Assembly: GCA_014801535.1 (NCBI GenBank)
Contig: JAAVEA010000026.1
Coordinates: 1-64,000, forward strand
Origin: Bacteroides sp.
GTDB taxonomy: Bacteria > Bacteroidota > Bacteroidia > Bacteroidales > Muribaculaceae
Direction of reading: 5' to 3'
Length of the DNA: 64,000 bases
Shown: positions 1 through 64,000 of the stretch, one piece after another
Layout of the letters: each line of letters begins with the position of its first letter
Numbering within the stretch: the first letter of the stretch is position 1
Notes under the pieces: generated by a model
Databases searched by the model: none
The model's input: the letters and a program-made list of their open reading frames with translations, nothing else
Told to the model about the DNA's origin: nothing
Translations under genes and position numbers: made by a program

Positions 1-1134
1 GATATGTATGATGAACGAATCAGAGCCTTTGAGCCGAAAACATATTCTTGGGAATTACGGCAGGCTGAAGGTGTGACTCTTTCTGATCTCAATGAAAAGC
101 ATATTCGCGGTTGCATACGTCTTGGTGTCGAAGGAGGACGAATTCCTGCCAGTGCTTTGAGTGCGCCTATATCCGACACCTTATCGAAATGGAAACTGCT
201 TAAAAATGGCATTCCGACCAATGGCGCTGCCATGCTCTTCTCTGATAATGTTTATGAATACGACAATTTCAAAATAAAGATGGCTCGTTTCTTAGGGACA
301 GATAAGAATGAGTTTATCGATGAGATGCGTGTCGAGGGGAATTTCTTCGACTTGCTTGATGCAGGATTGGCGTTCTGTTTCAAACACCTCAATCTCAGCG
401 GTAAAATCACCAACCGCAGTCTTCAACGCGAAGAGCGGCTTGAGATTCCTTACAAGGCGCTTAGAGAAGCCATAATCAACTCGCTCTGTCATCGTCAGTG
501 GGAGAAATATAATCTGCTCAATAGCATCGCCATCTATGATGACCGCGTAGAAATCGGCAATCCCGGTATCTTCCCTTCTCAGATTACACCCGAAAACATC
601 AAGGAGCCTCACGACTCCTACCCTTATAATGTCAAGATGGCTGAAGCGCTCTACCGTTCTATGTGGTTGGAGAACTGGGGATCAGGAGCAAAACGCATAA
701 TCGAAGCCTGTCAGGAACAAGGTGTAGAAGAACCCACATGGCGTTGGGACGGTGGCTTCGTCTACGTCACTTTCAAACGACCGGTAAAAGCACATGAGAC
801 TGCAAAGGAGAACTTAGGGGATAATGTCGCTCTAAGCACACAAAAAAGTAAGGGAGAAAGTGCACAAGAAAGTAAGGGAGAAGTCCCAAGTAAGGGAGAA
901 AGTAAGGGGGAAAGTTCACCCGAAGTCCCAAGTAAGGGAAAAAACAACCGATCTAAAGTAATTGCACTATTATCTAAAAACGGTAAACTTACTTTACCGG
1001 AGGTAGCTTTATCCCTAAATCTCTCTCTTGGAGGTGTAGAGAAAATTGTGCGACAACTTAAGGCCGAAGGAATACTATCACGTGAAGGTTCTACAAAAGG
1101 AGGAAAATGGGTTCTTGACAATACCAAAGGTTGA
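1..1134 (+). CDS. ATP-binding protein, AlbA/GHKL (HATPase_c_4, RecG-like C-terminal) with C-terminal winged helix; 5' partial
   Basis: ORF open to window edge; ALREAIINSLCHRQW and ENWGSGAKRIIEAC motifs; C-terminal HTH LTLPEVALSLNLSLGGVEKIVRQLKAEGILSREGSTKGGKW; AlbA_2 N-terminus would lie upstream of the window. Confidence 0.85.
   Translation, partial: DMYDERIRAFEPKTYSWELRQAEGVTLSDLNEKHIRGCIRLGVEGGRIPASALSAPISDTLSKWKLLKNGIPTNGAAMLFSDNVYEYDNFKIKMARFLGTDKNEFIDEMRVEGNFFDLLDAGLAFCFKHLNLSGKITNRSLQREERLEIPYKALREAIINSLCHRQWEKYNLLNSIAIYDDRVEIGNPGIFPSQITPENIKEPHDSYPYNVKMAEALYRSMWLENWGSGAKRIIEACQEQGVEEPTWRWDGGFVYVTFKRPVKAHETAKENLGDNVALSTQKSKGESAQESKGEVPSKGESKGESSPEVPSKGKNNRSKVIALLSKNGKLTLPEVALSLNLSLGGVEKIVRQLKAEGILSREGSTKGGKWVLDNTKG
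846..940 (+). repeat. Degenerate in-frame AGTAAGGGAGAA repeats encoding SKGE linker
   Basis: Repeated agtaagggagaa units read directly; translate to SKGESAQESKGEVPSKGESKGESSPEVPSKGK. Confidence 0.85.
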
Positions 1135-1144
1135 TAAGAATCGT

Positions 1145-1396
1145 TATATTTGCAGATGATAAGTGAGAGAACTTGCGAGCAACGATAATGATGATTCCGA
1201 TGGCTTAGGCAGAGCAACGCGATGAAAAGCGATACAATGCGCCATAGGAGCGAATGTTGGAGTTGCTGAAAAACGCCCGGATAAAGAATTGATTCTTAGG
1301 ATATAATAAATGTGGAGTTACCCAAGTGGGACCACTCAATGCGAAAGCAAATCGCGGAAGAATCCTGAAAATCAACGATTTTCGGGATTCTTTCTT
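1145..1396 (+). ncRNA. Candidate structured ncRNA element, copy 1
   Basis: Begins at TATATTTG (Bacteroidetes -7-like); ungapped match to 4249-4439 over 191 nt (about 77% identical by hand count); ends at GAATCCTGAAAAT-caacg-ATTTTCGGGATTC followed by T-rich tract. Confidence 0.45.
1360..1396 (+). terminator. Intrinsic terminator-like hairpin of candidate ncRNA copy 1
   Basis: GAATCCtGAAAAT / ATTTTCgGGATTC stem then tttcttttt. Confidence 0.65.
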
Positions 1397-1556
1397 TTTA
1401 TCCACCACCGCAAAATCCGGCAAAACGAGGCATTCCGCGTTGGACTATTCGTTGGACTTGATTTCTGACCGAGGAATGCTTGATTACTCTTACCTCTGCA
1501 CAACAAAGATTCATGCAAAATACACTGACAGATATTCTCAAAACAGTAAGAAGAAG

Positions 1557-1599
1557 CACGAAGGAGTCCGAACGTTGGGGAAGTTCGGACTCCTTCGTG
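1557..1599. terminator. Perfect 17-bp hairpin, probable terminator of the minus-strand gene
   Basis: CACGAAGGAGTCCGAAC / GTTCGGACTCCTTCGTG, 9-nt loop. Confidence 0.75.
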
Positions 1600-1649
1600 T
1601 TATTTTGCCAAATTCAGCAATACGCGTTTCGCCGTATGCTTACACTTAT

Positions 1650-3193
1650 CTAATTTACAATCGTGATATACCGTTGATTTCCACTTGTTGGCTTATCAGG
1701 CTCGGTCATAGCCAAAGTTCCTTCTTCAAGCAATGGATTGATATATCCCTCAATGAAGTTTTTGCGGTCTTTCAAACCCAAGAACTTCATGATCTCTGAT
1801 AAAGTCTTTGGCTCCTTACAGAACTCTAACAAAAGATTTTTATTTTTTTCCTTACGAATAGTCTTATTAGTATCTTGTGGGGTATCTTGTGGGGTATCTT
1901 GTGGGGTATCTTGTGGGGTATCCGTTTTTACTTTGAGTGGAAGAGTCAATACAACATAGTCAGGACGTGTTTCTTCTTCTACAGCAGGTAAGGGTAAACC
2001 GAGGTATTCCCACCCTCTAACAATCTTATCAACACCACTTCCAGCTCTTTCTGCTCCACCTAAACGCATAAAAATATTCTGGAGTATCGGATTACGGCAT
2101 ATACTTCGCCCTCCCTTAAAATATTGTTGCTTTGAAACAAGCATCATTCCAGGATTCCTGAAAACGAGTTTGTCATCCGTTTGTTCTACCACAATATTAC
2201 CCAAAGCACTTATATCGTTGTGAACAATGCAGTTTATCAATGCCTCTCTAACCGCGTCGTGTGCCGGGGTTTCTTCTTGACGAATCCCATCCTTAATCAT
2301 AAAAGGCCTAGGAAGAAATTGTATCATCCTATTATATACCTTTACATAGAATTGATATAGATTTGCCTCCCACAGCCCATCCGGATATATTCGATTGGTC
2401 CATCGAACATTAGGATCGGTAGTTCCTATCTTTTCTCTGTAATCAACAAAATATGAAGGATCAGCAGCGACGTAATACTGTCATAATTACCAAACATTAG
2501 AAGTCCGGCCATTGTCAGCCCCTCCTTTCCAGTAGCATAATCAATGGCGTAAGCACGTATCTTCTTCAGAAATTCAATGTCACTTATTGAGGTCCACGGA
2601 TGGGTTGGCTGTAAGTTGGCAAATGTCTGTCTGTATTGTCTGAGAGAGTCCTTATCAATATCACGTTCTAAATTAAATCCCTCAAGAATCAGACCATCCT
2701 TAGAGTGTCGGTCGTGCTCTGCATCAGCAAACATTCTTCTGACCTCGGCATCAGTACAGAGATAATCACCTTCATGATTTCTTCGGTAGGTGTTACCCAA
2801 AGGATTTGAACCTATATAGACCGGTCTTAATTCATAACTTGCACGGGGAATATAACAGATAAGAAAATAACAGTCGTCAATATTGTCTATTATAACATCT
2901 GACTCACGGGGAAGACAGGCACTCACTTTCCCTCTGTTATGAGCGCAATCCCAAAATATTTTCTTGTATTTTGTTACAACATCTTTGTTTAAACCGTCGA
3001 AATAAAACTGACCGTTCTTCTCAGCCACTCCCAATACAATGGTTCCACCATTAGTATTGGCATAAGCTGAATAGCTTTCCCAAAAACTTCCGGGAAAACC
3101 GCCTTTTGCTGACTTAAACTCAATCTCAGCTGACTCACCAAAACTGACCAAAGCATCTATTTTTTCCTTCAATATTCTGCTGTTATCTTCCAT
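1650..3193 (-). pseudogene. AlbA_2/GHKL ATP-binding protein with C-terminal winged helix, single frameshift
   Basis: ORFs 2426-3193 and 1650-2327 join through ...ITS/AADPSYFVDYREKIGTTDPNVRWTNRIYPDGLWEANLYQFYVKVYNRMIQFLPRPF when the frame is shifted near 2470-2485; no other stops between them. Confidence 0.8.
1875..1924. repeat. 12-bp tandem repeat (GGGGTATCTTGT)n encoding DTPQ repeats on the minus strand
   Basis: tatcttgtggggtatcttgtggggtatcttgtggggtatcttgtggggtatcc read directly. Confidence 0.95.
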
Positions 3194-3480
3194 TCAAATT
3201 CTTTGAGTTATCCAAATTAGAGGAAATAGAGGGTTTTCCATTGACTATCAATCCCTTTAAGAGCACAAAGTTACGAAAAATTTTTGAATCTACCTTGTCC
3301 TAAAGCGCAGACCCTATTGGTTTAGACACTTCGGCTATAGTTGTTTCAGTATCTTGTTTATTGCCCGAACATATATCTCTTCTTCGGCATAGCTTATCTT
3401 GTCAAGCCAAAGAAGTTTCATTGGAGATATAGCCTGCGAGAAGTACCGACACTTCAGATGCGACATGCCTTACAGCATGG

Positions 3481-3675
3481 TCAATATACACAGTCGATAG
3501 CATTGACCCTGTATCCAACTGATATGATTACATCCTGACTGAAATATTCAATCATTCGTGTCACTCTACGATTTTCTTCTTGGCGAACTATTCGGAATAT
3601 CCGACCGGTTGCCTTCCTCTTTAGTTCTCCAGAATCGAATATAAAACTCTGTAACTTTGCCAACAATGATGACAA
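3481..3675 (-). pseudogene. RhuM-family (virulence RhuM-like) fragment
   Basis: IFDSGELKRKATGRIFRIVRQEENRRVTRMIEYFSQDVIISVGYRVN resembles the RhuM N-terminal motif (fyNLDmIIaVGYRVrS); truncated. Confidence 0.55.
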
Positions 3676-4214
3676 TTGACGATGTAAAGGCTCTGATTGT
3701 TTCAGATGAGTCGAGGACTCTGGAGTTGAAGAAAAGTACCGGCGAACTGAAAGACGGTATGCATGCGGCGTGTGCGTTTCTAAATACGGAGGGTGGTTGG
3801 CTGATTTTCGGTATCCGCCGAAGTCACTGAAGATAATCGGTCAGCAAGTGACGGATGATACCCAACGGGAAGTTGGACTCTCAGACCGTTCAACTATCGA
3901 CCAAGCAAGAGGACGAACCGCTCAACCACCGACCAAGTACCGACCAAGTATCCCCTAAGCTCGCCCCAAGTACTACAGAAAGTACTATAGAAGCTCTTAT
4001 GAGTTCTATAGAATTTACTAATGGTAATACAGAACATAAGATTATTGGATTACTGAAATTAGATGGATCTTTGACCATAGCTCAACTATACCCACTTTTG
4101 AAAATGTCTCGCAAGGGTGTTCAGAAGGCAATCGAAAGGCTTAAAGACAAAGGAATACTATATCGAGAGGGTTCAACAAAAGGCGGTCGATGGATAGTCA
4201 GTCAGAAATCTTAA
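3666..4214 (+). pseudogene. Internally deleted AlbA-type ATP-binding protein (N-terminal AlbA piece plus C-terminal winged helix)
   Basis: ATG at 3666 reads MMTIDDVKALIVSDESRTLELKKSTGELKDGMHAACAFLNTEGGWLIFGI; frame change to PKSLKIIGQQVTDDTQRE; then directly STKQEDEPLNHRPSTDQ... and wHTH LTIAQLYPLLKMSRKGVQKAIERLKDKGILYREGSTKGGRW; GHKL part absent. Confidence 0.75.
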
Positions 4215-4248
4215 CATGCAAAACAGACAATATGTCAAAATTTTGCGT

Positions 4249-4495
4249 TATATTTGCAGTTGACAAGTGAAAAAACTTGCGAGTAAACTTCAAGAGCATT
4301 CCGATAGTCTCGACTGAGCAGAGCGATGAAAAACTATGCAATGTGCCGTAGGAGCAAATGTTGGAGTTGACGAAAGTATCAAGGATAAATCTTTGATTGT
4401 AAGGATATTCAAAATGTGGAGTTTCCCAAGTGGAACCACAAAATATTAAAAACACTGATTATCAGAGATTAAAACACTGGAATCAGTGTTTTTTT
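4249..4495 (+). ncRNA. Candidate structured ncRNA element, copy 2
   Basis: Same 191-nt ungapped module as 1145-1335, starting TATATTTG and ending GTGGAGTTTCCCAAGTGGAACCAC, then perfect 12-bp terminator hairpin with T tract. Confidence 0.45.
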
Positions 4496-4496
4496 G
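4449..4496 (+). terminator. Intrinsic terminator of candidate ncRNA copy 2
   Basis: AAAACACTGATT (4449-4460) / AATCAGTGTTTT (4481-4492) followed by ttt. Confidence 0.75.
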
Positions 4497-4798
4497 TATC
4501 CACACGCCTATAAAAGTACTAAATAACTCTTTGGATACATATTTTAGGTGAAGCTTGCACAATTTGGATAAAGTAGACAGGCAAGTTTTACGCAACAGAA
4601 ATAGGCCATGAAAAAAGCGGAAGATCTGAGCAATAGGAATAGTCAGAAAATGAACAAAATATATTTTTACATCACTTGCAATGACCATCATCTGACCCGG
4701 TAAAATCTGGTAAATTGTACATGGAATCAAAAGATGAATGTCTGGTCAATCCTTGCATCCGCCAACCCGGAGTATGCAGGTTGCTTTTGATTAAATCT

Positions 4799-4990
4799 TG
4801 ATTACCGGATTCCATTACATGTTTTGCGCAGGAACGCAAACACTATGAGGGTCCCTACGAAATTAATGGAGTAGTCGTGAAAGCCACATATACTTATAAA
4901 GACGCTCCTGATGGAACACGCATATTTCATAGATCCTTTAAATTCATGGGAGCCTGTAGAATATCTTCACCTTTCTGCAGGAAAGGTTGA
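4799..4990 (+). pseudogene. Possible remnant of a small secreted protein
   Basis: One frame reads LPDSITCFAQERKHYEGPYEINGVVVKATYTYKDAPDGTRIFHRSFKF... then stop at 4990; signal-peptide-like end, but no intact start. Confidence 0.35.
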
Positions 4991-5204
4991 ACTAAAATAA
5001 TATATCCCTGTTAATATTCTACGGAAATCTCACTTTTAACCGACAAAACAATAATTGGCACTCATTTGTTTGATTATTACAACGATAAGCAGTTTTTAGT
5101 TGAGATAAACAGTTTTTACGTTAAAGATATTCCCAACTACTTTGCAAAAATATATCGATTAATTATTCGCATCTACTTGGTAACTTCTTATAAATTGAAT
5201 CATA

Positions 5205-5843
5205 ATGGAAATAAAGATATGGGCTGATTTTGCCTGCCCCTACTCCTATATTGGAGAAAAACAATTATTCGATATAATAGATAAATCCGACCTTACAGAC
5301 AAGGTAACGGTTAAATTCCTTTCATATCAACTTGACCCGGAAGCTCCGGTAATCCCTGTGGAAACCATGACTCAGCATTTTATGGAAGGGCATCAATACA
5401 CCGAGGAGGAAACCCAACATTTAATACAAAGAATCACCGCTATGGCCGCACGTGTAGGACTCGACTACAGACTTTCTTCCACACAGGTATGCAGCACATT
5501 TGATGCTCACCGACTAATGGAATATGCGCAGGCCCATCTCCCGCAAGAGACGGCGATAAAGTTGAATTTCGCTATTTTCCATGCAAATTTTATAGAAAAT
5601 CTCCGACTGTCAGACCATGCCGTTCTTTTGTCGATAGCTGAGAAATGCGGATTGGATGCAGTGGCGGTAAAGGAAGTGCTCGATAGCGACATGTATGGCG
5701 AAAATATAAAAGCGGAGGAAAAAGAAGTGGATCAGCGTAAAGATTTCGACCTTATCCCCTATATGGTTTTCAACGATGCCACCGTGCTTCAAGGTGTCAT
5801 CAGTCCGGGAGCGATGAAAAAGGCCCTTGGCCTTGTCAAGTGA
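5205..5843 (+). CDS. DsbA/FrnE-family thioredoxin-like protein
   Basis: MEIKIWADFACPYSYIGEKQL; STFDAHRL motif typical of FrnE-like proteins. Confidence 0.9.
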   Translation: MEIKIWADFACPYSYIGEKQLFDIIDKSDLTDKVTVKFLSYQLDPEAPVIPVETMTQHFMEGHQYTEEETQHLIQRITAMAARVGLDYRLSSTQVCSTFDAHRLMEYAQAHLPQETAIKLNFAIFHANFIENLRLSDHAVLLSIAEKCGLDAVAVKEVLDSDMYGENIKAEEKEVDQRKDFDLIPYMVFNDATVLQGVISPGAMKKALGLVK

Positions 5844-5865
5844 TAAATTATTGACTTAAATCTAT

Positions 5866-6234
5866 ATGAACATCATTTTAAATATAATCTGGGTCGTTTT
5901 CGGAGGGCTGATGATTGCCATAGAATATGCTGTATCAAGTGTGGCTATGATACTCACTATAATAGGTATCCCTTTCGGTATACAGACCATAAAGTTAGCG
6001 AGAGTGGCATTATGGCCCTTCGGAACCGACATCTCCAACACAGGATGGCCTTCAGGTTGTCTTGCCGGAATAATGAACGTGGTATGGTGGTTTCTCGGTG
6101 GATTTGTCATCGCCCTCACACATCTGGGGTGGGGACTGCTCTTCTGCATCACAATCGTAGGGATTCCATTCGGTCTGCAACATTTCAAACTGATGAAACT
6201 TGCTTTATTTCCTTTCGGAAAAACAATAGAATGA
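5866..6234 (+). CDS. YccF domain-containing membrane protein
   Basis: Duplicated GIPFGIQ/LARVALWPFG and GIPFGLQHFKLMKLALFPFG motifs. Confidence 0.9.
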   Translation: MNIILNIIWVVFGGLMIAIEYAVSSVAMILTIIGIPFGIQTIKLARVALWPFGTDISNTGWPSGCLAGIMNVVWWFLGGFVIALTHLGWGLLFCITIVGIPFGLQHFKLMKLALFPFGKTIE

Positions 6235-6264
6235 TAAATATAGCCTCAGGGTATTTGCATAAAA

Positions 6265-6302
6265 AGCACCCCAAAAGTCAGACACAAAACTTTTGGGGTG
6301 CT
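6265..6302. terminator. Convergent-gene terminator hairpin
   Basis: AGCACCCCAAAAGT / ACTTTTGGGGTGCT perfect 14-bp stem between convergent genes. Confidence 0.85.
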
Positions 6303-6358
6303 CTATGTATAGACACCGTGATTTTGAACGATGGCTGAACAAAGTCAGTCAGCCACTA

Positions 6359-6949
6359 TCAGTCGAGACGCTTGATAACCTTTGCCGGATTTCCGACCGC
6401 CACAACATCTGAGGGAATATCCTTTGTCACCACCGAACCGGCTCCTATCACCACATTATCCCCTATCGTCACACCCGGCAGAATTGTGGTGGAACCTCCG
6501 ATCCATACGCTATTACCTATTGTCACAGGTTCCGCCCATTCCACTATCTTATTGCGTGTCTCAGCATCCAGAGGATGACAGGCAGTATAAATACTTACAT
6601 TGGGTCCGATAAAGACATTGTCACCTATCCTCACCTCCGCCTCATCTAAAATAGTCAGGTTGAAATTGGCGAAAAAATCTTCTCCTATATAGATGTTGCT
6701 TCCATAATCACACCTGAAAGGCTGATTCACCTGAAACCATTTGCCACATCCTCCAAACAACTCCCGGAGAATCGCCTTCTGTTCATCTTCCTGCGAAGGA
6801 CGCAAATTATTAAACTCCCATATCTTTTCACGGGTGGCGCGGAGTCTCTTTATAAGTTCAGGATGGGAAGCCTCATAAACCTCCCCACTTATCATTGCCT
6901 CCCAGATTTTCTCTGCATCAATCATAGTTCTTTTAATTGCCCGGCTCAA
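6359..6949 (-). CDS. Sugar O-acetyltransferase (maltose/galactoside acetyltransferase, left-handed beta helix)
   Basis: Hexapeptide repeats GDNVFIGPNVSIYTACHPLD, IGNSVWIGGSTTILPGVTIGDNVVIGAGSVVTKDIP. Confidence 0.93.
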   Translation of the reverse strand: MSRAIKRTMIDAEKIWEAMISGEVYEASHPELIKRLRATREKIWEFNNLRPSQEDEQKAILRELFGGCGKWFQVNQPFRCDYGSNIYIGEDFFANFNLTILDEAEVRIGDNVFIGPNVSIYTACHPLDAETRNKIVEWAEPVTIGNSVWIGGSTTILPGVTIGDNVVIGAGSVVTKDIPSDVVAVGNPAKVIKRLD

Positions 6950-7262
6950 TCTCTACAGCGCAACCATCGCTCTGCTTTGTGGGTTCGCAATCCATAATAA
7001 AAGCATTGAAGCCGATTTTTTTGAATCCTTTTATTATTTTTTCCGGATCAGTCTTTTCCTTATCGTAGGTAACGGTAATTGTATTCTCTTTCAAAGACAC
7101 ATCAATTTTGGAAATCCCTTTCTCGAAACGCAGGTTCTCCTTTATTCTCTTCTCGCAATGTTGCGACATCTGATGGTCGAGCGTAAAGACTTCAGTGGCT
7201 TTATCGGCTGCAAACGTAACCAACGAACTCAAAAGAAGTGTAAAAAATAATGCTATTCTCAT
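6933..7262 (-). CDS. Periplasmic heavy-metal-associated (HMA) domain protein
   Basis: Signal peptide; ferredoxin-like HMA pattern HQMSQHCEKRIKENLRFEKGISKIDVSLKENTITVTYD. Confidence 0.8.
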   Translation of the reverse strand: MRIALFFTLLLSSLVTFAADKATEVFTLDHQMSQHCEKRIKENLRFEKGISKIDVSLKENTITVTYDKEKTDPEKIIKGFKKIGFNAFIMDCEPTKQSDGCAVEIEPGN

Positions 7263-7288
7263 TTTCGTGTATTAATAAAGTTAACAAC

Positions 7289-9355
7289 TTATTTACTTAT
7301 ATTGAATCTGAATCCGGCATAAACCATCGGACCGTGAATCGGTGCATACACCATGGTGGCATCAAAATTACTTCCCCACGGATTGGCTGCATCTATTATC
7401 GGTGTTTTCTGTCGATAGCCTGTAAGATTCTCTCCTCCTATATAAACTGCCCAATGACGGAAATTGCGGGTTACCTGCACATTGAGCTGAGGGAATGTTT
7501 TATAAGTAGGGTTCCATGATAAAGATCCGTCGGCAAGCTCATAAGGAGCGGGCATGCGGCCGCCTCCATTGATGGCTAATGAAGCGTCCAACTGCCATAT
7601 TCCCATCATCGGAGCCCAATTCAAAGTGAAAAGTCCCTTATGTCTGGAGGTAAGCGGTTTGGCTACAAGTCCCGACCCGTAATCTACTTTCACATCCGTG
7701 AAACGGTAGGCCGCCGTCAAAGTCAGATCAGAAATAACGGGATATGACACCTCCACCTGAAATGTACGCGAATAATTGGGTCGGTTGCCTGAATCCTTTA
7801 TAATGGCCGAATGAGCATCGGTCTCGAGATCGACAAGCATCTGATGACTGAAACGGGTATAATAAAATTCCGCACTGTAATTCAACGGACGTTCAAAAAC
7901 ACGCACCTCTCCCGACGCACCTCCGCCGTAATTCATAGCCACCTCCTGTGTAAGATCCGAGCTTATCAATATTTTTCTTGAGGAAGCCAATAGAAAATGA
8001 TTGTCGGCCAAAGCATGGGGCGACCTATACCCTCTTCCCGCCGAAGCATGAAGTGACAGCGCTCCCTCAAGAAGATTCCAACGGGCGTGAAGACGAGGAG
8101 TGAACATGGAGCCATAAAGAGAACTGTGATCATATCTCACTCCGCCCATAAGAATCAGATTGGAATTCAAGTCGAATGTATATTGCACATATCCTCCGGG
8201 GGTCGTTTCCTTTTCAATCTCCCGCGTCGGATTGATGTTAATGTCGTGCGTTAGACGGAAACGCTGGTCAAAACGATCATAATTCAGACTCAGTCCGGAT
8301 GAAAGAGCATGGAGACCGTCATGCCATTTCCTCTCATAAATCAGGGAAGCATAGACATTATCCTGAGTCACATCATAAAGTTTATGCCCGTAATATGCGT
8401 CCTGATCATGGAAAGAACCCGACAGAATCAGGGCGAGATTGCTTTCAGTCTCCGTGTCGATAAAATAAGCGTTCTTCGTAAAAAACTCCCATCTGCGGGT
8501 ATCTATGTCGATTTTATAGGGATCATACAAGGCAACCTCCTCGTTATGCCCATGACGGGTATCCTGACCGCTCAGGCGATTCTCTATAAGGAACCTTACG
8601 CCGGCTTGAAAAATATATCTCTCGCTCATATAGGCCCAACGGTTCATGGCGGAAAACTGTTTGATGCGCGGAAGATCCATAAATCCGTCATCATTATCAT
8701 CATGCGATGCAAACGCATTCTCGCCGTGAAGCAGCAATCCGGTAGACCATTTTTCTCCAAGGTGAATATTTCCGGCTGCATTCAATTCCGCCTTTCCGAA
8801 ATAATCCACATAGCCGTTAGCCATTATTGAAGATGGCGACTGAGGTTTCAGAAACTCTACATTTATCTGCCCCGTCACCGACTCATATCCGTTCTTTACC
8901 GAACTGGCACCCTTGCTCACCTGAATCGACTGCATCCATGTTCCGGGAATATATCCGAGTCCGTAAGAGGAGGCCACACCGCGCAGATTAGGGATATTTT
9001 CGGTCAGCATCTGCACATAGGTGCCTGAAAGTCCCAAAAGTTTAATCTGTTTCGCACCTGTGGCGGCATCACTGTAGTTAACATCTACAGATGCATTCGT
9101 GCTGAAGCTTTCACCGAGATTACAACAGGCCGCACGAAGAATCTCAGCCTTTGTTATCAATTCGGTATCACATGCTGAATTTTTCAGTTTTTTTGTGCTT
9201 CGCAGCTTATGTTCAATTACAACCTCATCAAGCTCACGCTCCAGATTCGATAAAGAATCCGTACCCGTCTCAACAATGTCTGACGGAGAAGCCATCATTA
9301 TCTGACCGCCGCACAACCCGGCTGTCAAAATGAAGATATATCTTTGGATTTTCAA
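7289..9355 (-). CDS. TonB-dependent receptor, probably metal-related
   Basis: Plug motifs SDAATGAKQIKLLGLSGTYVQMLTENIPNLRG and SIQVSKGASSVKNGYESVTGQINVE; ends VYAGFRFNISK; adjacent to HMA protein. Confidence 0.92.
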   Translation of the reverse strand: MKIQRYIFILTAGLCGGQIMMASPSDIVETGTDSLSNLERELDEVVIEHKLRSTKKLKNSACDTELITKAEILRAACCNLGESFSTNASVDVNYSDAATGAKQIKLLGLSGTYVQMLTENIPNLRGVASSYGLGYIPGTWMQSIQVSKGASSVKNGYESVTGQINVEFLKPQSPSSIMANGYVDYFGKAELNAAGNIHLGEKWSTGLLLHGENAFASHDDNDDGFMDLPRIKQFSAMNRWAYMSERYIFQAGVRFLIENRLSGQDTRHGHNEEVALYDPYKIDIDTRRWEFFTKNAYFIDTETESNLALILSGSFHDQDAYYGHKLYDVTQDNVYASLIYERKWHDGLHALSSGLSLNYDRFDQRFRLTHDININPTREIEKETTPGGYVQYTFDLNSNLILMGGVRYDHSSLYGSMFTPRLHARWNLLEGALSLHASAGRGYRSPHALADNHFLLASSRKILISSDLTQEVAMNYGGGASGEVRVFERPLNYSAEFYYTRFSHQMLVDLETDAHSAIIKDSGNRPNYSRTFQVEVSYPVISDLTLTAAYRFTDVKVDYGSGLVAKPLTSRHKGLFTLNWAPMMGIWQLDASLAINGGGRMPAPYELADGSLSWNPTYKTFPQLNVQVTRNFRHWAVYIGGENLTGYRQKTPIIDAANPWGSNFDATMVYAPIHGPMVYAGFRFNISK

Positions 9356-9409
9356 TCTATTTCAGTTTAAAGAGATGATTTTCATTCTCCGCACAAAAAT
9401 AGCTTAAAT

Positions 9410-9763
9410 TTATTTATTTACCAACATTTCTTTGACCACTATAGCATTATTGTGTAGCTCATCATGAGATGAATAGAGAAGAGTAATCACGGAGTGCGGT
9501 GTAAGCAACTTTCTGAAATCAGCAAATATAGGTGAGTTCTTCAATTCATCGGTATATTTTTCTCTGAATCCTTCCCATCGGTTGTCGGGATCCTCATGAA
9601 ACCATTCCCGGAGTTCGGTGGAAGGTGCGATCCCCTTTTCCCATAAGTCGTAATGAAATGTCTCATGAGAAAGTCCCCGTGGCCACAGTTTATCGATATA
9701 TACTCTGAACCCATCATCTTCCGACGCGGATTCGTAAGCTCTTTTAGTTTTAATAATATTCAT
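9410..9763 (-). CDS. DUF488 family protein
   Basis: KRAYE...DGFRVYIDKLWPRGLSHE...WFHEDPDNRWEGFREKY. Confidence 0.93.
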   Translation of the reverse strand: MNIIKTKRAYESASEDDGFRVYIDKLWPRGLSHETFHYDLWEKGIAPSTELREWFHEDPDNRWEGFREKYTDELKNSPIFADFRKLLTPHSVITLLYSSHDELHNNAIVVKEMLVNK

Positions 9764-9805
9764 AATCCACTTTTATTTAGTAAGCTGCACATATATAAAT
9801 AACAA

Positions 9806-9840
9806 AAACGGTCTCGACACCACATCTGTCAAGACCGTTT
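9806..9840 (-). terminator. Terminator of 9870..12950
   Basis: AAACGGTCT / AGACCGTTT stem, T-rich on minus-strand 3' side. Confidence 0.8.
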
Positions 9841-9869
9841 TTTTAGAATATATTAACCTATTCAATAGA

Positions 9870-12800
9870 TCACTTCACCATAACTTTCCGGGACTTACCG
9901 TCCTTCACGCGGATATATATTCCCGAAACCGGATTCTTAACTTTAACTCCTTGGAGAGTATAGTATTCCGCATCGGTGCTATCAGCATCAATATCAATCT
10001 CTTCAACCGCTGATTCCACGTTATTGTATGGTGCAACTGAGAGTGTATGAACTGTGAGAAGCTTATTGTCGGCGGATGCGCAGCGCAATGCGATACGATA
10101 CTTACCATCTTCCTCGATATTCACCGGAATCGAAACTTCCTCAGGAGAGTCGGACATAGCGTGTACTGGCGCCGTATAGACAAGTGTCATATTTGCCTGA
10201 CCCTGTATCTGCGCTTCCGTATTCGATTGTCCGTCGTTACGCAGAGCCGGTTTTGAGGTTTCAATCGCACAGAGATATATCTCAAGCAGTTCCTCAAATT
10301 CAGCATTGCCGCGAGATACTGTCATATCGAGCTTCACACCCGTTGTCTCATTCGCCACATAACGGAACGGAGGGAGATATGCTATATGTTCGGTGCCCGC
10401 AGTCGCGCCGCGACCTTTCCAAGATATTCCGTTTTCAGCCACGAATCCGCGCCCTTCAAGAGATTCCACATAACCTTCATCACTAAGATCGAGTTCATGA
10501 GTGGCCGAAACCTCACCGCCGGTTAGCGTAGTGTAAGAATCGGTTCTGTGTCCTTCCTGAGTCCCGTTCACCACAGCTACTCCATATCTGAAGCGGCTCC
10601 ACTCACGATCGGCGATCGAGGTGTCAGTAAATGTCAATTCGGAGGTCTCTCCTACAAGTTCAGGCTCATTATCAGATTTTATCTGATCCATGCGGTAGAC
10701 ACGATATTTGAGATTATCACGATCCACATATCCTCCATGTTCGGTTATCGTTGTTCCTTCGAGAGGAGCCCATGCCACCACAGGCAGATAGTTATCATTC
10801 AGACTGACAGAGAAATTATTGTATGCGCTGATGGCCTTAGGCACATCATAACCCAACCACTTTTCTTCCGATTTAGCCTCTTCCGAAGCTGAATCATCAA
10901 GATAAGCTACCACACCGTATGAACACATACCCACTGCAGGAGTTTCATCGCTGAACTCAACAGCCATACCTGGTGTCACATTCTCATCAATAACTTTCAC
11001 CTCAACCGTCTCCTCACCGGAATAACGGTTTACAATCACCTTGTCAAGAGCGGGTAGAGTCACACCGGCATTGCTTACAGAAGGAACGGTAAACGACACT
11101 ACGGCCGAATTAGTGCCATCCTGCGCGGGAGCAACCACAAGATCAGAAACGGTTGCCGGAACTACTTCCGACAACTCAACTGATATGTCGTCGATATAGA
11201 CACAATTATTATCTGAAGAAGAGGAAGAAAATCCGAGATAGAAATTGCCTGTTTCCGCAGGAGCGAAAAATGCTTCGAGAACAGTGCCTGCTGAAGTGGC
11301 TGTGATTTTCTTTTGCGCGAACACAGTGGATGAAGCAAGTTCGGGGGCACCGCCGGCCACAAAGTTCAATGGATAAGAAGCATCTTCATCATAATAATCA
11401 TCTTCATCATCTCCATAGCTTGGATAATAACCTCCTGACGACTGGGAATCGCCCCATGCCACTACGCTTACACGATATGTCTTTCCTCCTTCAAGACGCA
11501 GAGGCGGTGTGAAAAGGGTCGCCGTGGTGGTGCTGTAGGAAGAATAACCCGGACTGAATTTAGCATTTTCTCCTACACGGCTCCATGTATTATAGGTTGA
11601 AGTGCTCTCCGCTGTGAAATTACCGAACGTTGAAGAATCGCTGAAATCCTCTGTAAAAGGGATCGGCATGGCTCCGCCTCCAAATATGGAAGGACTCGTA
11701 TGTGCCACCGACAAAACATCGCCGTAACCGGCATATATCTCATATTTATAGCTGCCAAGTCCGTCAAGATTTGAATCCACATAACGGGTCAGTCCATCTT
11801 CGTCTGCCTCTCCTGCATAATGGTCCTCTATAGTTATGAATTCACCGCCGTTCTTGGAGCGTTTTATCACATTATAGAATTTTGCCGGAGAAAGATACCC
11901 TCCGTTGTAACCCTCCATCCTGTTTTTGAAAGAGACCACGATGTTATCTCCATCCAACTTCAAGGAGGAATTTAACGGATTAAGACATTTTTCATCTTCG
12001 CCTACCCATTTCAGTGTGATTGTGGCTGAACTTGTCACCTCCAGATTCTCACCGTTTTCATTGAATGGCGCTACAAAATAATAATATTTGCCCGGAGAAG
12101 GGATAGGTGTTGAACTATTGTCAGCATCATCAACGAAAACAACCTTTTCACCGGCTGTCAGATCTGAAAGGGTGGCTATGAGAGCTGAAGAATCGGTCAA
12201 AGCCTCCTTGCCATCTTCCGCACTGCGATATATATTCACACCCAGATTTCCTGAAATGGAGGCACCGCTCTTGGTCTTGGAAGGCATTGTCCATGACACT
12301 GTGGCCTCGAGTTTCCCTTCCGAATCCATATTTGCGCTTCCTCCCGTCACTCGGTCCGGATAGTCAACCATCTTCTCAACATAGAGAGCCTGGACCTGTA
12401 GCTTCAGATCAGAGAAACTACCTGAGCCATACCAGCTTCTAATTCCTATATAATACGTGCCGTCGGCATCCGGTGTGAATGTACGGTCGGACGATGTATC
12501 TGCAGGTTTCAATTGGAAGTTAGGTTCCTCGAGGTTTCTTTGTCTATAAGCATAAAACGAACTGGTACTTGTCTTGAACGGTTCCAGATTATCCTTGTCC
12601 GTTCCGACCACAAGGTAGAAACGCTCATCGTCATTATAGTCGGCACTGCAGACATTACCTTGAAGATAATAGGTTTCCCCGGCCTTCATCTCTATGGGAG
12701 TGGCGTAAACTAAAGTAGCTCCCTTTACAGTTCCACTCCCGGATGAATTCGAAGGTGAGATCTGGGCATAAGGGGTTGAACTCTCCACCCATTCCCATGT

Positions 12801-12950
12801 GAACTCATCATCACCGGCCACGATTTCCCATTGAGTTTCAAATTCCTCTTGCGTCACAGGTATTTCATAACGTGTCGGAACCGACAACACCGGAAATGCA
12901 ACTCCTCCGGCCAGCAACAATGTTCCTGTGAATTTTAACACTTTTCTCAT
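9870..12950 (-). CDS. Large secreted multidomain (FN3-like) protein with T9SS-type C-terminal tail
   Basis: Signal peptide; repeated beta-sandwich segments; C-terminal YYTLQGVKVKNPVSGIYIRVKDGKSRKVMVK. Confidence 0.85.
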   Translation of the reverse strand: MRKVLKFTGTLLLAGGVAFPVLSVPTRYEIPVTQEEFETQWEIVAGDDEFTWEWVESSTPYAQISPSNSSGSGTVKGATLVYATPIEMKAGETYYLQGNVCSADYNDDERFYLVVGTDKDNLEPFKTSTSSFYAYRQRNLEEPNFQLKPADTSSDRTFTPDADGTYYIGIRSWYGSGSFSDLKLQVQALYVEKMVDYPDRVTGGSANMDSEGKLEATVSWTMPSKTKSGASISGNLGVNIYRSAEDGKEALTDSSALIATLSDLTAGEKVVFVDDADNSSTPIPSPGKYYYFVAPFNENGENLEVTSSATITLKWVGEDEKCLNPLNSSLKLDGDNIVVSFKNRMEGYNGGYLSPAKFYNVIKRSKNGGEFITIEDHYAGEADEDGLTRYVDSNLDGLGSYKYEIYAGYGDVLSVAHTSPSIFGGGAMPIPFTEDFSDSSTFGNFTAESTSTYNTWSRVGENAKFSPGYSSYSTTTATLFTPPLRLEGGKTYRVSVVAWGDSQSSGGYYPSYGDDEDDYYDEDASYPLNFVAGGAPELASSTVFAQKKITATSAGTVLEAFFAPAETGNFYLGFSSSSSDNNCVYIDDISVELSEVVPATVSDLVVAPAQDGTNSAVVSFTVPSVSNAGVTLPALDKVIVNRYSGEETVEVKVIDENVTPGMAVEFSDETPAVGMCSYGVVAYLDDSASEEAKSEEKWLGYDVPKAISAYNNFSVSLNDNYLPVVAWAPLEGTTITEHGGYVDRDNLKYRVYRMDQIKSDNEPELVGETSELTFTDTSIADREWSRFRYGVAVVNGTQEGHRTDSYTTLTGGEVSATHELDLSDEGYVESLEGRGFVAENGISWKGRGATAGTEHIAYLPPFRYVANETTGVKLDMTVSRGNAEFEELLEIYLCAIETSKPALRNDGQSNTEAQIQGQANMTLVYTAPVHAMSDSPEEVSIPVNIEEDGKYRIALRCASADNKLLTVHTLSVAPYNNVESAVEEIDIDADSTDAEYYTLQGVKVKNPVSGIYIRVKDGKSRKVMVK

Positions 12951-12965
12951 AACGTTAAGTTTATA

Positions 12966-12995
12966 GGGAAGGGCGTTAGGATATACGCCCTTCCC
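12966..12995 (-). terminator. Terminator of subtilase gene
   Basis: GGGAAGGGCGT / ACGCCCTTCCC perfect 11-bp stem. Confidence 0.8.
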
Positions 12996-13021
12996 CTGAT
13001 TATTATTTCTTTGACCCGGAG

Positions 13022-15235
13022 CTATATCCTGATCTTAACTGTTTTTTCAGTGTGATTGCCTGATACGCTTAGAACGTAAAGGCCGGAGGCCAGACCGGTG
13101 GAATCAAATTCGAGACTGTCGCCCGATGTCGACAGCGAACAGTGAGACACACCCATCATATCATACACATTCAAAGTCAAACTCTCTTCTCCCGGAGCAT
13201 ATATCTTAAAGAGCGATCCGTCGCTATCAATAATGACAACATCTCCGCCACGCTCACTTATCTCCTCCACCGATGACGACGAAAGAGCCGATTTAACCGC
13301 TTCAAGGGCATTCACCTTTCCGTGTCCCCATGCCGTAGAAGAATCATCGGGGCTCGAAGCGGTGTTTCTTGTCATCTCATATATATCCTGGTGTGTAAGG
13401 TCGGGATTGGCTCCGCGCATAAGAGCCATTATGCCGGCGACATGAGGAGAAGCCTGCGATGTGCCGGCGCAACTTGTCCAATAATAGGTCTTCTTGCGCT
13501 TTGAATCGGTGTAACTGTAATTCAGCGGATAATACACCGCATAAGAAGAACTTGTAGGCATAGAACTGTTGCGCGAAGAGATTATCACCTGTCCCGGAGC
13601 AGTGACATCGGGCATCACACGGCCGTCGAGTGTTTCACCATACGATGAGAAATAGCTCAGGCTCCCTATCTGTCCGCTCGGATAGCCTGATCCGGGCACA
13701 TTCGCTGTAACATAACTCCCCACTGCAAAAGTTTCCTTTCCGCAGGCCATATTGGAATTGGTGCCGTAACCGTCGGGCACATCGAGACCGGGGATGTTTC
13801 GATTGCCGAGGCTCATATAAGTTCCATCAGTATACATGAATATCTTCTGTCCGGGCTTCCCCTTGACCGTAACCTTGACGAAATTACGGCTTACCACCGA
13901 AGAAGTCCGTCCTTCTATGTAAAAATTCAATTTTGCACAGTACCGACCGTTATAACTGTCTTTTCCACGTACTCCGCCCATGAAACTGTTCACATAAAGA
14001 TTCTGAAACTCCGTTCCATCTTTTATAAGCTCCATTCTGCCGGTATTACTCAGATATTGATCAATACTATTACCTTGAACCACATAAGTTTCTTTTTTCT
14101 CCGGCACATCGAAAGTATATACCGGGTCATCAGGAGCCGAGCGAGTCACTACATCAAGGGTCACATCAAACGGAGTGTCGTCCGTGGTCCATATCTCTAT
14201 CGGACCATAAACCTGGAAATTTCCACCCACGTCGGAATTATTCTTTATCAAGAGGGTCTTTATCTCGTTGTCTTCCTCGCTGAGAGTCTTGACTATTGCA
14301 ATCGGCATATCCGCCTCATTACCACCGGCCAGACATATCACGGCATTATATTTGGAGGCTACATCGTTGATCGCCTCTGTGAATTCGTCAGTTCCATCAT
14401 GAGGACCCACATTGTCTCCGAATGAAAGATTGATAACGCATGGTTTCCCCTGTTCCATGGCATATTTACCGATCCGCTCTATAGCATCGAGTATCTGGAC
14501 GTTATAGCCCATTCCGGAGGCTACCACTATTTCCGCTCCCGGTGCGACGCCTCTGTAATCGGGCTGTCCGGCCTTGGATTCATCATAAAACCCGCCGGCC
14601 ATAATCCCTAACACATGAGTGCCGTGACTCTCGGAACTTGTGTCGGAATCAAACGAAGAAATCTTGGCAGGCGTGTCATACACATCCGGTTTTGCAGTCA
14701 TCCCCGGATAATTCCATAACATCTTCACACGAGAAACCCCGTTCTCATCCTGGAAATTAATATGATTAGGGTCTATTCCGACATCAAAAAGGCCTATTAT
14801 CACCCCTTCGCCATTAAAACCGGAAGGGAGATTCATCCCGTTTCTCACGGCATCTATCCCCGAGGCCGGAATCGCCACATTGTTGGCGCGCTTTACCGGA
14901 GCCGAAAGCATAGCGCCCGACACACCCTTACATGCCGCCACTCCACGCAGGGCGCCTGCGGGAGCGGAAACGATTGCAGTGCGTGTCCCGACAAGTGAAA
15001 CTATCTCAGCGCCGGCTTCGACCATATCATCTAAAGCCTGCTGTGAGCTATAACGCACTATCATATCTACGCGTGACGGTGTCTCCTTAACTGCCTTACG
15101 TACATTTTCCGGACCCGGAACCGATTTCTCCGACATCCCGAGCCGCAGAAGGTCGGAGGTGCGAAGCTCAACCTGCGATAAAGCCCCGAGAGAACCGAAC
15201 ATCAATGGTAAACTAAAAAGTAAAGTCTTCTTCAT
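13022..15235 (-). CDS. S8 family serine peptidase (subtilisin-like) with T9SS C-terminal domain
   Basis: Asp GLFDVGIDPNH, His ESHGTHVLGIMAGG, Ser CAGTSQASPHVAGIMALM; C-terminal LNVYDMMG...GLASGLYVLSVSGNHTEKTVKIRI. Confidence 0.95.
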   Translation of the reverse strand: MKKTLLFSLPLMFGSLGALSQVELRTSDLLRLGMSEKSVPGPENVRKAVKETPSRVDMIVRYSSQQALDDMVEAGAEIVSLVGTRTAIVSAPAGALRGVAACKGVSGAMLSAPVKRANNVAIPASGIDAVRNGMNLPSGFNGEGVIIGLFDVGIDPNHINFQDENGVSRVKMLWNYPGMTAKPDVYDTPAKISSFDSDTSSESHGTHVLGIMAGGFYDESKAGQPDYRGVAPGAEIVVASGMGYNVQILDAIERIGKYAMEQGKPCVINLSFGDNVGPHDGTDEFTEAINDVASKYNAVICLAGGNEADMPIAIVKTLSEEDNEIKTLLIKNNSDVGGNFQVYGPIEIWTTDDTPFDVTLDVVTRSAPDDPVYTFDVPEKKETYVVQGNSIDQYLSNTGRMELIKDGTEFQNLYVNSFMGGVRGKDSYNGRYCAKLNFYIEGRTSSVVSRNFVKVTVKGKPGQKIFMYTDGTYMSLGNRNIPGLDVPDGYGTNSNMACGKETFAVGSYVTANVPGSGYPSGQIGSLSYFSSYGETLDGRVMPDVTAPGQVIISSRNSSMPTSSSYAVYYPLNYSYTDSKRKKTYYWTSCAGTSQASPHVAGIMALMRGANPDLTHQDIYEMTRNTASSPDDSSTAWGHGKVNALEAVKSALSSSSVEEISERGGDVVIIDSDGSLFKIYAPGEESLTLNVYDMMGVSHCSLSTSGDSLEFDSTGLASGLYVLSVSGNHTEKTVKIRI

Positions 15236-15720
15236 ATTATGGATTTGATTCTAACCATGCCTCCGCAAACGAAGACAAGCATATGGATGAGCCGGAAGCG
15301 CTGCTAATGAATTCATGTTTCATTATCCATGTCGCAAATATAAAGCATTTTCATAAATATAAAAAATTTTATACTGCTTTTTGTGCTATTTTGTTTAAAT
15401 TTTATTGTGATTTATTACAATTTTCTTGCAATTACTTTAATTATTTATTACTTTTGCGCAATGTAATTCATCACTAATTACACTTTGCAATCTTAAGATT
15501 CAGCCGTGACGTAAAGCAAAGCACATAGTTCAATCATACTTATGCACTGTTTTCAGAGCCCCTCTTAAGCGCCTAAAATTTGAATGCCGGAAGCACTGTG
15601 CCTAAGACAGCTCCCTTTCCGACGGAATCTATTGCAATCAAATCCATATGAGAATTTAACAAGATATGGCCTGTCTCCATTCTGGAATAAAATAAGCCAT
15701 ATCACCAAAACCTTTCACCT

Positions 15721-18700
15721 ATGAAAAAAATTTTAGCAGGCTTAGCGCTCGGAGCAGCAACCGTTGCAGGTTCGTTATATGCTCACGCTCAGCTCACGCG
15801 CGTTGATGAAGGTAATTTATCGCGACCATCTGCAGAACGCAAGGGGGTGCCGATGCCTCGGGGTCTTGAGAAAAGAGTGCATGTAGAAACACGGCTTCCT
15901 AACGGTTTGAGAAGCTTCACCGCTTCCGGCGCGTCTGTTCCGCGCCATCGCACGGCAAAAGCAAGCGCTCCGGTGCGCGTGAACAAGGCAGCCGCCAAAG
16001 CAACTAATATAGAAGGCCACTGCATATATGCCGAAGGCGCACGCGATCCGGGATGGTATAAGGTAAGTTGGCCCGCTGATGAACTCTTATGGAAACGTCC
16101 GGCCGACTATAGCCCGACCTGCGGATTTGTACGTGGTTCGGAATTATATGCTTTCTATACCCTTTCAGAAAGCGGCTATGGAGTGGTCGACGCCGGTCTG
16201 GCGATACAGGATGTAGCCACAGGCACTCCTTTGGAATATTATCAGACCGACATATTCGATTCGCTTGAACAAGTGGCCTTATGCGCTGCATACGACGAGC
16301 AGAGTGACGAAGCATACCTTATCACGTATAATAAAGCGGGCACAGGATATATGTTACAGAAGTTCAATCCGGTGACAAAGCAATATACACCACTCGGAGT
16401 GACACCGCCCGCAAATTTCCTTGATTTCGCCTATAACCCTGCGGAGGGTGCATATTTCCTTCTTGACGATGAAGGGAAGATGATGCGTTATGATTCAAAA
16501 GGGAAGAAGTTCACGACTGTATGTACATATTCATACGATATGACCGACTATCCGAACGATATGGTATATAGTCCAAAAGACGGTGCATTCTTCGCCCTCC
16601 TTGACAGCTATGACGAAAGCGACTATCCTTGCACAGACGCCGTGCTCCTGTCGCTTGACGGAAAAGTGTCTTACTTGGGCACTATCAACGACAATCCTCA
16701 GTATTCCGTGTTAAATATAGCTGACACCTATGTCAATTCTAACGCTGCCAAGGCACCGGTATTCAAGAGTTGGAGTATAGACGGCGCTGCCACAAGCGGC
16801 TCGCTTATTGTCACCCTCCCTTCCACATATGAAAACGGTAAAACGCTTACAGGCAATGTATATCTCTCTGCCCAGATCGACGGAAATGAAATAAGCGGTT
16901 CTTTCAGAGGGACTGCCGGCTCCGACGTGACCATACCTGTTTCAACAGACGAAGGTTTGCACTTCTTTAAGATAACCCCCTATACACTCACCGATGACGG
17001 GCGCCTTAACGGTTCTCCTCTGAATATACAGCGTTATTTCGGTCTTGACACCCCGTCAGCTCCTTCCAATGTAGTTCTCTCCTCCGACAAAGTGAGCTGG
17101 AAGGCGGTAACAACCGGTGCCAATGCAGGCTACATCGTACCGGGCGATGTGAAATATATCGTCAGCATCGATGGTGTGCGCATGAACAACGAGCCCACGG
17201 CGGCAACCGAACTGGCTGTCACTATCCCGGCCACAGGGGCTGTAGCACATAAAGCCTCTGTTGTGGCCGTAGCCGGTGGCAAAGAATCTGCACCAGGTGT
17301 GTCCGGAAGATTTTATGAAGAGGGTCCCCTTTCACTCCCTGTTGTAATAACTCCGGAAGAGGGCGAGATAGATCTTGACCAAGATCTAATAAACATGTTC
17401 ACTATTGTCAACAATCCCCTTAACCAGGATCTGTCCAAACTGCGTGGATGGAGATATGACGACCAGCAGGAGAAGACAGGCGGATTCTACTGTCTGTGCC
17501 CATCGGCCTCTCCCAACGGAGACAAGGGTGACGAATGGATTTTCCTGCCGGCCATAAATTTCCCCGACAAAGATGCTCATTATAGATTCTGCGTGGATCT
17601 ATGGAGCGGAAACCATTACTTCACTTCCGATGAATATTATGAAATCGGAATAGCGAAACGTCCCTCCGGCACCAACGCTACAATTATCCGCGAAGAAGAT
17701 ATTGTATATAAGGGTCGCTATTTCGAACTCTCCGAGACACTTTTCCAAGTTCCCGAGGCAGGTGATTATTATATCGGTATTCACTACGTTTCCCCTCTTG
17801 ACTCATACCGCCTCTACGCACGTAATTTCCGTGTGGAGAAAGCTGATGCCTCTTCCGGCTCCCCCGCAGCAGTAACAGATCTTGAAGCAGTTGCAGCAGA
17901 GAAAGGAGCGCTTCAGGCCACTGTTTCATTCAAAATGCCTCTCCTTTCCATTTCGGGTGCCACGCTTGATCCCTCAACAGTTATCACAGCCACCGGCGAA
18001 AGCAAGGCAGGGAAGGCCACAGTATCCGGTAAACCGGGTGAAACATGTTCTATGGTGATTCCAACAGAACAGGGCGACAACATCATCACCATTACCCCAT
18101 CTTCAGAAGAAGGGATTGGCCTCACTTCGGAAATTCTTATTTATACAGGTGTCTACCGTCCCGGCAAAGCGATCGTTGATCAAACCGTATCAGCCGATAA
18201 CCAGACAATGACTCTCGAAATAGATCTCGATGATTTTAACGAGAATGATGAATATGTAGACCCCTCCCAATGCGATGTAACAATCTATCGTAAAGTCGGT
18301 TCCGATTGGCGTGTTGCCGCAGAGATCGGCAAAAACCGTACTTGGACTTTCGAATGCCCCGAACCGGCGTCTCAGGATCTCTACCACTTCGGTGTTGCAG
18401 CCAAAAACGCTGTGGGGTATTGTGAGGAGATGACCACATTCGGTGTCCACCTTGGCAAACTGTTCACTCTCCCTATGAATGAAACGTTCCCCACTGAAGG
18501 TGAGAATGTGAATATCACTTACGAACCCGTCTCTCTTGAACATCTCTCTTATCTTCCAGCTGACTGGGGATTCTGCGATCCGTCAGAAGTAGATGATGCG
18601 GCGGCCAACGGAGGAAGCACATCACTTTATGCTACATGGGAAGCTACTACACAGGCATTGCTGCCTCGTTTCTCCACTATCGGCATGCACAATGTGAAAC

Positions 18701-20307
18701 TCGATCTCAACATGTTCTTCGGAAATAAATCACCGAAACTTGTAACTGTATTTGCCTCTTCCCCCAAGATAGATATGGAGCCTGTGGCATCTTTCACCCG
18801 CACTGATGGTGACGGTTGGGAACACAAGCTTATTTCCCTCCCATCCGCTTGTCAGAATCAGGGTTGGGTGCAACTCATTATCAGGGTGGAAATAGAAGGT
18901 TATTCTCAGTTCTTCCTGCTCGACAGCTATTCGATTGCCGATTATCCGGAAGATATGGTTACAATATCTTCATTCAAGGGCAACACCCGTGCGGCTGTGG
19001 GCGACAAACTCACCTACACTGCCGAGATCGAGAACGCCGGAACCAAATCCGTCAGTCTGCCCGAATATAAATTCCAGATTCTTTCTGATAATGGAGTTGC
19101 AGCCGACATGAAAGCTACGGATGCTCCGGAATCTATCGAGCCTAAGCAGAAAGTGAATCTAACATTCGAATATACTGTCAAGGCTGCCGACAAAGGAGAC
19201 CTTCTCGCCCGCTTCTCGATCTCCGGGCAACCGGCACAGTCTGTATCTGAATCGGAATTGAACACAACAGTCATCAACGCCCTTGTTCCGGTAGTAAACG
19301 ATCTCAAGGGAGAGGTGAATGACAACTCGGTTGTTCTTTCGTGGAGCGAACCTGCTTACACGGAATCATTTGAAGCTTTCGAGCCATGGGATTATAGTGA
19401 AGAGATGCGTGGATTCCGCAATCTTGACATCGACGGCGCGAAAGTCTGGAGCATTCAGGAACTCTCTTATCCGGGCAAAGGATTCGCAAAGGCATTCCAG
19501 GTATTCACGGGCAATGGGGTTGACAATCCTTTGCTTCAGGCCAACTCAGGCGAATATTATCTTGCCTGCATGTCGGCCTCCAAGGGCGCGTCAGACGACT
19601 GGTTGATTTCTCCTGAAGTGAAAGGAGGCTCTAAGGTTTCATTCTATATGAATATATGCGACGGTAATTATCCGGAGACTATCCTGGTGAAGTATTCAAC
19701 AACCGGCAACGAGCCTGAAGACTTCAAAGACCTTGACGGCGGATACATCTGTCCCGACGACCGAGGATGGACCAAATATACATTCACCCTTCCTGCCGAT
19801 GCCAAATACTTCGCATTGCACCATGTAGGTGACGACGGAGATGAGCAATTCGGACTCATGATTGACGATCTCTCTTATGAACCGGTCAACAACCCCTTTG
19901 CTATCGAAGGATATAACGTCTACCGTGATCAGCAGCTTATCGCTTCCGGTCTTTCAACCCCAGGATATGTTGACACAGAGGTAGATCTTTCGGGGCCGGT
20001 AATGTATACTGTCAAGACTATCAGCACACTCAACGGTGAGAAGATTGAATCAGACCGTTCAAATGTAGTATGGACCGAATCTTCTGGACTTAATTCGGTT
20101 TCTTCCGCAATTTCCGGAATCTCAGGAGGGAAGAACAGAATTTATATGGCCGGATTTGAGAACGGCACACGCTACACCGTGGCCAACAGTGCCGGAGCTG
20201 TAATATTTACAGGTGAAATATCCAAAGAATTGGTTAGCGTTCCCGCCGCACCGGGCGTATATGTCGTTACATGCGGAAATGCTAAAGCGAAAGTGTTCGT
20301 AAAATGA
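15721..20307 (+). CDS. Very large secreted multidomain protein (FN3 / choice-of-anchor-like modules) with T9SS-type tail
   Basis: Signal peptide MKKILAGLALGAATVAGSLYAHAQ; repeated beta-sandwich modules; C-terminal APGVYVVTCGNAKAKVFVK. Confidence 0.87.
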   Translation: MKKILAGLALGAATVAGSLYAHAQLTRVDEGNLSRPSAERKGVPMPRGLEKRVHVETRLPNGLRSFTASGASVPRHRTAKASAPVRVNKAAAKATNIEGHCIYAEGARDPGWYKVSWPADELLWKRPADYSPTCGFVRGSELYAFYTLSESGYGVVDAGLAIQDVATGTPLEYYQTDIFDSLEQVALCAAYDEQSDEAYLITYNKAGTGYMLQKFNPVTKQYTPLGVTPPANFLDFAYNPAEGAYFLLDDEGKMMRYDSKGKKFTTVCTYSYDMTDYPNDMVYSPKDGAFFALLDSYDESDYPCTDAVLLSLDGKVSYLGTINDNPQYSVLNIADTYVNSNAAKAPVFKSWSIDGAATSGSLIVTLPSTYENGKTLTGNVYLSAQIDGNEISGSFRGTAGSDVTIPVSTDEGLHFFKITPYTLTDDGRLNGSPLNIQRYFGLDTPSAPSNVVLSSDKVSWKAVTTGANAGYIVPGDVKYIVSIDGVRMNNEPTAATELAVTIPATGAVAHKASVVAVAGGKESAPGVSGRFYEEGPLSLPVVITPEEGEIDLDQDLINMFTIVNNPLNQDLSKLRGWRYDDQQEKTGGFYCLCPSASPNGDKGDEWIFLPAINFPDKDAHYRFCVDLWSGNHYFTSDEYYEIGIAKRPSGTNATIIREEDIVYKGRYFELSETLFQVPEAGDYYIGIHYVSPLDSYRLYARNFRVEKADASSGSPAAVTDLEAVAAEKGALQATVSFKMPLLSISGATLDPSTVITATGESKAGKATVSGKPGETCSMVIPTEQGDNIITITPSSEEGIGLTSEILIYTGVYRPGKAIVDQTVSADNQTMTLEIDLDDFNENDEYVDPSQCDVTIYRKVGSDWRVAAEIGKNRTWTFECPEPASQDLYHFGVAAKNAVGYCEEMTTFGVHLGKLFTLPMNETFPTEGENVNITYEPVSLEHLSYLPADWGFCDPSEVDDAAANGGSTSLYATWEATTQALLPRFSTIGMHNVKLDLNMFFGNKSPKLVTVFASSPKIDMEPVASFTRTDGDGWEHKLISLPSACQNQGWVQLIIRVEIEGYSQFFLLDSYSIADYPEDMVTISSFKGNTRAAVGDKLTYTAEIENAGTKSVSLPEYKFQILSDNGVAADMKATDAPESIEPKQKVNLTFEYTVKAADKGDLLARFSISGQPAQSVSESELNTTVINALVPVVNDLKGEVNDNSVVLSWSEPAYTESFEAFEPWDYSEEMRGFRNLDIDGAKVWSIQELSYPGKGFAKAFQVFTGNGVDNPLLQANSGEYYLACMSASKGASDDWLISPEVKGGSKVSFYMNICDGNYPETILVKYSTTGNEPEDFKDLDGGYICPDDRGWTKYTFTLPADAKYFALHHVGDDGDEQFGLMIDDLSYEPVNNPFAIEGYNVYRDQQLIASGLSTPGYVDTEVDLSGPVMYTVKTISTLNGEKIESDRSNVVWTESSGLNSVSSAISGISGGKNRIYMAGFENGTRYTVANSAGAVIFTGEISKELVSVPAAPGVYVVTCGNAKAKVFVK

Positions 20308-20327
20308 TATGACTAATCAATAATTAT

Positions 20328-20358
20328 AAAGCTCCGGGGCCTTTGGTTCCGGAGCTTT
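20328..20358 (+). terminator. Intrinsic terminator after 15721..20307
   Basis: AAAGCTCCGG / CCGGAGCTTT followed by ttg. Confidence 0.8.
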
Positions 20359-20389
20359 TGCATATCAGTTATACTGCATATCGGACGCA

Positions 20390-20421
20390 TTTGGCGCTTT
20401 ATATAAAAAATCGTAATTTTG
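20390..20421 (+). promoter_or_regulatory. Bacteroidetes-type promoter for prmC
   Basis: TTTG (20390-20393), 20-nt spacer, TAATTTTG (20414-20421). Confidence 0.75.
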
Positions 20422-20448
20422 TGACTGTTTTGTAAACTGCCGATTGCC

Positions 20449-21297
20449 ATGACTGTAAAGGAATATATAAAAGAAATCCGCAATAAGCTCACTCCATTAT
20501 ATGGAGAAGGAGAAGCGAAGGCTATGACACGTCTAATCTTTCATTCACTGAAGGGTTGGAACGTGACCGATATGATTATTCATGAGGGCGACACGGTGTC
20601 AGATTATATCGACGGTAAGATCAAGGAAATTCTCAAGCGACTTTTAAATCACGAACCTATACAATATATCCTCGGTGAAGCATATTTCTACGGAATGAAT
20701 CTGGAAGTGGACCGCAGCACGCTTATCCCACGTCCGGAGACAGAGGAACTGGTGGATATGATTGTAAAAAGATGGAACAGACAGAATGATCTCCGCGTTT
20801 TGGATATCGGAACCGGTTCGGGAGCAATCGCCATCGCTTTGTCAAGAAACCTCCCTTTCTCAAAAGTTTCCGCGCTCGACATATCGGAGGGAGCTTTAAA
20901 AATTGCTGAAAGAAATGCGAAAAAACTGAAAGCTGACATAAATTTCATTCACGACGACGTTTTCAATTATTCTCCTTCGGCAGATTCTTTTGACATAATC
21001 GTTAGCAACCCTCCATATATAGATGAATCGGAGAAGGCGGATATGGAACGCAATGTGCTCGACTACGAACCCCACTCAGCCCTTTTCGTTCCCGACAGCA
21101 ATCCACTCATTTTTTATTCCAGGATAATCGAAATAGCATCTGTTGCTCTCCCTCGCGGAGGGATGCTTTACTTTGAAATCAATCCCCGCCACAGTCAAGA
21201 CCTTGCAATGCTTCTCCGACATGAAGGATTCTCTGACGTTGAAATTCATCAAGATATTGCGGGAAAGGAAAGATTTATTTCTGCGAATGCAGAATGA
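20449..21297 (+). CDS. prmC: Peptide chain release factor N(5)-glutamine methyltransferase
   Basis: LIPRPETEELVDMI; VLDIGTGSGAIAIALSRN; catalytic IVSNPPYI. Confidence 0.95.
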   Translation: MTVKEYIKEIRNKLTPLYGEGEAKAMTRLIFHSLKGWNVTDMIIHEGDTVSDYIDGKIKEILKRLLNHEPIQYILGEAYFYGMNLEVDRSTLIPRPETEELVDMIVKRWNRQNDLRVLDIGTGSGAIAIALSRNLPFSKVSALDISEGALKIAERNAKKLKADINFIHDDVFNYSPSADSFDIIVSNPPYIDESEKADMERNVLDYEPHSALFVPDSNPLIFYSRIIEIASVALPRGGMLYFEINPRHSQDLAMLLRHEGFSDVEIHQDIAGKERFISANAE

Positions 21298-21322
21298 TAA
21301 ACCATAAAGTCACTTACAAAAA

Positions 21323-21805
21323 ATGATTCGGAAGAAACCTCTCACTAAAGAAGCTGCCCTGTTGAGAATGGCCGATTTGTGTGCCCGTGGCGAACATTGC
21401 TCGTCGGAGATAAGGGAGAAACTGCGCAAACTTATGATTTCCGTCTCCGATGCAAACGGAATAATAGATTATCTTGAAGAAAACCGCTATATCGACAATC
21501 TCCGTTTCGCCAAATCTTTCGCACGCGACAAGGTGCGTTTCTCAGGATGGGGTCGCAATAAAATCCGAATGGCCTTGGCTGTCAAAAGAATATCATCCTC
21601 CGACATCAGGGAGGCATTGGAGGAGATTAATGAAGAGGATTATGAAGAAGCTGTTTCAAGGGCTGCTCGGGCCAAAGCGCGCAATCTCGACCTCTCCGAT
21701 TATGAAGACCGTGCGAAATTATATCGGCATCTCGCCTCACGAGGTTTCGAATCAGCCGTGATCTCCAATGCAATAAGAGATCTGCGCGCAGAGAATGACG
21801 ATTAA
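21323..21805 (+). CDS. recX: Regulatory protein RecX
   Basis: RMADLCARGEHCSSEIREKLRKL...IIDYLEENRYIDNLRFAKSFARDKVRFSGWGRNKIRMAL. Confidence 0.9.
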   Translation: MIRKKPLTKEAALLRMADLCARGEHCSSEIREKLRKLMISVSDANGIIDYLEENRYIDNLRFAKSFARDKVRFSGWGRNKIRMALAVKRISSSDIREALEEINEEDYEEAVSRAARAKARNLDLSDYEDRAKLYRHLASRGFESAVISNAIRDLRAENDD

Positions 21806-21819
21806 GAGTTCTTTATTCA

Positions 21820-22491
21820 ATGCTCGATTTCATATTCCCCCGTTTGTGTCATCTTTGCGGCACTCCCCTCACCTCCGGTAAGGAAGAATGTATCTGTGTC
21901 CCATGCCAGGCCCGGCTCCCACGCACACTTTATCACAGACAACCCGGAAATCCTATGGAGATGCGATTCGCGGGATTATTCCCTTTTGAACGTGCCTCCG
22001 GCCATTTCTTTTATTCGCCTGATTCCGACATCGCACAGCTTATTCAGGATTTCAAATACAGACATTTCCGCAAACTCGCCCGTTATATGGGTGAGATCGT
22101 GGGACGCGAACTGCTGTTGACCGGTTTTTTCTCCGATATTGACGTAATCGTGCCTATCCCCATGCATTTTCTTAAAAAAGCCCGGAGAGGATACAACCAG
22201 ACCGAGGAGATCGCCACCGGAATCTCTGCTGTGACAGGAATCCCTATTGAAAAATCACTGCGTGCCCGACGCCCTCACAAAACTCAGACCTCTCTTTCCT
22301 TGCAAAAAAGACGCGATAATCTGAAAGATATTTTTACCCTGACCGATAATCACCGGTTTAACCAGAAACATCTGCTTCTGCTCGACGATGTGTGTACGAC
22401 AGGCACAACACTTGCTGAAGCAGCAAGAACTATATATCATAAAGAGACCGACGTAAAGATTTCCATGCTCACCATTGGAGTGACCTTTTGA
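21820..22491 (+). CDS. ComF family protein / phosphoribosyltransferase
   Basis: CxxC zinc pairs (LCHLCG, CICVPC); RRGYNQTEEIA; PRPP motif LLLLDDVCTTGTTLAEA. Confidence 0.94.
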   Translation: MLDFIFPRLCHLCGTPLTSGKEECICVPCQARLPRTLYHRQPGNPMEMRFAGLFPFERASGHFFYSPDSDIAQLIQDFKYRHFRKLARYMGEIVGRELLLTGFFSDIDVIVPIPMHFLKKARRGYNQTEEIATGISAVTGIPIEKSLRARRPHKTQTSLSLQKRRDNLKDIFTLTDNHRFNQKHLLLLDDVCTTGTTLAEAARTIYHKETDVKISMLTIGVTF

Positions 22492-22571
22492 AAATAAATA
22501 CCCTGTATTCTCAATAAATTGTCGGTCTATTATATAAAATAAAACTATTTTTAAAGATTTTTATTAAAAAA

Positions 22572-22603
22572 TTTGACAATCTGATTTTTAATTTATAATT
22601 TTG
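22572..22603 (+). promoter_or_regulatory. Bacteroidetes-type promoter for 22630..24822
   Basis: TTTG (22572-22575), 20-nt spacer, TAATTTTG (22596-22603). Confidence 0.75.
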
Positions 22604-22629
22604 ACAAAAATTATACAAAATTATCGCTT

Positions 22630-24822
22630 ATGAAGCAATTTACTCCTTTTATTACGGCCACAGCTGTAGTTTTGTCAGCAACAGCCCTCTATTCGAATGC
22701 AGAGAACAAGAATCCGCTTAACCATGATCTCTGGAAACTGAGATATAAGGTGGACACCCAATCTGTTTTTCACAACCGTGCTGCGATTAATACCCAAAAT
22801 CTCACCAATCTTGTTGCGGGTGTCACCACACCCGATAAAGTGGCGGAAGTGAAGAATCCCACTCCGGTTTTCTCCACTACTCCTTCAAATGATATAGGCG
22901 ACCTTGATGGTCCCAACGGTGAGATATGGCATTATACGGGCGATCTGGTATATCTCGAGATCCCCCCACACGACAATGTGATGTTTACCGACAGAATCCT
23001 GCAGGAATACACTTTCACAATCTATAATCCTGAGATGAAAGTGGTTGGAATCATTAAAGATAAGATGGACTATCAGGAAGACGAGGAAAGGACGGTCACT
23101 TGTGAGGTCACACCGGTAATTACACGAAATTTCTTCAACACCGACGACGATATCGAGATAATGATAGCCCTCGGTGTAAACCGGATAGGAGGTGGAAACA
23201 ACTACCGCACGCTTGTGTATCCTCTCAACGGTGAAAAGAACGATGAAGGATATAACAAACCTATTGCCACATATCCCGACTTCGTGGCTGATGTGGTTGA
23301 GGGTCCTTCCACCGACGGAAGCGACAATTTCTTCATCACCTTCATGGAAGATGTTTTTGATGCAGACAATAACTCTGAGGAACTCGGATTCTGGGACACA
23401 CTCTTAGCCCAGAAAGTGGAAATGACTGTCTACGGCAAAGCTCTTGATGATAAGGGACCACGTAAAATTTACAATACGACACTTCCGCTAATCCAGTTCC
23501 CGGGAGACCAGCAGGATGTTCCGGCTATGATGAGTATGCGTCACGGTGACGATGTGGTATTCTGCTTTTCACAATATGCCGAACCTTTCTACAACCGATA
23601 TGACAATCCTCTCTCCGAAGACATGACTATGAGGGAGGGCAACAGTCTTGTAATCAAGCTCTATAAGGCTACTGAAAAATCTTTCGATCTTTTCTCCACC
23701 ACTACCATTCCCATCTCTCTCGACCCCATGCCCGATGCTTCGGGAAATCCGACTTGTCTTTTCTCTTATTATAGCGTCGGAAATCTGAGATATACCGGCG
23801 ACATCCTTTTTGATCTCCCCGGTGTAGAAGCCGATAAACCGGATTTTATTATTACCCGAGGGAATTATCAGATTTCCACCGACGACACCATAAACTCCTA
23901 TTTCACTTATAAGAATGACGGAACATTAAAGAACACCATCTTCCTCTATTCCGAAGGAACACGCGAAATGGGTAATCTCGATGGGTTCGAACCGCAGCAG
24001 CTTTTCGTGTCGCAGGACAGTTACGGCTATCTTTACAATTTTGTTGATCTTTACTCAGCAAAAACAGTATCGCAAATCGAGGCCGACTATTATTACGATG
24101 ATGATTCCGATACTGAACTTCTCACCAGCAACGTAGCGCGTACTCCATCCGGAGATTCCTATCAATATGTATTCGAACTTCGCTATCCCATGGTAGACGA
24201 TGACGAAAACGATATTCTCCGGTTCATGTATATCAATAAAGATGGTTCTTTCGACCATATGGAGAACGTCAACATGGGGAAAGGAGTTGCTTATGCCCAG
24301 AGCTTTCTCTCAACCGACGCTCTCGCGCCCCATGCCTATGCCCTGGCTGACTCACCTGTATTCATGATGCTTGTGAAACGCGGACTTGCAGGGAGCAGCA
24401 TTATTGAGGAATTGATGGTGGCCGAGGCCATGTCTGAAGAGAATCCGTCAGGTAAGACTCTTCTTCAGCTTGGACCCAACGATAACGGAGCACTTGCATC
24501 TATTGTGCCCGAGTTTGCTAATGGCGATGAATCAGGCAGCCTCTGGATTTATTATTATGATTCAGATAAACGTCTTTATACTCTTGATGTCTACGCTTTG
24601 CCTCTTGATAAGGATAGCGGAGCGGGGGCAGAGGGTGTTGTGGCAGATCAACCGACGTTCTATGTAAACGGCACAGCTATTGAAGCCGAGGGGGAGATAA
24701 GAATTTTCACAACCGACGGCAAACTTGTTGCTTCAGGTAAAGGTTCCGTGGAATTTGCATCACTCGAAAGCGGCATATACATTCTTAACGTCAACGGAAA
24801 AGCATATAAGGTCATTAAATAA
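22630..24822 (+). CDS. Secreted protein with T9SS-type C-terminal domain, function unknown
   Basis: Signal peptide; C-terminal IRIFTTDGKLVASGKGSVEFASLESGIYILNVNGKAYKVIK. Confidence 0.83.
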   Translation: MKQFTPFITATAVVLSATALYSNAENKNPLNHDLWKLRYKVDTQSVFHNRAAINTQNLTNLVAGVTTPDKVAEVKNPTPVFSTTPSNDIGDLDGPNGEIWHYTGDLVYLEIPPHDNVMFTDRILQEYTFTIYNPEMKVVGIIKDKMDYQEDEERTVTCEVTPVITRNFFNTDDDIEIMIALGVNRIGGGNNYRTLVYPLNGEKNDEGYNKPIATYPDFVADVVEGPSTDGSDNFFITFMEDVFDADNNSEELGFWDTLLAQKVEMTVYGKALDDKGPRKIYNTTLPLIQFPGDQQDVPAMMSMRHGDDVVFCFSQYAEPFYNRYDNPLSEDMTMREGNSLVIKLYKATEKSFDLFSTTTIPISLDPMPDASGNPTCLFSYYSVGNLRYTGDILFDLPGVEADKPDFIITRGNYQISTDDTINSYFTYKNDGTLKNTIFLYSEGTREMGNLDGFEPQQLFVSQDSYGYLYNFVDLYSAKTVSQIEADYYYDDDSDTELLTSNVARTPSGDSYQYVFELRYPMVDDDENDILRFMYINKDGSFDHMENVNMGKGVAYAQSFLSTDALAPHAYALADSPVFMMLVKRGLAGSSIIEELMVAEAMSEENPSGKTLLQLGPNDNGALASIVPEFANGDESGSLWIYYYDSDKRLYTLDVYALPLDKDSGAGAEGVVADQPTFYVNGTAIEAEGEIRIFTTDGKLVASGKGSVEFASLESGIYILNVNGKAYKVIK

Positions 24823-24832
24823 TACAATCCGA

Positions 24833-24863
24833 GAGGGTGTGCCGGCCGCTCCGGCACACCCTC
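24833..24863 (+). terminator. Strong 13-bp hairpin terminator
   Basis: GAGGGTGTGCCGG-ccgct-CCGGCACACCCTC. Confidence 0.7.
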
Positions 24864-24913
24864 ACCAAAACCCTGATAATAATCCATAATAATCATATTA
24901 ATTTTTTCTGCTT

Positions 24914-26635
24914 ATGAGACTAAACTACGCATTCGGTGCTGCTCTATCCTTATTATCGGTAGCCGGCCTCAGCGCTTCCGCGCAACAGACCACTGTTGAC
25001 TATCTGAACGTAACTCCCGCCGACGGAGCTGTTCTGAAGAGCCTCAGTCAGATTGTTTTCACTCTTCCAACCGTTGACGATACTTTTGAGACCATGCTGA
25101 ATCCTGATGAAAGCAAACTTGAGGATGTGGCAGTGCTTAAAGACAATCAGAAAGTGGCTTCTTTCGCTGAATTTGGAGAGGCAACGGGTGACGACGAAGG
25201 AAACATGATCATGACCCTTATACTTTCAGAAACTATTGCTGCTGAGGGCGAATATACCATTTCAATACCGGAAGGGCTTTTCGTTCAGATGAACTGGGAA
25301 GACTTTACCATTGTAGAGGATGCGAAAATAACTGCTGCCTATAATGCCACATTCACCATCAACCCAACATTAAAATCTCCGGTTGATAATTATATACTCA
25401 CTCCGGCCAACGGCACAAAGGTTTCTGAAATATCAGAAATTACAATCGGATTCCCAGAAATTCCTGCATCTACAATGTTTGACGGATGGGAATTCCCGAA
25501 CGCAACATTCACTAATGGTGAAAACTCGATTGAGGCGATCATATCTTACGACTGGAATTCCGAAGAGGAGTACAGAGTAATGAAATTGACTCCAATCAAT
25601 GCGGATGAAGAGGAAAATCCTATTACAGAGGCCGGCAACTGGACACTCACCATAGAGGAGGGCACTTTCACTCTCAAAGGAGAAAGCAACGCTGAAATTA
25701 CAGCGGAGTTTATCGTAGAGACGGTGCCGACTGCATCTACGGTTGATATTGTTGCGGTTTCGCCCACCGATGGAGAGACTGTGAAATCGATCAGTCAGGT
25801 TCTTTTCACTCTGCCCGTTGTTGACCTCACATACGAAACAATGCTGAATATCGACATGGAAAAGGCTTCCGAATTTGCGGTGCTTAAAGGCGATGTGAAA
25901 GTTGCAGGATTCGGAGAGCTTGGAGAAGGAGGTGAAGATCTGGAAGGAAATATGACAATCCCTGTGATTCTTTCGTCAGCAGTCACTGAAGACGGCGAAT
26001 ACACCATATCAATTCCCGAAGGTATGTTCGCACAGATGGAATGGAATGATGAAGCCGGTGATATGGTAATCATGAAAGATGGCAAGATCACAGCTGCATA
26101 CACGGCTAATGTAACGGTCAATTCATCAATAAAGGCTCCGGTAGAGTCTTTCAATGTAACACCTGAAGACGGATCAAAAGTTTCTCAGATTTCCGAAGTA
26201 TTTATCGGATTCCCGGAAATTTCAGCCTCTACAATGTTCGATGGTTGGGAATTTCAGAACGCCACATTCTCTGACGGTGAGACATCTATCGAGGCTATCA
26301 TCAACTATGACTGGAATTCGGAAGAGGAATACAGAGTGATGAAAGTGATTCCCGTAAATGAAAATGAAGAGGAAACTCCCATAACTGCCGCCGGAACATG
26401 GATTCTTACTATCGAAAAAGGCACATTCGTGCTTGACGGAGATGAAAGCCCTGAAATCACGGCCACTTTCACTATAGAGAATTCCTCCACAGGTATCGAT
26501 GAAATCAACGCCGCATACAATGAGAACCTGAAGATCTTCTCTATCGACGGCAAGACCATTCCGGCCTCCGGATTAAACAGCCTTGAAAATGGCGTCTACA
26601 TCATCAACGGGAAAAAGATGGTTGTAAAGAAATAA
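24914..26635 (+). CDS. Secreted protein with tandemly duplicated Ig-like modules and T9SS-type tail
   Basis: Two ~250-aa repeats starting VTPADGAVLKSLSQIVFTLP and VSPTDGETVKSISQVLFTLP; C-terminal LKIFSIDGKTI...LENGVYIINGKKMVVKK. Confidence 0.85.
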   Translation: MRLNYAFGAALSLLSVAGLSASAQQTTVDYLNVTPADGAVLKSLSQIVFTLPTVDDTFETMLNPDESKLEDVAVLKDNQKVASFAEFGEATGDDEGNMIMTLILSETIAAEGEYTISIPEGLFVQMNWEDFTIVEDAKITAAYNATFTINPTLKSPVDNYILTPANGTKVSEISEITIGFPEIPASTMFDGWEFPNATFTNGENSIEAIISYDWNSEEEYRVMKLTPINADEEENPITEAGNWTLTIEEGTFTLKGESNAEITAEFIVETVPTASTVDIVAVSPTDGETVKSISQVLFTLPVVDLTYETMLNIDMEKASEFAVLKGDVKVAGFGELGEGGEDLEGNMTIPVILSSAVTEDGEYTISIPEGMFAQMEWNDEAGDMVIMKDGKITAAYTANVTVNSSIKAPVESFNVTPEDGSKVSQISEVFIGFPEISASTMFDGWEFQNATFSDGETSIEAIINYDWNSEEEYRVMKVIPVNENEEETPITAAGTWILTIEKGTFVLDGDESPEITATFTIENSSTGIDEINAAYNENLKIFSIDGKTIPASGLNSLENGVYIINGKKMVVKK

Positions 26636-26746
26636 ACTGTACGTGTTTAAACAATAGAGTATGTTTTTACTTAGTTTTAAACCCAATAAGCTCTTGACCT
26701 TTAAACACCGACTTCATTCATAATCACGATATATAGACTTGGTGAA

Positions 26747-26780
26747 AAGGGGATACCTGGCAAAGACCAAGTATCCCCTT
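26747..26780 (+). promoter_or_regulatory. Leader/intergenic hairpin upstream of C10 peptidase
   Basis: AAGGGGATACCTGG-caaaga-CCAAGTATCCCCTT, 14-bp stem with one mismatch; 22 nt before ATG. Confidence 0.6.
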
Positions 26781-26802
26781 CTCTAATTAAAAACCGATCC
26801 AT

Positions 26803-29370
26803 ATGAATAATAAATGCTTATCTGCCTTGCTCACACTCATGGTGACACTTCCCGCCGTCGGGAAAGTGATCACACCGGAGCAGGCATTGCAGCGGGTCAA
26901 AGCCGACTCTCCTGCTCTTATGGCAAAAGGGGCCGGAAAAGGCACGCCGCAATTGGTCTATACTGCCTTGACCGAGAAGGGCACACCCGGAGTATATATT
27001 TTCAACAACCCGGAAGGAAAAGGATTTGTGGCTCTCAGCGCTGACGATGCGGCACTCCCTTTGCTTGGGTATTCCGACAGATGGAATTTCACCAGCGATA
27101 ACCTACCTCCGCAATTGGAATGGTGGCTCTCGGAATATAGCCGACAGATTGAATATGCGCGTCAGAAAGGGATGACTTCCTCCCCTGCCTTCACACGCAA
27201 GATCTCTCGTTCGGGAGCCCGCGAACCGATAGCCCCGCAAATGAAAACAATGTGGGATCAGATTGCGCCATACAACAATCAATGCCCTCTAAGCGGGAAT
27301 GACCGCACCTGGACAGGATGCGTGGCCACAGCTATGGCGCAGGTGATGAAATATTGGGATTATCCCGAAAAAGGAACAGGCTCAATAACATATACTGTCG
27401 AAAGCCTTGAAAAAAAGGTGACGATGAATTTCGGTCTAAAGAAATTCGACTGGGAGAATATGCTCGACACATATATCGACGGTCAGTACACGCAGGAGCA
27501 GGCTGATGCCGTGGCCTACCTTATGAAAGCATGCGGTTACTCGGTAAAGATGGAATATTCCATGGATTCTTCCGGCGCACTGGCCATGAATATAGGTAAT
27601 GCCTTCAAGAAGTATTTCAATTATGACGGCAATCTTCTCTATACTCTGCGCGAATATTATTCTTCCGCAGAATGGGACGAAATGATGTATGATAATCTGA
27701 AGAATGTCGGTCCGGTGGTATATGGGGGAGGTTCGGCGCTCGGAGGAGGACACTCGTTCGTTTGCGACGGATATGACGGCGAAGGCCTCTATCATTTCAA
27801 CTGGGGATGGTCGGGAATGTCAGACGGTTATTTCTCTCTCGATGCCCTCAATCCGGATGCTCTCGGCACAGGAGGTGGATCCGGAGGAGGATATAATTTC
27901 ACTCAGGATGCAGTGTTCGGTATCCAGCCTCCCACAGGGAAACCGGTAGAGGAAAGACCTTTGTTCCTTACTCAGGAGGGGGAATTATCCGGTAGCCTTT
28001 CGGGAACGACTCTCTCGTTTTCACTCACCAATTCCGGAGAGCCTATGTGGGTAAACTATAACCCATCGACAATGTATCTGAAATTCGGAGCCATGTTTTA
28101 TCCTCAGGGTGATAATGCTGCTGAACCCGTATATCATGACATATCTTCCAAACGATTCTCCATACAGCCGGGCTATGGAACAAACTCCCAGGTATTGCGT
28201 CCGTCGGTCAATCTCTCTTCCATCAAATTAGACGATGGCACCTACAAGGTGGTTGTCGGAACTGTTGACGTGCCTCAGGGCACCACATCTTCAGCTACCG
28301 ACGGTGAGGGTTTTGTGGAAGTGAAACCGAGATATGGAATGGCCAACTATGTCACTCTGAAAGTTGAAAACGGTGTCTACTCCGTAAGCAGTGATCTTCT
28401 TGAGCCATTGAAACTGTCAGGTGAAATCATCGGCGACCTTTACTATGGAATGCTTACCAAGGTAAGAGTGACCGTTGAGAATCCTTCCGATGTGGAACGC
28501 ACAAGCGGATTCGCTCCCGTTTTCTGCGACAGCCAGGGTCCCGTACTTCTCGGAGAAAGCATTTATGTCTCCATCCCTCCGAAATCAAAAGTTACAAGGG
28601 AATGGACCACTTCGCTCAACCAGTATGTTACATTTATTGACCCCTTCCTTGATAAACCTCTCACATTCACTTTCTTCAATGAAGTGGACTACTCATTCTA
28701 TAATGATCTGTTCTCTGCCGAAGTGATTCTCAAATCCAATCCCGGCACACCCGTGATATATCTTGATTCTCCGTTGACAATCGAGAATTCTACAAAAGAA
28801 GGAAGCAATACCATCATTCACGACTGCCGCAATATTCATGTCACGGGATCTCTGTCAATCACTCGCGGCTTGTTTAATTATCCGGTGACGCTTCTTCTCG
28901 CCGTGCCATACAATAGTGAGCAGGTGGAGATTGTGAACTCAGTGAGTCAGGATATCTATATGTCGCCCGATTCTCCCGAGACTAAGACCGCGAAATATGA
29001 TTTAACCATGTCGTATCCTACGGCAGACCCTGAGCAGCAATATTATCTTGTCCTCGCCTATCAGGGTCCTTCGGGACTGGTTACACTCACCGGTATGACT
29101 CCGGTCAAATTTGCAGACATCTCGGGAATAGGTATGGTAGAAGCAGACAATAATTTCAGTGTCGTTTTCGACCGTAATGCGGGTGAGATAAGCGTCTCAG
29201 CCTCTGAGAATATTGCCGGATTAGACATATTCGATATTACCGGGCGCAAGGCTGACAAAAATATCATTATCGATGGAGCCAGAGCAACAGCTGCCGTTTC
29301 GGGAAGTGGAATCTTCCTGGTTACAGTCAGAGATGCTTCCGGAAATCGGAAAACATTTAAGGTAAACTGA
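26803..29370 (+). CDS. C10 family cysteine peptidase (streptopain-like) with T9SS-type tail
   Basis: Catalytic Cys in NDRTWTGCVATAMAQVMKYWDYP, His in GGGHSFVCDGYDGEGLYHFNWGWSGMSDGYF; N-terminal propeptide-like region; C-terminal LDIFDITGRKA...FLVTVRDASGNRKTFKVN. Confidence 0.94.
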   Translation: MNNKCLSALLTLMVTLPAVGKVITPEQALQRVKADSPALMAKGAGKGTPQLVYTALTEKGTPGVYIFNNPEGKGFVALSADDAALPLLGYSDRWNFTSDNLPPQLEWWLSEYSRQIEYARQKGMTSSPAFTRKISRSGAREPIAPQMKTMWDQIAPYNNQCPLSGNDRTWTGCVATAMAQVMKYWDYPEKGTGSITYTVESLEKKVTMNFGLKKFDWENMLDTYIDGQYTQEQADAVAYLMKACGYSVKMEYSMDSSGALAMNIGNAFKKYFNYDGNLLYTLREYYSSAEWDEMMYDNLKNVGPVVYGGGSALGGGHSFVCDGYDGEGLYHFNWGWSGMSDGYFSLDALNPDALGTGGGSGGGYNFTQDAVFGIQPPTGKPVEERPLFLTQEGELSGSLSGTTLSFSLTNSGEPMWVNYNPSTMYLKFGAMFYPQGDNAAEPVYHDISSKRFSIQPGYGTNSQVLRPSVNLSSIKLDDGTYKVVVGTVDVPQGTTSSATDGEGFVEVKPRYGMANYVTLKVENGVYSVSSDLLEPLKLSGEIIGDLYYGMLTKVRVTVENPSDVERTSGFAPVFCDSQGPVLLGESIYVSIPPKSKVTREWTTSLNQYVTFIDPFLDKPLTFTFFNEVDYSFYNDLFSAEVILKSNPGTPVIYLDSPLTIENSTKEGSNTIIHDCRNIHVTGSLSITRGLFNYPVTLLLAVPYNSEQVEIVNSVSQDIYMSPDSPETKTAKYDLTMSYPTADPEQQYYLVLAYQGPSGLVTLTGMTPVKFADISGIGMVEADNNFSVVFDRNAGEISVSASENIAGLDIFDITGRKADKNIIIDGARATAAVSGSGIFLVTVRDASGNRKTFKVN

Positions 29371-29447
29371 CAAAATTGCAAGTAGGTCAGAACACCTATT
29401 TACAAATTTACAAATAAGCCAATCACCACACTTCTAAAATTATATAT

Positions 29448-32400
29448 ATGAAAAGAACGTATATACTCGGTCTATTTCTGATGTTTCTTTTAGGGATAGG
29501 TTTTAATGCCTCCGCACTTAAAGTGACATTGGAATGGGACACCCCCGGAGCATTAAAGCTCCAGCTTGGATCTCTCTATGGCGAATTCGCCGAACTGAGC
29601 GAGGATCAGACTTCCTACACATGGGAAACCAACAGCTCCTACGGATATGTTTATGTATTTGCCGCCGACAACAACCGACTTATCGGAGCAAAGACGGAAG
29701 ATGGCTCAAAAACATTTTCAGTAGGGGGCACACCTCCGCGCATCACTTTGAATCTAACAAGTGCCGATGACGGGAAGACCGTAAAGATCGAAACCGCAAA
29801 ACTTGAACGCAACGACACTTTCTCAATAGATGTTGTTAACGGTCTTGTAAATATTCTTTCTGCGGAATTCAGTTCAGGCTATACTCTGGATCTGCAGAAA
29901 GGTCAGCACACTTATAATTTCAATGCGGACTATGACGATCCGCTGAAGATCTCGCTTACGGCTATCGATGCTGCATATAGCATTACTCTTAACGGCGAGC
30001 CTATCGCTAAAAATCAGTGGTATCCAAGATATGAGAATATCAATGTCAAATCAGGTGACATTATACGGATTCAAGTATACGAGAACAGTGCCGATGAACC
30101 CGGGGAATGTAAATTAACCGTAGAATATGGCAGCGGTATGGAAGGGTGCATATCAAATATCCGGGATGCTTCTTCCGAACGATGGTATTATCCGGAAGAG
30201 ATGCCCGATAACAGCCTCACCATGCTTGAGAACAGTGAAATCAGGGTTAATTTCGTAAAAGATGATTTCAATATCACCAAAGCATATCTCAATGGGAAAG
30301 ACATTTCCGATTCCATCATCACAAGCACTTTTGACGGAACTCAATCAGTGACTTTCACCGTTACCGAAGAAAACAACATATTCAAAGTTGACGGAACAAA
30401 AAAGGTTTATGGCGCGGTTGACTTCACAGGCTACATAATAAATGGAGAAGGCGTGGATTTCTCACTCTCTTATCAAGGAGAACCATTCTCCATTCCCGCA
30501 GGAGAGAGTGTGACTGAAGACATCGTCGTCACTCCCTCATTGACTATGCCGGCTTCCGAGACGAAGAAATATGTGATCCCTATTTCTGAAAAAAATGCAA
30601 AATTCTTCTTTGCTCCGAAAAAAGGTTACTACATCTCTTCTCTCTATACTCTCACCCCCGAGGGTATAATCGAACAGCATTCAGGCAACTCTTCAATGAC
30701 AGCCGATATAGATGGCACTACATTCTACATGACAGTTGAAAAACTTCCCGAGGAATATAATGCCAGATTAACGATAGTAGGCTCTGATTTCAACATGCGG
30801 ATAAGCTCTTCCTCTCCCTCTTCATCCAACTGGGGCAACCCTTCTTCTCCATCATATTCAACAACTCCCGGAGAAAGAGAGATAAGCTTTATTCCGGGCT
30901 ACGGCACTCCCCTTGTTTTCGGATTCAGCACTGACGGCAATCGCAACCCCGCTCTATATCTTGATGGCGGAGAAGTTCAAGGCACTGAAAACTCCGACAG
31001 TGGTGCAATAGAATATTACATCACACCTTATAGCCCCTCGGCCGATGATTCTGTTCCGGCAGGATCACAATCAGTGATAAATGTTTATAACTCGGCCTCC
31101 GAACGTCCTCAGATGTCTGGAGCTTCTCTCGAACTCGGAGAAGGAGCCGATGCCGGATTCTTCTATAGTCCGGTGCTTCACAAAGCCAATCCGGAAGGAC
31201 AGGCCGTGATTTCAGGCACACAATTTATTGTCAGACCTTCTTCTCCGGAAATGGTCGTGATATACAAAAATGAAATCATGGCTCTTGATGAAAATGGCGA
31301 ATTTGTGTTCAGTGCAACAGGAAACGCCCGTAACAACATTGTGAAAGTAGTGACGGCCGAATCTGCTGATATCAAATATGAGCTTACACCCGCTCCGGAT
31401 TCAACTGTTGAAACCCTCGATGAGATTACCATTAGTTTCCCTGATGCCGAGAAAGTGGAATTCACAGGTGAATTTTATTCATTCGTGCTTAGAAGCGGCG
31501 GATATTTCGCCGTGCCTGGATTGAATTGCGAGAAAGATGATTCCGCTAAAGTTCCGACTTTCCATCTTACAATTCCCGAAGGTGTCGTGACTCCGGTAGG
31601 TGATTATTCGCTGATTATTGAAGAAGGAACCTTCAATGTCGACGGAATCCCGTCTCCCGAGATCCGTGCAAGCTTTACCCTTGATCGTGAATCCCCGACT
31701 GACTATATCGTTTCGCCCGAAAAAACCATTGTCTATCAGGACTACGGATTTGATTTCGCTATCGTATTCGATGTGTCAACTACTGTGGGATGGACATTCG
31801 ATTATTCTAAATTCCATCTGTCGTTCGATAACACACCTCTGACTCCCACTACTGACTATGCAATGTTCAGCGAAACCAACATGCTAATGTTCCAGGTTAC
31901 AAACAAGGAGTATCTCAAGGAGGGTCATCTTGTACTTGAAATCGAGGCCGACGCCTTCAAACTCGGCTCCACTCCCTCGCCGGCCATATCAGCAGAATGG
32001 GACGTTGTGGCTCCAAAGACTTTTGCAGTTGAGGTTTCAACCAAGAATCCGGCTGACGAAAACGGATATGTCAACGATCTCTCGGAGATATATGTCGTGT
32101 TCCCGGAAGCCACAAGTGGTGAAGTCTTCATGGGAAGCGCCGCATTCCTGCATTCACGCGACTACAGCTACGGTCAGACCGCTGTCATCTCTATAGATGA
32201 GAACTATAAACCAGGAGTAAAAGTGGTTCTTACTTTCGATCCGGCTCCCAATAAGGAGGGTGAATACAATCTATCGATGCATACAGGCGCAATCACTCTC
32301 GACGGCACATTCGAGTCTCCCGGTGTCGACGAGTCATTCCTGTTCGACAAAGAATCGGGCATATGTACGGCATTTGCCGATCAGAACGGAAATGTAACCG

Positions 32401-32510
32401 TATTCACAACCGACGGAAAAGTCGTGCTTAACAATGTTCCGTCAGATCAACTCAGAAATCTTGAAAACGGCATATACATAATAAATGGAAAGAAAACTAT
32501 TGTAAAGTAA
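29448..32510 (+). CDS. Secreted multidomain protein with T9SS-type tail, paralogous in modules to 24914..26635
   Basis: Signal peptide; modules YELTPAPDSTVETLDEITISFP...IIEEGTFNVDGIPSPEIRASF; C-terminal VTVFTTDGKVVLNNV...NLENGIYIINGKKTIVK. Confidence 0.84.
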   Translation: MKRTYILGLFLMFLLGIGFNASALKVTLEWDTPGALKLQLGSLYGEFAELSEDQTSYTWETNSSYGYVYVFAADNNRLIGAKTEDGSKTFSVGGTPPRITLNLTSADDGKTVKIETAKLERNDTFSIDVVNGLVNILSAEFSSGYTLDLQKGQHTYNFNADYDDPLKISLTAIDAAYSITLNGEPIAKNQWYPRYENINVKSGDIIRIQVYENSADEPGECKLTVEYGSGMEGCISNIRDASSERWYYPEEMPDNSLTMLENSEIRVNFVKDDFNITKAYLNGKDISDSIITSTFDGTQSVTFTVTEENNIFKVDGTKKVYGAVDFTGYIINGEGVDFSLSYQGEPFSIPAGESVTEDIVVTPSLTMPASETKKYVIPISEKNAKFFFAPKKGYYISSLYTLTPEGIIEQHSGNSSMTADIDGTTFYMTVEKLPEEYNARLTIVGSDFNMRISSSSPSSSNWGNPSSPSYSTTPGEREISFIPGYGTPLVFGFSTDGNRNPALYLDGGEVQGTENSDSGAIEYYITPYSPSADDSVPAGSQSVINVYNSASERPQMSGASLELGEGADAGFFYSPVLHKANPEGQAVISGTQFIVRPSSPEMVVIYKNEIMALDENGEFVFSATGNARNNIVKVVTAESADIKYELTPAPDSTVETLDEITISFPDAEKVEFTGEFYSFVLRSGGYFAVPGLNCEKDDSAKVPTFHLTIPEGVVTPVGDYSLIIEEGTFNVDGIPSPEIRASFTLDRESPTDYIVSPEKTIVYQDYGFDFAIVFDVSTTVGWTFDYSKFHLSFDNTPLTPTTDYAMFSETNMLMFQVTNKEYLKEGHLVLEIEADAFKLGSTPSPAISAEWDVVAPKTFAVEVSTKNPADENGYVNDLSEIYVVFPEATSGEVFMGSAAFLHSRDYSYGQTAVISIDENYKPGVKVVLTFDPAPNKEGEYNLSMHTGAITLDGTFESPGVDESFLFDKESGICTAFADQNGNVTVFTTDGKVVLNNVPSDQLRNLENGIYIINGKKTIVK

Positions 32511-32540
32511 CTGTTAATTCATCTTGATTTATTTATCGGG

Positions 32541-32572
32541 AAGGCCGTTTCATACGAAACGGTCTTCTTTCT
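32541..32572 (+). terminator. Intrinsic terminator
   Basis: AAGGCCGTTT-catacg-AAACGGTCTT followed by ctttctttt. Confidence 0.75.
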
Positions 32573-32616
32573 TTTCTATCTTTTCAATCATTTTTATCTT
32601 TTTTTGCACGCAATAA

Positions 32617-32648
32617 TTTGGAAATTCAGAATAGGCTGTGTAATTTTG
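32617..32648 (+). promoter_or_regulatory. Bacteroidetes-type promoter for pyrE
   Basis: TTTG (32617-32620), 20-nt spacer, TAATTTTG (32641-32648). Confidence 0.78.
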
Positions 32649-32724
32649 TTGTTTGTTAGCGAGGGAAACGAAAAAAGAAATACTCAAAACTTCTCACCCT
32701 CCAACACATTTAAACGAGTTCAAT

Positions 32725-33378
32725 ATGAAAAAACCTGAACGTCTTTTAGCCGAAAAATTCCTTCAAGTGAGTGCAATAAAACTTCAACCCGATATCCCTT
32801 TCGTATGGGGTTCAGGGTGGAACTCACCATTATATAACGATCATCGCCGCATCCTCTCCTATCCCGATCTTCGCAATCAGGTGAAGGTAATAATCGCCAA
32901 GACAATAATCGAAAAATTCCCCGAGACTCAAGCAATAGCAAGCGTTTCGACTGGCGCTATACCTTTGGGCACTCTCGTGGCCGATACATTAGGACTCCCC
33001 TTCTGTTATGTGAGGGAAACACCGAAAGATCACGGATTGGAAAATCAGATTGAAGGCAATCTCAAACCCGGATGGAAAGTGGTGCTTATTGAAGATCTCA
33101 TAACTACCGGAGCCAACTCGGTGCGCGCCAAAGACGCCGTTGAAAATGCCGGGTGCGAGGCTCTGGGGCTTATCTCTATTTTCAGTTATGAGTTCCCTAT
33201 GTCGGTGAAACGCCTCAAGGATGCCGATCTACGGTCAATATCACTGATAAACTACGCTGATATGCTTGATGCCGCCGTGGAGATGGAATATATCCGTCCG
33301 CGCGACCTTGACACGATTGAAGAATGGCGCCAGGATCCTTCAAACTGGGTGCCGGCTCCCATACAGACAAAATTCTAA
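32725..33378 (+). CDS. pyrE: Orotate phosphoribosyltransferase
   Basis: VLIEDLITTGANSVRAKDAVENAGCEALG; YVRETPKDHGLENQIEG; start at MKKPERLLAEKF preferred over upstream 32653. Confidence 0.94.
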   Translation: MKKPERLLAEKFLQVSAIKLQPDIPFVWGSGWNSPLYNDHRRILSYPDLRNQVKVIIAKTIIEKFPETQAIASVSTGAIPLGTLVADTLGLPFCYVRETPKDHGLENQIEGNLKPGWKVVLIEDLITTGANSVRAKDAVENAGCEALGLISIFSYEFPMSVKRLKDADLRSISLINYADMLDAAVEMEYIRPRDLDTIEEWRQDPSNWVPAPIQTKF

Positions 33379-33387
33379 TTTAAAACG

Positions 33388-33822
33388 ATGGCTGAATATA
33401 AAAGTGCGGAAACTCCCGTCAAAGCATCCGCAGATGCTGTTTTCAACAAGCTTTCAAACCTCGAAGGCCTTAAAGATTTGCTAAGCCGTGTGCCTGAAGA
33501 GCAGGTGCCGGCCGATCAACGTGATTTGTTCAATCAGATTCAGATCACACCCGACACCATCTCTTTCCCTGCCGGACCTGTGGGTAACCTGACTCTTCAG
33601 CTCACAGAAACTGTAAAACCCACCTTCATCAAGCTCGAAGGTGCGGGCACACCAGTGCCGATGGCGCTGATATTACATATATATCCCTCTACGGAGGTAT
33701 CTTGTTCGGTGCAGGTTGAGATTGACCTGCAGATTCCTGCCATGCTTAAACCTATGGTAAGCGGTCCGATCAACAAGATGGTGAGCCAGTTTGCCGATAT
33801 GCTCCGCAATCTTCCTTTCTGA
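33388..33822 (+). CDS. SRPBCC-family protein
   Basis: SAETPVKASADAVFNKLSNLEGLKDLL..., START/SRPBCC-like size and pattern. Confidence 0.75.
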   Translation: MAEYKSAETPVKASADAVFNKLSNLEGLKDLLSRVPEEQVPADQRDLFNQIQITPDTISFPAGPVGNLTLQLTETVKPTFIKLEGAGTPVPMALILHIYPSTEVSCSVQVEIDLQIPAMLKPMVSGPINKMVSQFADMLRNLPF

Positions 33823-33841
33823 TAACCTGATGCCATAAAAT

Positions 33842-34357
33842 ATGAATATAAGGAATCTGAAATTATTCTCTTTAGTCATCTCTGCCATTGTGTGTATATT
33901 GCTTTCAGGATGTAACACCAATGACGATGATCGGATTCCAAATATGGCCGTAAGTATAAATCTATCGGATGCCGGGCTCTGGAACCGCTTTGGGGTTTCA
34001 GGGTTCGGCATTCCTCAATATTTCATCAAGAATCTTCAGCAACCGGCCGGATTCTCTTATCTCGACCGGTCGCGGACCGGCTATGGCGGCGTCCTGCTCA
34101 TAAATGGATTCGACTATCGCATAAATGAGGTCGCACCACTCGCCTATGATCTGGCTTGTCCGGTGGAAAGGGATGCCAATATACGGGTGACGGTTGATCC
34201 GGATACGTTTGAAGCCATATGTCAGGAGTGCGGATCCAAATACGACGTAACAATGGGTGCCGGTGCTCCTATCTCAGGGCAGGCAGCCTCCGATCACTAC
34301 GCATTAAGGCAATACAACTGCGTCGCAAATGGACAAGGCTACATCATAGTTAATTGA
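33842..34357 (+). CDS. Lipoprotein with Rieske-like domain lacking canonical ligands
   Basis: Lipobox LLSGC; Rieske-like ACPVERD...AICQECGSKYDVTMGAGAPISGQA. Confidence 0.6.
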   Translation: MNIRNLKLFSLVISAIVCILLSGCNTNDDDRIPNMAVSINLSDAGLWNRFGVSGFGIPQYFIKNLQQPAGFSYLDRSRTGYGGVLLINGFDYRINEVAPLAYDLACPVERDANIRVTVDPDTFEAICQECGSKYDVTMGAGAPISGQAASDHYALRQYNCVANGQGYIIVN

Positions 34358-34403
34358 AAGGAACGCCTGCCAATAACGTCCACTACGCCTAAAAAGAAAT
34401 AAA

Positions 34404-36068
34404 ATGAATTTCATTGAAGGGATAATCTACATGATATGGAGAGGAATAGCCATCGGTGTAATCATTTCGGCACCGATGGGGCCTGTCGGTATCCTCTGTG
34501 TGCAACGCACACTTGAGAAAGGACGCCGCACCGGCTTCTTCACAGGCATTGGAGCTACCATTTCCGATATGTTCTATTGTCTCCTCACAGGATTCGGTCT
34601 ATCTTTTATCGAGGAATTTCTTACACGCAACCACGACATAATACAGCTTATCGGTTCGGTGGTGCTTATCGGATTCGGAATTTACCTTTTCAAATCCAAC
34701 CCCTCCAGAAAACTCAGGAAACCGGATGAAGGGATTTCCGATAAGCGCAACATTCTTAACGGCTTCCTTTTCACTTTCTCAAATCCATTGATTATTTTCC
34801 TAATAATCGGACTTTTCGCACGCTTCAATTTCTTCATGCCCGAGATTAAATTCTATCATTATGTGATAGGTTTTCTATCAATAGCCGCCGGTGCGCTGTT
34901 ATGGTGGTGGGTAGTGACTTTCTTTGTAGCGAAACTCCGGTCTCACTTCAATCTCAGATCAATGTGGCTGATCAATAAAATCATAGGATCCATCATATTC
35001 ATCTTCGCAATAGTAGGAATCGTGACCGCTGTGACAGCAATGTGCGCTGCAGCTTCAACAAAGCCGGCTGCAACAGCGCCGCAACCCCTTTATCTTAATT
35101 CGGTAAGGGGATTCGGCGAATACCGGAATGCCAATGATTCTACACTTATAATAACCGCTTCTGAAGATAATACTGTATTCGATCTCATATCAGTAGCCGC
35201 ATCCCCCCGAATGAATATATCTTTTCGAGGGTCGAACCTCCACAATGCCGCAGCAAAAGGATACCGGTTTACAGGAAAAAACGGAAAGAACAGGGTCAGG
35301 CATCCGGCATGGGGAATAATAATCTCCGACCGTTACGGCAGAGGCGATACAATATCAATAAAGACAGAAGACAGTCCTACCGAAGAAACATATCTCACCA
35401 CTTCCGTCAAGTTCAGACTCGGGAAGGAGGGACCGGAGAAATATATTTCGGAAGGAATGGATTTCTTTACCGGTCCGAACGCCTTTCTGATTTCATTTGA
35501 TCAGGGACGGTGCTCTTTTATGGGTGGCAACAGAGATTACAAGCCGATACTTTCATGGGATTCTGAGATCGAACAACCGGATAGTATCGGCTTTTTTGTA
35601 TCTCCGGGAGCGAAACTGCAGATTGAAGATATAGCTATCGAATATCCGGCTCCCGGTTTCACTTCCGTTGCTTCGGAATTTTCCAATCCGGATTTGCTTC
35701 ATTCCTATCTCATACGCTCCACCGATCCAAGAGAAGGGATCTGGAAAGTGTTTGACAGAAGTCTTGAAGAAAACCTTCTCCGTATGGGAGGCGAATACAC
35801 CGTAGCGATCATACGCAATGCCGAAGGTTATGAAATGTATTATCTCGACGGCGCTAAAACCCGGTCTGACATCTGGAAACCGGGGATGCTGAAAGCGCGT
35901 CTCTCAAATAGCGGATTTCCCGACATCTTTGATGTGACATGGGTAGATGCAACAGGAGAGACTCTTGCTAAAGACATTAAAGCCCGCTATGAGTCTCCCC
36001 TATTCACATTCATGTTTCCATATCAATCCTCAACTTTACGGCTAAGGAAAATCACTTATTCCCGGTAA
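34404..36068 (+). CDS. LysE-family transporter fused to a C-terminal beta-rich domain
   Basis: N-terminal GVIISAPMGPVGILCVQRTLEKGRRTGFFTGIGATISDMFY, TM segments; then ~340-aa non-TM region in one ORF. Confidence 0.8.
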   Translation: MNFIEGIIYMIWRGIAIGVIISAPMGPVGILCVQRTLEKGRRTGFFTGIGATISDMFYCLLTGFGLSFIEEFLTRNHDIIQLIGSVVLIGFGIYLFKSNPSRKLRKPDEGISDKRNILNGFLFTFSNPLIIFLIIGLFARFNFFMPEIKFYHYVIGFLSIAAGALLWWWVVTFFVAKLRSHFNLRSMWLINKIIGSIIFIFAIVGIVTAVTAMCAAASTKPAATAPQPLYLNSVRGFGEYRNANDSTLIITASEDNTVFDLISVAASPRMNISFRGSNLHNAAAKGYRFTGKNGKNRVRHPAWGIIISDRYGRGDTISIKTEDSPTEETYLTTSVKFRLGKEGPEKYISEGMDFFTGPNAFLISFDQGRCSFMGGNRDYKPILSWDSEIEQPDSIGFFVSPGAKLQIEDIAIEYPAPGFTSVASEFSNPDLLHSYLIRSTDPREGIWKVFDRSLEENLLRMGGEYTVAIIRNAEGYEMYYLDGAKTRSDIWKPGMLKARLSNSGFPDIFDVTWVDATGETLAKDIKARYESPLFTFMFPYQSSTLRLRKITYSR

Positions 36069-36855
36069 GTATAAACATACCTTCTTTGCTAAGTATATCT
36101 AAAATATCATCAATCGGAACATCAATCTTTATTATTCCCTCCGAATAAGGGGCGATTGAATAGGGATTGAAACTGAAAAGAAGCCCGTCAGACGTAATGG
36201 CGAAAGCCTTAGGTATCTCCAACTCCTCCGGTTTGACGAGCAGCTGAATATTCTCCTCTTTAACCTTCTCACGCAACACAGCAGTAAGCTTATCTTCATA
36301 TCCGGGATTCATCAGATCGGAAAGATTTATGATCTTTCCATTGGTAAGGTTATAATTCACATAACCTGTGAAACGGTTGCCGTGAGCCGCATGATAGGCG
36401 TATGTCTCGCGGTCTATCTCCCAAACCACCACTCTCGGTGTGAGCAACGTGGTAGAAAGCGATGTGTAGACGAAACCACAGTTCAGAATCGAATCAGGAA
36501 TATTATATACCCTGATCATGGAATCGGGCATCAACGGAGCCGGGCGTCCCTCGTCATCACTCACCAGCAGGGCCATACGCATCAGCGAATCGCGCAGCAT
36601 ACCCGCACCTCCAGTTCCAAGATCGCGTGGCAAAACTCCTTCCGACACATATCTTACATAGCGCTCACCATCGGAAGCACGTGTATCGGAATCCTCATAT
36701 TCCCCCATCCTTTCAAATTTATAGGATTCGAAACTGAGGTTTTCAACCACTGTCTCATCTTTTGAATTCTCTTTTTCTCTCTTCTCTTTTGTGCCGCAGG
36801 CGCCCATTACCAAAAGCAGCCCCATCATGGCGACACTAAAAATTTTCTTTTTCAT
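36052..36855 (-). CDS. RsiV/DUF3298-like lipoprotein
   Basis: Lipobox in VMGACGTKE; NLTNGKIINLSDLMNPGYEDKL...FSFNPYSIAPYSEGIIKIDVPIDDI; start at MKKKIFSV. Confidence 0.8.
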   Translation of the reverse strand: MKKKIFSVAMMGLLLVMGACGTKEKREKENSKDETVVENLSFESYKFERMGEYEDSDTRASDGERYVRYVSEGVLPRDLGTGGAGMLRDSLMRMALLVSDDEGRPAPLMPDSMIRVYNIPDSILNCGFVYTSLSTTLLTPRVVVWEIDRETYAYHAAHGNRFTGYVNYNLTNGKIINLSDLMNPGYEDKLTAVLREKVKEENIQLLVKPEELEIPKAFAITSDGLLFSFNPYSIAPYSEGIIKIDVPIDDILDILSKEGMFILTGNK

Positions 36856-36898
36856 ATCTTCTCTTTCTGAGCAATATACCTGATAAACATTTTTCGGA

Positions 36899-38194
36899 TC
36901 ACCAACCTCCGGAAGCACCACCACCACCTGTTGATCCGCCTCCGAACCCCCCTCCGAAGCCACCGCCTCCGAAGCCGCCGCCTCTGCTACCCCGGCTCAT
37001 CGAGCCGAGCACGGCACCGGCGGCAAGTGCAGCTGATGCATCTTCTTTTTTAGGTATGACGTAAGGTCTCTCCTCCTTATGATGACAGAACTTGCATTCA
37101 TAAATCTTCACACCCGCTCCCTCACTTCGCGTCGTGGCCGGCCGGATGGTGCGCGTGCCGGCAAGCGACATGGCTATTGTGCCACACGAGGGACACTCGC
37201 TATATTTCATCTGCTTTGCCTTATATGGCAGACGTTCCACAGTGCCGCATGAAGGACACTCCCATACATCGTAATCCACCGTCTTCAGTTTCTCTTCAAA
37301 ATCCTGCGAAGGTGTGAGCAGGGCATTGTCTTCCTCTTCATTCAGGCGGTGCATCTTGGCTCCGCAATTAGGACAGACACGCTTATTAGTGCGAATCGAC
37401 CTATAGAACCAGAAAGCAAGGATAAAGAAGATAAAACCCGCACCGAGTGAAAGAATCCCACACCAGAAATATGTAGGGAGATGGCCTCTCCATAACATGG
37501 CCTTTCTATAATTGTCGAGCTTTCTTCCGTTGTATAGATCACGGAAGAAACAGAACAATGAAAACAGAAAGACACACCAGGCCACAATCCGCACGAAACT
37601 CATCACAGTGTCTGAAGATAAGGTCTGCATCGCACCCTCATAATTATCGGCATCGTTGCTTCGCAATTCTTCAGCCACTGCGGGATCGGTCATGGCAGAC
37701 GCAATCTTCTTTGTGGCGTTGTCTACGGCGGCATTTATATCTCCTTCTCTCATTGCAGGAACAATCTCCTGGCCGATTATGTTTTTACATGCTATATCAG
37801 GCAAGACACCTTCAACACCATAACCGGTCTGTATGCGTGCCTTCCTCTGTTGGGGTGCGATGACAAGAAGCAGGCCGTTGTCCTTATCCTTTTTTCCTAT
37901 ACCCCATGAGGTGAAAAGTTTCTCCGACCATTCCTCGATCGGCATGTCGCCTATATCAGGAGGCAAAGCCACGACGACTTCAGCAGTGGTCTGACGCCGC
38001 AATTCATCGAGCCTTTTATTCACTTCGGCCTTGGCTGAAGGAGAAAGCAGGTTAGCCGGATCAGATATATATTGACTGCGGTCGGCAATCTGTACGTTAG
38101 GCATATCGGCCGGAGTCCACACCCTCTCCGCCAATGCCGGAAACGAAGTGCAGATATATAGTAAAATTATAAAAATGACTGTCTTGATTTTCAT
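36899..38194 (-). CDS. TPM-domain (YgcG-like) membrane protein with zinc-ribbon-like CxxC motifs and Gly-rich tail
   Basis: YISDPANLLSPSAKAEVNKRLDELRRQTTAEVVVALP...GYGVEGVLPD; CPNCG, CPSCG, CPSCG, CKFC; GGFGGGGFGGGFGGG. Confidence 0.92.
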   Translation of the reverse strand: MKIKTVIFIILLYICTSFPALAERVWTPADMPNVQIADRSQYISDPANLLSPSAKAEVNKRLDELRRQTTAEVVVALPPDIGDMPIEEWSEKLFTSWGIGKKDKDNGLLLVIAPQQRKARIQTGYGVEGVLPDIACKNIIGQEIVPAMREGDINAAVDNATKKIASAMTDPAVAEELRSNDADNYEGAMQTLSSDTVMSFVRIVAWCVFLFSLFCFFRDLYNGRKLDNYRKAMLWRGHLPTYFWCGILSLGAGFIFFILAFWFYRSIRTNKRVCPNCGAKMHRLNEEEDNALLTPSQDFEEKLKTVDYDVWECPSCGTVERLPYKAKQMKYSECPSCGTIAMSLAGTRTIRPATTRSEGAGVKIYECKFCHHKEERPYVIPKKEDASAALAAGAVLGSMSRGSRGGGFGGGGFGGGFGGGSTGGGGASGGW

Positions 38195-38210
38195 CTGATT
38201 ATATTTTTAG

Positions 38211-39560
38211 TTATACCGCCGGCAAGGAGTGGCCGTTAAGCTTTCTGTAAAGATTCAGTGCATAAACGTCTGTCATACCCGACACATGATCGAGCACACT
38301 CTGGATACGTTCATATAGCGTCTCAGCACGCGTGTCATACTGATTCGGCATAATACTCAGCAGGAGTTGAGAATAGTTGCGGTCCGGATGAATCACAGCC
38401 TCCATGAGCGTGTTCATCAGATAAGTGATGATCCTGTTACCACCCAATTCTATATCCACCACTTCGGGCGCACAATATATTCTATTCCACGCAGTTCTGG
38501 AGCAGGCTGAGTAAGCGTCGCGCAATCGGGCCGACATAAGCGATGTGAGCGGACCGATGAATTCTCCTTTAAGAATACGCTCCTCGTTCTCTACAAAAGC
38601 TTCGGCGCAACTCACCACCATTTCACCGATTACGTTCGACCGAAGATAGGCCACCCTTTCGTTGGGGTCTTCAAGATGTGAAAGTGTGCGTCTGCATCGC
38701 TCCTGACGCTCCGGCTCAAAGAATGAGAGAAAGAGAGCCGTGATCTCAGCCTCACTCATAATCTTCAGCTTATGTGAATCCTCAAGATCCATAATCTGAT
38801 AACATATGTCATCGGCCGCTTCCATTATGTAGACGAGAGGATGACGGGCAAACCGCCCAGGCTCAAGTTCGGGAATGCCAAGGCGCGTGGCCACCTTCCG
38901 ATATGTATCCTCTTCCGATTTAAAGAAACCGAATTTCCCTTTTCCTCCTGCATGTAAGGAAGAATAAGGATATTTCACAATCGAGGCCAATGTGGAATAT
39001 GTCATTGCCATTCCTCCGCGCCGACGTCCGGAAAACTGATGGGCGAGCAGACGGAAAGAGTTGGCGTTACCTTCAAAATTAAGGAAATCGGCGGCTTCCT
39101 GTGGCGAAAGACAATTTATCAGATCTTTTCCCTTCCCTTCAGAGAAATAGGAGGAGATGGTTTTTTCTCCCGAATGACCGAACGGAGGATTCCCCAGGTC
39201 GTGGCAGAGACAGGCCGCCGCCACAATATCGCGGAATTCATCAAGCTTGTAAACCCATCGCTCCGAGGCATATTTCTCTTTCAGCCTGATCGAAACCTCT
39301 GTGGCCATGGAACGACCGACTGTCGAAACTTCCAGACTATGAGTCAAACGGTTATGCACAAAAATACTACCCGGCAACGGAAACACCTGAGTCTTATTCT
39401 GCAACCGACGGAAGGGTGAGGAGAAAACCAGACGATCATAGTCGCGCTGGAAATCGGAACGTGTGTGATGCTGACCATCGTGATATTCCTCCATTCCCAA
39501 ACGCAAATCGCATATAAGGCGGTCCCATTCCATCGGGATTATCTTTTCATTTTCATTCAT
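38211..39560 (-). CDS. dgt: Deoxyguanosinetriphosphate triphosphohydrolase (HD domain)
   Basis: SPFRRLQNKTQVFPLP...VHNRLTHSLEVSTVGRS...ACLCHDLGNPPFGHSGE; MEAADDICYQIMDLED. Confidence 0.95.
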   Translation of the reverse strand: MNENEKIIPMEWDRLICDLRLGMEEYHDGQHHTRSDFQRDYDRLVFSSPFRRLQNKTQVFPLPGSIFVHNRLTHSLEVSTVGRSMATEVSIRLKEKYASERWVYKLDEFRDIVAAACLCHDLGNPPFGHSGEKTISSYFSEGKGKDLINCLSPQEAADFLNFEGNANSFRLLAHQFSGRRRGGMAMTYSTLASIVKYPYSSLHAGGKGKFGFFKSEEDTYRKVATRLGIPELEPGRFARHPLVYIMEAADDICYQIMDLEDSHKLKIMSEAEITALFLSFFEPERQERCRRTLSHLEDPNERVAYLRSNVIGEMVVSCAEAFVENEERILKGEFIGPLTSLMSARLRDAYSACSRTAWNRIYCAPEVVDIELGGNRIITYLMNTLMEAVIHPDRNYSQLLLSIMPNQYDTRAETLYERIQSVLDHVSGMTDVYALNLYRKLNGHSLPAV

Positions 39561-39683
39561 ATTACAAATTTAACAATTCCGAACCGTATTATATCAACAT
39601 TTGACAATTATATTTAAATAATTTTGACATCCCTCCTTTTCATTTATTGGCAATAATAAGAAGACGATTCACGTTAAAGAGAT

Positions 39684-40418
39684 ATGTCGAAACAACCTTT
39701 CCATATAATCTGCCGGTCAGCATTGATTCTGATCATGCTGTTTTGCGTGATTCCGGAGGCTTTTTCAAAGCCGGGTGACAAGATTCTAAACCGCCCGTAT
39801 GCCGATCAGAAAAGATGGCATCTCGGTTTTTCGGTCGGCACACATTTCCAGGATCTTGATTTCACGCATAACGGATTCGTCACTCCCGAGGGGGGGCAAT
39901 GGTTTGTGGAAGTGCCTTCATTCGACCCCGGAATTTGTGTCAACGTGCTTGGCGACCTGAGACTTCACAGATATTTCAATCTGCGTCTTACACCCGGAAT
40001 GTATTTCGGCAGTAAAGGAGCGGAATTCCGTGATCACGTCACCGGAGCGGTGGAGCGGCAGGATATAAAAACTGCATATGTTGTCCTTCCTCTCGACCTC
40101 AAGATTTCCGGAGACAGGCTTCACAATTCCCGTCCTTACGTAACTCTCGGTGCGATGGCTACCTTCGACGTGAGCAAAAAGAGATCTGATTTCCTTCAGT
40201 TCAATTCAACAGATGCTTATCTCACCGTTGGATTGGGATGCGATTTCTATCTCCCTTTCTTCAAATTGAACCCTGAGATTAAATTCTGTTTCGGTCTGAC
40301 CGATATTCTGAAGCACGACCGCCCGGATCTTGATGAAAATCCGGAGATGATGAAAATAACCCAATCTCTCTCAAAAGTGAAATCGAAAATGTTTGTACTC
40401 ACATTCTATTTCGAATAA
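39684..40418 (+). CDS. porT: PorT-family outer-membrane beta-barrel protein (T9SS)
   Basis: RWHLGFSVGTHFQDLDFTHNG...LRLTPGMYFGSKGAEF; adjacent to porP-gldKLMN. Confidence 0.85.
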   Translation: MSKQPFHIICRSALILIMLFCVIPEAFSKPGDKILNRPYADQKRWHLGFSVGTHFQDLDFTHNGFVTPEGGQWFVEVPSFDPGICVNVLGDLRLHRYFNLRLTPGMYFGSKGAEFRDHVTGAVERQDIKTAYVVLPLDLKISGDRLHNSRPYVTLGAMATFDVSKKRSDFLQFNSTDAYLTVGLGCDFYLPFFKLNPEIKFCFGLTDILKHDRPDLDENPEMMKITQSLSKVKSKMFVLTFYFE

Positions 40419-40458
40419 CCGAACAACTCAAAGGATTACCGACCAACATTAACCCAAA

Positions 40459-41466
40459 ATGCAGAACAGCCCGAAAATAAAACATACACCATCACTTCTG
40501 ATAGCCATATTCGTGCTGGCACTTCTCCTATATGTGCCTCGGATAAGCGCTCAGAACGATGTGCTTCTGACCCAGTCGTGGGCTGTGCCGACATATTACA
40601 ACCCGGCAGCCACCGGGCAGGTGGATTTCCTGCGTATACGTGGAGGGGCGCGCTTGCAATGGCTCGGTATCGAGAATGCTCCGAAAAGCTTCCTTGCCAC
40701 TGCCGATATGCCTGTGAAGATCGGGAAACAGCGGATAGGCGTAGGAGCCGACATGATGAATGAATCGCTTGGTCTTTTCTCCAATATGCTTATCAACATT
40801 CAAGGGAGTTACAAGCTGAAATTCCTTAAAGGTACGCTCTCGATAGGTGTCCAAGGCGGATACTACACTTCCAAATTCAAGGGTTCGGAGGTAGTACTCC
40901 CGGAAGGTGACGACTATCATCAGGGAACAGACGAGGCTATTCCTACACACGATGTCACAGGAAATGTGTTTGATCTTTCGGCCGGTTTATACTATTCCCA
41001 CAAATGGTTTTCAATAGGAATATCAGGCCTCCATCTTCTCGATCCGACAGTCAGACTCGACACCGAAGGGAATGAGAGCTCTGAAACGTCTTATTATGAG
41101 ACTAAGCTTCCACGCACTCTCTATTTTACGGCAGATAGCAATATTCCCCTTAAAAACACGTTATTTGAATTGCAACCCTCAGTGATGGCCGTTACCGATT
41201 TCTCCACATTCAATGTGCAGGCCGCCATGAGGGCAAGATACAATAAATTCCTCTCTTTCGGAGTAGGATACCGCTACAAAGACGCCGTGAGCGTCATGGT
41301 AGGCGCCGAATTTAAGAACTTCTTTATCGGATATTCCTACGACTATCCGACCTCTGCAATCTCAAAGGCCTCTTCGGGTAGCCACGAGATTATCGCCGGT
41401 TATCAGATCAAACTTGATTTCAGCGGCGTCAATAAAAATAAACACCGTTCCATCCGAATAATGTAG
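40459..41466 (+). CDS. porP: PorP/SprF family T9SS membrane protein
   Basis: QNDVLLTQSWAVPTYYNPAATGQVDFLRIRGGARLQWLGIENAPKSF; SKASSGSHEIIAGYQIKLDF. Confidence 0.93.
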   Translation: MQNSPKIKHTPSLLIAIFVLALLLYVPRISAQNDVLLTQSWAVPTYYNPAATGQVDFLRIRGGARLQWLGIENAPKSFLATADMPVKIGKQRIGVGADMMNESLGLFSNMLINIQGSYKLKFLKGTLSIGVQGGYYTSKFKGSEVVLPEGDDYHQGTDEAIPTHDVTGNVFDLSAGLYYSHKWFSIGISGLHLLDPTVRLDTEGNESSETSYYETKLPRTLYFTADSNIPLKNTLFELQPSVMAVTDFSTFNVQAAMRARYNKFLSFGVGYRYKDAVSVMVGAEFKNFFIGYSYDYPTSAISKASSGSHEIIAGYQIKLDFSGVNKNKHRSIRIM

Positions 41467-41470
41467 CGAA

Positions 41471-42967
41471 ATGACTAAGATGAAAAACAGAAACTCAATA
41501 TCAGGAAGATTCTCAGGCAGTATGCTCCGTAGCGTAATGCTTTTCGGGGCAGCCCTCTCCTTTTGCGCCATCCTTGTTTCCTGCGCAGGAATGCGTCGCG
41601 GCGGTGCCGGCGGCGAAGTGACAGGCGTGGGCGGCAGTTCTTTTGCTGAGCCTACTCCCTACGGAATGGTGCTCGTTGACAGAGGTTCAATCGCCCTCGG
41701 ACCTGCGAAAGATGACTCCCTTACCGGAGTGAAAGCCAATCCTAAAGGCGTTTCAGTGGATGCCTTCTGGATGGATGAGACTGAAATTACTAATTCAAAA
41801 TACAAACAGTTTGTGTTCTGGGTGCGCGACTCCATTATCCGCGAACGCCTTGCCGATCCTGCATATGGAGGAAACGAGGTGTTCAAGATCGAGGAGGATA
41901 AGGAGGGAAATCCTATCAAACCCTATCTCAACTGGAACAAGCCTATTCCATGGCGCAACCCCAATGAGGATGAGCAGAGAGCCATCGAAAGCGTGTATCG
42001 CGTAAATCCGATCACCGGACAGCGTGAGCTTGATCCTACTCAACTCAACTACCGCTATGAGATTTATAATCACACGGCGGCTGCCAAACGTAAGAACCGT
42101 CTCGATCCCACAAGAAGGGAATACAATACCGACATCCCCGTCTCTGACGAGCTCCCCGTGATTTCAAAGGATACAGCATATATGACTGAGGAAGGCCGTA
42201 TTGTCAGAGAGACCGTAACCCGTCCTCTAACCGGAGATTACGACTTTCTGAACACCTATATCGTCAACATCTATCCCGATACGACATGCTGGATAAATGA
42301 TTTCGATAACGCCTACAACGAGCCCTACACACGAATGTATTTCTCTCACGCCGGATATAATGACTATCCCGTGGTTGGAGTAAGCTGGGAACAGGCCAAT
42401 GCTTTCTCCAACTGGCGCACCGATTATCTTCGTCGTTCGCTTGGGAAAGAGGGGATTTATGTAGAACCCTTCCGTCTTCCCACAGAGGCCGAATGGGAGT
42501 ATGCTGCAAGAGCCGGGAATTCGGAGAATGCCTACCCCTGGGAGGAAGTGCTTCCTATGGATGAACGCGGTTGTTTCTATGCCAACTTCAAGCCCATGGA
42601 CGGAGATTTCGTACGCGACGGTCATGTGATCACCTCACAAGTAGGCACCTTCAAACCTAACGACTTTGGTCTCTATGATATGGCCGGAAACGTGTCGGAA
42701 TGGACATCTACAGCTTATACGGAGAGTGTGAGCAAACTCACCTCAGACCTCAATCCGGAATATCGCTATGATGCAGCCGCAGAAGATCCCTACCGCATGA
42801 AACGCAAGATTGTGCGTGGTGGCTCATGGAAAGATGTGGCTTCAAATATCCGTTCCGACCTCCGCACATGGGAGTATCAGAACGAACAGAGATCATATAT
42901 CGGATTCCGCAATGTGCGTTCGCAGATAGGGTTCGCGCGCGGAACAAAGAATAAGAAAGCTAAATAA
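41471..42967 (+). CDS. gldK: GldK/PorK lipoprotein (SUMF1/FGE fold)
   Basis: Lipobox VSCAG; MDETEITNSKYKQFVFWVRDSI; RLPTEAEWEYAARAG; DMAGNVSEW; VRGGSWKD. Confidence 0.95.
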   Translation: MTKMKNRNSISGRFSGSMLRSVMLFGAALSFCAILVSCAGMRRGGAGGEVTGVGGSSFAEPTPYGMVLVDRGSIALGPAKDDSLTGVKANPKGVSVDAFWMDETEITNSKYKQFVFWVRDSIIRERLADPAYGGNEVFKIEEDKEGNPIKPYLNWNKPIPWRNPNEDEQRAIESVYRVNPITGQRELDPTQLNYRYEIYNHTAAAKRKNRLDPTRREYNTDIPVSDELPVISKDTAYMTEEGRIVRETVTRPLTGDYDFLNTYIVNIYPDTTCWINDFDNAYNEPYTRMYFSHAGYNDYPVVGVSWEQANAFSNWRTDYLRRSLGKEGIYVEPFRLPTEAEWEYAARAGNSENAYPWEEVLPMDERGCFYANFKPMDGDFVRDGHVITSQVGTFKPNDFGLYDMAGNVSEWTSTAYTESVSKLTSDLNPEYRYDAAAEDPYRMKRKIVRGGSWKDVASNIRSDLRTWEYQNEQRSYIGFRNVRSQIGFARGTKNKKAK

Positions 42968-42996
42968 GTAAAGCCCTTTCATAAAGTATTTTCATT

Positions 42997-43962
42997 ATGG
43001 TAAAGATTCGCAAATATGCCAACGGCATCGAACGCTTCCTTCACGGACAGAAAGGGCAGCGCTTCTTCAACTTCTGCTACTCTATTGGTGCGGCTATCGT
43101 AATCTGGGGTGCTCTCTTCAAGATTCTTCATCTCGAAGGCGGCAGCACCCTCCTATGTATCGGTATGGGTACCGAGATTGCAATGTTTATCCTCACGGCC
43201 TTCGACCGTCCGCCCAAGGAATACGCCTGGGAAGAGGTGTTTCCGGTGCTCGAATCTAAGGATGAAGCCGACAGGCCGGATTTTACATCAGGTTCTGGTG
43301 TGGTGATCAACGGCGGTGGATATGCGGGGTATGACACAGCCACAGAAGCAGGGATGGAGCAGAGTGTTCCGGTAATGCCTGCTGCCCAAGGTATGCCTAT
43401 GACCGGTGTAATGCCGGGCATTCCCCTGACCCAGAATCCCGAAGAGGTAGCATCAATGGCAGATGCCACTTCAAGCTATCTCTCCAAGATGCAGGAGATG
43501 TCTGACCAGATGAGCCGCCTCAATGAAACAACCGAAGCTCTGAACCGAGTGTGCGAGACTCTTCTCGGCTCCTATCAGGCTATCACACAGAATTCAGAAA
43601 CAATTTCCGGCGCATCAAACGGCTATGTGGATCAGATGCAGGATCTTAACCGCAATATCGCCGGCCTTAACACCATATATGAGATTCAGCTCAAGAGTGT
43701 GGCCTCACAGCTCGAATCTATCGACCGCGTTAACCGTGGACTAAAGGATATTCGGGATATGTATGAGAAATCAGCAGCCGAGTCTTCACGCTATTGCGAA
43801 GAGACAGAACGTATGGCACGCTATATGAAGCAGCTTAATTCCGTATATGAAAAGATGATCACGGCGATGACCATCAATATGGCCAATCCTATGATGGGGG
43901 GAGCCAACGCGGCGGCCGGAGGAATCAATCCTTTTGATGAATCACTTAGAAACAATGACTGA
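42997..43962 (+). CDS. gldL: GldL/PorL inner-membrane motor protein
   Basis: Two N-terminal TM helices, GAAIVIWGALFKILHLEGGSTLLCIGMGTEIAMFILTAFDRPPKEYAWE; coiled-coil C-terminus. Confidence 0.95.
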   Translation: MVKIRKYANGIERFLHGQKGQRFFNFCYSIGAAIVIWGALFKILHLEGGSTLLCIGMGTEIAMFILTAFDRPPKEYAWEEVFPVLESKDEADRPDFTSGSGVVINGGGYAGYDTATEAGMEQSVPVMPAAQGMPMTGVMPGIPLTQNPEEVASMADATSSYLSKMQEMSDQMSRLNETTEALNRVCETLLGSYQAITQNSETISGASNGYVDQMQDLNRNIAGLNTIYEIQLKSVASQLESIDRVNRGLKDIRDMYEKSAAESSRYCEETERMARYMKQLNSVYEKMITAMTINMANPMMGGANAAAGGINPFDESLRNND

Positions 43963-44017
43963 CATATCCCCAACCGGGGATTGTCTAATAACCAAGAACC
44001 AACACCCAATAGAATAA

Positions 44018-45574
44018 ATGGCAGGAGGAGGAAATAATGTGGCGCGTATGTCGCCCCGACAGAGGATGATCAATCTTATGTATATCGTCCTCACGGCCAT
44101 GCTTGCGCTGAATGTGTCGAGCGATGTGCTCAACGGATTCAGCCAGGTGCACGACAGCATAAGCCGCACAAATAAAAATATCGCTGAGCGAAACGCAGCT
44201 CAGTTCCGTTATCTGGAAAGCATGTATCAGGAGAGTCCGGAGAAGGCAGGTGCCCTCTATGAGAAGGGCACAAAACTGCGTGAACGTTCACAGGCTGTGT
44301 TCAATGCCATCGAACAGCTTAAAGTCGACATTGCCACGGCAACCGACGGCAAAGGTGCGGATTATCATAACCTGAAAAACCTTGATGATCTTGAGGCTTC
44401 ATCAGTAATTATGCTTAATCCCAATACGCAGCGCGGGAAGAAACTCAGGGAAACCATTGACTCATACCGAGCTTTTGTAGTGGAGATGATTCCTGATTCG
44501 GCCAAGCGCAAGGCAGTGTCAGAAATGCTTTCAACCACTATCGTCAAGACTCCCGGAGGGGCATCATCCTGGGAACAGAAGATGTTCGAGAATATGCCGT
44601 CTGTAGCAGCCGTGACAATGCTTACGAAGCTGCAGAACGATATTCACCAGGCTGAATCGGAAGCGCTGGCCAACCTTATAATGAATGTGGATATGGACGA
44701 TGTTCACATGAATGAGTTCGGTGCATACGTGATTCCTGAATCGCGCACCATAATCAGGGGCGGTAAATATTCGGCTCAGATTGTTCTTGCCGCCGTCGAC
44801 ACAACCCAGCGTCCGGCTGTATATGTGAATGGAACCCGTCTCAGCAACCCCAAAGGGTTATATGAATTTGTTCCCGGAGCACCGGGAACCCATCAGTTCT
44901 CCGGATATATAGAGCTTCCTCTTTCCGATGGATCCATGCAGAAACATCCCTTCACATCATCCTACACCGTGATTGAGCCTATGGCTACAATCTCACCGAC
45001 AATGATGAATGTGCTTTATGCCGGTATCGACAACCCTATATCAATATCAGTGCCCGGAGTGCCTATGAGCGGTGTGCAGGCTTCAATATCAGGAGGTACG
45101 CTGACGCGCAATGGCGACCACTGGGTGGCGCGAGTGACCCAGGTCGGCACAGAAGCTACCATCTCAGTCTCCGCCGAACTCGACGGCAGAACACAGAGTG
45201 TAGGCTCAATGACATTCAGAGTCAGAAAGCTGCCCGATCCCACGGCATTTATTCCAATCGGCAACACTCACTACAAGGGAACGCCGAAACGAATCTCAAA
45301 GGCGGCACTCATGGGGGCCGACGGATTAGGAGCGGCGCTCGACGATGGCGTGTTGGATATAACATATACTGTGGTGTCTTTCTCCACCGTATTCACAGAC
45401 CAGATGGGAAACCTTATCCCGGAAATCTCAAACGGATCTCGGTTCTCAGAACGTCAACGCGAACAATTTAAACGCCTCAAACCGGGCAAATCATTCTTTA
45501 TTTCCAACATAAAGGCCAAAGGCCCTGATGGAATCACACGCGACATCTCCCCCATGGAAGTGGCGCTCAATTAA
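44018..45574 (+). CDS. gldM: GldM/PorM
   Basis: SPRQRMINLMYIVLTAMLALNVSSDVLNGF; periplasmic domains. Confidence 0.95.
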   Translation: MAGGGNNVARMSPRQRMINLMYIVLTAMLALNVSSDVLNGFSQVHDSISRTNKNIAERNAAQFRYLESMYQESPEKAGALYEKGTKLRERSQAVFNAIEQLKVDIATATDGKGADYHNLKNLDDLEASSVIMLNPNTQRGKKLRETIDSYRAFVVEMIPDSAKRKAVSEMLSTTIVKTPGGASSWEQKMFENMPSVAAVTMLTKLQNDIHQAESEALANLIMNVDMDDVHMNEFGAYVIPESRTIIRGGKYSAQIVLAAVDTTQRPAVYVNGTRLSNPKGLYEFVPGAPGTHQFSGYIELPLSDGSMQKHPFTSSYTVIEPMATISPTMMNVLYAGIDNPISISVPGVPMSGVQASISGGTLTRNGDHWVARVTQVGTEATISVSAELDGRTQSVGSMTFRVRKLPDPTAFIPIGNTHYKGTPKRISKAALMGADGLGAALDDGVLDITYTVVSFSTVFTDQMGNLIPEISNGSRFSERQREQFKRLKPGKSFFISNIKAKGPDGITRDISPMEVALN

Positions 45575-45590
45575 ACGAAATATTAACGAC

Positions 45591-46739
45591 ATGAATATAT
45601 ATCGCAAAATATTAACCCTTTCTCTTATCGCTGCAGCAGGAATCGCCGCTGTGGCACAGGTTGAGAATGGCGGAGTGGTTCGTCGCCGTGCCGAAAAGGA
45701 TAAAAAGAATGAGAAGAACGCTACCGGCGTGACTGACCGTATGCAGGACTTCTACACTACAAAGGAGACCCATGATGCCGATCTTCAATATAAGAGAGAC
45801 ATATATCGTCAGCTCGATCTCTCCAAGCCCGAGAACACTCCCCTCTATTACCCCGAAGATGTTGTAGACGGGAAACAGAATCTTTTCCGCCTTTTGTTCG
45901 GATTGGTGGTGGATGGAAAGATCCCCGCATACGAGTATCTCGACGGTCGTGAGGTCTTCACCGACCAGTATAAGATAAAGGTAGATGAGATGCTCGACCG
46001 TTTTGAGATTTACTATCAGAATGGAGCAGGGACAGCGAAAAACCCGAAGTATGTGATTGAGGAGGCCGATGTGCCCTCCAATCAGGTTCAGGCCTACTAT
46101 ATTCTTGAAAAATGGGAATTCGACCGTCGCACCAATAGAATGAACACACGTGTCGAGGCTATCTGCCCGGTGCTCAATAAATATACCGATTATGGCGCAC
46201 AGGGACGCTATCCGATGTTCTGGGTTAAATTTGATGCGCTCCGTCCTTATCTCGCTCAGGAATATGTGTTCCTTTCAGATGATAACAATCTCGAGCAATA
46301 CAGCCTTGATGACTATTTCAATCTCGGTATGTATGACGGTGAAATCTACAAGACGCGCAATCTCCGTAACCTCTCGATGGCTCAACTTTATCCCGACGAG
46401 GATCTGCTCAAGCAGGCTCAGGACAGCATTGACAATCGTCTGAGAAATTACGGCAAGAATCTATATGTTCCCACCCGTGAGGAGTATCTCGCCCAGAAGG
46501 AACGTGAAGAGGAGTTGGCTAAAGCTATTGCTGCCGGCGACACGATTCCTGGACGCACAATGGTAAGCGATTCTGATGCAGCTCCGGCTGAAAAGAAATC
46601 GGTTCGTTCCCGCCGCAGCTCCACCTCCAAGACCAAGAAAACAACCAAGGCGAAGAAACCTAAATTATCTTCATCATCCTCTTCAAGCAGCAACGGCAAT
46701 GCAAACGCAGCCAAATCGGTGAGAAGAAGAAAGAAATAA
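45591..46739 (+). CDS. gldN: GldN/PorN
   Basis: VVWKRDIYRQLDLSK-like KRDIYRQLDLSKPENTPLYYPE; VEAICPVLNKYTDYGAQGRYPMFWVKFDALRPYLA; start at MNIYRKILTLS. Confidence 0.94.
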   Translation: MNIYRKILTLSLIAAAGIAAVAQVENGGVVRRRAEKDKKNEKNATGVTDRMQDFYTTKETHDADLQYKRDIYRQLDLSKPENTPLYYPEDVVDGKQNLFRLLFGLVVDGKIPAYEYLDGREVFTDQYKIKVDEMLDRFEIYYQNGAGTAKNPKYVIEEADVPSNQVQAYYILEKWEFDRRTNRMNTRVEAICPVLNKYTDYGAQGRYPMFWVKFDALRPYLAQEYVFLSDDNNLEQYSLDDYFNLGMYDGEIYKTRNLRNLSMAQLYPDEDLLKQAQDSIDNRLRNYGKNLYVPTREEYLAQKEREEELAKAIAAGDTIPGRTMVSDSDAAPAEKKSVRSRRSSTSKTKKTTKAKKPKLSSSSSSSSNGNANAAKSVRRRKK

Positions 46740-46787
46740 TCATCGCTAAGCTGTTTCCGCCCGGGGCTGTGCTTCAAATAATATGCC

Positions 46788-47720
46788 ATGATATATAATC
46801 CTCTATCCATAGTCATTCCGGTCAAGAATCGTGAGACGCTTATTCTCCGGGCTCTTGACAGTGCCTATAATCAGTCGTATCGTCCGATACGGCTGATTGT
46901 GGTTGACAATGATTCTACCGATGGCACAGTGGAAGCCGTGGCTAAATGGAAAGAGAACCATGAAAGTGAGGATTTCTCCATCAAAATCGTAAGCGAGAAA
47001 CGACCCGGAGCGGCGGCCGCAAGAAACCGAGGCCTTTTAGAGGTTGACACGGATTATATGCTCTTCTTTGACTCCGACGACGTGATGCTTCCCGAACTTG
47101 CAATAACCGTGATGGAGGCGTTCGACCGCGACAAGAAACTCGATGTGGTGTATTGGCGCACAGCATACATCAATTCCAAGGAAGAAGTCATACCGAAACG
47201 CTTTGCCAAATTCGATCTGCTAAGGCGACATATTTATAATGCTGTGCTCTCAACACAGACATATGCCCTCCGCACCTCCTTCATCAAGCGTATCGGAGGG
47301 TGGAATGTATCGCTCTTGGCATGGAATGATTGGGAGTTAGGTTTGCGCATCCTCCTAAATGAGCCTAACATGAAGGGGGTGTTCCGCGTGTTAGTCCATA
47401 TCTATCCACAAGAAAATTCAATCACTGGCTCCGATTTTCATTCCAAGGCGGGACAATGGGAGAAATCTATTGAAGCTATGGAGAAGGATGCGGAGATGGC
47501 TCCCGACTCACTCCGCGAAAGAATCATTAATATGCTTCTTTACCGCAAAGTAAACTTGGCCGCCATATATTCTCGTGAAGGTCATGAGGATTTAGGCAAG
47601 CCACTGCTTGAAAAAAGTATCTCTGAAGCGAAAATAACCGGATGGAGAAAGAAACTCCTGCGGTGGATATATGAATACACCCGGAAAGGGGGCAGAGCCG
47701 GTTATATGCTCTGGAAATAG
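46788..47720 (+). CDS. Glycosyltransferase family 2
   Basis: SIVIPVKNRETLILRALDSAYNQSYRPIRLIVVDNDSTDGT...FFDSDD. Confidence 0.93.
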   Translation: MIYNPLSIVIPVKNRETLILRALDSAYNQSYRPIRLIVVDNDSTDGTVEAVAKWKENHESEDFSIKIVSEKRPGAAAARNRGLLEVDTDYMLFFDSDDVMLPELAITVMEAFDRDKKLDVVYWRTAYINSKEEVIPKRFAKFDLLRRHIYNAVLSTQTYALRTSFIKRIGGWNVSLLAWNDWELGLRILLNEPNMKGVFRVLVHIYPQENSITGSDFHSKAGQWEKSIEAMEKDAEMAPDSLRERIINMLLYRKVNLAAIYSREGHEDLGKPLLEKSISEAKITGWRKKLLRWIYEYTRKGGRAGYMLWK

Positions 47721-47730
47721 GTCTTTCCCG

Positions 47731-48969
47731 ATGGCAATTATCGTTTTAATCACAGACGCGTTCCCCTACGGAAGCGTGACGGAAAACAGCTTTATCTCTC
47801 CCGAGGTTGAAGCCCTGTCAAATGCATTCGACAGAGTGATAATAGCCCCGATCAGAAAGATTAGAGAAGAACTTGATGTGAAGTCACTTCCCGCGAACGT
47901 TGAGCTCAGCAATTCCCTGCTCATAAAGCCCTCCCTTATAAGAAAATTTGATGGACTCAAGAGGTACCTTAAGCCGGTATTATACGATCTGAAACATTCT
48001 GACAGCTCTTTTAGGGAGGTAGTGGCATATTCATCTTACGTAGGCATCTGTCTTAAAAATATCTGTAGGCTTATCCGTGAGGAGAAGTTAGATTTGGAGA
48101 ATACCCTTTTCTATACATTCTGGTTCAATTTCACCACAGCCGCGCTTTCACTCATAAAGGGGGCGAAAGTAATAACGCGCACGCATGGATATGACTTATA
48201 TGAGGATAGGTATTTCATCAGCCCATGGTGGAGAAAGCGGAGCCTGGATATGTTGGCCGGGTGTTACACTGTTTCGGGAGCAGGGAGGAAATACCTTCTC
48301 CAGCGTTATCCCTACTATTCGGATAAGATATTTCTTAGCAAACTGGGAACCCCGGCACACGAGGGCAGAAACCCGGATAATGATGTTGATGCCGATGGCT
48401 CCTCATCAGCTCCCGCCCGTGAACTTTCACTACTTGGAGTTGCAAGAGTGTCGCCTGAAAAGGGTGTGAAGGAACAATTTGAACTGATAAGGGAATATGC
48501 CCGCAACAATCGCGACAAGAGGATAAGGTATGTGCATATCGGCGATGGAATCCTGATGGATCAGCTCCGTGCAATGGCAACCGAAGTTCCCGAAAATCTT
48601 TCTGTTGAACTTAAAGGTGCATTACACAATTCGGAGGTGCATGAGATTATGCGCACTACCCATTTCGACAGCATGATACTTCTGAGCCATTCGGAGGGAG
48701 GATGCCCGATTGCAATATGCGAAGCCCTTAGCTATGGAATCCCCTGCATAGCCACATCTGTTGGCGGAATCACCGAGATGCTGAATCATGGCGGAGGTGT
48801 CCTGCTCAACCCCGACCCTGATTTCGACTCATTTAGCGATGCAATAAAACTGATAGAGGGAGAGCCGACACTTTATAGGGAGAGGGCATATCAAACATGG
48901 GAATGCCGGTATAAGGCGGAAGACCTCAGACTCCGTTTTGCAAAGGAAATAAGGAGTCTCATCGACTGA
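47731..48969 (+). CDS. Glycosyltransferase family 1/4-like
   Basis: RELSLLGVARVSPEKGVKEQFELI...LLSHSEGGCPIAICEALSYGIPCIATSVGGITEML. Confidence 0.9.
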   Translation: MAIIVLITDAFPYGSVTENSFISPEVEALSNAFDRVIIAPIRKIREELDVKSLPANVELSNSLLIKPSLIRKFDGLKRYLKPVLYDLKHSDSSFREVVAYSSYVGICLKNICRLIREEKLDLENTLFYTFWFNFTTAALSLIKGAKVITRTHGYDLYEDRYFISPWWRKRSLDMLAGCYTVSGAGRKYLLQRYPYYSDKIFLSKLGTPAHEGRNPDNDVDADGSSSAPARELSLLGVARVSPEKGVKEQFELIREYARNNRDKRIRYVHIGDGILMDQLRAMATEVPENLSVELKGALHNSEVHEIMRTTHFDSMILLSHSEGGCPIAICEALSYGIPCIATSVGGITEMLNHGGGVLLNPDPDFDSFSDAIKLIEGEPTLYRERAYQTWECRYKAEDLRLRFAKEIRSLID

Positions 48970-48974
48970 ACCAT

Positions 48975-50048
48975 TCAAATGCTTTCCCTCTTTCCAATAA
49001 ATTTATGAGCCAAACGCCACAGGATCAGTGACTTCATTATTGTGTCGCGTATTTTTGTCTTTAAAAGCAATCCTTCTTTCAATGGCATTCCCCTTTTGAG
49101 AAGAGAGTATTCGGCAAGTAGGGATTGGTCGAATGAGTGGAACACCTGCGCCGAGAGGTAATCAAGTTCCTTTATATAATATGCCGAGATTTCATCAGAA
49201 GACACCCCATAGTGCTTTCTCAATCTTTCAGTAAGAATTAGGTTCCCCTTATGCTGTCTGAATTTCTTCCCGAAATCAGTCTGATGTGAGATTGAATCGG
49301 GGGTGACGCTGTAATGCAGGGTCACCTCAGGAAGATATGCCACTTTTCCCAAAGCGGCCATGGAAGTCATAATCTGAAAATCCTCGCCTGTGTATTCCGG
49401 GTCACAAAAAAGGTCAGGATAACTTTTCATTTCCGACATTATCAGATCGCGACGATACATTGCCGTGCATAGATGGATCATTGCAATGGAATCATGGAGA
49501 AGAATCCTCCTCAACATCCCGCCCTTTTCCGAGATGACAATACCCCCTTTTTCCGAGATAACAGGCAGAGCATTCCTCTCACCTCTCCCGGCTATCTCGC
49601 TTATATGATCAAATCTCCCCTTCCGATCTTCCGATATCCTTACGTTCCCTCCATCAATGTCGCAGCATCGCCAGTCGGTATGAATTATGGAGACTCCCGG
49701 ATACTCCTCCATAACCTCATATTCCTTCCGCAGTTTCCCTGCATCTACCCAAAAATCATCGCCGGCACAGTCTGCAAGATACTTTCCCCGGCTATCAATT
49801 ATGCACTGAAAATAATTCCTTACCACCCCAAGGTTATGATCCCTGCGGAAATATCTGATCTTATCAGGATACCTCTCCGCGTACTTACGGCAAATCTTTT
49901 CAGTGTTGTCGGTAGAACAGTCATCTCCTATTATAATTTCGTATGGGTGCCTTATTTTCTGCATGAGTATGGAATCAAGAGTGCGTCCTATTGTCTTCTC
50001 CTGATTGTAGGTTACAACTATAACTGATATTTCAATCCTCTTTTCCAT
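48975..50048 (-). CDS. Glycosyltransferase family 2
   Basis: ISVIVVTYNQEKTIGRTLDSILMQKIRHPYEIIIGDDCSTDNT. Confidence 0.93.
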   Translation of the reverse strand: MEKRIEISVIVVTYNQEKTIGRTLDSILMQKIRHPYEIIIGDDCSTDNTEKICRKYAERYPDKIRYFRRDHNLGVVRNYFQCIIDSRGKYLADCAGDDFWVDAGKLRKEYEVMEEYPGVSIIHTDWRCCDIDGGNVRISEDRKGRFDHISEIAGRGERNALPVISEKGGIVISEKGGMLRRILLHDSIAMIHLCTAMYRRDLIMSEMKSYPDLFCDPEYTGEDFQIMTSMAALGKVAYLPEVTLHYSVTPDSISHQTDFGKKFRQHKGNLILTERLRKHYGVSSDEISAYYIKELDYLSAQVFHSFDQSLLAEYSLLKRGMPLKEGLLLKTKIRDTIMKSLILWRLAHKFIGKRESI

Positions 50049-50634
50049 GACTTATACAGTAATGAGATTCATCTGCGCTTCTGAACAGGGCTTCATCGCC
50101 TCCCCCTGGTTCATCGCCATAAACCGTGAGATAAAAGTTCTCCCTCTCCCCTTCTAAATCAATTAATCTTCTCAGTTTCTCCTCACCGTGACAATTTAGA
50201 GACGCGAAACATCCGTCAATATTTCCGTCAAAATCAACAGATGTTTTTGTACATATAAGCTTCACGCCTAATTTGCGTGCTATCTCTTCCATCCAGAGGT
50301 CAAGACTGGCCGAGACAATATACACTTTATCTCCTTCACTCTTATGTCTCTTTAACTTTGAAACGACATCTTCTCTATAATCAGGCATAAAATCCGCACC
50401 CTTTGCTTCAACGGTTGTCTTCTTCAATCCCTTATAGAGAAATGAATAAAGCTTCTCTTTGGCCTTGGAGCCTGAAATCACACCCAACTTCCATGCCACA
50501 AGCCAAGGGGAGGCAAGGAGTATTCCGCGAATGAGCCTCAGGTCTCCCAAGGAATATCGCGCGAAGTTGATGAAGGTGTCTTCTTGCGTAAGGGTGCCGT
50601 CGAAGTCGAAAACAGTTACTTTCCTCTTCTCCAT
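50032..50634 (-). CDS. HAD-superfamily (IB-like) phosphatase
   Basis: VFDFDGTLTQEDTF; VYIVSASLDLWMEEIARKLGVKLICTK; YGDEPGGGDEALF. Confidence 0.88.
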   Translation of the reverse strand: MEKRKVTVFDFDGTLTQEDTFINFARYSLGDLRLIRGILLASPWLVAWKLGVISGSKAKEKLYSFLYKGLKKTTVEAKGADFMPDYREDVVSKLKRHKSEGDKVYIVSASLDLWMEEIARKLGVKLICTKTSVDFDGNIDGCFASLNCHGEEKLRRLIDLEGERENFYLTVYGDEPGGGDEALFRSADESHYCISHGKED

Positions 50635-50639
50635 ATCCT

Positions 50640-52388
50640 CTATTCTCCTTCTGATGGGTTGTAACGGTAACTCTCCAACGACTGGTGCAGTCTACTCATT
50701 TTTTTATCAAGACTCCTATATTGATCATCGTTCAGAATAATTACCGGTTCGCATCCATGATAATAATAGAGAGCTGTCGCTTCCTTCCCTTCCGGCACAC
50801 TGTCTCTGCGGATAAACTTCACCCTCTCTTCATCCAGATGTCGTTTCATCTGAACCGGAAGGCTGCCACACACCGTCACCTTCTCCTCTTTGCATGATTC
50901 GAAAAGATAACGCAGATAACTCCCTCTCGTCACTTCTGTTGCCAGAGAGGTCGTAAAAGTGAATATCCCTGCGCATACCGTCAGAATAGACAATGCAGTG
51001 CCACATCTCTTTACTTCCTTACGACATTGCGAAGCTACTAAAAATATAACTCCGAAAAGCCATAACTGACAGATATAGCGAGCCCACCAGGTCTGCTCGA
51101 AAATAAAGCAACTCAAAAGGACACATACAGCAATATACCATACGACACCTTTCAGTTTTGAAGCTATTCTAAACGATATGAATAAGCTTAAAAGAAGAAT
51201 GAAGGGCATAAATATAGTGAACCCACCGGCCCTTTGGTCATAGATCGGAAATGACACGGAAATAAGAGAAACAAAAAAGTTGGTCACCCTATCGGCTCCA
51301 TGAAAAATATCGGGAGTATTGTCTGACATTATATCCACAGCTCCGGCACCCATAAGGGGATATAACGGGTGTCCGCAGTGCAGCATGTTCGTTATGTAGG
51401 GATGATAAGCTAAAACACTTCCTACTGCAAGAGCACATAGTGATACCAGAAACAATCTCTTTAGAGCAATGAAATCTCTTTTTATGCAGACCCAGAGGTA
51501 AGCAAGAATCATCCATAACCCGGCCTCGAAGAAGAAATTGAATTTTGTACCCATTGCCATAACAAGGGTCATTCCCAACATTATATAACCCACAGCTCTA
51601 CGATATCCTTTTCCTGAACTCATCAGATAGAAACCCAATAGGGCCATAATCAGATAAAGATACTTGTAGAAGTCTATATAGAATGTTACCATCTGGGAAA
51701 TAACCACCGGATTCGACACGATTGCAATGGTTAGCCATACGCATTTCTTTCTACTCCAGCCTGAATCAGGTTCCGGGTCTTTGACAAATCGGCTTGCCGG
51801 ATTTTCTCTCAGGAAAGCATAGACACCGAAAGCAACAGCCATTACCATTATCAGATTGACTCCTTTCCCCATCTCTATCTTACCCGTGAAACATCCGACA
51901 GATGCTTCAGCAATTTCAATGGCCTTGGCATAATGCAAGGACCACAGGCTAACCGGAACAGATGCTTCATTATTAGCTATCAAAGGATTCCAACCTTCCA
52001 TAAGAGCAGCTACAATCTCCTGATGATAACGGAGTCCGTCGTAAGAATGATCATACAATAAACCTGCAATCAAAACGCTTCCAACAATTATAAGGAGAAC
52101 TGCCGCAATCCAGCCGGTGCGGCGATCTTTCATACGTATGTCGCCCACAGACGCTCCCACCACAATTCCGGCAAGCACTGCCATAGGAAATACATATTCA
52201 GTTATGGAAACGCCAAAGTAAAAAGGGATAACTGAAAAAACATAACAGAAAAAGACGCATCCGAGCAAGGAGATCGACACTCTCCATGCCGCTTCCCCTT
52301 TTCCTACGCCATGATTGTTTGAATCCTCTATTTTTTCCACTTTCTGTATTATTAGAGGTAAATTATTAAAATGAAAGTGATTAACCAA
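50640..52388 (-). CDS. Polytopic membrane protein, GT-C-like, function uncertain
   Basis: Many TM helices; DHSYDGLRYHQEIVAALMEGWNPL acidic loop motif typical of GT-C enzymes. Confidence 0.65.
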   Translation of the reverse strand: MVNHFHFNNLPLIIQKVEKIEDSNNHGVGKGEAAWRVSISLLGCVFFCYVFSVIPFYFGVSITEYVFPMAVLAGIVVGASVGDIRMKDRRTGWIAAVLLIIVGSVLIAGLLYDHSYDGLRYHQEIVAALMEGWNPLIANNEASVPVSLWSLHYAKAIEIAEASVGCFTGKIEMGKGVNLIMVMAVAFGVYAFLRENPASRFVKDPEPDSGWSRKKCVWLTIAIVSNPVVISQMVTFYIDFYKYLYLIMALLGFYLMSSGKGYRRAVGYIMLGMTLVMAMGTKFNFFFEAGLWMILAYLWVCIKRDFIALKRLFLVSLCALAVGSVLAYHPYITNMLHCGHPLYPLMGAGAVDIMSDNTPDIFHGADRVTNFFVSLISVSFPIYDQRAGGFTIFMPFILLLSLFISFRIASKLKGVVWYIAVCVLLSCFIFEQTWWARYICQLWLFGVIFLVASQCRKEVKRCGTALSILTVCAGIFTFTTSLATEVTRGSYLRYLFESCKEEKVTVCGSLPVQMKRHLDEERVKFIRRDSVPEGKEATALYYYHGCEPVIILNDDQYRSLDKKMSRLHQSLESYRYNPSEGE

Positions 52389-53245
52389 ATAGCCCCAGTT
52401 ATCAGCAACGGAGGGTCGCTGTAGGCAATCTTCGTCGGACTCCCGGACCGGTTCTCCACAATCGTGAGCTGAAGGTATCTCAGAATGCCGAACAATACGG
52501 GCAACGCCGTGATATAAAGATATTCCGAATCGGGACCTTTCCCATATTTGGGCTGAAGTGTGTACATAATGTATCCTATTATCAGCACGGCTCCTAACAG
52601 AGAGAGAGCCGAATTAAGGAATGGCACAGTGTAACCTGACACGCTTCTTCTCCCCTCCTGTTTTTCTGAACATTCCACCAGAACCACTTCGTGACGGCGT
52701 TTGGCAAGCGCAAGAAAGAGGGCAAGGAGAAAGACCATTATCACAATCCATTGCGAAAGCCATATCTGTGACGCAACTCCTCCCATGACAACCCTTAACA
52801 CAAAACCAATCGCAACTATCATCACGTCAACAAGCACAACGTGTTTAAGAGCAACACAATATAGAATATTCAAGGATAAGTAAACAGCTATTATCACCGT
52901 GCAACCCCACGGGAGGGTAAGTATGGAAACAATCAACGATAGAAGTGCGGCAATGGCTCCTGAAATCAACGCCTCTACAGGACTGACCATGCCTGATGCA
53001 ACCGGCCGTTTACATTTAATGGGATCGAGACGGTCATATTTGCTGTCGAGCACGTCATTGAGACAATATACTGAAGAGGAGACAAGGCAGAAGGAGATTG
53101 CCGCCAATATTGAATTTATCCAGCATTCTGTATCAAGGAGCCTTCCACCGAATATCATGGCCAAAAACACCACGCCGTTCTTTATCCACTGATGCGGACG
53201 CAGAAGACGCATTATCCCTTTCCACTTCACATTATTATCTTTCAT
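52352..53245 (-). CDS. UbiA-family prenyltransferase, decaprenyl-phosphate phosphoribosyltransferase-like
   Basis: LLRPHQWIKNGVVFLAMIFGG; YCLNDVLDSKYDRLDPIKCKRPVASG; RHEVV. Confidence 0.9.
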   Translation of the reverse strand: MKDNNVKWKGIMRLLRPHQWIKNGVVFLAMIFGGRLLDTECWINSILAAISFCLVSSSVYCLNDVLDSKYDRLDPIKCKRPVASGMVSPVEALISGAIAALLSLIVSILTLPWGCTVIIAVYLSLNILYCVALKHVVLVDVMIVAIGFVLRVVMGGVASQIWLSQWIVIMVFLLALFLALAKRRHEVVLVECSEKQEGRRSVSGYTVPFLNSALSLLGAVLIIGYIMYTLQPKYGKGPDSEYLYITALPVLFGILRYLQLTIVENRSGSPTKIAYSDPPLLITGAIWLITFILIIYL

Positions 53246-53414
53246 AAACGTAACTCTTCTTGTAAGATGCTTTTCACTGCAAATTTACAAAATAAATTTT
53301 CAAAATCTTCTGCTTAACATTTGTTTTTAGTATCTTTGTAGATTATAGACCTTTTCGCTTCATTATTATCACTTCTTGAATAAGGATGAATCGTCCACTT
53401 GACAAGCAATAAAT

Positions 53415-54968
53415 ATGGAAGAATTAAGATATCCTTTAGGAATACAGACTTTCTCTCGAATTATCGAAGGTGGCTATGCATACGTTGATAAGAGTATGTT
53501 TATCCCTCCATTGATAAAGGCGGCCACCTCTATCTTTCTCAGCCGTCCGAGAAGGTTCGGGAAAAGCCTCACTCTCTCCATGCTCCATTCTTTTTTCAAT
53601 TGCGAAAGGGAGCTTTTCAAGGGTCTTGCCATCGAGGAGATGGATGTAGAATGGGTGAAACGACCTGTCCTTCACTTCGATTTCAATGCTGAGGATTACC
53701 TTCGCCCCGACGGTTTGGAACTGATTATCAATAGATATCTGTCGAAATATGAAAAAATATATGGAATAACCGACATTGACAACTCATTATCAGGAAGATT
53801 TGCAAAGCTAATAGAGACAGCAGAGTTAGCCGAAGGTCAACAGCCTGCCATTTTATTTGATGAATACGACAAGCCTTTGTTGGGAATCGAGGATAAGCCT
53901 GAACTGTTTGAAAAGAACCAGTCCATCCTGAAAGGTTTCTTCGGAGTCCTCAAATCTATGGAGAGGCATATATTTTTCGCTATGCTGACTGGTGTGGCAA
54001 GGTTTAATAAGGTTTCCATTTTCAGCGATTTGAACAACCTCCGCGATATATCCTTGGAGAACGAGTTTGCGGATATATGTGGCTGGACTCAGGAGGAACT
54101 GGAGAAAAATTATGGTCCGGGAATCAAAAAACTTGCCGACCGACACTCAATCTCTTTTGAGGAGACGATCGACAGGTTGCACCATTTTTATGACGGTTAT
54201 AAATTCGCTCCTTACGGAAGCCGTCTTTATAATCCGTTCAGCGTGCTTAACGCACTGGCTAAAGTGGAATTCGGGAAATATTGGTTTCAGACGGGCACTC
54301 CTACTTTCCTTGCAAAAAGAATTATGAAGAACAAGCTTCTCCTCCCCTCGCTCAACAGCCAATGGGTGGAGCAGACGGAGCTGGAGGCGGTAGGAATGAA
54401 TGACAACAACCCAATTCCATTACTATTCCAGACCGGTTATCTTACAATCAAGGATTCCGACGGCTACGAGATGGAGCTTCACTTCCCCAATGAGGAGGTC
54501 GAGACAGGCTTCGCACAGCAACTCACCAAACTTTATCTCCCTGAATTGGCCGACCTGAACGGTGTGTTCGGTCTCCGCAAGTTCCGCCTGGATCTCCGTG
54601 CCGGAAAGATTGAGGACTTTATGTTGCGTCTGCAGACAATGATAAAGGATATTCCTTACGAAAAGCATGATGAACAACTTTATCAAAACGTGATTTACCT
54701 GCTTTTCACGCTTCTCGGCACCGATGCCAGAATGGAGGAACATTCCAACAAGGGAAGAACAGACCTTACCATCAGGATGAAGGATTATATCTATATATTT
54801 GAATTCAAATATAACAGATCATCAGCCGAGGCTATGAAGCAGATTCATGATAGAGATTATGCGGGACGCTTTGCGATGACAGAGAAAACAATCTTCCTTA
54901 TCGGAGCCAATTTCTCCAAGGAGGAAAGAGGACTTAAAGATTGGATCATAGAAAGAGTTGATCGCTGA
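53415..54968 (+). CDS. AAA-ATPase-like / PD-(D/E)XK nuclease-superfamily protein
   Basis: YPLGIQTFSRIIEGGYAYVDKSMFIPPLI; SRPRRFGKSLTLSMLHSFF; C-terminal GRTDLTIRMKDYIYIFEFKYNRSSAEAMKQI. Confidence 0.93.
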   Translation: MEELRYPLGIQTFSRIIEGGYAYVDKSMFIPPLIKAATSIFLSRPRRFGKSLTLSMLHSFFNCERELFKGLAIEEMDVEWVKRPVLHFDFNAEDYLRPDGLELIINRYLSKYEKIYGITDIDNSLSGRFAKLIETAELAEGQQPAILFDEYDKPLLGIEDKPELFEKNQSILKGFFGVLKSMERHIFFAMLTGVARFNKVSIFSDLNNLRDISLENEFADICGWTQEELEKNYGPGIKKLADRHSISFEETIDRLHHFYDGYKFAPYGSRLYNPFSVLNALAKVEFGKYWFQTGTPTFLAKRIMKNKLLLPSLNSQWVEQTELEAVGMNDNNPIPLLFQTGYLTIKDSDGYEMELHFPNEEVETGFAQQLTKLYLPELADLNGVFGLRKFRLDLRAGKIEDFMLRLQTMIKDIPYEKHDEQLYQNVIYLLFTLLGTDARMEEHSNKGRTDLTIRMKDYIYIFEFKYNRSSAEAMKQIHDRDYAGRFAMTEKTIFLIGANFSKEERGLKDWIIERVDR

Positions 54969-54977
54969 ATATAGAAT

Positions 54978-56048
54978 ATGCAACTTAACCCTAAAAAAAT
55001 AGTAGGAAGTTTGGGTCGTAGATATGGGGGACATAAATTCCAAAAAGTCAGAAAGGCTTACTATGACTCGATCAGGATAAGCAAGGACTTGATTGGAACA
55101 GTTGCCGTGTTCCTCAAATTGAAGGCTCCATGGTCTCTTGACAAGGACGTTGATAAAAAACTCTATCATGACCGTGAGGAGAAAGTGACTAAAACTGGTG
55201 TGATATGCATGCTTGACGGAGCCATATATCACGGTGGTCTCACCGACCGGTTAAGAGGCATTCTAACCGCATATCGAGAAAGCAAGAAAAAAGGGTTGCC
55301 ATTCTATATCCTATGGAATGATTCTTTTAATCTGTCAGATTATCTTCTTCATACCACATTCGACTGGCGAATCTCGGAGGAGGAAATCAGCCGATCACGG
55401 AAAAATTCAAGGGTCGTAGTGATCGACGACATGACGCCCCGTCAAAGTCTATGGCGCATGAGGGCAGCCCTTCTATCTCCTCCGCGACAATTGCATCTTT
55501 ACACTAATGCAGACAGCGCGATAGGAGAATACGCAGAACTTTTCCCAAAGCTTTTCCGCCCTTCCAAACGGCTTCAGGATGCCATAGACAGACATAAACA
55601 GAAACTGGGAGATAATTACTGGGTGTTCACTACCCGCTTCCTAACACTTTTGGGCGACTTCAACGATTGGTCCGGAATAGTGTTACCGGATGAAGAGAAA
55701 GAGAGACTGATGAAAAAAGTGGCCAATGAGATAGAATTTTTATCTAAAGGGCGTCCGGAGGGTACGGGAATCATGGTTACAAGTGATAGCAGAAGCTTTC
55801 TGGAGTATATCAAAAAAGGGAATCCTGATCTATATGTGGTAGAAGGAAAAATTCGTCACATTGATCTTGACAAAGATGCCTCCCCGGAGGACCTTGATGA
55901 CTCCACCATGAAAACATTTGTTGACCAATTACTTATAATGGGAGCTGACAAAGTGGTAAGGATGCGCACAGAAGGGATGTATGCTTCCGGGTTCGCACGG
56001 TTCGCTGCCGAAGTGGGGAAAGCCGAATTTATTGATCATATCTTTTAG
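54978..56048 (+). CDS. Putative glycosyltransferase (fucosyltransferase-like)
   Basis: GAIYHGGLTDRLRGILTAYRESKKKGLPFYILW resembles GGLGDRLRGI nucleotide-sugar motifs; between GT-locus genes. Confidence 0.55.
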   Translation: MQLNPKKIVGSLGRRYGGHKFQKVRKAYYDSIRISKDLIGTVAVFLKLKAPWSLDKDVDKKLYHDREEKVTKTGVICMLDGAIYHGGLTDRLRGILTAYRESKKKGLPFYILWNDSFNLSDYLLHTTFDWRISEEEISRSRKNSRVVVIDDMTPRQSLWRMRAALLSPPRQLHLYTNADSAIGEYAELFPKLFRPSKRLQDAIDRHKQKLGDNYWVFTTRFLTLLGDFNDWSGIVLPDEEKERLMKKVANEIEFLSKGRPEGTGIMVTSDSRSFLEYIKKGNPDLYVVEGKIRHIDLDKDASPEDLDDSTMKTFVDQLLIMGADKVVRMRTEGMYASGFARFAAEVGKAEFIDHIF

Positions 56049-56073
56049 AAACTGTTTTATATTCCAAAAGAGA

Positions 56074-57543
56074 ATGGCCGAGATTAAAGAGGAAAACAGC
56101 TATACCAATATTCTGAAAAGGCTTTCAGCATTCGGAGGAGTGCAGATATTCAATATCCTCCTCTCTCTTCTGCGCGGTAAATTCGTCGCCCTCTTTTTAG
56201 GGCCTGCCGGAATGGGGGTCGCCTCGCTTTACACCTCCTCTCTATCTCCTTTGCAGCAATTCTGCGGATTAGGGCTCAATTTAGCAGTAGTAAAGGAGAT
56301 TGCGGCCAACAAAGATAAGGAGACCTCCTTGAGAAGAGTCATGAGGGTTGCCTTACGGCTTCTTATCTTCACCTCCCTGTTAGGCACAGTGGTTACACTC
56401 GCAACCGCTTCCGTATGGAGTGAGTTCTCTTTCGGCAACTTCAACCACACATCAGCCTATCTCTGGCTTTCCATTTTTGTAGGTCTTTCCATAGCGGGTG
56501 CCGGTCTTTTGGCGTTGCTGCAAGGCTTGGGAGAAGTGAAACGGCTGTCGAAAGCCACCCTTGTGGGTGGCATGTCAGGACTTGTTTTCGGAGTACCCCT
56601 ATATTACTTTTTCGGACAACAAGGTATCGTGCCGGCAATGATTGCATTGGCTCTATCCTTGTTTCTCTTCTATTATATTTCTTTCAGAAAGGTATCACGC
56701 CACATACTCCGTCCTGAAGTAGGAGAAGAGTCGTCTAAAGAAGACAGAAAGCTTATCAAAGCCCTGCTATCAATGGGGTTTATCCTCTTAGTCGGTTCCT
56801 TGGCCGGACAGCTTATCACTTATCTTATAAATCTATATATCCGTATCTACGGTTCGTTAGACGATATCGGTCTGTTTCAGGGAGCGAATTCAATTACCAA
56901 TCAATACGTAGGCATGATAATGAGCGCACTTGCATTGGATTACTTTCCCCGGTTGTCGGCAGTTTGTAAAGACAATAGAGAGATGAGAAAGATTGTGAAC
57001 CGTCAGACGGAAATTGTAATGCTGGTCGCAACTCCACTGATAATCCTTCTTATCCTTACAGCCCCCTTGGTGATACGCCTCCTGCTTACCGAACAGTTTT
57101 TATCCATACTCCCTCTAATACGCTGGATGGGACTCGGAATGCTTATTCAGGCTTTGGCCTTTCCGCTGGGATATATATATGTGGCAAAAGACGACCGCAA
57201 GGCTTATATATGGATGGAATGTGTATGGGCCAACATCTGCTGGCTGGCATGCAGCGTAATATTCTATCACATTTTCGGATTGTTAGGTCTCGGCATAAGT
57301 CTGGTAGCCAGAGGAGTAATCGACATTATTATCAATTACGCCGTTTGCCGCCGGCGATATTCCTTCTCTTACAGCCGCGATGCGCTCAATGCAGTGACAC
57401 TGTCTCTGCTTCTGGCCTCAGCCACCTTTGCAATTTCATTATGGAACAATGCTCTGTCGTATATAGCTATGACCATTCTTCTTATCGCGGCATCCTTCTA
57501 TTCATTTCTTCTTCTTCGAGGAAAGATCAGGCGCCAGCCTTGA
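56074..57543 (+). CDS. O-antigen/polysaccharide flippase (Wzx-like, MATE/MOP superfamily)
   Basis: GGVQIFNILLSLLRGKFVALFLGPAGMGVASLYTSSLSPLQQFCGLGLNLAVVKEIA; ~12 TM; start at MAEIKEEN. Confidence 0.92.
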   Translation: MAEIKEENSYTNILKRLSAFGGVQIFNILLSLLRGKFVALFLGPAGMGVASLYTSSLSPLQQFCGLGLNLAVVKEIAANKDKETSLRRVMRVALRLLIFTSLLGTVVTLATASVWSEFSFGNFNHTSAYLWLSIFVGLSIAGAGLLALLQGLGEVKRLSKATLVGGMSGLVFGVPLYYFFGQQGIVPAMIALALSLFLFYYISFRKVSRHILRPEVGEESSKEDRKLIKALLSMGFILLVGSLAGQLITYLINLYIRIYGSLDDIGLFQGANSITNQYVGMIMSALALDYFPRLSAVCKDNREMRKIVNRQTEIVMLVATPLIILLILTAPLVIRLLLTEQFLSILPLIRWMGLGMLIQALAFPLGYIYVAKDDRKAYIWMECVWANICWLACSVIFYHIFGLLGLGISLVARGVIDIIINYAVCRRRYSFSYSRDALNAVTLSLLLASATFAISLWNNALSYIAMTILLIAASFYSFLLLRGKIRRQP

Positions 57544-58518
57544 AAAGATAAAAGCCCCTAATCTATGCGGGAACAGGAACAGAGCCAGATATTTATGACT
57601 TACATTATTTTTAAGTATCGTAAGATCGGCGTTTTTTCTGCTCAGTTTCTGCATACTTCTCACTTTCCGTAACTCTTCTTTAGAGAGGGTGGCCTCACCC
57701 AACATTCTTAATGAATCAAAATAACAATGGAAGTTCTGCCGCTCCATCAGTTTTCGCTCTTCAGAATGCTCTGCATAATGACTTCTGATGAACGGGATGA
57801 GCAGCGAATTATTCCATAGCAGCCCGAAAGCGCGTAAATCGGTTGTATGTGTGATCGATGACGGATTTTCACGGTAAAGGTATTTCACATCACACACCAT
57901 CACATTACGCGCATTGAAAAGAAGATGACGGCTTAAATACTCATCAATGTAAGAACGGACCTCGATATCGTCTTCGTTGATATTTTCAAATGCTTTTAAA
58001 TAAACATCTTTCCGGATAACCCCTCCATTGCAGTGAATCCTCCATCCATCAAGGGTATACTTCACCATGTCGCGACCGCTCATAACCTTTCCATATAGAG
58101 TGGAGTCGTGTCTATAAGGAGAACCCGACCGGTGGCCATCCCAGCTATACATTATGGGGAAACAGATATCCATCTTTTCCTCTATTTCCACAGCTGCCAA
58201 CAGACTCTGCAAATAACCGGGTTCTATCGCATCATCCGAATCGAGCGGCGCGATGAACTCTCCTCGAGCATTTATTATGGCAAGTTTTCTGGGAATGTAT
58301 GCTCCACCCGATTGACGCTCGGTCTGAAGCACCCTTATCCGGGAATCGCTGTCGGCAAAATCCCGTGCCATCGCCAAAGTATCGTCTTTAGAACAGTCAT
58401 CGACAATAATCAGTTCCCAGTCATCTACAGTCTGAGACAATATGGAGTTTACCGCAACCGCCAAATAAGCGGCCGCATTGTATGCGGGTATGACAAATGT
58501 CACCTTAGGATGCTGCAT
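57502..58518 (-). CDS. Glycosyltransferase family 2
   Basis: VTFVIPAYNAAAYLAVAVNSILSQTVDDWELIIVDDCSKDDT...APLDSDD. Confidence 0.93.
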   Translation of the reverse strand: MQHPKVTFVIPAYNAAAYLAVAVNSILSQTVDDWELIIVDDCSKDDTLAMARDFADSDSRIRVLQTERQSGGAYIPRKLAIINARGEFIAPLDSDDAIEPGYLQSLLAAVEIEEKMDICFPIMYSWDGHRSGSPYRHDSTLYGKVMSGRDMVKYTLDGWRIHCNGGVIRKDVYLKAFENINEDDIEVRSYIDEYLSRHLLFNARNVMVCDVKYLYRENPSSITHTTDLRAFGLLWNNSLLIPFIRSHYAEHSEERKLMERQNFHCYFDSLRMLGEATLSKEELRKVRSMQKLSRKNADLTILKNNVSHKYLALFLFPHRLGAFIFSRLAPDLSSKKKK

Positions 58519-58523
58519 AATAA

Positions 58524-59429
58524 TTACTGATTGGAAAGACTGTCGCGGAGCATAAGGCTGAGTTTACGCGCTCCAATATCGGAAAGATGATCGGAATCAT
58601 GAAAATCCTCATCTTTAAAATTATCTGACATGAAAAAATCATAATACTTCATATTACAGTTTTCTCTTAGTCCTCTTATCTTTTCACGCATCTCCTCATA
58701 TTGTTTTCTATCAATCGCGCTGCTGAATTCTGTGATCACCGGGGTAGTGATAAAGATAAGTTCTATATTTTTTTCTTTACAGTAAGACACCAGTTCCTTT
58801 ATCACATTTTCCACCTTTTCTGGACGTCCGGGTAATATCTGGGTCAGATCATGCGCTCTATCCACTGCTTTTTCCTTCCAGTTCGGTTCGCGATGAGCGA
58901 GATCGAAGCCAAGGCCGAAGCCGAGCGTATCACAAATATTGAGTTCCTGTGGCATGATCAGATTGCGCAGACGCCCTGCATATGATTTGAAATCAGTAAT
59001 ACACAGGTTATAAAGAGAAAAGTCGGAATGCAGCGGAAGGCCCATACCAACCTTATATTGCACGCATAGGCCATGATCCATATCTTCCAAAGCCGGATCC
59101 CGGAAAGTGAAGTATGATATCGGAACTATAACCGTTTCAAGATTCGGCATATCGGAGTGAAATGTCTTTAACAGAGCAAGATCATATTCCGGAGTCTGCG
59201 ATATGTTGGCGAGATTAAATACGCTGTCTCCCAAAACGGAGGGAATAATGCCGTAATAGGTATGTGACGACCCAAGGACAAGGATTTTCACCTTATCTCC
59301 GTTCTCCCTCAGCCAATCAGCCTTGTAACGGTAAGGGGTCTCTATCGAACGCACCACGAGCTCCCCTATAAAAAGCAGTCCTAAAACCAAAAGCGAGAAC
59401 CACAGTATTTTCTTCAAAAACAACTTCAT
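58524..59429 (-). CDS. SGNH-like membrane-anchored protein, probable MBOAT partner
   Basis: VLGSSHTYYGI and DSDHLSDIGARKLS motifs; single N-terminal TM; start MKLFLKK overlaps stop of MBOAT gene. Confidence 0.75.
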   Translation of the reverse strand: MKLFLKKILWFSLLVLGLLFIGELVVRSIETPYRYKADWLRENGDKVKILVLGSSHTYYGIIPSVLGDSVFNLANISQTPEYDLALLKTFHSDMPNLETVIVPISYFTFRDPALEDMDHGLCVQYKVGMGLPLHSDFSLYNLCITDFKSYAGRLRNLIMPQELNICDTLGFGLGFDLAHREPNWKEKAVDRAHDLTQILPGRPEKVENVIKELVSYCKEKNIELIFITTPVITEFSSAIDRKQYEEMREKIRGLRENCNMKYYDFFMSDNFKDEDFHDSDHLSDIGARKLSLMLRDSLSNQ

Positions 59430-60850
59430 CAGAACTGGAAATATATAAACTGTTCGGTATTCCCCGAGAATATCAGAACCGTTAGAAACAGAATAAGATA
59501 AAGAGACCACCTTACAGGAGCATACACACCGATCCCTTTTGAAAAAAGATCAACCGGAGATTCATACCTTCTGCCTATCCATTCGGCTATGAGAAGCAGG
59601 ATACACCAGCCGACAGCACGCTTCCCCATCACCTCACCCACAGGCGGAGCAGTAAACATCAGACCGATATACCCGAATGCTTCTTTAAGATGTTTCGCAC
59701 GGAAGAGTATCCAGCCGATCATAACCAGCAGGAATGTAAGTCCCATGGCAAACACAGACTTCGCATACGCCTGCATCCCTACGGATTCCTTATCCTCTCT
59801 CTTTTTGCCAAGCATTGATGGCAAATAAAGCAGTGCATGGTATCCGCCCCATGCAATAAAGGTGAAATTGGCGCCATGCCATAGACCGCTGGTTAAAAAA
59901 ACAATAACCGTGTTTCTTATTCTCTTCCACTTCCCTTTTCTATTTCCGCCTAACGGAATATAAAGGTAGTCACGAAACCAGGAAGTGAGCGAGATATGCC
60001 ATTTTTGCCAGAATTCCTTTATATTTTTTGAGAAATAAGGCAGCCTGAAATTGTGCATCAGCTCAACACCGAAAAGACGTGCCACACCGCGGGCTATATC
60101 GGAATAACCTGAAAAATCACAATATATCTGAATAGTAAATAAAAAGGCTCCGATCCACAGATTCAAGGCTCCCACACTCTGATAATTTTCGAAGATCTTG
60201 TCTACCATCGGGGCACAATTATCGGCGATAACCATCTTCTTGAAAAGTCCCCATAATATCAGGCGCAGCCCTTCCACTCCTTTCGCATAATCAAACCTAC
60301 GGTTACGGAGAAACTGAGGGAGCAGGTTGGTGGCACGTTCTATAGGGCCGGCCACAAGTTGAGGGAAGAAACTTATGAAGGCCATGAATGCGAAGAAATC
60401 GGGAGTGGCGGTAATCTGACGTCTCTTTACATCGATAACATAACTCAACGCCTGAAATGTATAGAACGATATACCGACCGGAAGAATTAGATCAAGGGTT
60501 ATGGAATCCACTTCCCATCCAACACCCGCCATCATCCTGGCAAAGCTTACAGAAAAGAAATTGAAATACTTATAAACGCAAAGTATCCCTAAATTCAAAA
60601 CTACGTTCCCCCATAGAGTCGTTTGTCGTATAAGTCTTTTGGCTGATCGTTCCACTATCAGCCCGCTTGCGAAACTACTCACTGATGTTATAAAAATCAA
60701 CAGCAGGAATATAGGATTCCACCATCCATAAAACAGATAGCTTGCAACAATGAGGAATATGTTTCTGCTCTCACGACTCTTAAACAGAAGCCAGTGAAGG
60801 AGGAAGACCACAGGTAGGAAGAAAAGAAACTCTGATGAATTGAAAAGCAT
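59429..60850 (-). CDS. MBOAT-family O-acyltransferase (AlgI-like)
   Basis: PVGISFYTFQALSYVIDVKRRQ; SGLWHGANFTFIAWGGYHALL; FWQKWHISLTSWFRDYLYIPLGGNRKG. Confidence 0.95.
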   Translation of the reverse strand: MLFNSSEFLFFLPVVFLLHWLLFKSRESRNIFLIVASYLFYGWWNPIFLLLIFITSVSSFASGLIVERSAKRLIRQTTLWGNVVLNLGILCVYKYFNFFSVSFARMMAGVGWEVDSITLDLILPVGISFYTFQALSYVIDVKRRQITATPDFFAFMAFISFFPQLVAGPIERATNLLPQFLRNRRFDYAKGVEGLRLILWGLFKKMVIADNCAPMVDKIFENYQSVGALNLWIGAFLFTIQIYCDFSGYSDIARGVARLFGVELMHNFRLPYFSKNIKEFWQKWHISLTSWFRDYLYIPLGGNRKGKWKRIRNTVIVFLTSGLWHGANFTFIAWGGYHALLYLPSMLGKKREDKESVGMQAYAKSVFAMGLTFLLVMIGWILFRAKHLKEAFGYIGLMFTAPPVGEVMGKRAVGWCILLLIAEWIGRRYESPVDLFSKGIGVYAPVRWSLYLILFLTVLIFSGNTEQFIYFQF

Positions 60851-60878
60851 TTGATAAAACTTTTTGGGAAGTGATGAT

Positions 60879-61835
60879 TCAGATTTTCAATTCCCATCTC
60901 TGATAGGCCACTCCGGTAGCACCATATGAAAATTTCTGCCGCAATAATCCGGAATTGAGATAGCGACCGTGATCTTCATTGGAAATTCCGAAATCAAAAT
61001 ATGCCTTATCGGAATAACGCTCACGTATAAGCCAATCGAAAAGCGGGGTCAGCAGGTTTAATTCCCGCCCCAGAGGTGTGGATGCTATGTACTGGGCGTG
61101 TGCTACCCTGCCTGTATCATAAACCATGACTCCGGCCTGAAAACCTTCCTCCGGTCTATCTTCAAGTCTAAGGGCGAACATACGGATATTTTCAGGAAAC
61201 CTTTCTTTCAAAATAGAGATCTCCCGGGCCGTATGAACAGGCTGTGTGTCGTGACGATCCTGCAGGCAAGTCTTTACCATCTGCATAAATTTCTCAGAAT
61301 CATCGGTTTCATCTATTATCACCCGCAGTTCAGAACTTTTTCTAAGGGTCCGTTTCCGAAGTTTATTATAATGAATAGGATATGAAAGATTTATTGCCGA
61401 GCTTAGATTAATCTCCGAGACAGTGGCTCCCATGCGAAATAGTGCATACACATCTTCTTGCGAAGGCTGTGCCGAATATATCCATGGAAGGGGTTTATAG
61501 TCCAAAGCAACAATTCCTGCCGCTTTCCATATCTCGACAGCAAGTTGAAAAATCTCCAGTAGATCGCTGCCATCGAGATGGGAAGGAGGGAGAAGCCACC
61601 CTCCGTAGGTAAGACCCTGATGAGAGTGCAACACTCCGGAGGAGTCAACATTGGCCGGCAACATAGCAACGAGCTTGTCCCCTTTATAAGCCATCCAGGA
61701 ACAATCCGCAAAACGATCGGAATGATAATCCATATAGCCACGCTCGAAAAGAAATGTGGCATTACGAGATTTTCTTACGAAATCATCCCATAATTCTCTA
61801 TCATCCCGACTGTATCTCCTTATATTCAACTCCAT
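60879..61835 (-). CDS. GNAT/FemAB-like acyltransferase
   Basis: NATFLFERGYMDYHSDRFADCSWMAYKGDKLVAMLPAN; FDFGISNEDHGRYLNSGLLRQKFSYGAT. Confidence 0.85.
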   Translation of the reverse strand: MELNIRRYSRDDRELWDDFVRKSRNATFLFERGYMDYHSDRFADCSWMAYKGDKLVAMLPANVDSSGVLHSHQGLTYGGWLLPPSHLDGSDLLEIFQLAVEIWKAAGIVALDYKPLPWIYSAQPSQEDVYALFRMGATVSEINLSSAINLSYPIHYNKLRKRTLRKSSELRVIIDETDDSEKFMQMVKTCLQDRHDTQPVHTAREISILKERFPENIRMFALRLEDRPEEGFQAGVMVYDTGRVAHAQYIASTPLGRELNLLTPLFDWLIRERYSDKAYFDFGISNEDHGRYLNSGLLRQKFSYGATGVAYQRWELKI

Positions 61836-61850
61836 GTGCAGTATTGACTT

Positions 61851-63557
61851 CTATCTTATCCATTCGCTTGGATTCATCTTGTCGCGGTTATGCCAAACCT
61901 CAAAATGAATTGAACTGTGCGAAGTATCGTCATCACTGGGGGCAAGTTTTCCAAGATTCTGACCTTGCTTCACAGACTCGCCCACTTTTACGGCTGCGTT
62001 CTGAATATTACCATACACCGTATAGTAGTTGCCATGGTTCACGATAACTACAGTGGAATAGCCGGGCACAACATACACACCCGATACCTTTCCGCCGTAG
62101 ACAGCCTGCGCACTTGCTCCTGCCGAAACCTCTGCATCAATTCCGGGATTGTCATACATCACGTTTGGCAGATCAGGAAGAGAATGGCGTCCGAATCTGC
62201 TGGTGATCCGGAATGCTCCGGCCACCGGACGAGGTAGCGAACCTTTCATCTGGGCAAATCCCGAAGCTGCCGGTTCATTATTTTTCTTTCCTCCCTCTGC
62301 AGGTTTATTCACATTCTCTCCTTTTGACACCGACGGAAGTGGTTTCTCTGGAGTATTATTTTTATCGGTGGCCTGCTCTTTCTGCCCTCTTGGACGTCGT
62401 TTACGTGCCTCGGCATATTTCGATGAACCGCTGTTCTCCTCTTTATTCTTGGTTTCCTTTTTAGATTCCTCCTTTTTAGGTGAATCTTTTTTCTTGGCAT
62501 TATCGCTCTTCTGTTTCTCCTTCGCAGTCGCAGCCTTCTTCTTTTCCGCCTCGGCCTTTTTCTTGGCTTCCGCATCCGCCTTTGCTTTCTCCTTAGCTTT
62601 TGCTTCGGCAGCCGCTATCTCGCGTTCGCGCTGTGCCTTCGCCTCAGCCGCCTTGCGGGCAGCCTCTTCCCGGGCGAGCTGCTCCTTACGCTGCTGCTCT
62701 GCCTTACGGGCTGCCTCCTCACGAGCCTTCCGCTGCTCCTCTGCCCTACGCTGCTCCTCCGCGATCAACGCGGCAACCCGGCCTTTAAGAGCGTTGGCCT
62801 CAGACTGTTTCTGCGCAAGATACTTACGCAATGCATCGCCATTGGCCTTGAGTTTAACAACCATGGCATCCTGCTCCTTATACTGTGTCTGGAGCTTTGC
62901 ATGGAGTTTGGATTCTTCCTGCAAAGCCACATTCTTTTCAGATTTTGTCTTAGCCAATAACTCTCTTTGTGATTTAAGATTCGCCACTTTCGCTCCTATC
63001 TTATCACTTTGTTTTTCACGCCATCCGGAAAACTCCCTAAGATAACGCATACGACGCATGGCCTCGCTGAAACTGTTGGAGGAAAATATGAACGACAGGG
63101 TCGAAGCCGATTTACGCTTGACGCGCATCTTCTTCACAGCCTTCAGATACTCTTCCCTAAGTTTTTTCAGCTCCGCTTCCTCTTTTGATATATCGCGTTC
63201 AACTGTGGTTATCTTTTCCGATAAATCCTTAACCTGGCGGGATGCGTCTTCAAGCTTCTTTTTCCCTTCCGCTATCTCTCCCTGGAGAACATTTAGGTCG
63301 GCGAGTCCTTTCTTTACGGCCTGTTCATTCTCTTTTATCTGTGCGCGAGTGGATGCTATCTCCTTCTGAACCGCTCCCTGCTGACGTTTAACCTCATTCA
63401 CACTCTCCTTCTTCACTGCTGCTGAAGAGGATTTCCCTGCCGCAGTCTGAGCCTTCTTCCCTTTATTCTTCTGGGCATAGATCTCAACCGCAGGTGAAGC
63501 TAACACCGCGGAAACTAATAGGGCAACTGCTGTTCGTTTATTAATCAGAGGAAACAT
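61851..63557 (-). CDS. EnvC-like LytM/M23 protein with coiled coil and long charged linker
   Basis: N-terminal coiled coil; ITSRFGRHSLPDLPNVMYDNPGIDAEVSAGASAQAVYGGKVSGVYVVPGYSTVVIVNHGNYYTVYGNI...IHFEVW. Confidence 0.93.
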   Translation of the reverse strand: MFPLINKRTAVALLVSAVLASPAVEIYAQKNKGKKAQTAAGKSSSAAVKKESVNEVKRQQGAVQKEIASTRAQIKENEQAVKKGLADLNVLQGEIAEGKKKLEDASRQVKDLSEKITTVERDISKEEAELKKLREEYLKAVKKMRVKRKSASTLSFIFSSNSFSEAMRRMRYLREFSGWREKQSDKIGAKVANLKSQRELLAKTKSEKNVALQEESKLHAKLQTQYKEQDAMVVKLKANGDALRKYLAQKQSEANALKGRVAALIAEEQRRAEEQRKAREEAARKAEQQRKEQLAREEAARKAAEAKAQREREIAAAEAKAKEKAKADAEAKKKAEAEKKKAATAKEKQKSDNAKKKDSPKKEESKKETKNKEENSGSSKYAEARKRRPRGQKEQATDKNNTPEKPLPSVSKGENVNKPAEGGKKNNEPAASGFAQMKGSLPRPVAGAFRITSRFGRHSLPDLPNVMYDNPGIDAEVSAGASAQAVYGGKVSGVYVVPGYSTVVIVNHGNYYTVYGNIQNAAVKVGESVKQGQNLGKLAPSDDDTSHSSIHFEVWHNRDKMNPSEWIR

Positions 63558-63562
63558 ATAGG

Positions 63563-64000
63563 TTAGATTGTCTTGAAAAATTCTTTAAAGCCCACTCTCT
63601 TGTAATCTTTTCCAAGTTTAAACCTGGAAAGCGGAGACGCACCCCATTTCGGACTGTCGAGAGAGATTTCCACCTTCACAGGTTTATTTCCACGGTTCAG
63701 CACTGCGTCAATATCCGATGAGCCGTTACCTTTCCATGTATAATCGAGCGTGAACAAGCGTTTCCCCTGTTCCCCCTCGACAATAAGATCTGAAACCCTG
63801 CCATCACTATCCAAAAGATAGAAGGCAGAGACATCTATCGGGAATTCTCCGAGGTCAGGAATCACCTTTCTCATATCGTTTTCCATCTCGACCTCTATCT
63901 TGGCAAGATTCGATGCAGAAAGAGTGCCGCATCCGGGCACAATCATCCTCCCCAGAAACACCGATTGCAATTCTTCGCAAAGTGTGGGGTAAATATCTCT
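63563..64000 (-). CDS. DUF4292-like protein, 5' end beyond window
   Basis: Frame stays open to the window edge (RDIYPTLCEELQSVFLGRMIVPGCG...); adjacent to envC-like gene. Confidence 0.65.
   Translation of the reverse strand, partial: RDIYPTLCEELQSVFLGRMIVPGCGTLSASNLAKIEVEMENDMRKVIPDLGEFPIDVSAFYLLDSDGRVSDLIVEGEQGKRLFTLDYTWKGNGSSDIDAVLNRGNKPVKVEISLDSPKWGASPLSRFKLGKDYKRVGFKEFFKTI

What the first reader, a model, noticed from the sequence alone, without database searches (positions are those of the whole stretch)
1145..1396. Duplicated ~190-nt non-coding element with promoter-like start and terminator, copy 1: candidate novel ncRNA linked to AlbA/wHTH genes
Seen directly: from TATATTTG (1145) to GTGGAGTTACCCAAGTGGGACCAC (ending 1335) this region aligns without any gap to 4249-4439, about 147/191 identical by hand count. 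Invariant blocks include AACTTGCGAG, ATTCCGAT, GCGATGAAAA, TAGGAGC and AATGTTGGAGTTG. Each copy starts shortly after the stop of an AlbA/wHTH ORF (10 nt here) and is followed by its own, sequence-unrelated, intrinsic-terminator-like hairpin. Fixed length with scattered substitutions suggests an RNA under structural constraint. Inference: a 220-250-nt sRNA co-mobilised with, or regulated by, the upstream ATPase/winged-helix protein. I do not recall a named Rfam family matching it.
Basis: partly seen in the sequence, partly recalled or inferred. Interest (0 to 1): 0.75.

Follow-up and report, generated by a model that had tools for sequence, protein, structure and literature searches.

The report
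tRNA-anchored defence cassettes' shared RNA-like end
The duplicated 190-base element is the shared right-hand end of small mobile cassettes that carry anti-phage defence genes and sit at the 3' ends of tRNA genes in gut Muribaculaceae; it probably makes a small RNA that stops at the tRNA gene's own terminator.

Summary
The reading changes. The last 15 bases, CCCAAGTGGGACCAC, are the 3' end of the tRNA-Met(CAU) gene. The following terminator is not the element's own: copy 1's matches the terminator behind tRNA-Met in a relative (93% over 90 bp). Homologues occur only in Muribaculaceae (31/111 genomes of the genus; 10 of 30 genera in a family sample; none in other families of the order). Divergent members end instead in the 3' end of tRNA-Arg(UCU) or tRNA-Lys(UUU). 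Upstream lie single defence systems: PARIS, Avs4, Hachiman HamB, SIR2-HerA, DRT reverse transcriptases, caspase, GmrSD, or AlbA/Schlafen proteins. Cassettes with both ends visible showed no recombinase gene; tandem copies occur. So the element is the att-bearing right end of integrase-less defence cassettes. A conserved promoter-like start (ATACTA-N15/16-CGTTATATTTGC) supports transcription; covariation does not support a conserved fold. The transcribed part is decoupled from cargo: operons 98-99% identical carry elements 80-88% identical. A recombinase acting in trans is inferred. No transcript was tested.

The parts
1..1134 (+). Cargo gene of cassette 1: AlbA/Schlafen-type protein (HATPase_c_4 + winged HTH), 5' part cut off by the contig start
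   Evidence: Pfam PF13749 2.1e-19 and PF13412 2.9e-6; contig C26 begins at window base 1
1121..1126 (+). ATACCA, variant of the conserved ATACTA box at the -33 position of the element's promoter
   Evidence: 35 of 49 elements have ATACTA (<=1 mismatch) 12-19 nt before CGTTAT, 30 of them at 15-16 nt; control windows 14/245
1142..1153 (+). CGTTATATTTGC: -7 type promoter box (TATATTTG at 1145-1152), left edge of the conserved element
   Evidence: fits the Bacteroides -7 consensus TAnnTTTG
1154..1320 (+). RNA-like arm of copy 1; small 5' hairpin 1160-1164/1171-1175, most conserved block GGAGCRAATGTTGGAG
   Evidence: 54 matches of model R1 in fetched loci, alignment, local folds
1312..1335 (+). Dyad around the att core (GTGG...CCAC with CCC/GGG)
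   Evidence: dyad present in Met, Arg and Lys types
1321..1335 (+). att core CCCAAGTGGGACCAC, identical to the 3' end of tRNA-Met(CAU) genes
1336..1396 (+). Flank with intrinsic terminator (stem 1356-1394), terminator of the target tRNA-Met gene
   Evidence: 90 bp, 93% identical to the sequence directly downstream of tRNA-Met in G068; hairpin
3657..4214 (+). Remnant of a second AlbA gene (N-terminal and C-terminal pieces), decayed cargo of cassette 2
   Evidence: SLFN_AlbA_2 4.6e-8 at 3666-3830 and a MarR_2/HTH match at 3855-4211
4246..4257 (+). Promoter-like CGTTATATTTGC of copy 2
4258..4424 (+). RNA-like arm of copy 2
   Evidence: R1 match 4255-4438, E 8e-42
4425..4439 (+). att core of copy 2, CCCAAGTGGAACCAC (one mismatch to tRNA-Met)
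4471..4492 (+). Intrinsic terminator after copy 2

Best explanation
The element is the conserved right end of a family of small mobile cassettes that integrate at the 3' end of tRNA genes and carry one anti-phage defence system each. Its last ~15 bp are the attachment core, a copy of the 3' end of the target tRNA (Met-CAU here; Arg-UCU and Lys-UUU in other branches). After integration, the tRNA's own terminator lies directly behind the element. A promoter at the left edge of the element probably drives a ~170-180-nt RNA (plus terminator) that runs through the core and ends at that terminator. Cassettes can stack because the right end leaves another usable core, which gives the two copies in the window. 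Shown: the core identity, the three targets, the shared flanks, the cargo, the tandem copies, the promoter motif. Inferred: that the RNA is made, and that integration is catalysed by a tyrosine recombinase supplied in trans by other elements that use the same tRNA-Met.
For: The core equals the tRNA-Met 3' end, with an intact tRNA-Met(CAT) upstream on the same strand in L094, L153, L163 and L164. 16 of 26 right flanks start, just after the core, with sequence that follows tRNA-Met in other genomes, up to 781 bp at 82% (L087 vs L194). Type 2 ends in the tRNA-Arg(TCT) 3' end, with the same terminator at both ends in L143. Type 3 ends in the tRNA-Lys(TTT) 3' end. Tandem copies in the window, L153, L095 and L142. 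Cargo families. No integrase found in cassettes with both ends visible. Tyrosine recombinases lie directly downstream of tRNA-Met in other genomes. The window, L080, L097, L153 and L240 have the element or tRNA-Met upstream of prmC-recX-comF in one order. Promoter motif.
Against: The window's left boundary is missing (contig start), so no tRNA-Met is seen beside these two copies, and the own assembly yields no match to the tRNA-Met pattern. If the whole arm were part of an attP carried by the cassette it should travel with the cargo, but it does not. The left end of cassettes shows no conserved sequence besides a terminator. No recombinase has been matched to these sites. 10 of 26 flanks had no tRNA-Met match at the junction.
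Confidence: 0.77

Rival explanations
1. One reading: an autonomous structured sRNA, with its own terminator, that is regulated by or co-mobilised with the AlbA/wHTH protein.
For: Promoter-like start; AlbA upstream in 25 of 56 loci; arm folds slightly better than shuffled sequence, mean z -1.5 sense versus -1.0 antisense; two truncated copies end in long perfect terminators (L094, L097).
Against: The terminator and last 15 nt belong to the tRNA; consensus fold empty on 46 diverse sequences; many cassettes have no AlbA, and five close AlbA genes with 3' sequence held have no element.
Confidence: 0.12
2. Decayed right ends of ordinary integrase-bearing islands (CIME-like remnants) that piled up at tRNA genes; the cassettes are no longer mobile.
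For: CIMEs lack integration genes but keep att sites and accrete in tandem (PMC5704250); tyrosine recombinases flank tRNA-Met elsewhere; the window's second AlbA is decayed.
Against: Cargo operons 98-99% identical over 2.4-3.9 kb in different genomes with different flanks point to recent movement; most cargo ORFs are intact; the same end recurs in 10 genera with three tRNA targets.
Confidence: 0.3
3. Cargo is exchanged by ordinary homologous recombination between the repeated arms and tRNA ends; no site-specific recombinase acts on the cassettes.
For: Arm similarity does not follow cargo (r 0.07 and 0.01) while promoter similarity does (r 0.58); similar arms sit behind unrelated cargo.
Against: Does not explain first arrival at tRNA genes that carry no arm, nor the exact match of the core to three different tRNAs; sequence identity changes sharply at the promoter/RNA start rather than gradually.
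Confidence: 0.25

Closest known systems
Cis-mobilizable elements (CIME) and tandem accretion at tRNA genes
   Same: No integrase, att cores as direct repeats, tRNA 3' end as target, tandem stacking (definition read in PMC5704250)
   Different: Here a ~165-bp non-coding module with a conserved promoter-like start is shared across cassettes with different cargo and different tRNA targets; cargo is small defence units rather than a decayed ICE or IME
Integron gene cassettes (attC)
   Same: One conserved recombination site at the 3' end of each small cassette, same orientation, arrays, defence cargo (comparison from own knowledge)
   Different: No integrase platform and no attC core; the site is a tRNA 3' end; the element has a promoter-like start and a host-tRNA terminator; the arm does not travel with its cargo
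Bacteroidales rAID arrays
   Same: Co-oriented defence genes with conserved intergenic motifs in Bacteroidales (PMC12247911)
   Different: rAID is defined by a linked tyrosine recombinase and short orphan T6SS immunity genes; neither was seen here
IS110-type bridge RNA elements
   Same: Non-coding RNA at an element end whose sequence includes target sequence (comparison from own knowledge)
   Different: No IS110 recombinase found; the target identity is a plain tRNA 3' copy, typical of tyrosine recombinases

Membership tests
CIME / tRNA-integrated island | Integration at the 3' end of a tRNA gene with a core identical to the tRNA end | tested here: met
   for the window copies themselves by core and flank only
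CIME / tRNA-integrated island | No integrase or transfer genes in the element, att sites kept at both ends | tested here: met
   L143 and L163 (both ends visible) have cargo only; not testable in the window, which starts inside the cargo gene
CIME / tRNA-integrated island | Mobilised by a helper element's integrase | not testable with these tools
   candidate recombinases next to tRNA-Met only
Integron cassette array | IntI integrase plus attC sites with GTTRRRY cores | tested here: not met
   no integrase in cassettes; the conserved core is a tRNA 3' end with no GTTRRRY
rAID cluster | Linked tyrosine recombinase followed by short co-oriented immunity genes | tested here: not met
   cargo is single anti-phage systems with no linked recombinase in the cassette
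Known Rfam RNA family | Match at or above the gathering score | tested here: not met
Structured RNA with conserved fold | Covarying base pairs | tested here: inconclusive
   1 of 23 predicted pairs covaries; no consensus fold on the diverse set; 5' hairpin kept with other sequences in L148 and L149
Transcribed RNA gene | Transcript from the element | not tested
   promoter-like motif conserved at fixed spacing; no RNA data available

The most novel reading that the evidence does not exclude
The RNA made from the element, which carries a copy of its target tRNA's 3' end and is exchanged independently of the cargo, is the targeting or mobility determinant of a new class of integrase-less defence cassettes, that is, an RNA-directed or RNA-templated way of inserting immune genes at tRNA loci.
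Probability: 0.08. Interest if true: 0.95.

Novelty: new variant of a known kind. Interest (0 to 1): 0.72.

Why it matters
How defence systems move as single units between gut Bacteroidales is an open question. A 190-bp signature that marks the right end of such cassettes lets one find them, their boundaries and their cargo by sequence search, including cargo proteins that match no Pfam or PADLOC model used here (for example the 344-aa L085, 284-aa L086 and 465-aa L144 proteins). It also offers a concrete test of whether an RNA takes part in the mobility or upkeep of immune genes.

Tried and rejected
Mini-ORF ATGTTGGAGTTG...TGA with an AGGAG before it: rejected, the frame is stopped in L142 and L145. 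Alternative RNA families: none in Rfam even at a permissive threshold, apart from chance terminator matches. Plasmid and phage collections: no match; IMG/VR: no exact pattern match. Empty-site test with the gene after copy 2 (FrnE/DsbA-like, 5205-5843): uninformative, in relatives that gene is near tRNA-Ser(CGA), not tRNA-Met. Tyrosine recombinase 400 bp after the L158 element: set aside as evidence, it precedes a capsule-type locus and no second core was found. A conserved sequence upstream of AlbA as left end: none found. Pattern hits in Acidobacteria, Cyanobacteria and others are chance, with little or no further similarity. AlbA as the defining partner: rejected as necessary or sufficient.

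Full report
OBSERVATION. The two copies are real and gapless: 147 of 191 positions are identical between 1145-1335 and 4249-4439, with E 7.9e-38 in the own genome and no third copy. No Rfam family fits.

DISTRIBUTION. blastn found the element in 24 of 149 genomes, only in the window's genus. Record titles in GTDB point to mouse-gut Muribaculaceae (Duncaniella and relatives). A sequence-only covariance model, R1, found it in 31 of 111 genomes of the genus and in 41 of 397 genomes and 10 of 30 genera of a family sample. An order sample of 394 genomes gave no match outside the window's own genome. Plasmid and phage collections had none.

THE 3' END IS A tRNA END. While aligning upstream regions I saw a tRNA in front of two cassettes. 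ARAGORN calls tRNA-Met(CAT) upstream, on the same strand, in L094, L153, L163 and L164. The element's last 15 bases, CCCAAGTGGGACCAC, equal the 3' end of that tRNA. By my reading of the table, 16 of 26 right flanks start at the core with sequence found behind tRNA-Met in other genomes (for L153, behind tRNA-Met in the same genome). The longest is 781 bp at 82% for L087, which compares an occupied with an unoccupied tRNA-Met site. One caution: that long flank may itself be a neighbouring mobile element.

OTHER TARGETS. Divergent family members end in a different core. CCCAACCGGATCAC is the 3' end of tRNA-Arg(TCT); in L143 the tRNA-Arg end and the element end are followed by nearly the same terminator. 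CCCAGGCGGATCAC is the 3' end of tRNA-Lys(TTT), and the flank of L220 resembles the flank of that tRNA. In all three types the sequence left of the core forms a dyad with the core, as expected for a recombinase core site, though an RNA hairpin cannot be excluded.

CARGO. The gene directly upstream is nearly always on the same strand and usually within about 130 nt. An AlbA/Schlafen-HATPase-wHTH gene lies within 9 kb upstream in 25 of 56 loci, often followed by another defence gene before the element. Identified systems: caspase (L073), GmrSD (L083, L096), DRT UG24 reverse transcriptase plus DnaG-like (L089), SIR2 + HerA (L157), Avs4 (L153), Hachiman HamB (L082), PARIS AriA + AriB (L143), AbiP2-like DRT (L165), Lamassu LmuB further upstream (L095), and a type II/IIG methyltransferase (L148). 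No integrase was seen in cassettes with both ends visible (L143, L163, L164). Bacteroidetes-type tyrosine recombinases do lie directly behind tRNA-Met in other genomes, so a helper in trans is plausible but unproven.

THE WINDOW'S PLACE. Contig C26 begins inside the first AlbA gene, so the tRNA side is not visible. Order and orientation of element, prmC, recX and comF match L097 and L153, where the element lies between tRNA-Met or AlbA and prmC, and L240, where tRNA-Met itself lies upstream of prmC-recX-comF-pyrE. This supports, without proving, that the window sits at the tRNA-Met hot spot.

IS IT AN RNA? For: the left edge is a conserved promoter-like pair, ATACTA (15-16 nt) CGTTATATTTGC, in 30 of 49 distinct elements at that spacing, against 14 of 245 control windows at any spacing. 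The -7 box fits the Bacteroides consensus TAnnTTTG (a consensus known from the literature; papers using it were listed but not read in detail). The ATACTA box sits where the -33 box should be. Two truncated copies end in perfect hairpin terminators, but both lie next to convergent genes, so these may be theirs. Against: mean folding z is only -1.5 (sense) versus -1.0 (antisense), covariation is weak and the diverse alignment has no consensus fold. I put the chance that it is transcribed and functional as RNA near 0.55.

AN UNEXPLAINED FEATURE. Two genomes can share a cargo operon at 99.3% over 3.9 kb while the element after it is 80% identical (L080/L089). In L073/L158 the spacer and promoter are 100% identical and the arm 83%. 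Promoter similarity follows cargo (Mantel r 0.58, p 0.0005). Arm similarity does not (0.07 and 0.01), while its two halves follow each other (0.80). The most similar arms mostly sit behind unrelated cargo. So the RNA-like part is a module of its own, exchanged at or near the promoter on the left and the core on the right. Homologous exchange between arms is the plain explanation; the sharp change at the start of the transcribed part is what keeps an RNA-based mechanism alive.

CONCLUSION. The finding is the right end of integrase-less, tRNA-anchored defence cassettes: a new variant of known tRNA-site islands and CIMEs, with an unusual conserved promoter-plus-arm module.

Noticed in passing
window 1650-3193 (-): A second AlbA/HATPase/Fic-like_C gene on the opposite strand, split into two ORFs (1650-2327 and 2426-3193), with a 12-bp tandem repeat at about 1872-1920 coding TPQD repeats.
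   Followed up: partly
window 3657-4214 (+): AlbA gene with a large internal deletion, N- and C-terminal pieces only, directly before copy 2.
   Followed up: partly
L231, L232, L240, L241: Arrays of tRNA-Met 3'-half repeats, each with a terminator, some at ~105-bp spacing without cargo and some enclosing 1.7-3.4 kb cassettes: a second class of integrase-less cassettes at the same tRNA.
   Followed up: partly
L198, L207, L208, L086 flank: tRNA-Met remnants behind the tRNA whose anticodon-arm sequence has been replaced.
   Followed up: no
L080/L089, L073/L158, L144/L097 and others: Cargo and promoter nearly identical between genomes while the ~165-bp arm differs by 13-29%; arm similarity is independent of cargo.
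   Followed up: partly
L094 and L097: Truncated elements that lost the core and end in a long perfect terminator hairpin, next to a convergent gene.
   Followed up: partly
L073 (record labelled Clostridia, Mgla_MAG_30): A caspase cassette with the element in a contig labelled Clostridia; probably a misbinned Muribaculaceae contig.
   Followed up: no
window 5205-5843: FrnE/DsbA-like gene after copy 2; in several relatives the same gene has tRNA-Ser(CGA) upstream on the same strand.
   Followed up: no
L144 6280-7674, L067, L083, L095, L099, L167: Recurrent ~465-aa protein (LLLSKLDKKQLADFIRKEC...) with no Pfam or PADLOC match (tested for the L144 copy), directly before the element in several genomes; candidate new defence gene.
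   Followed up: no
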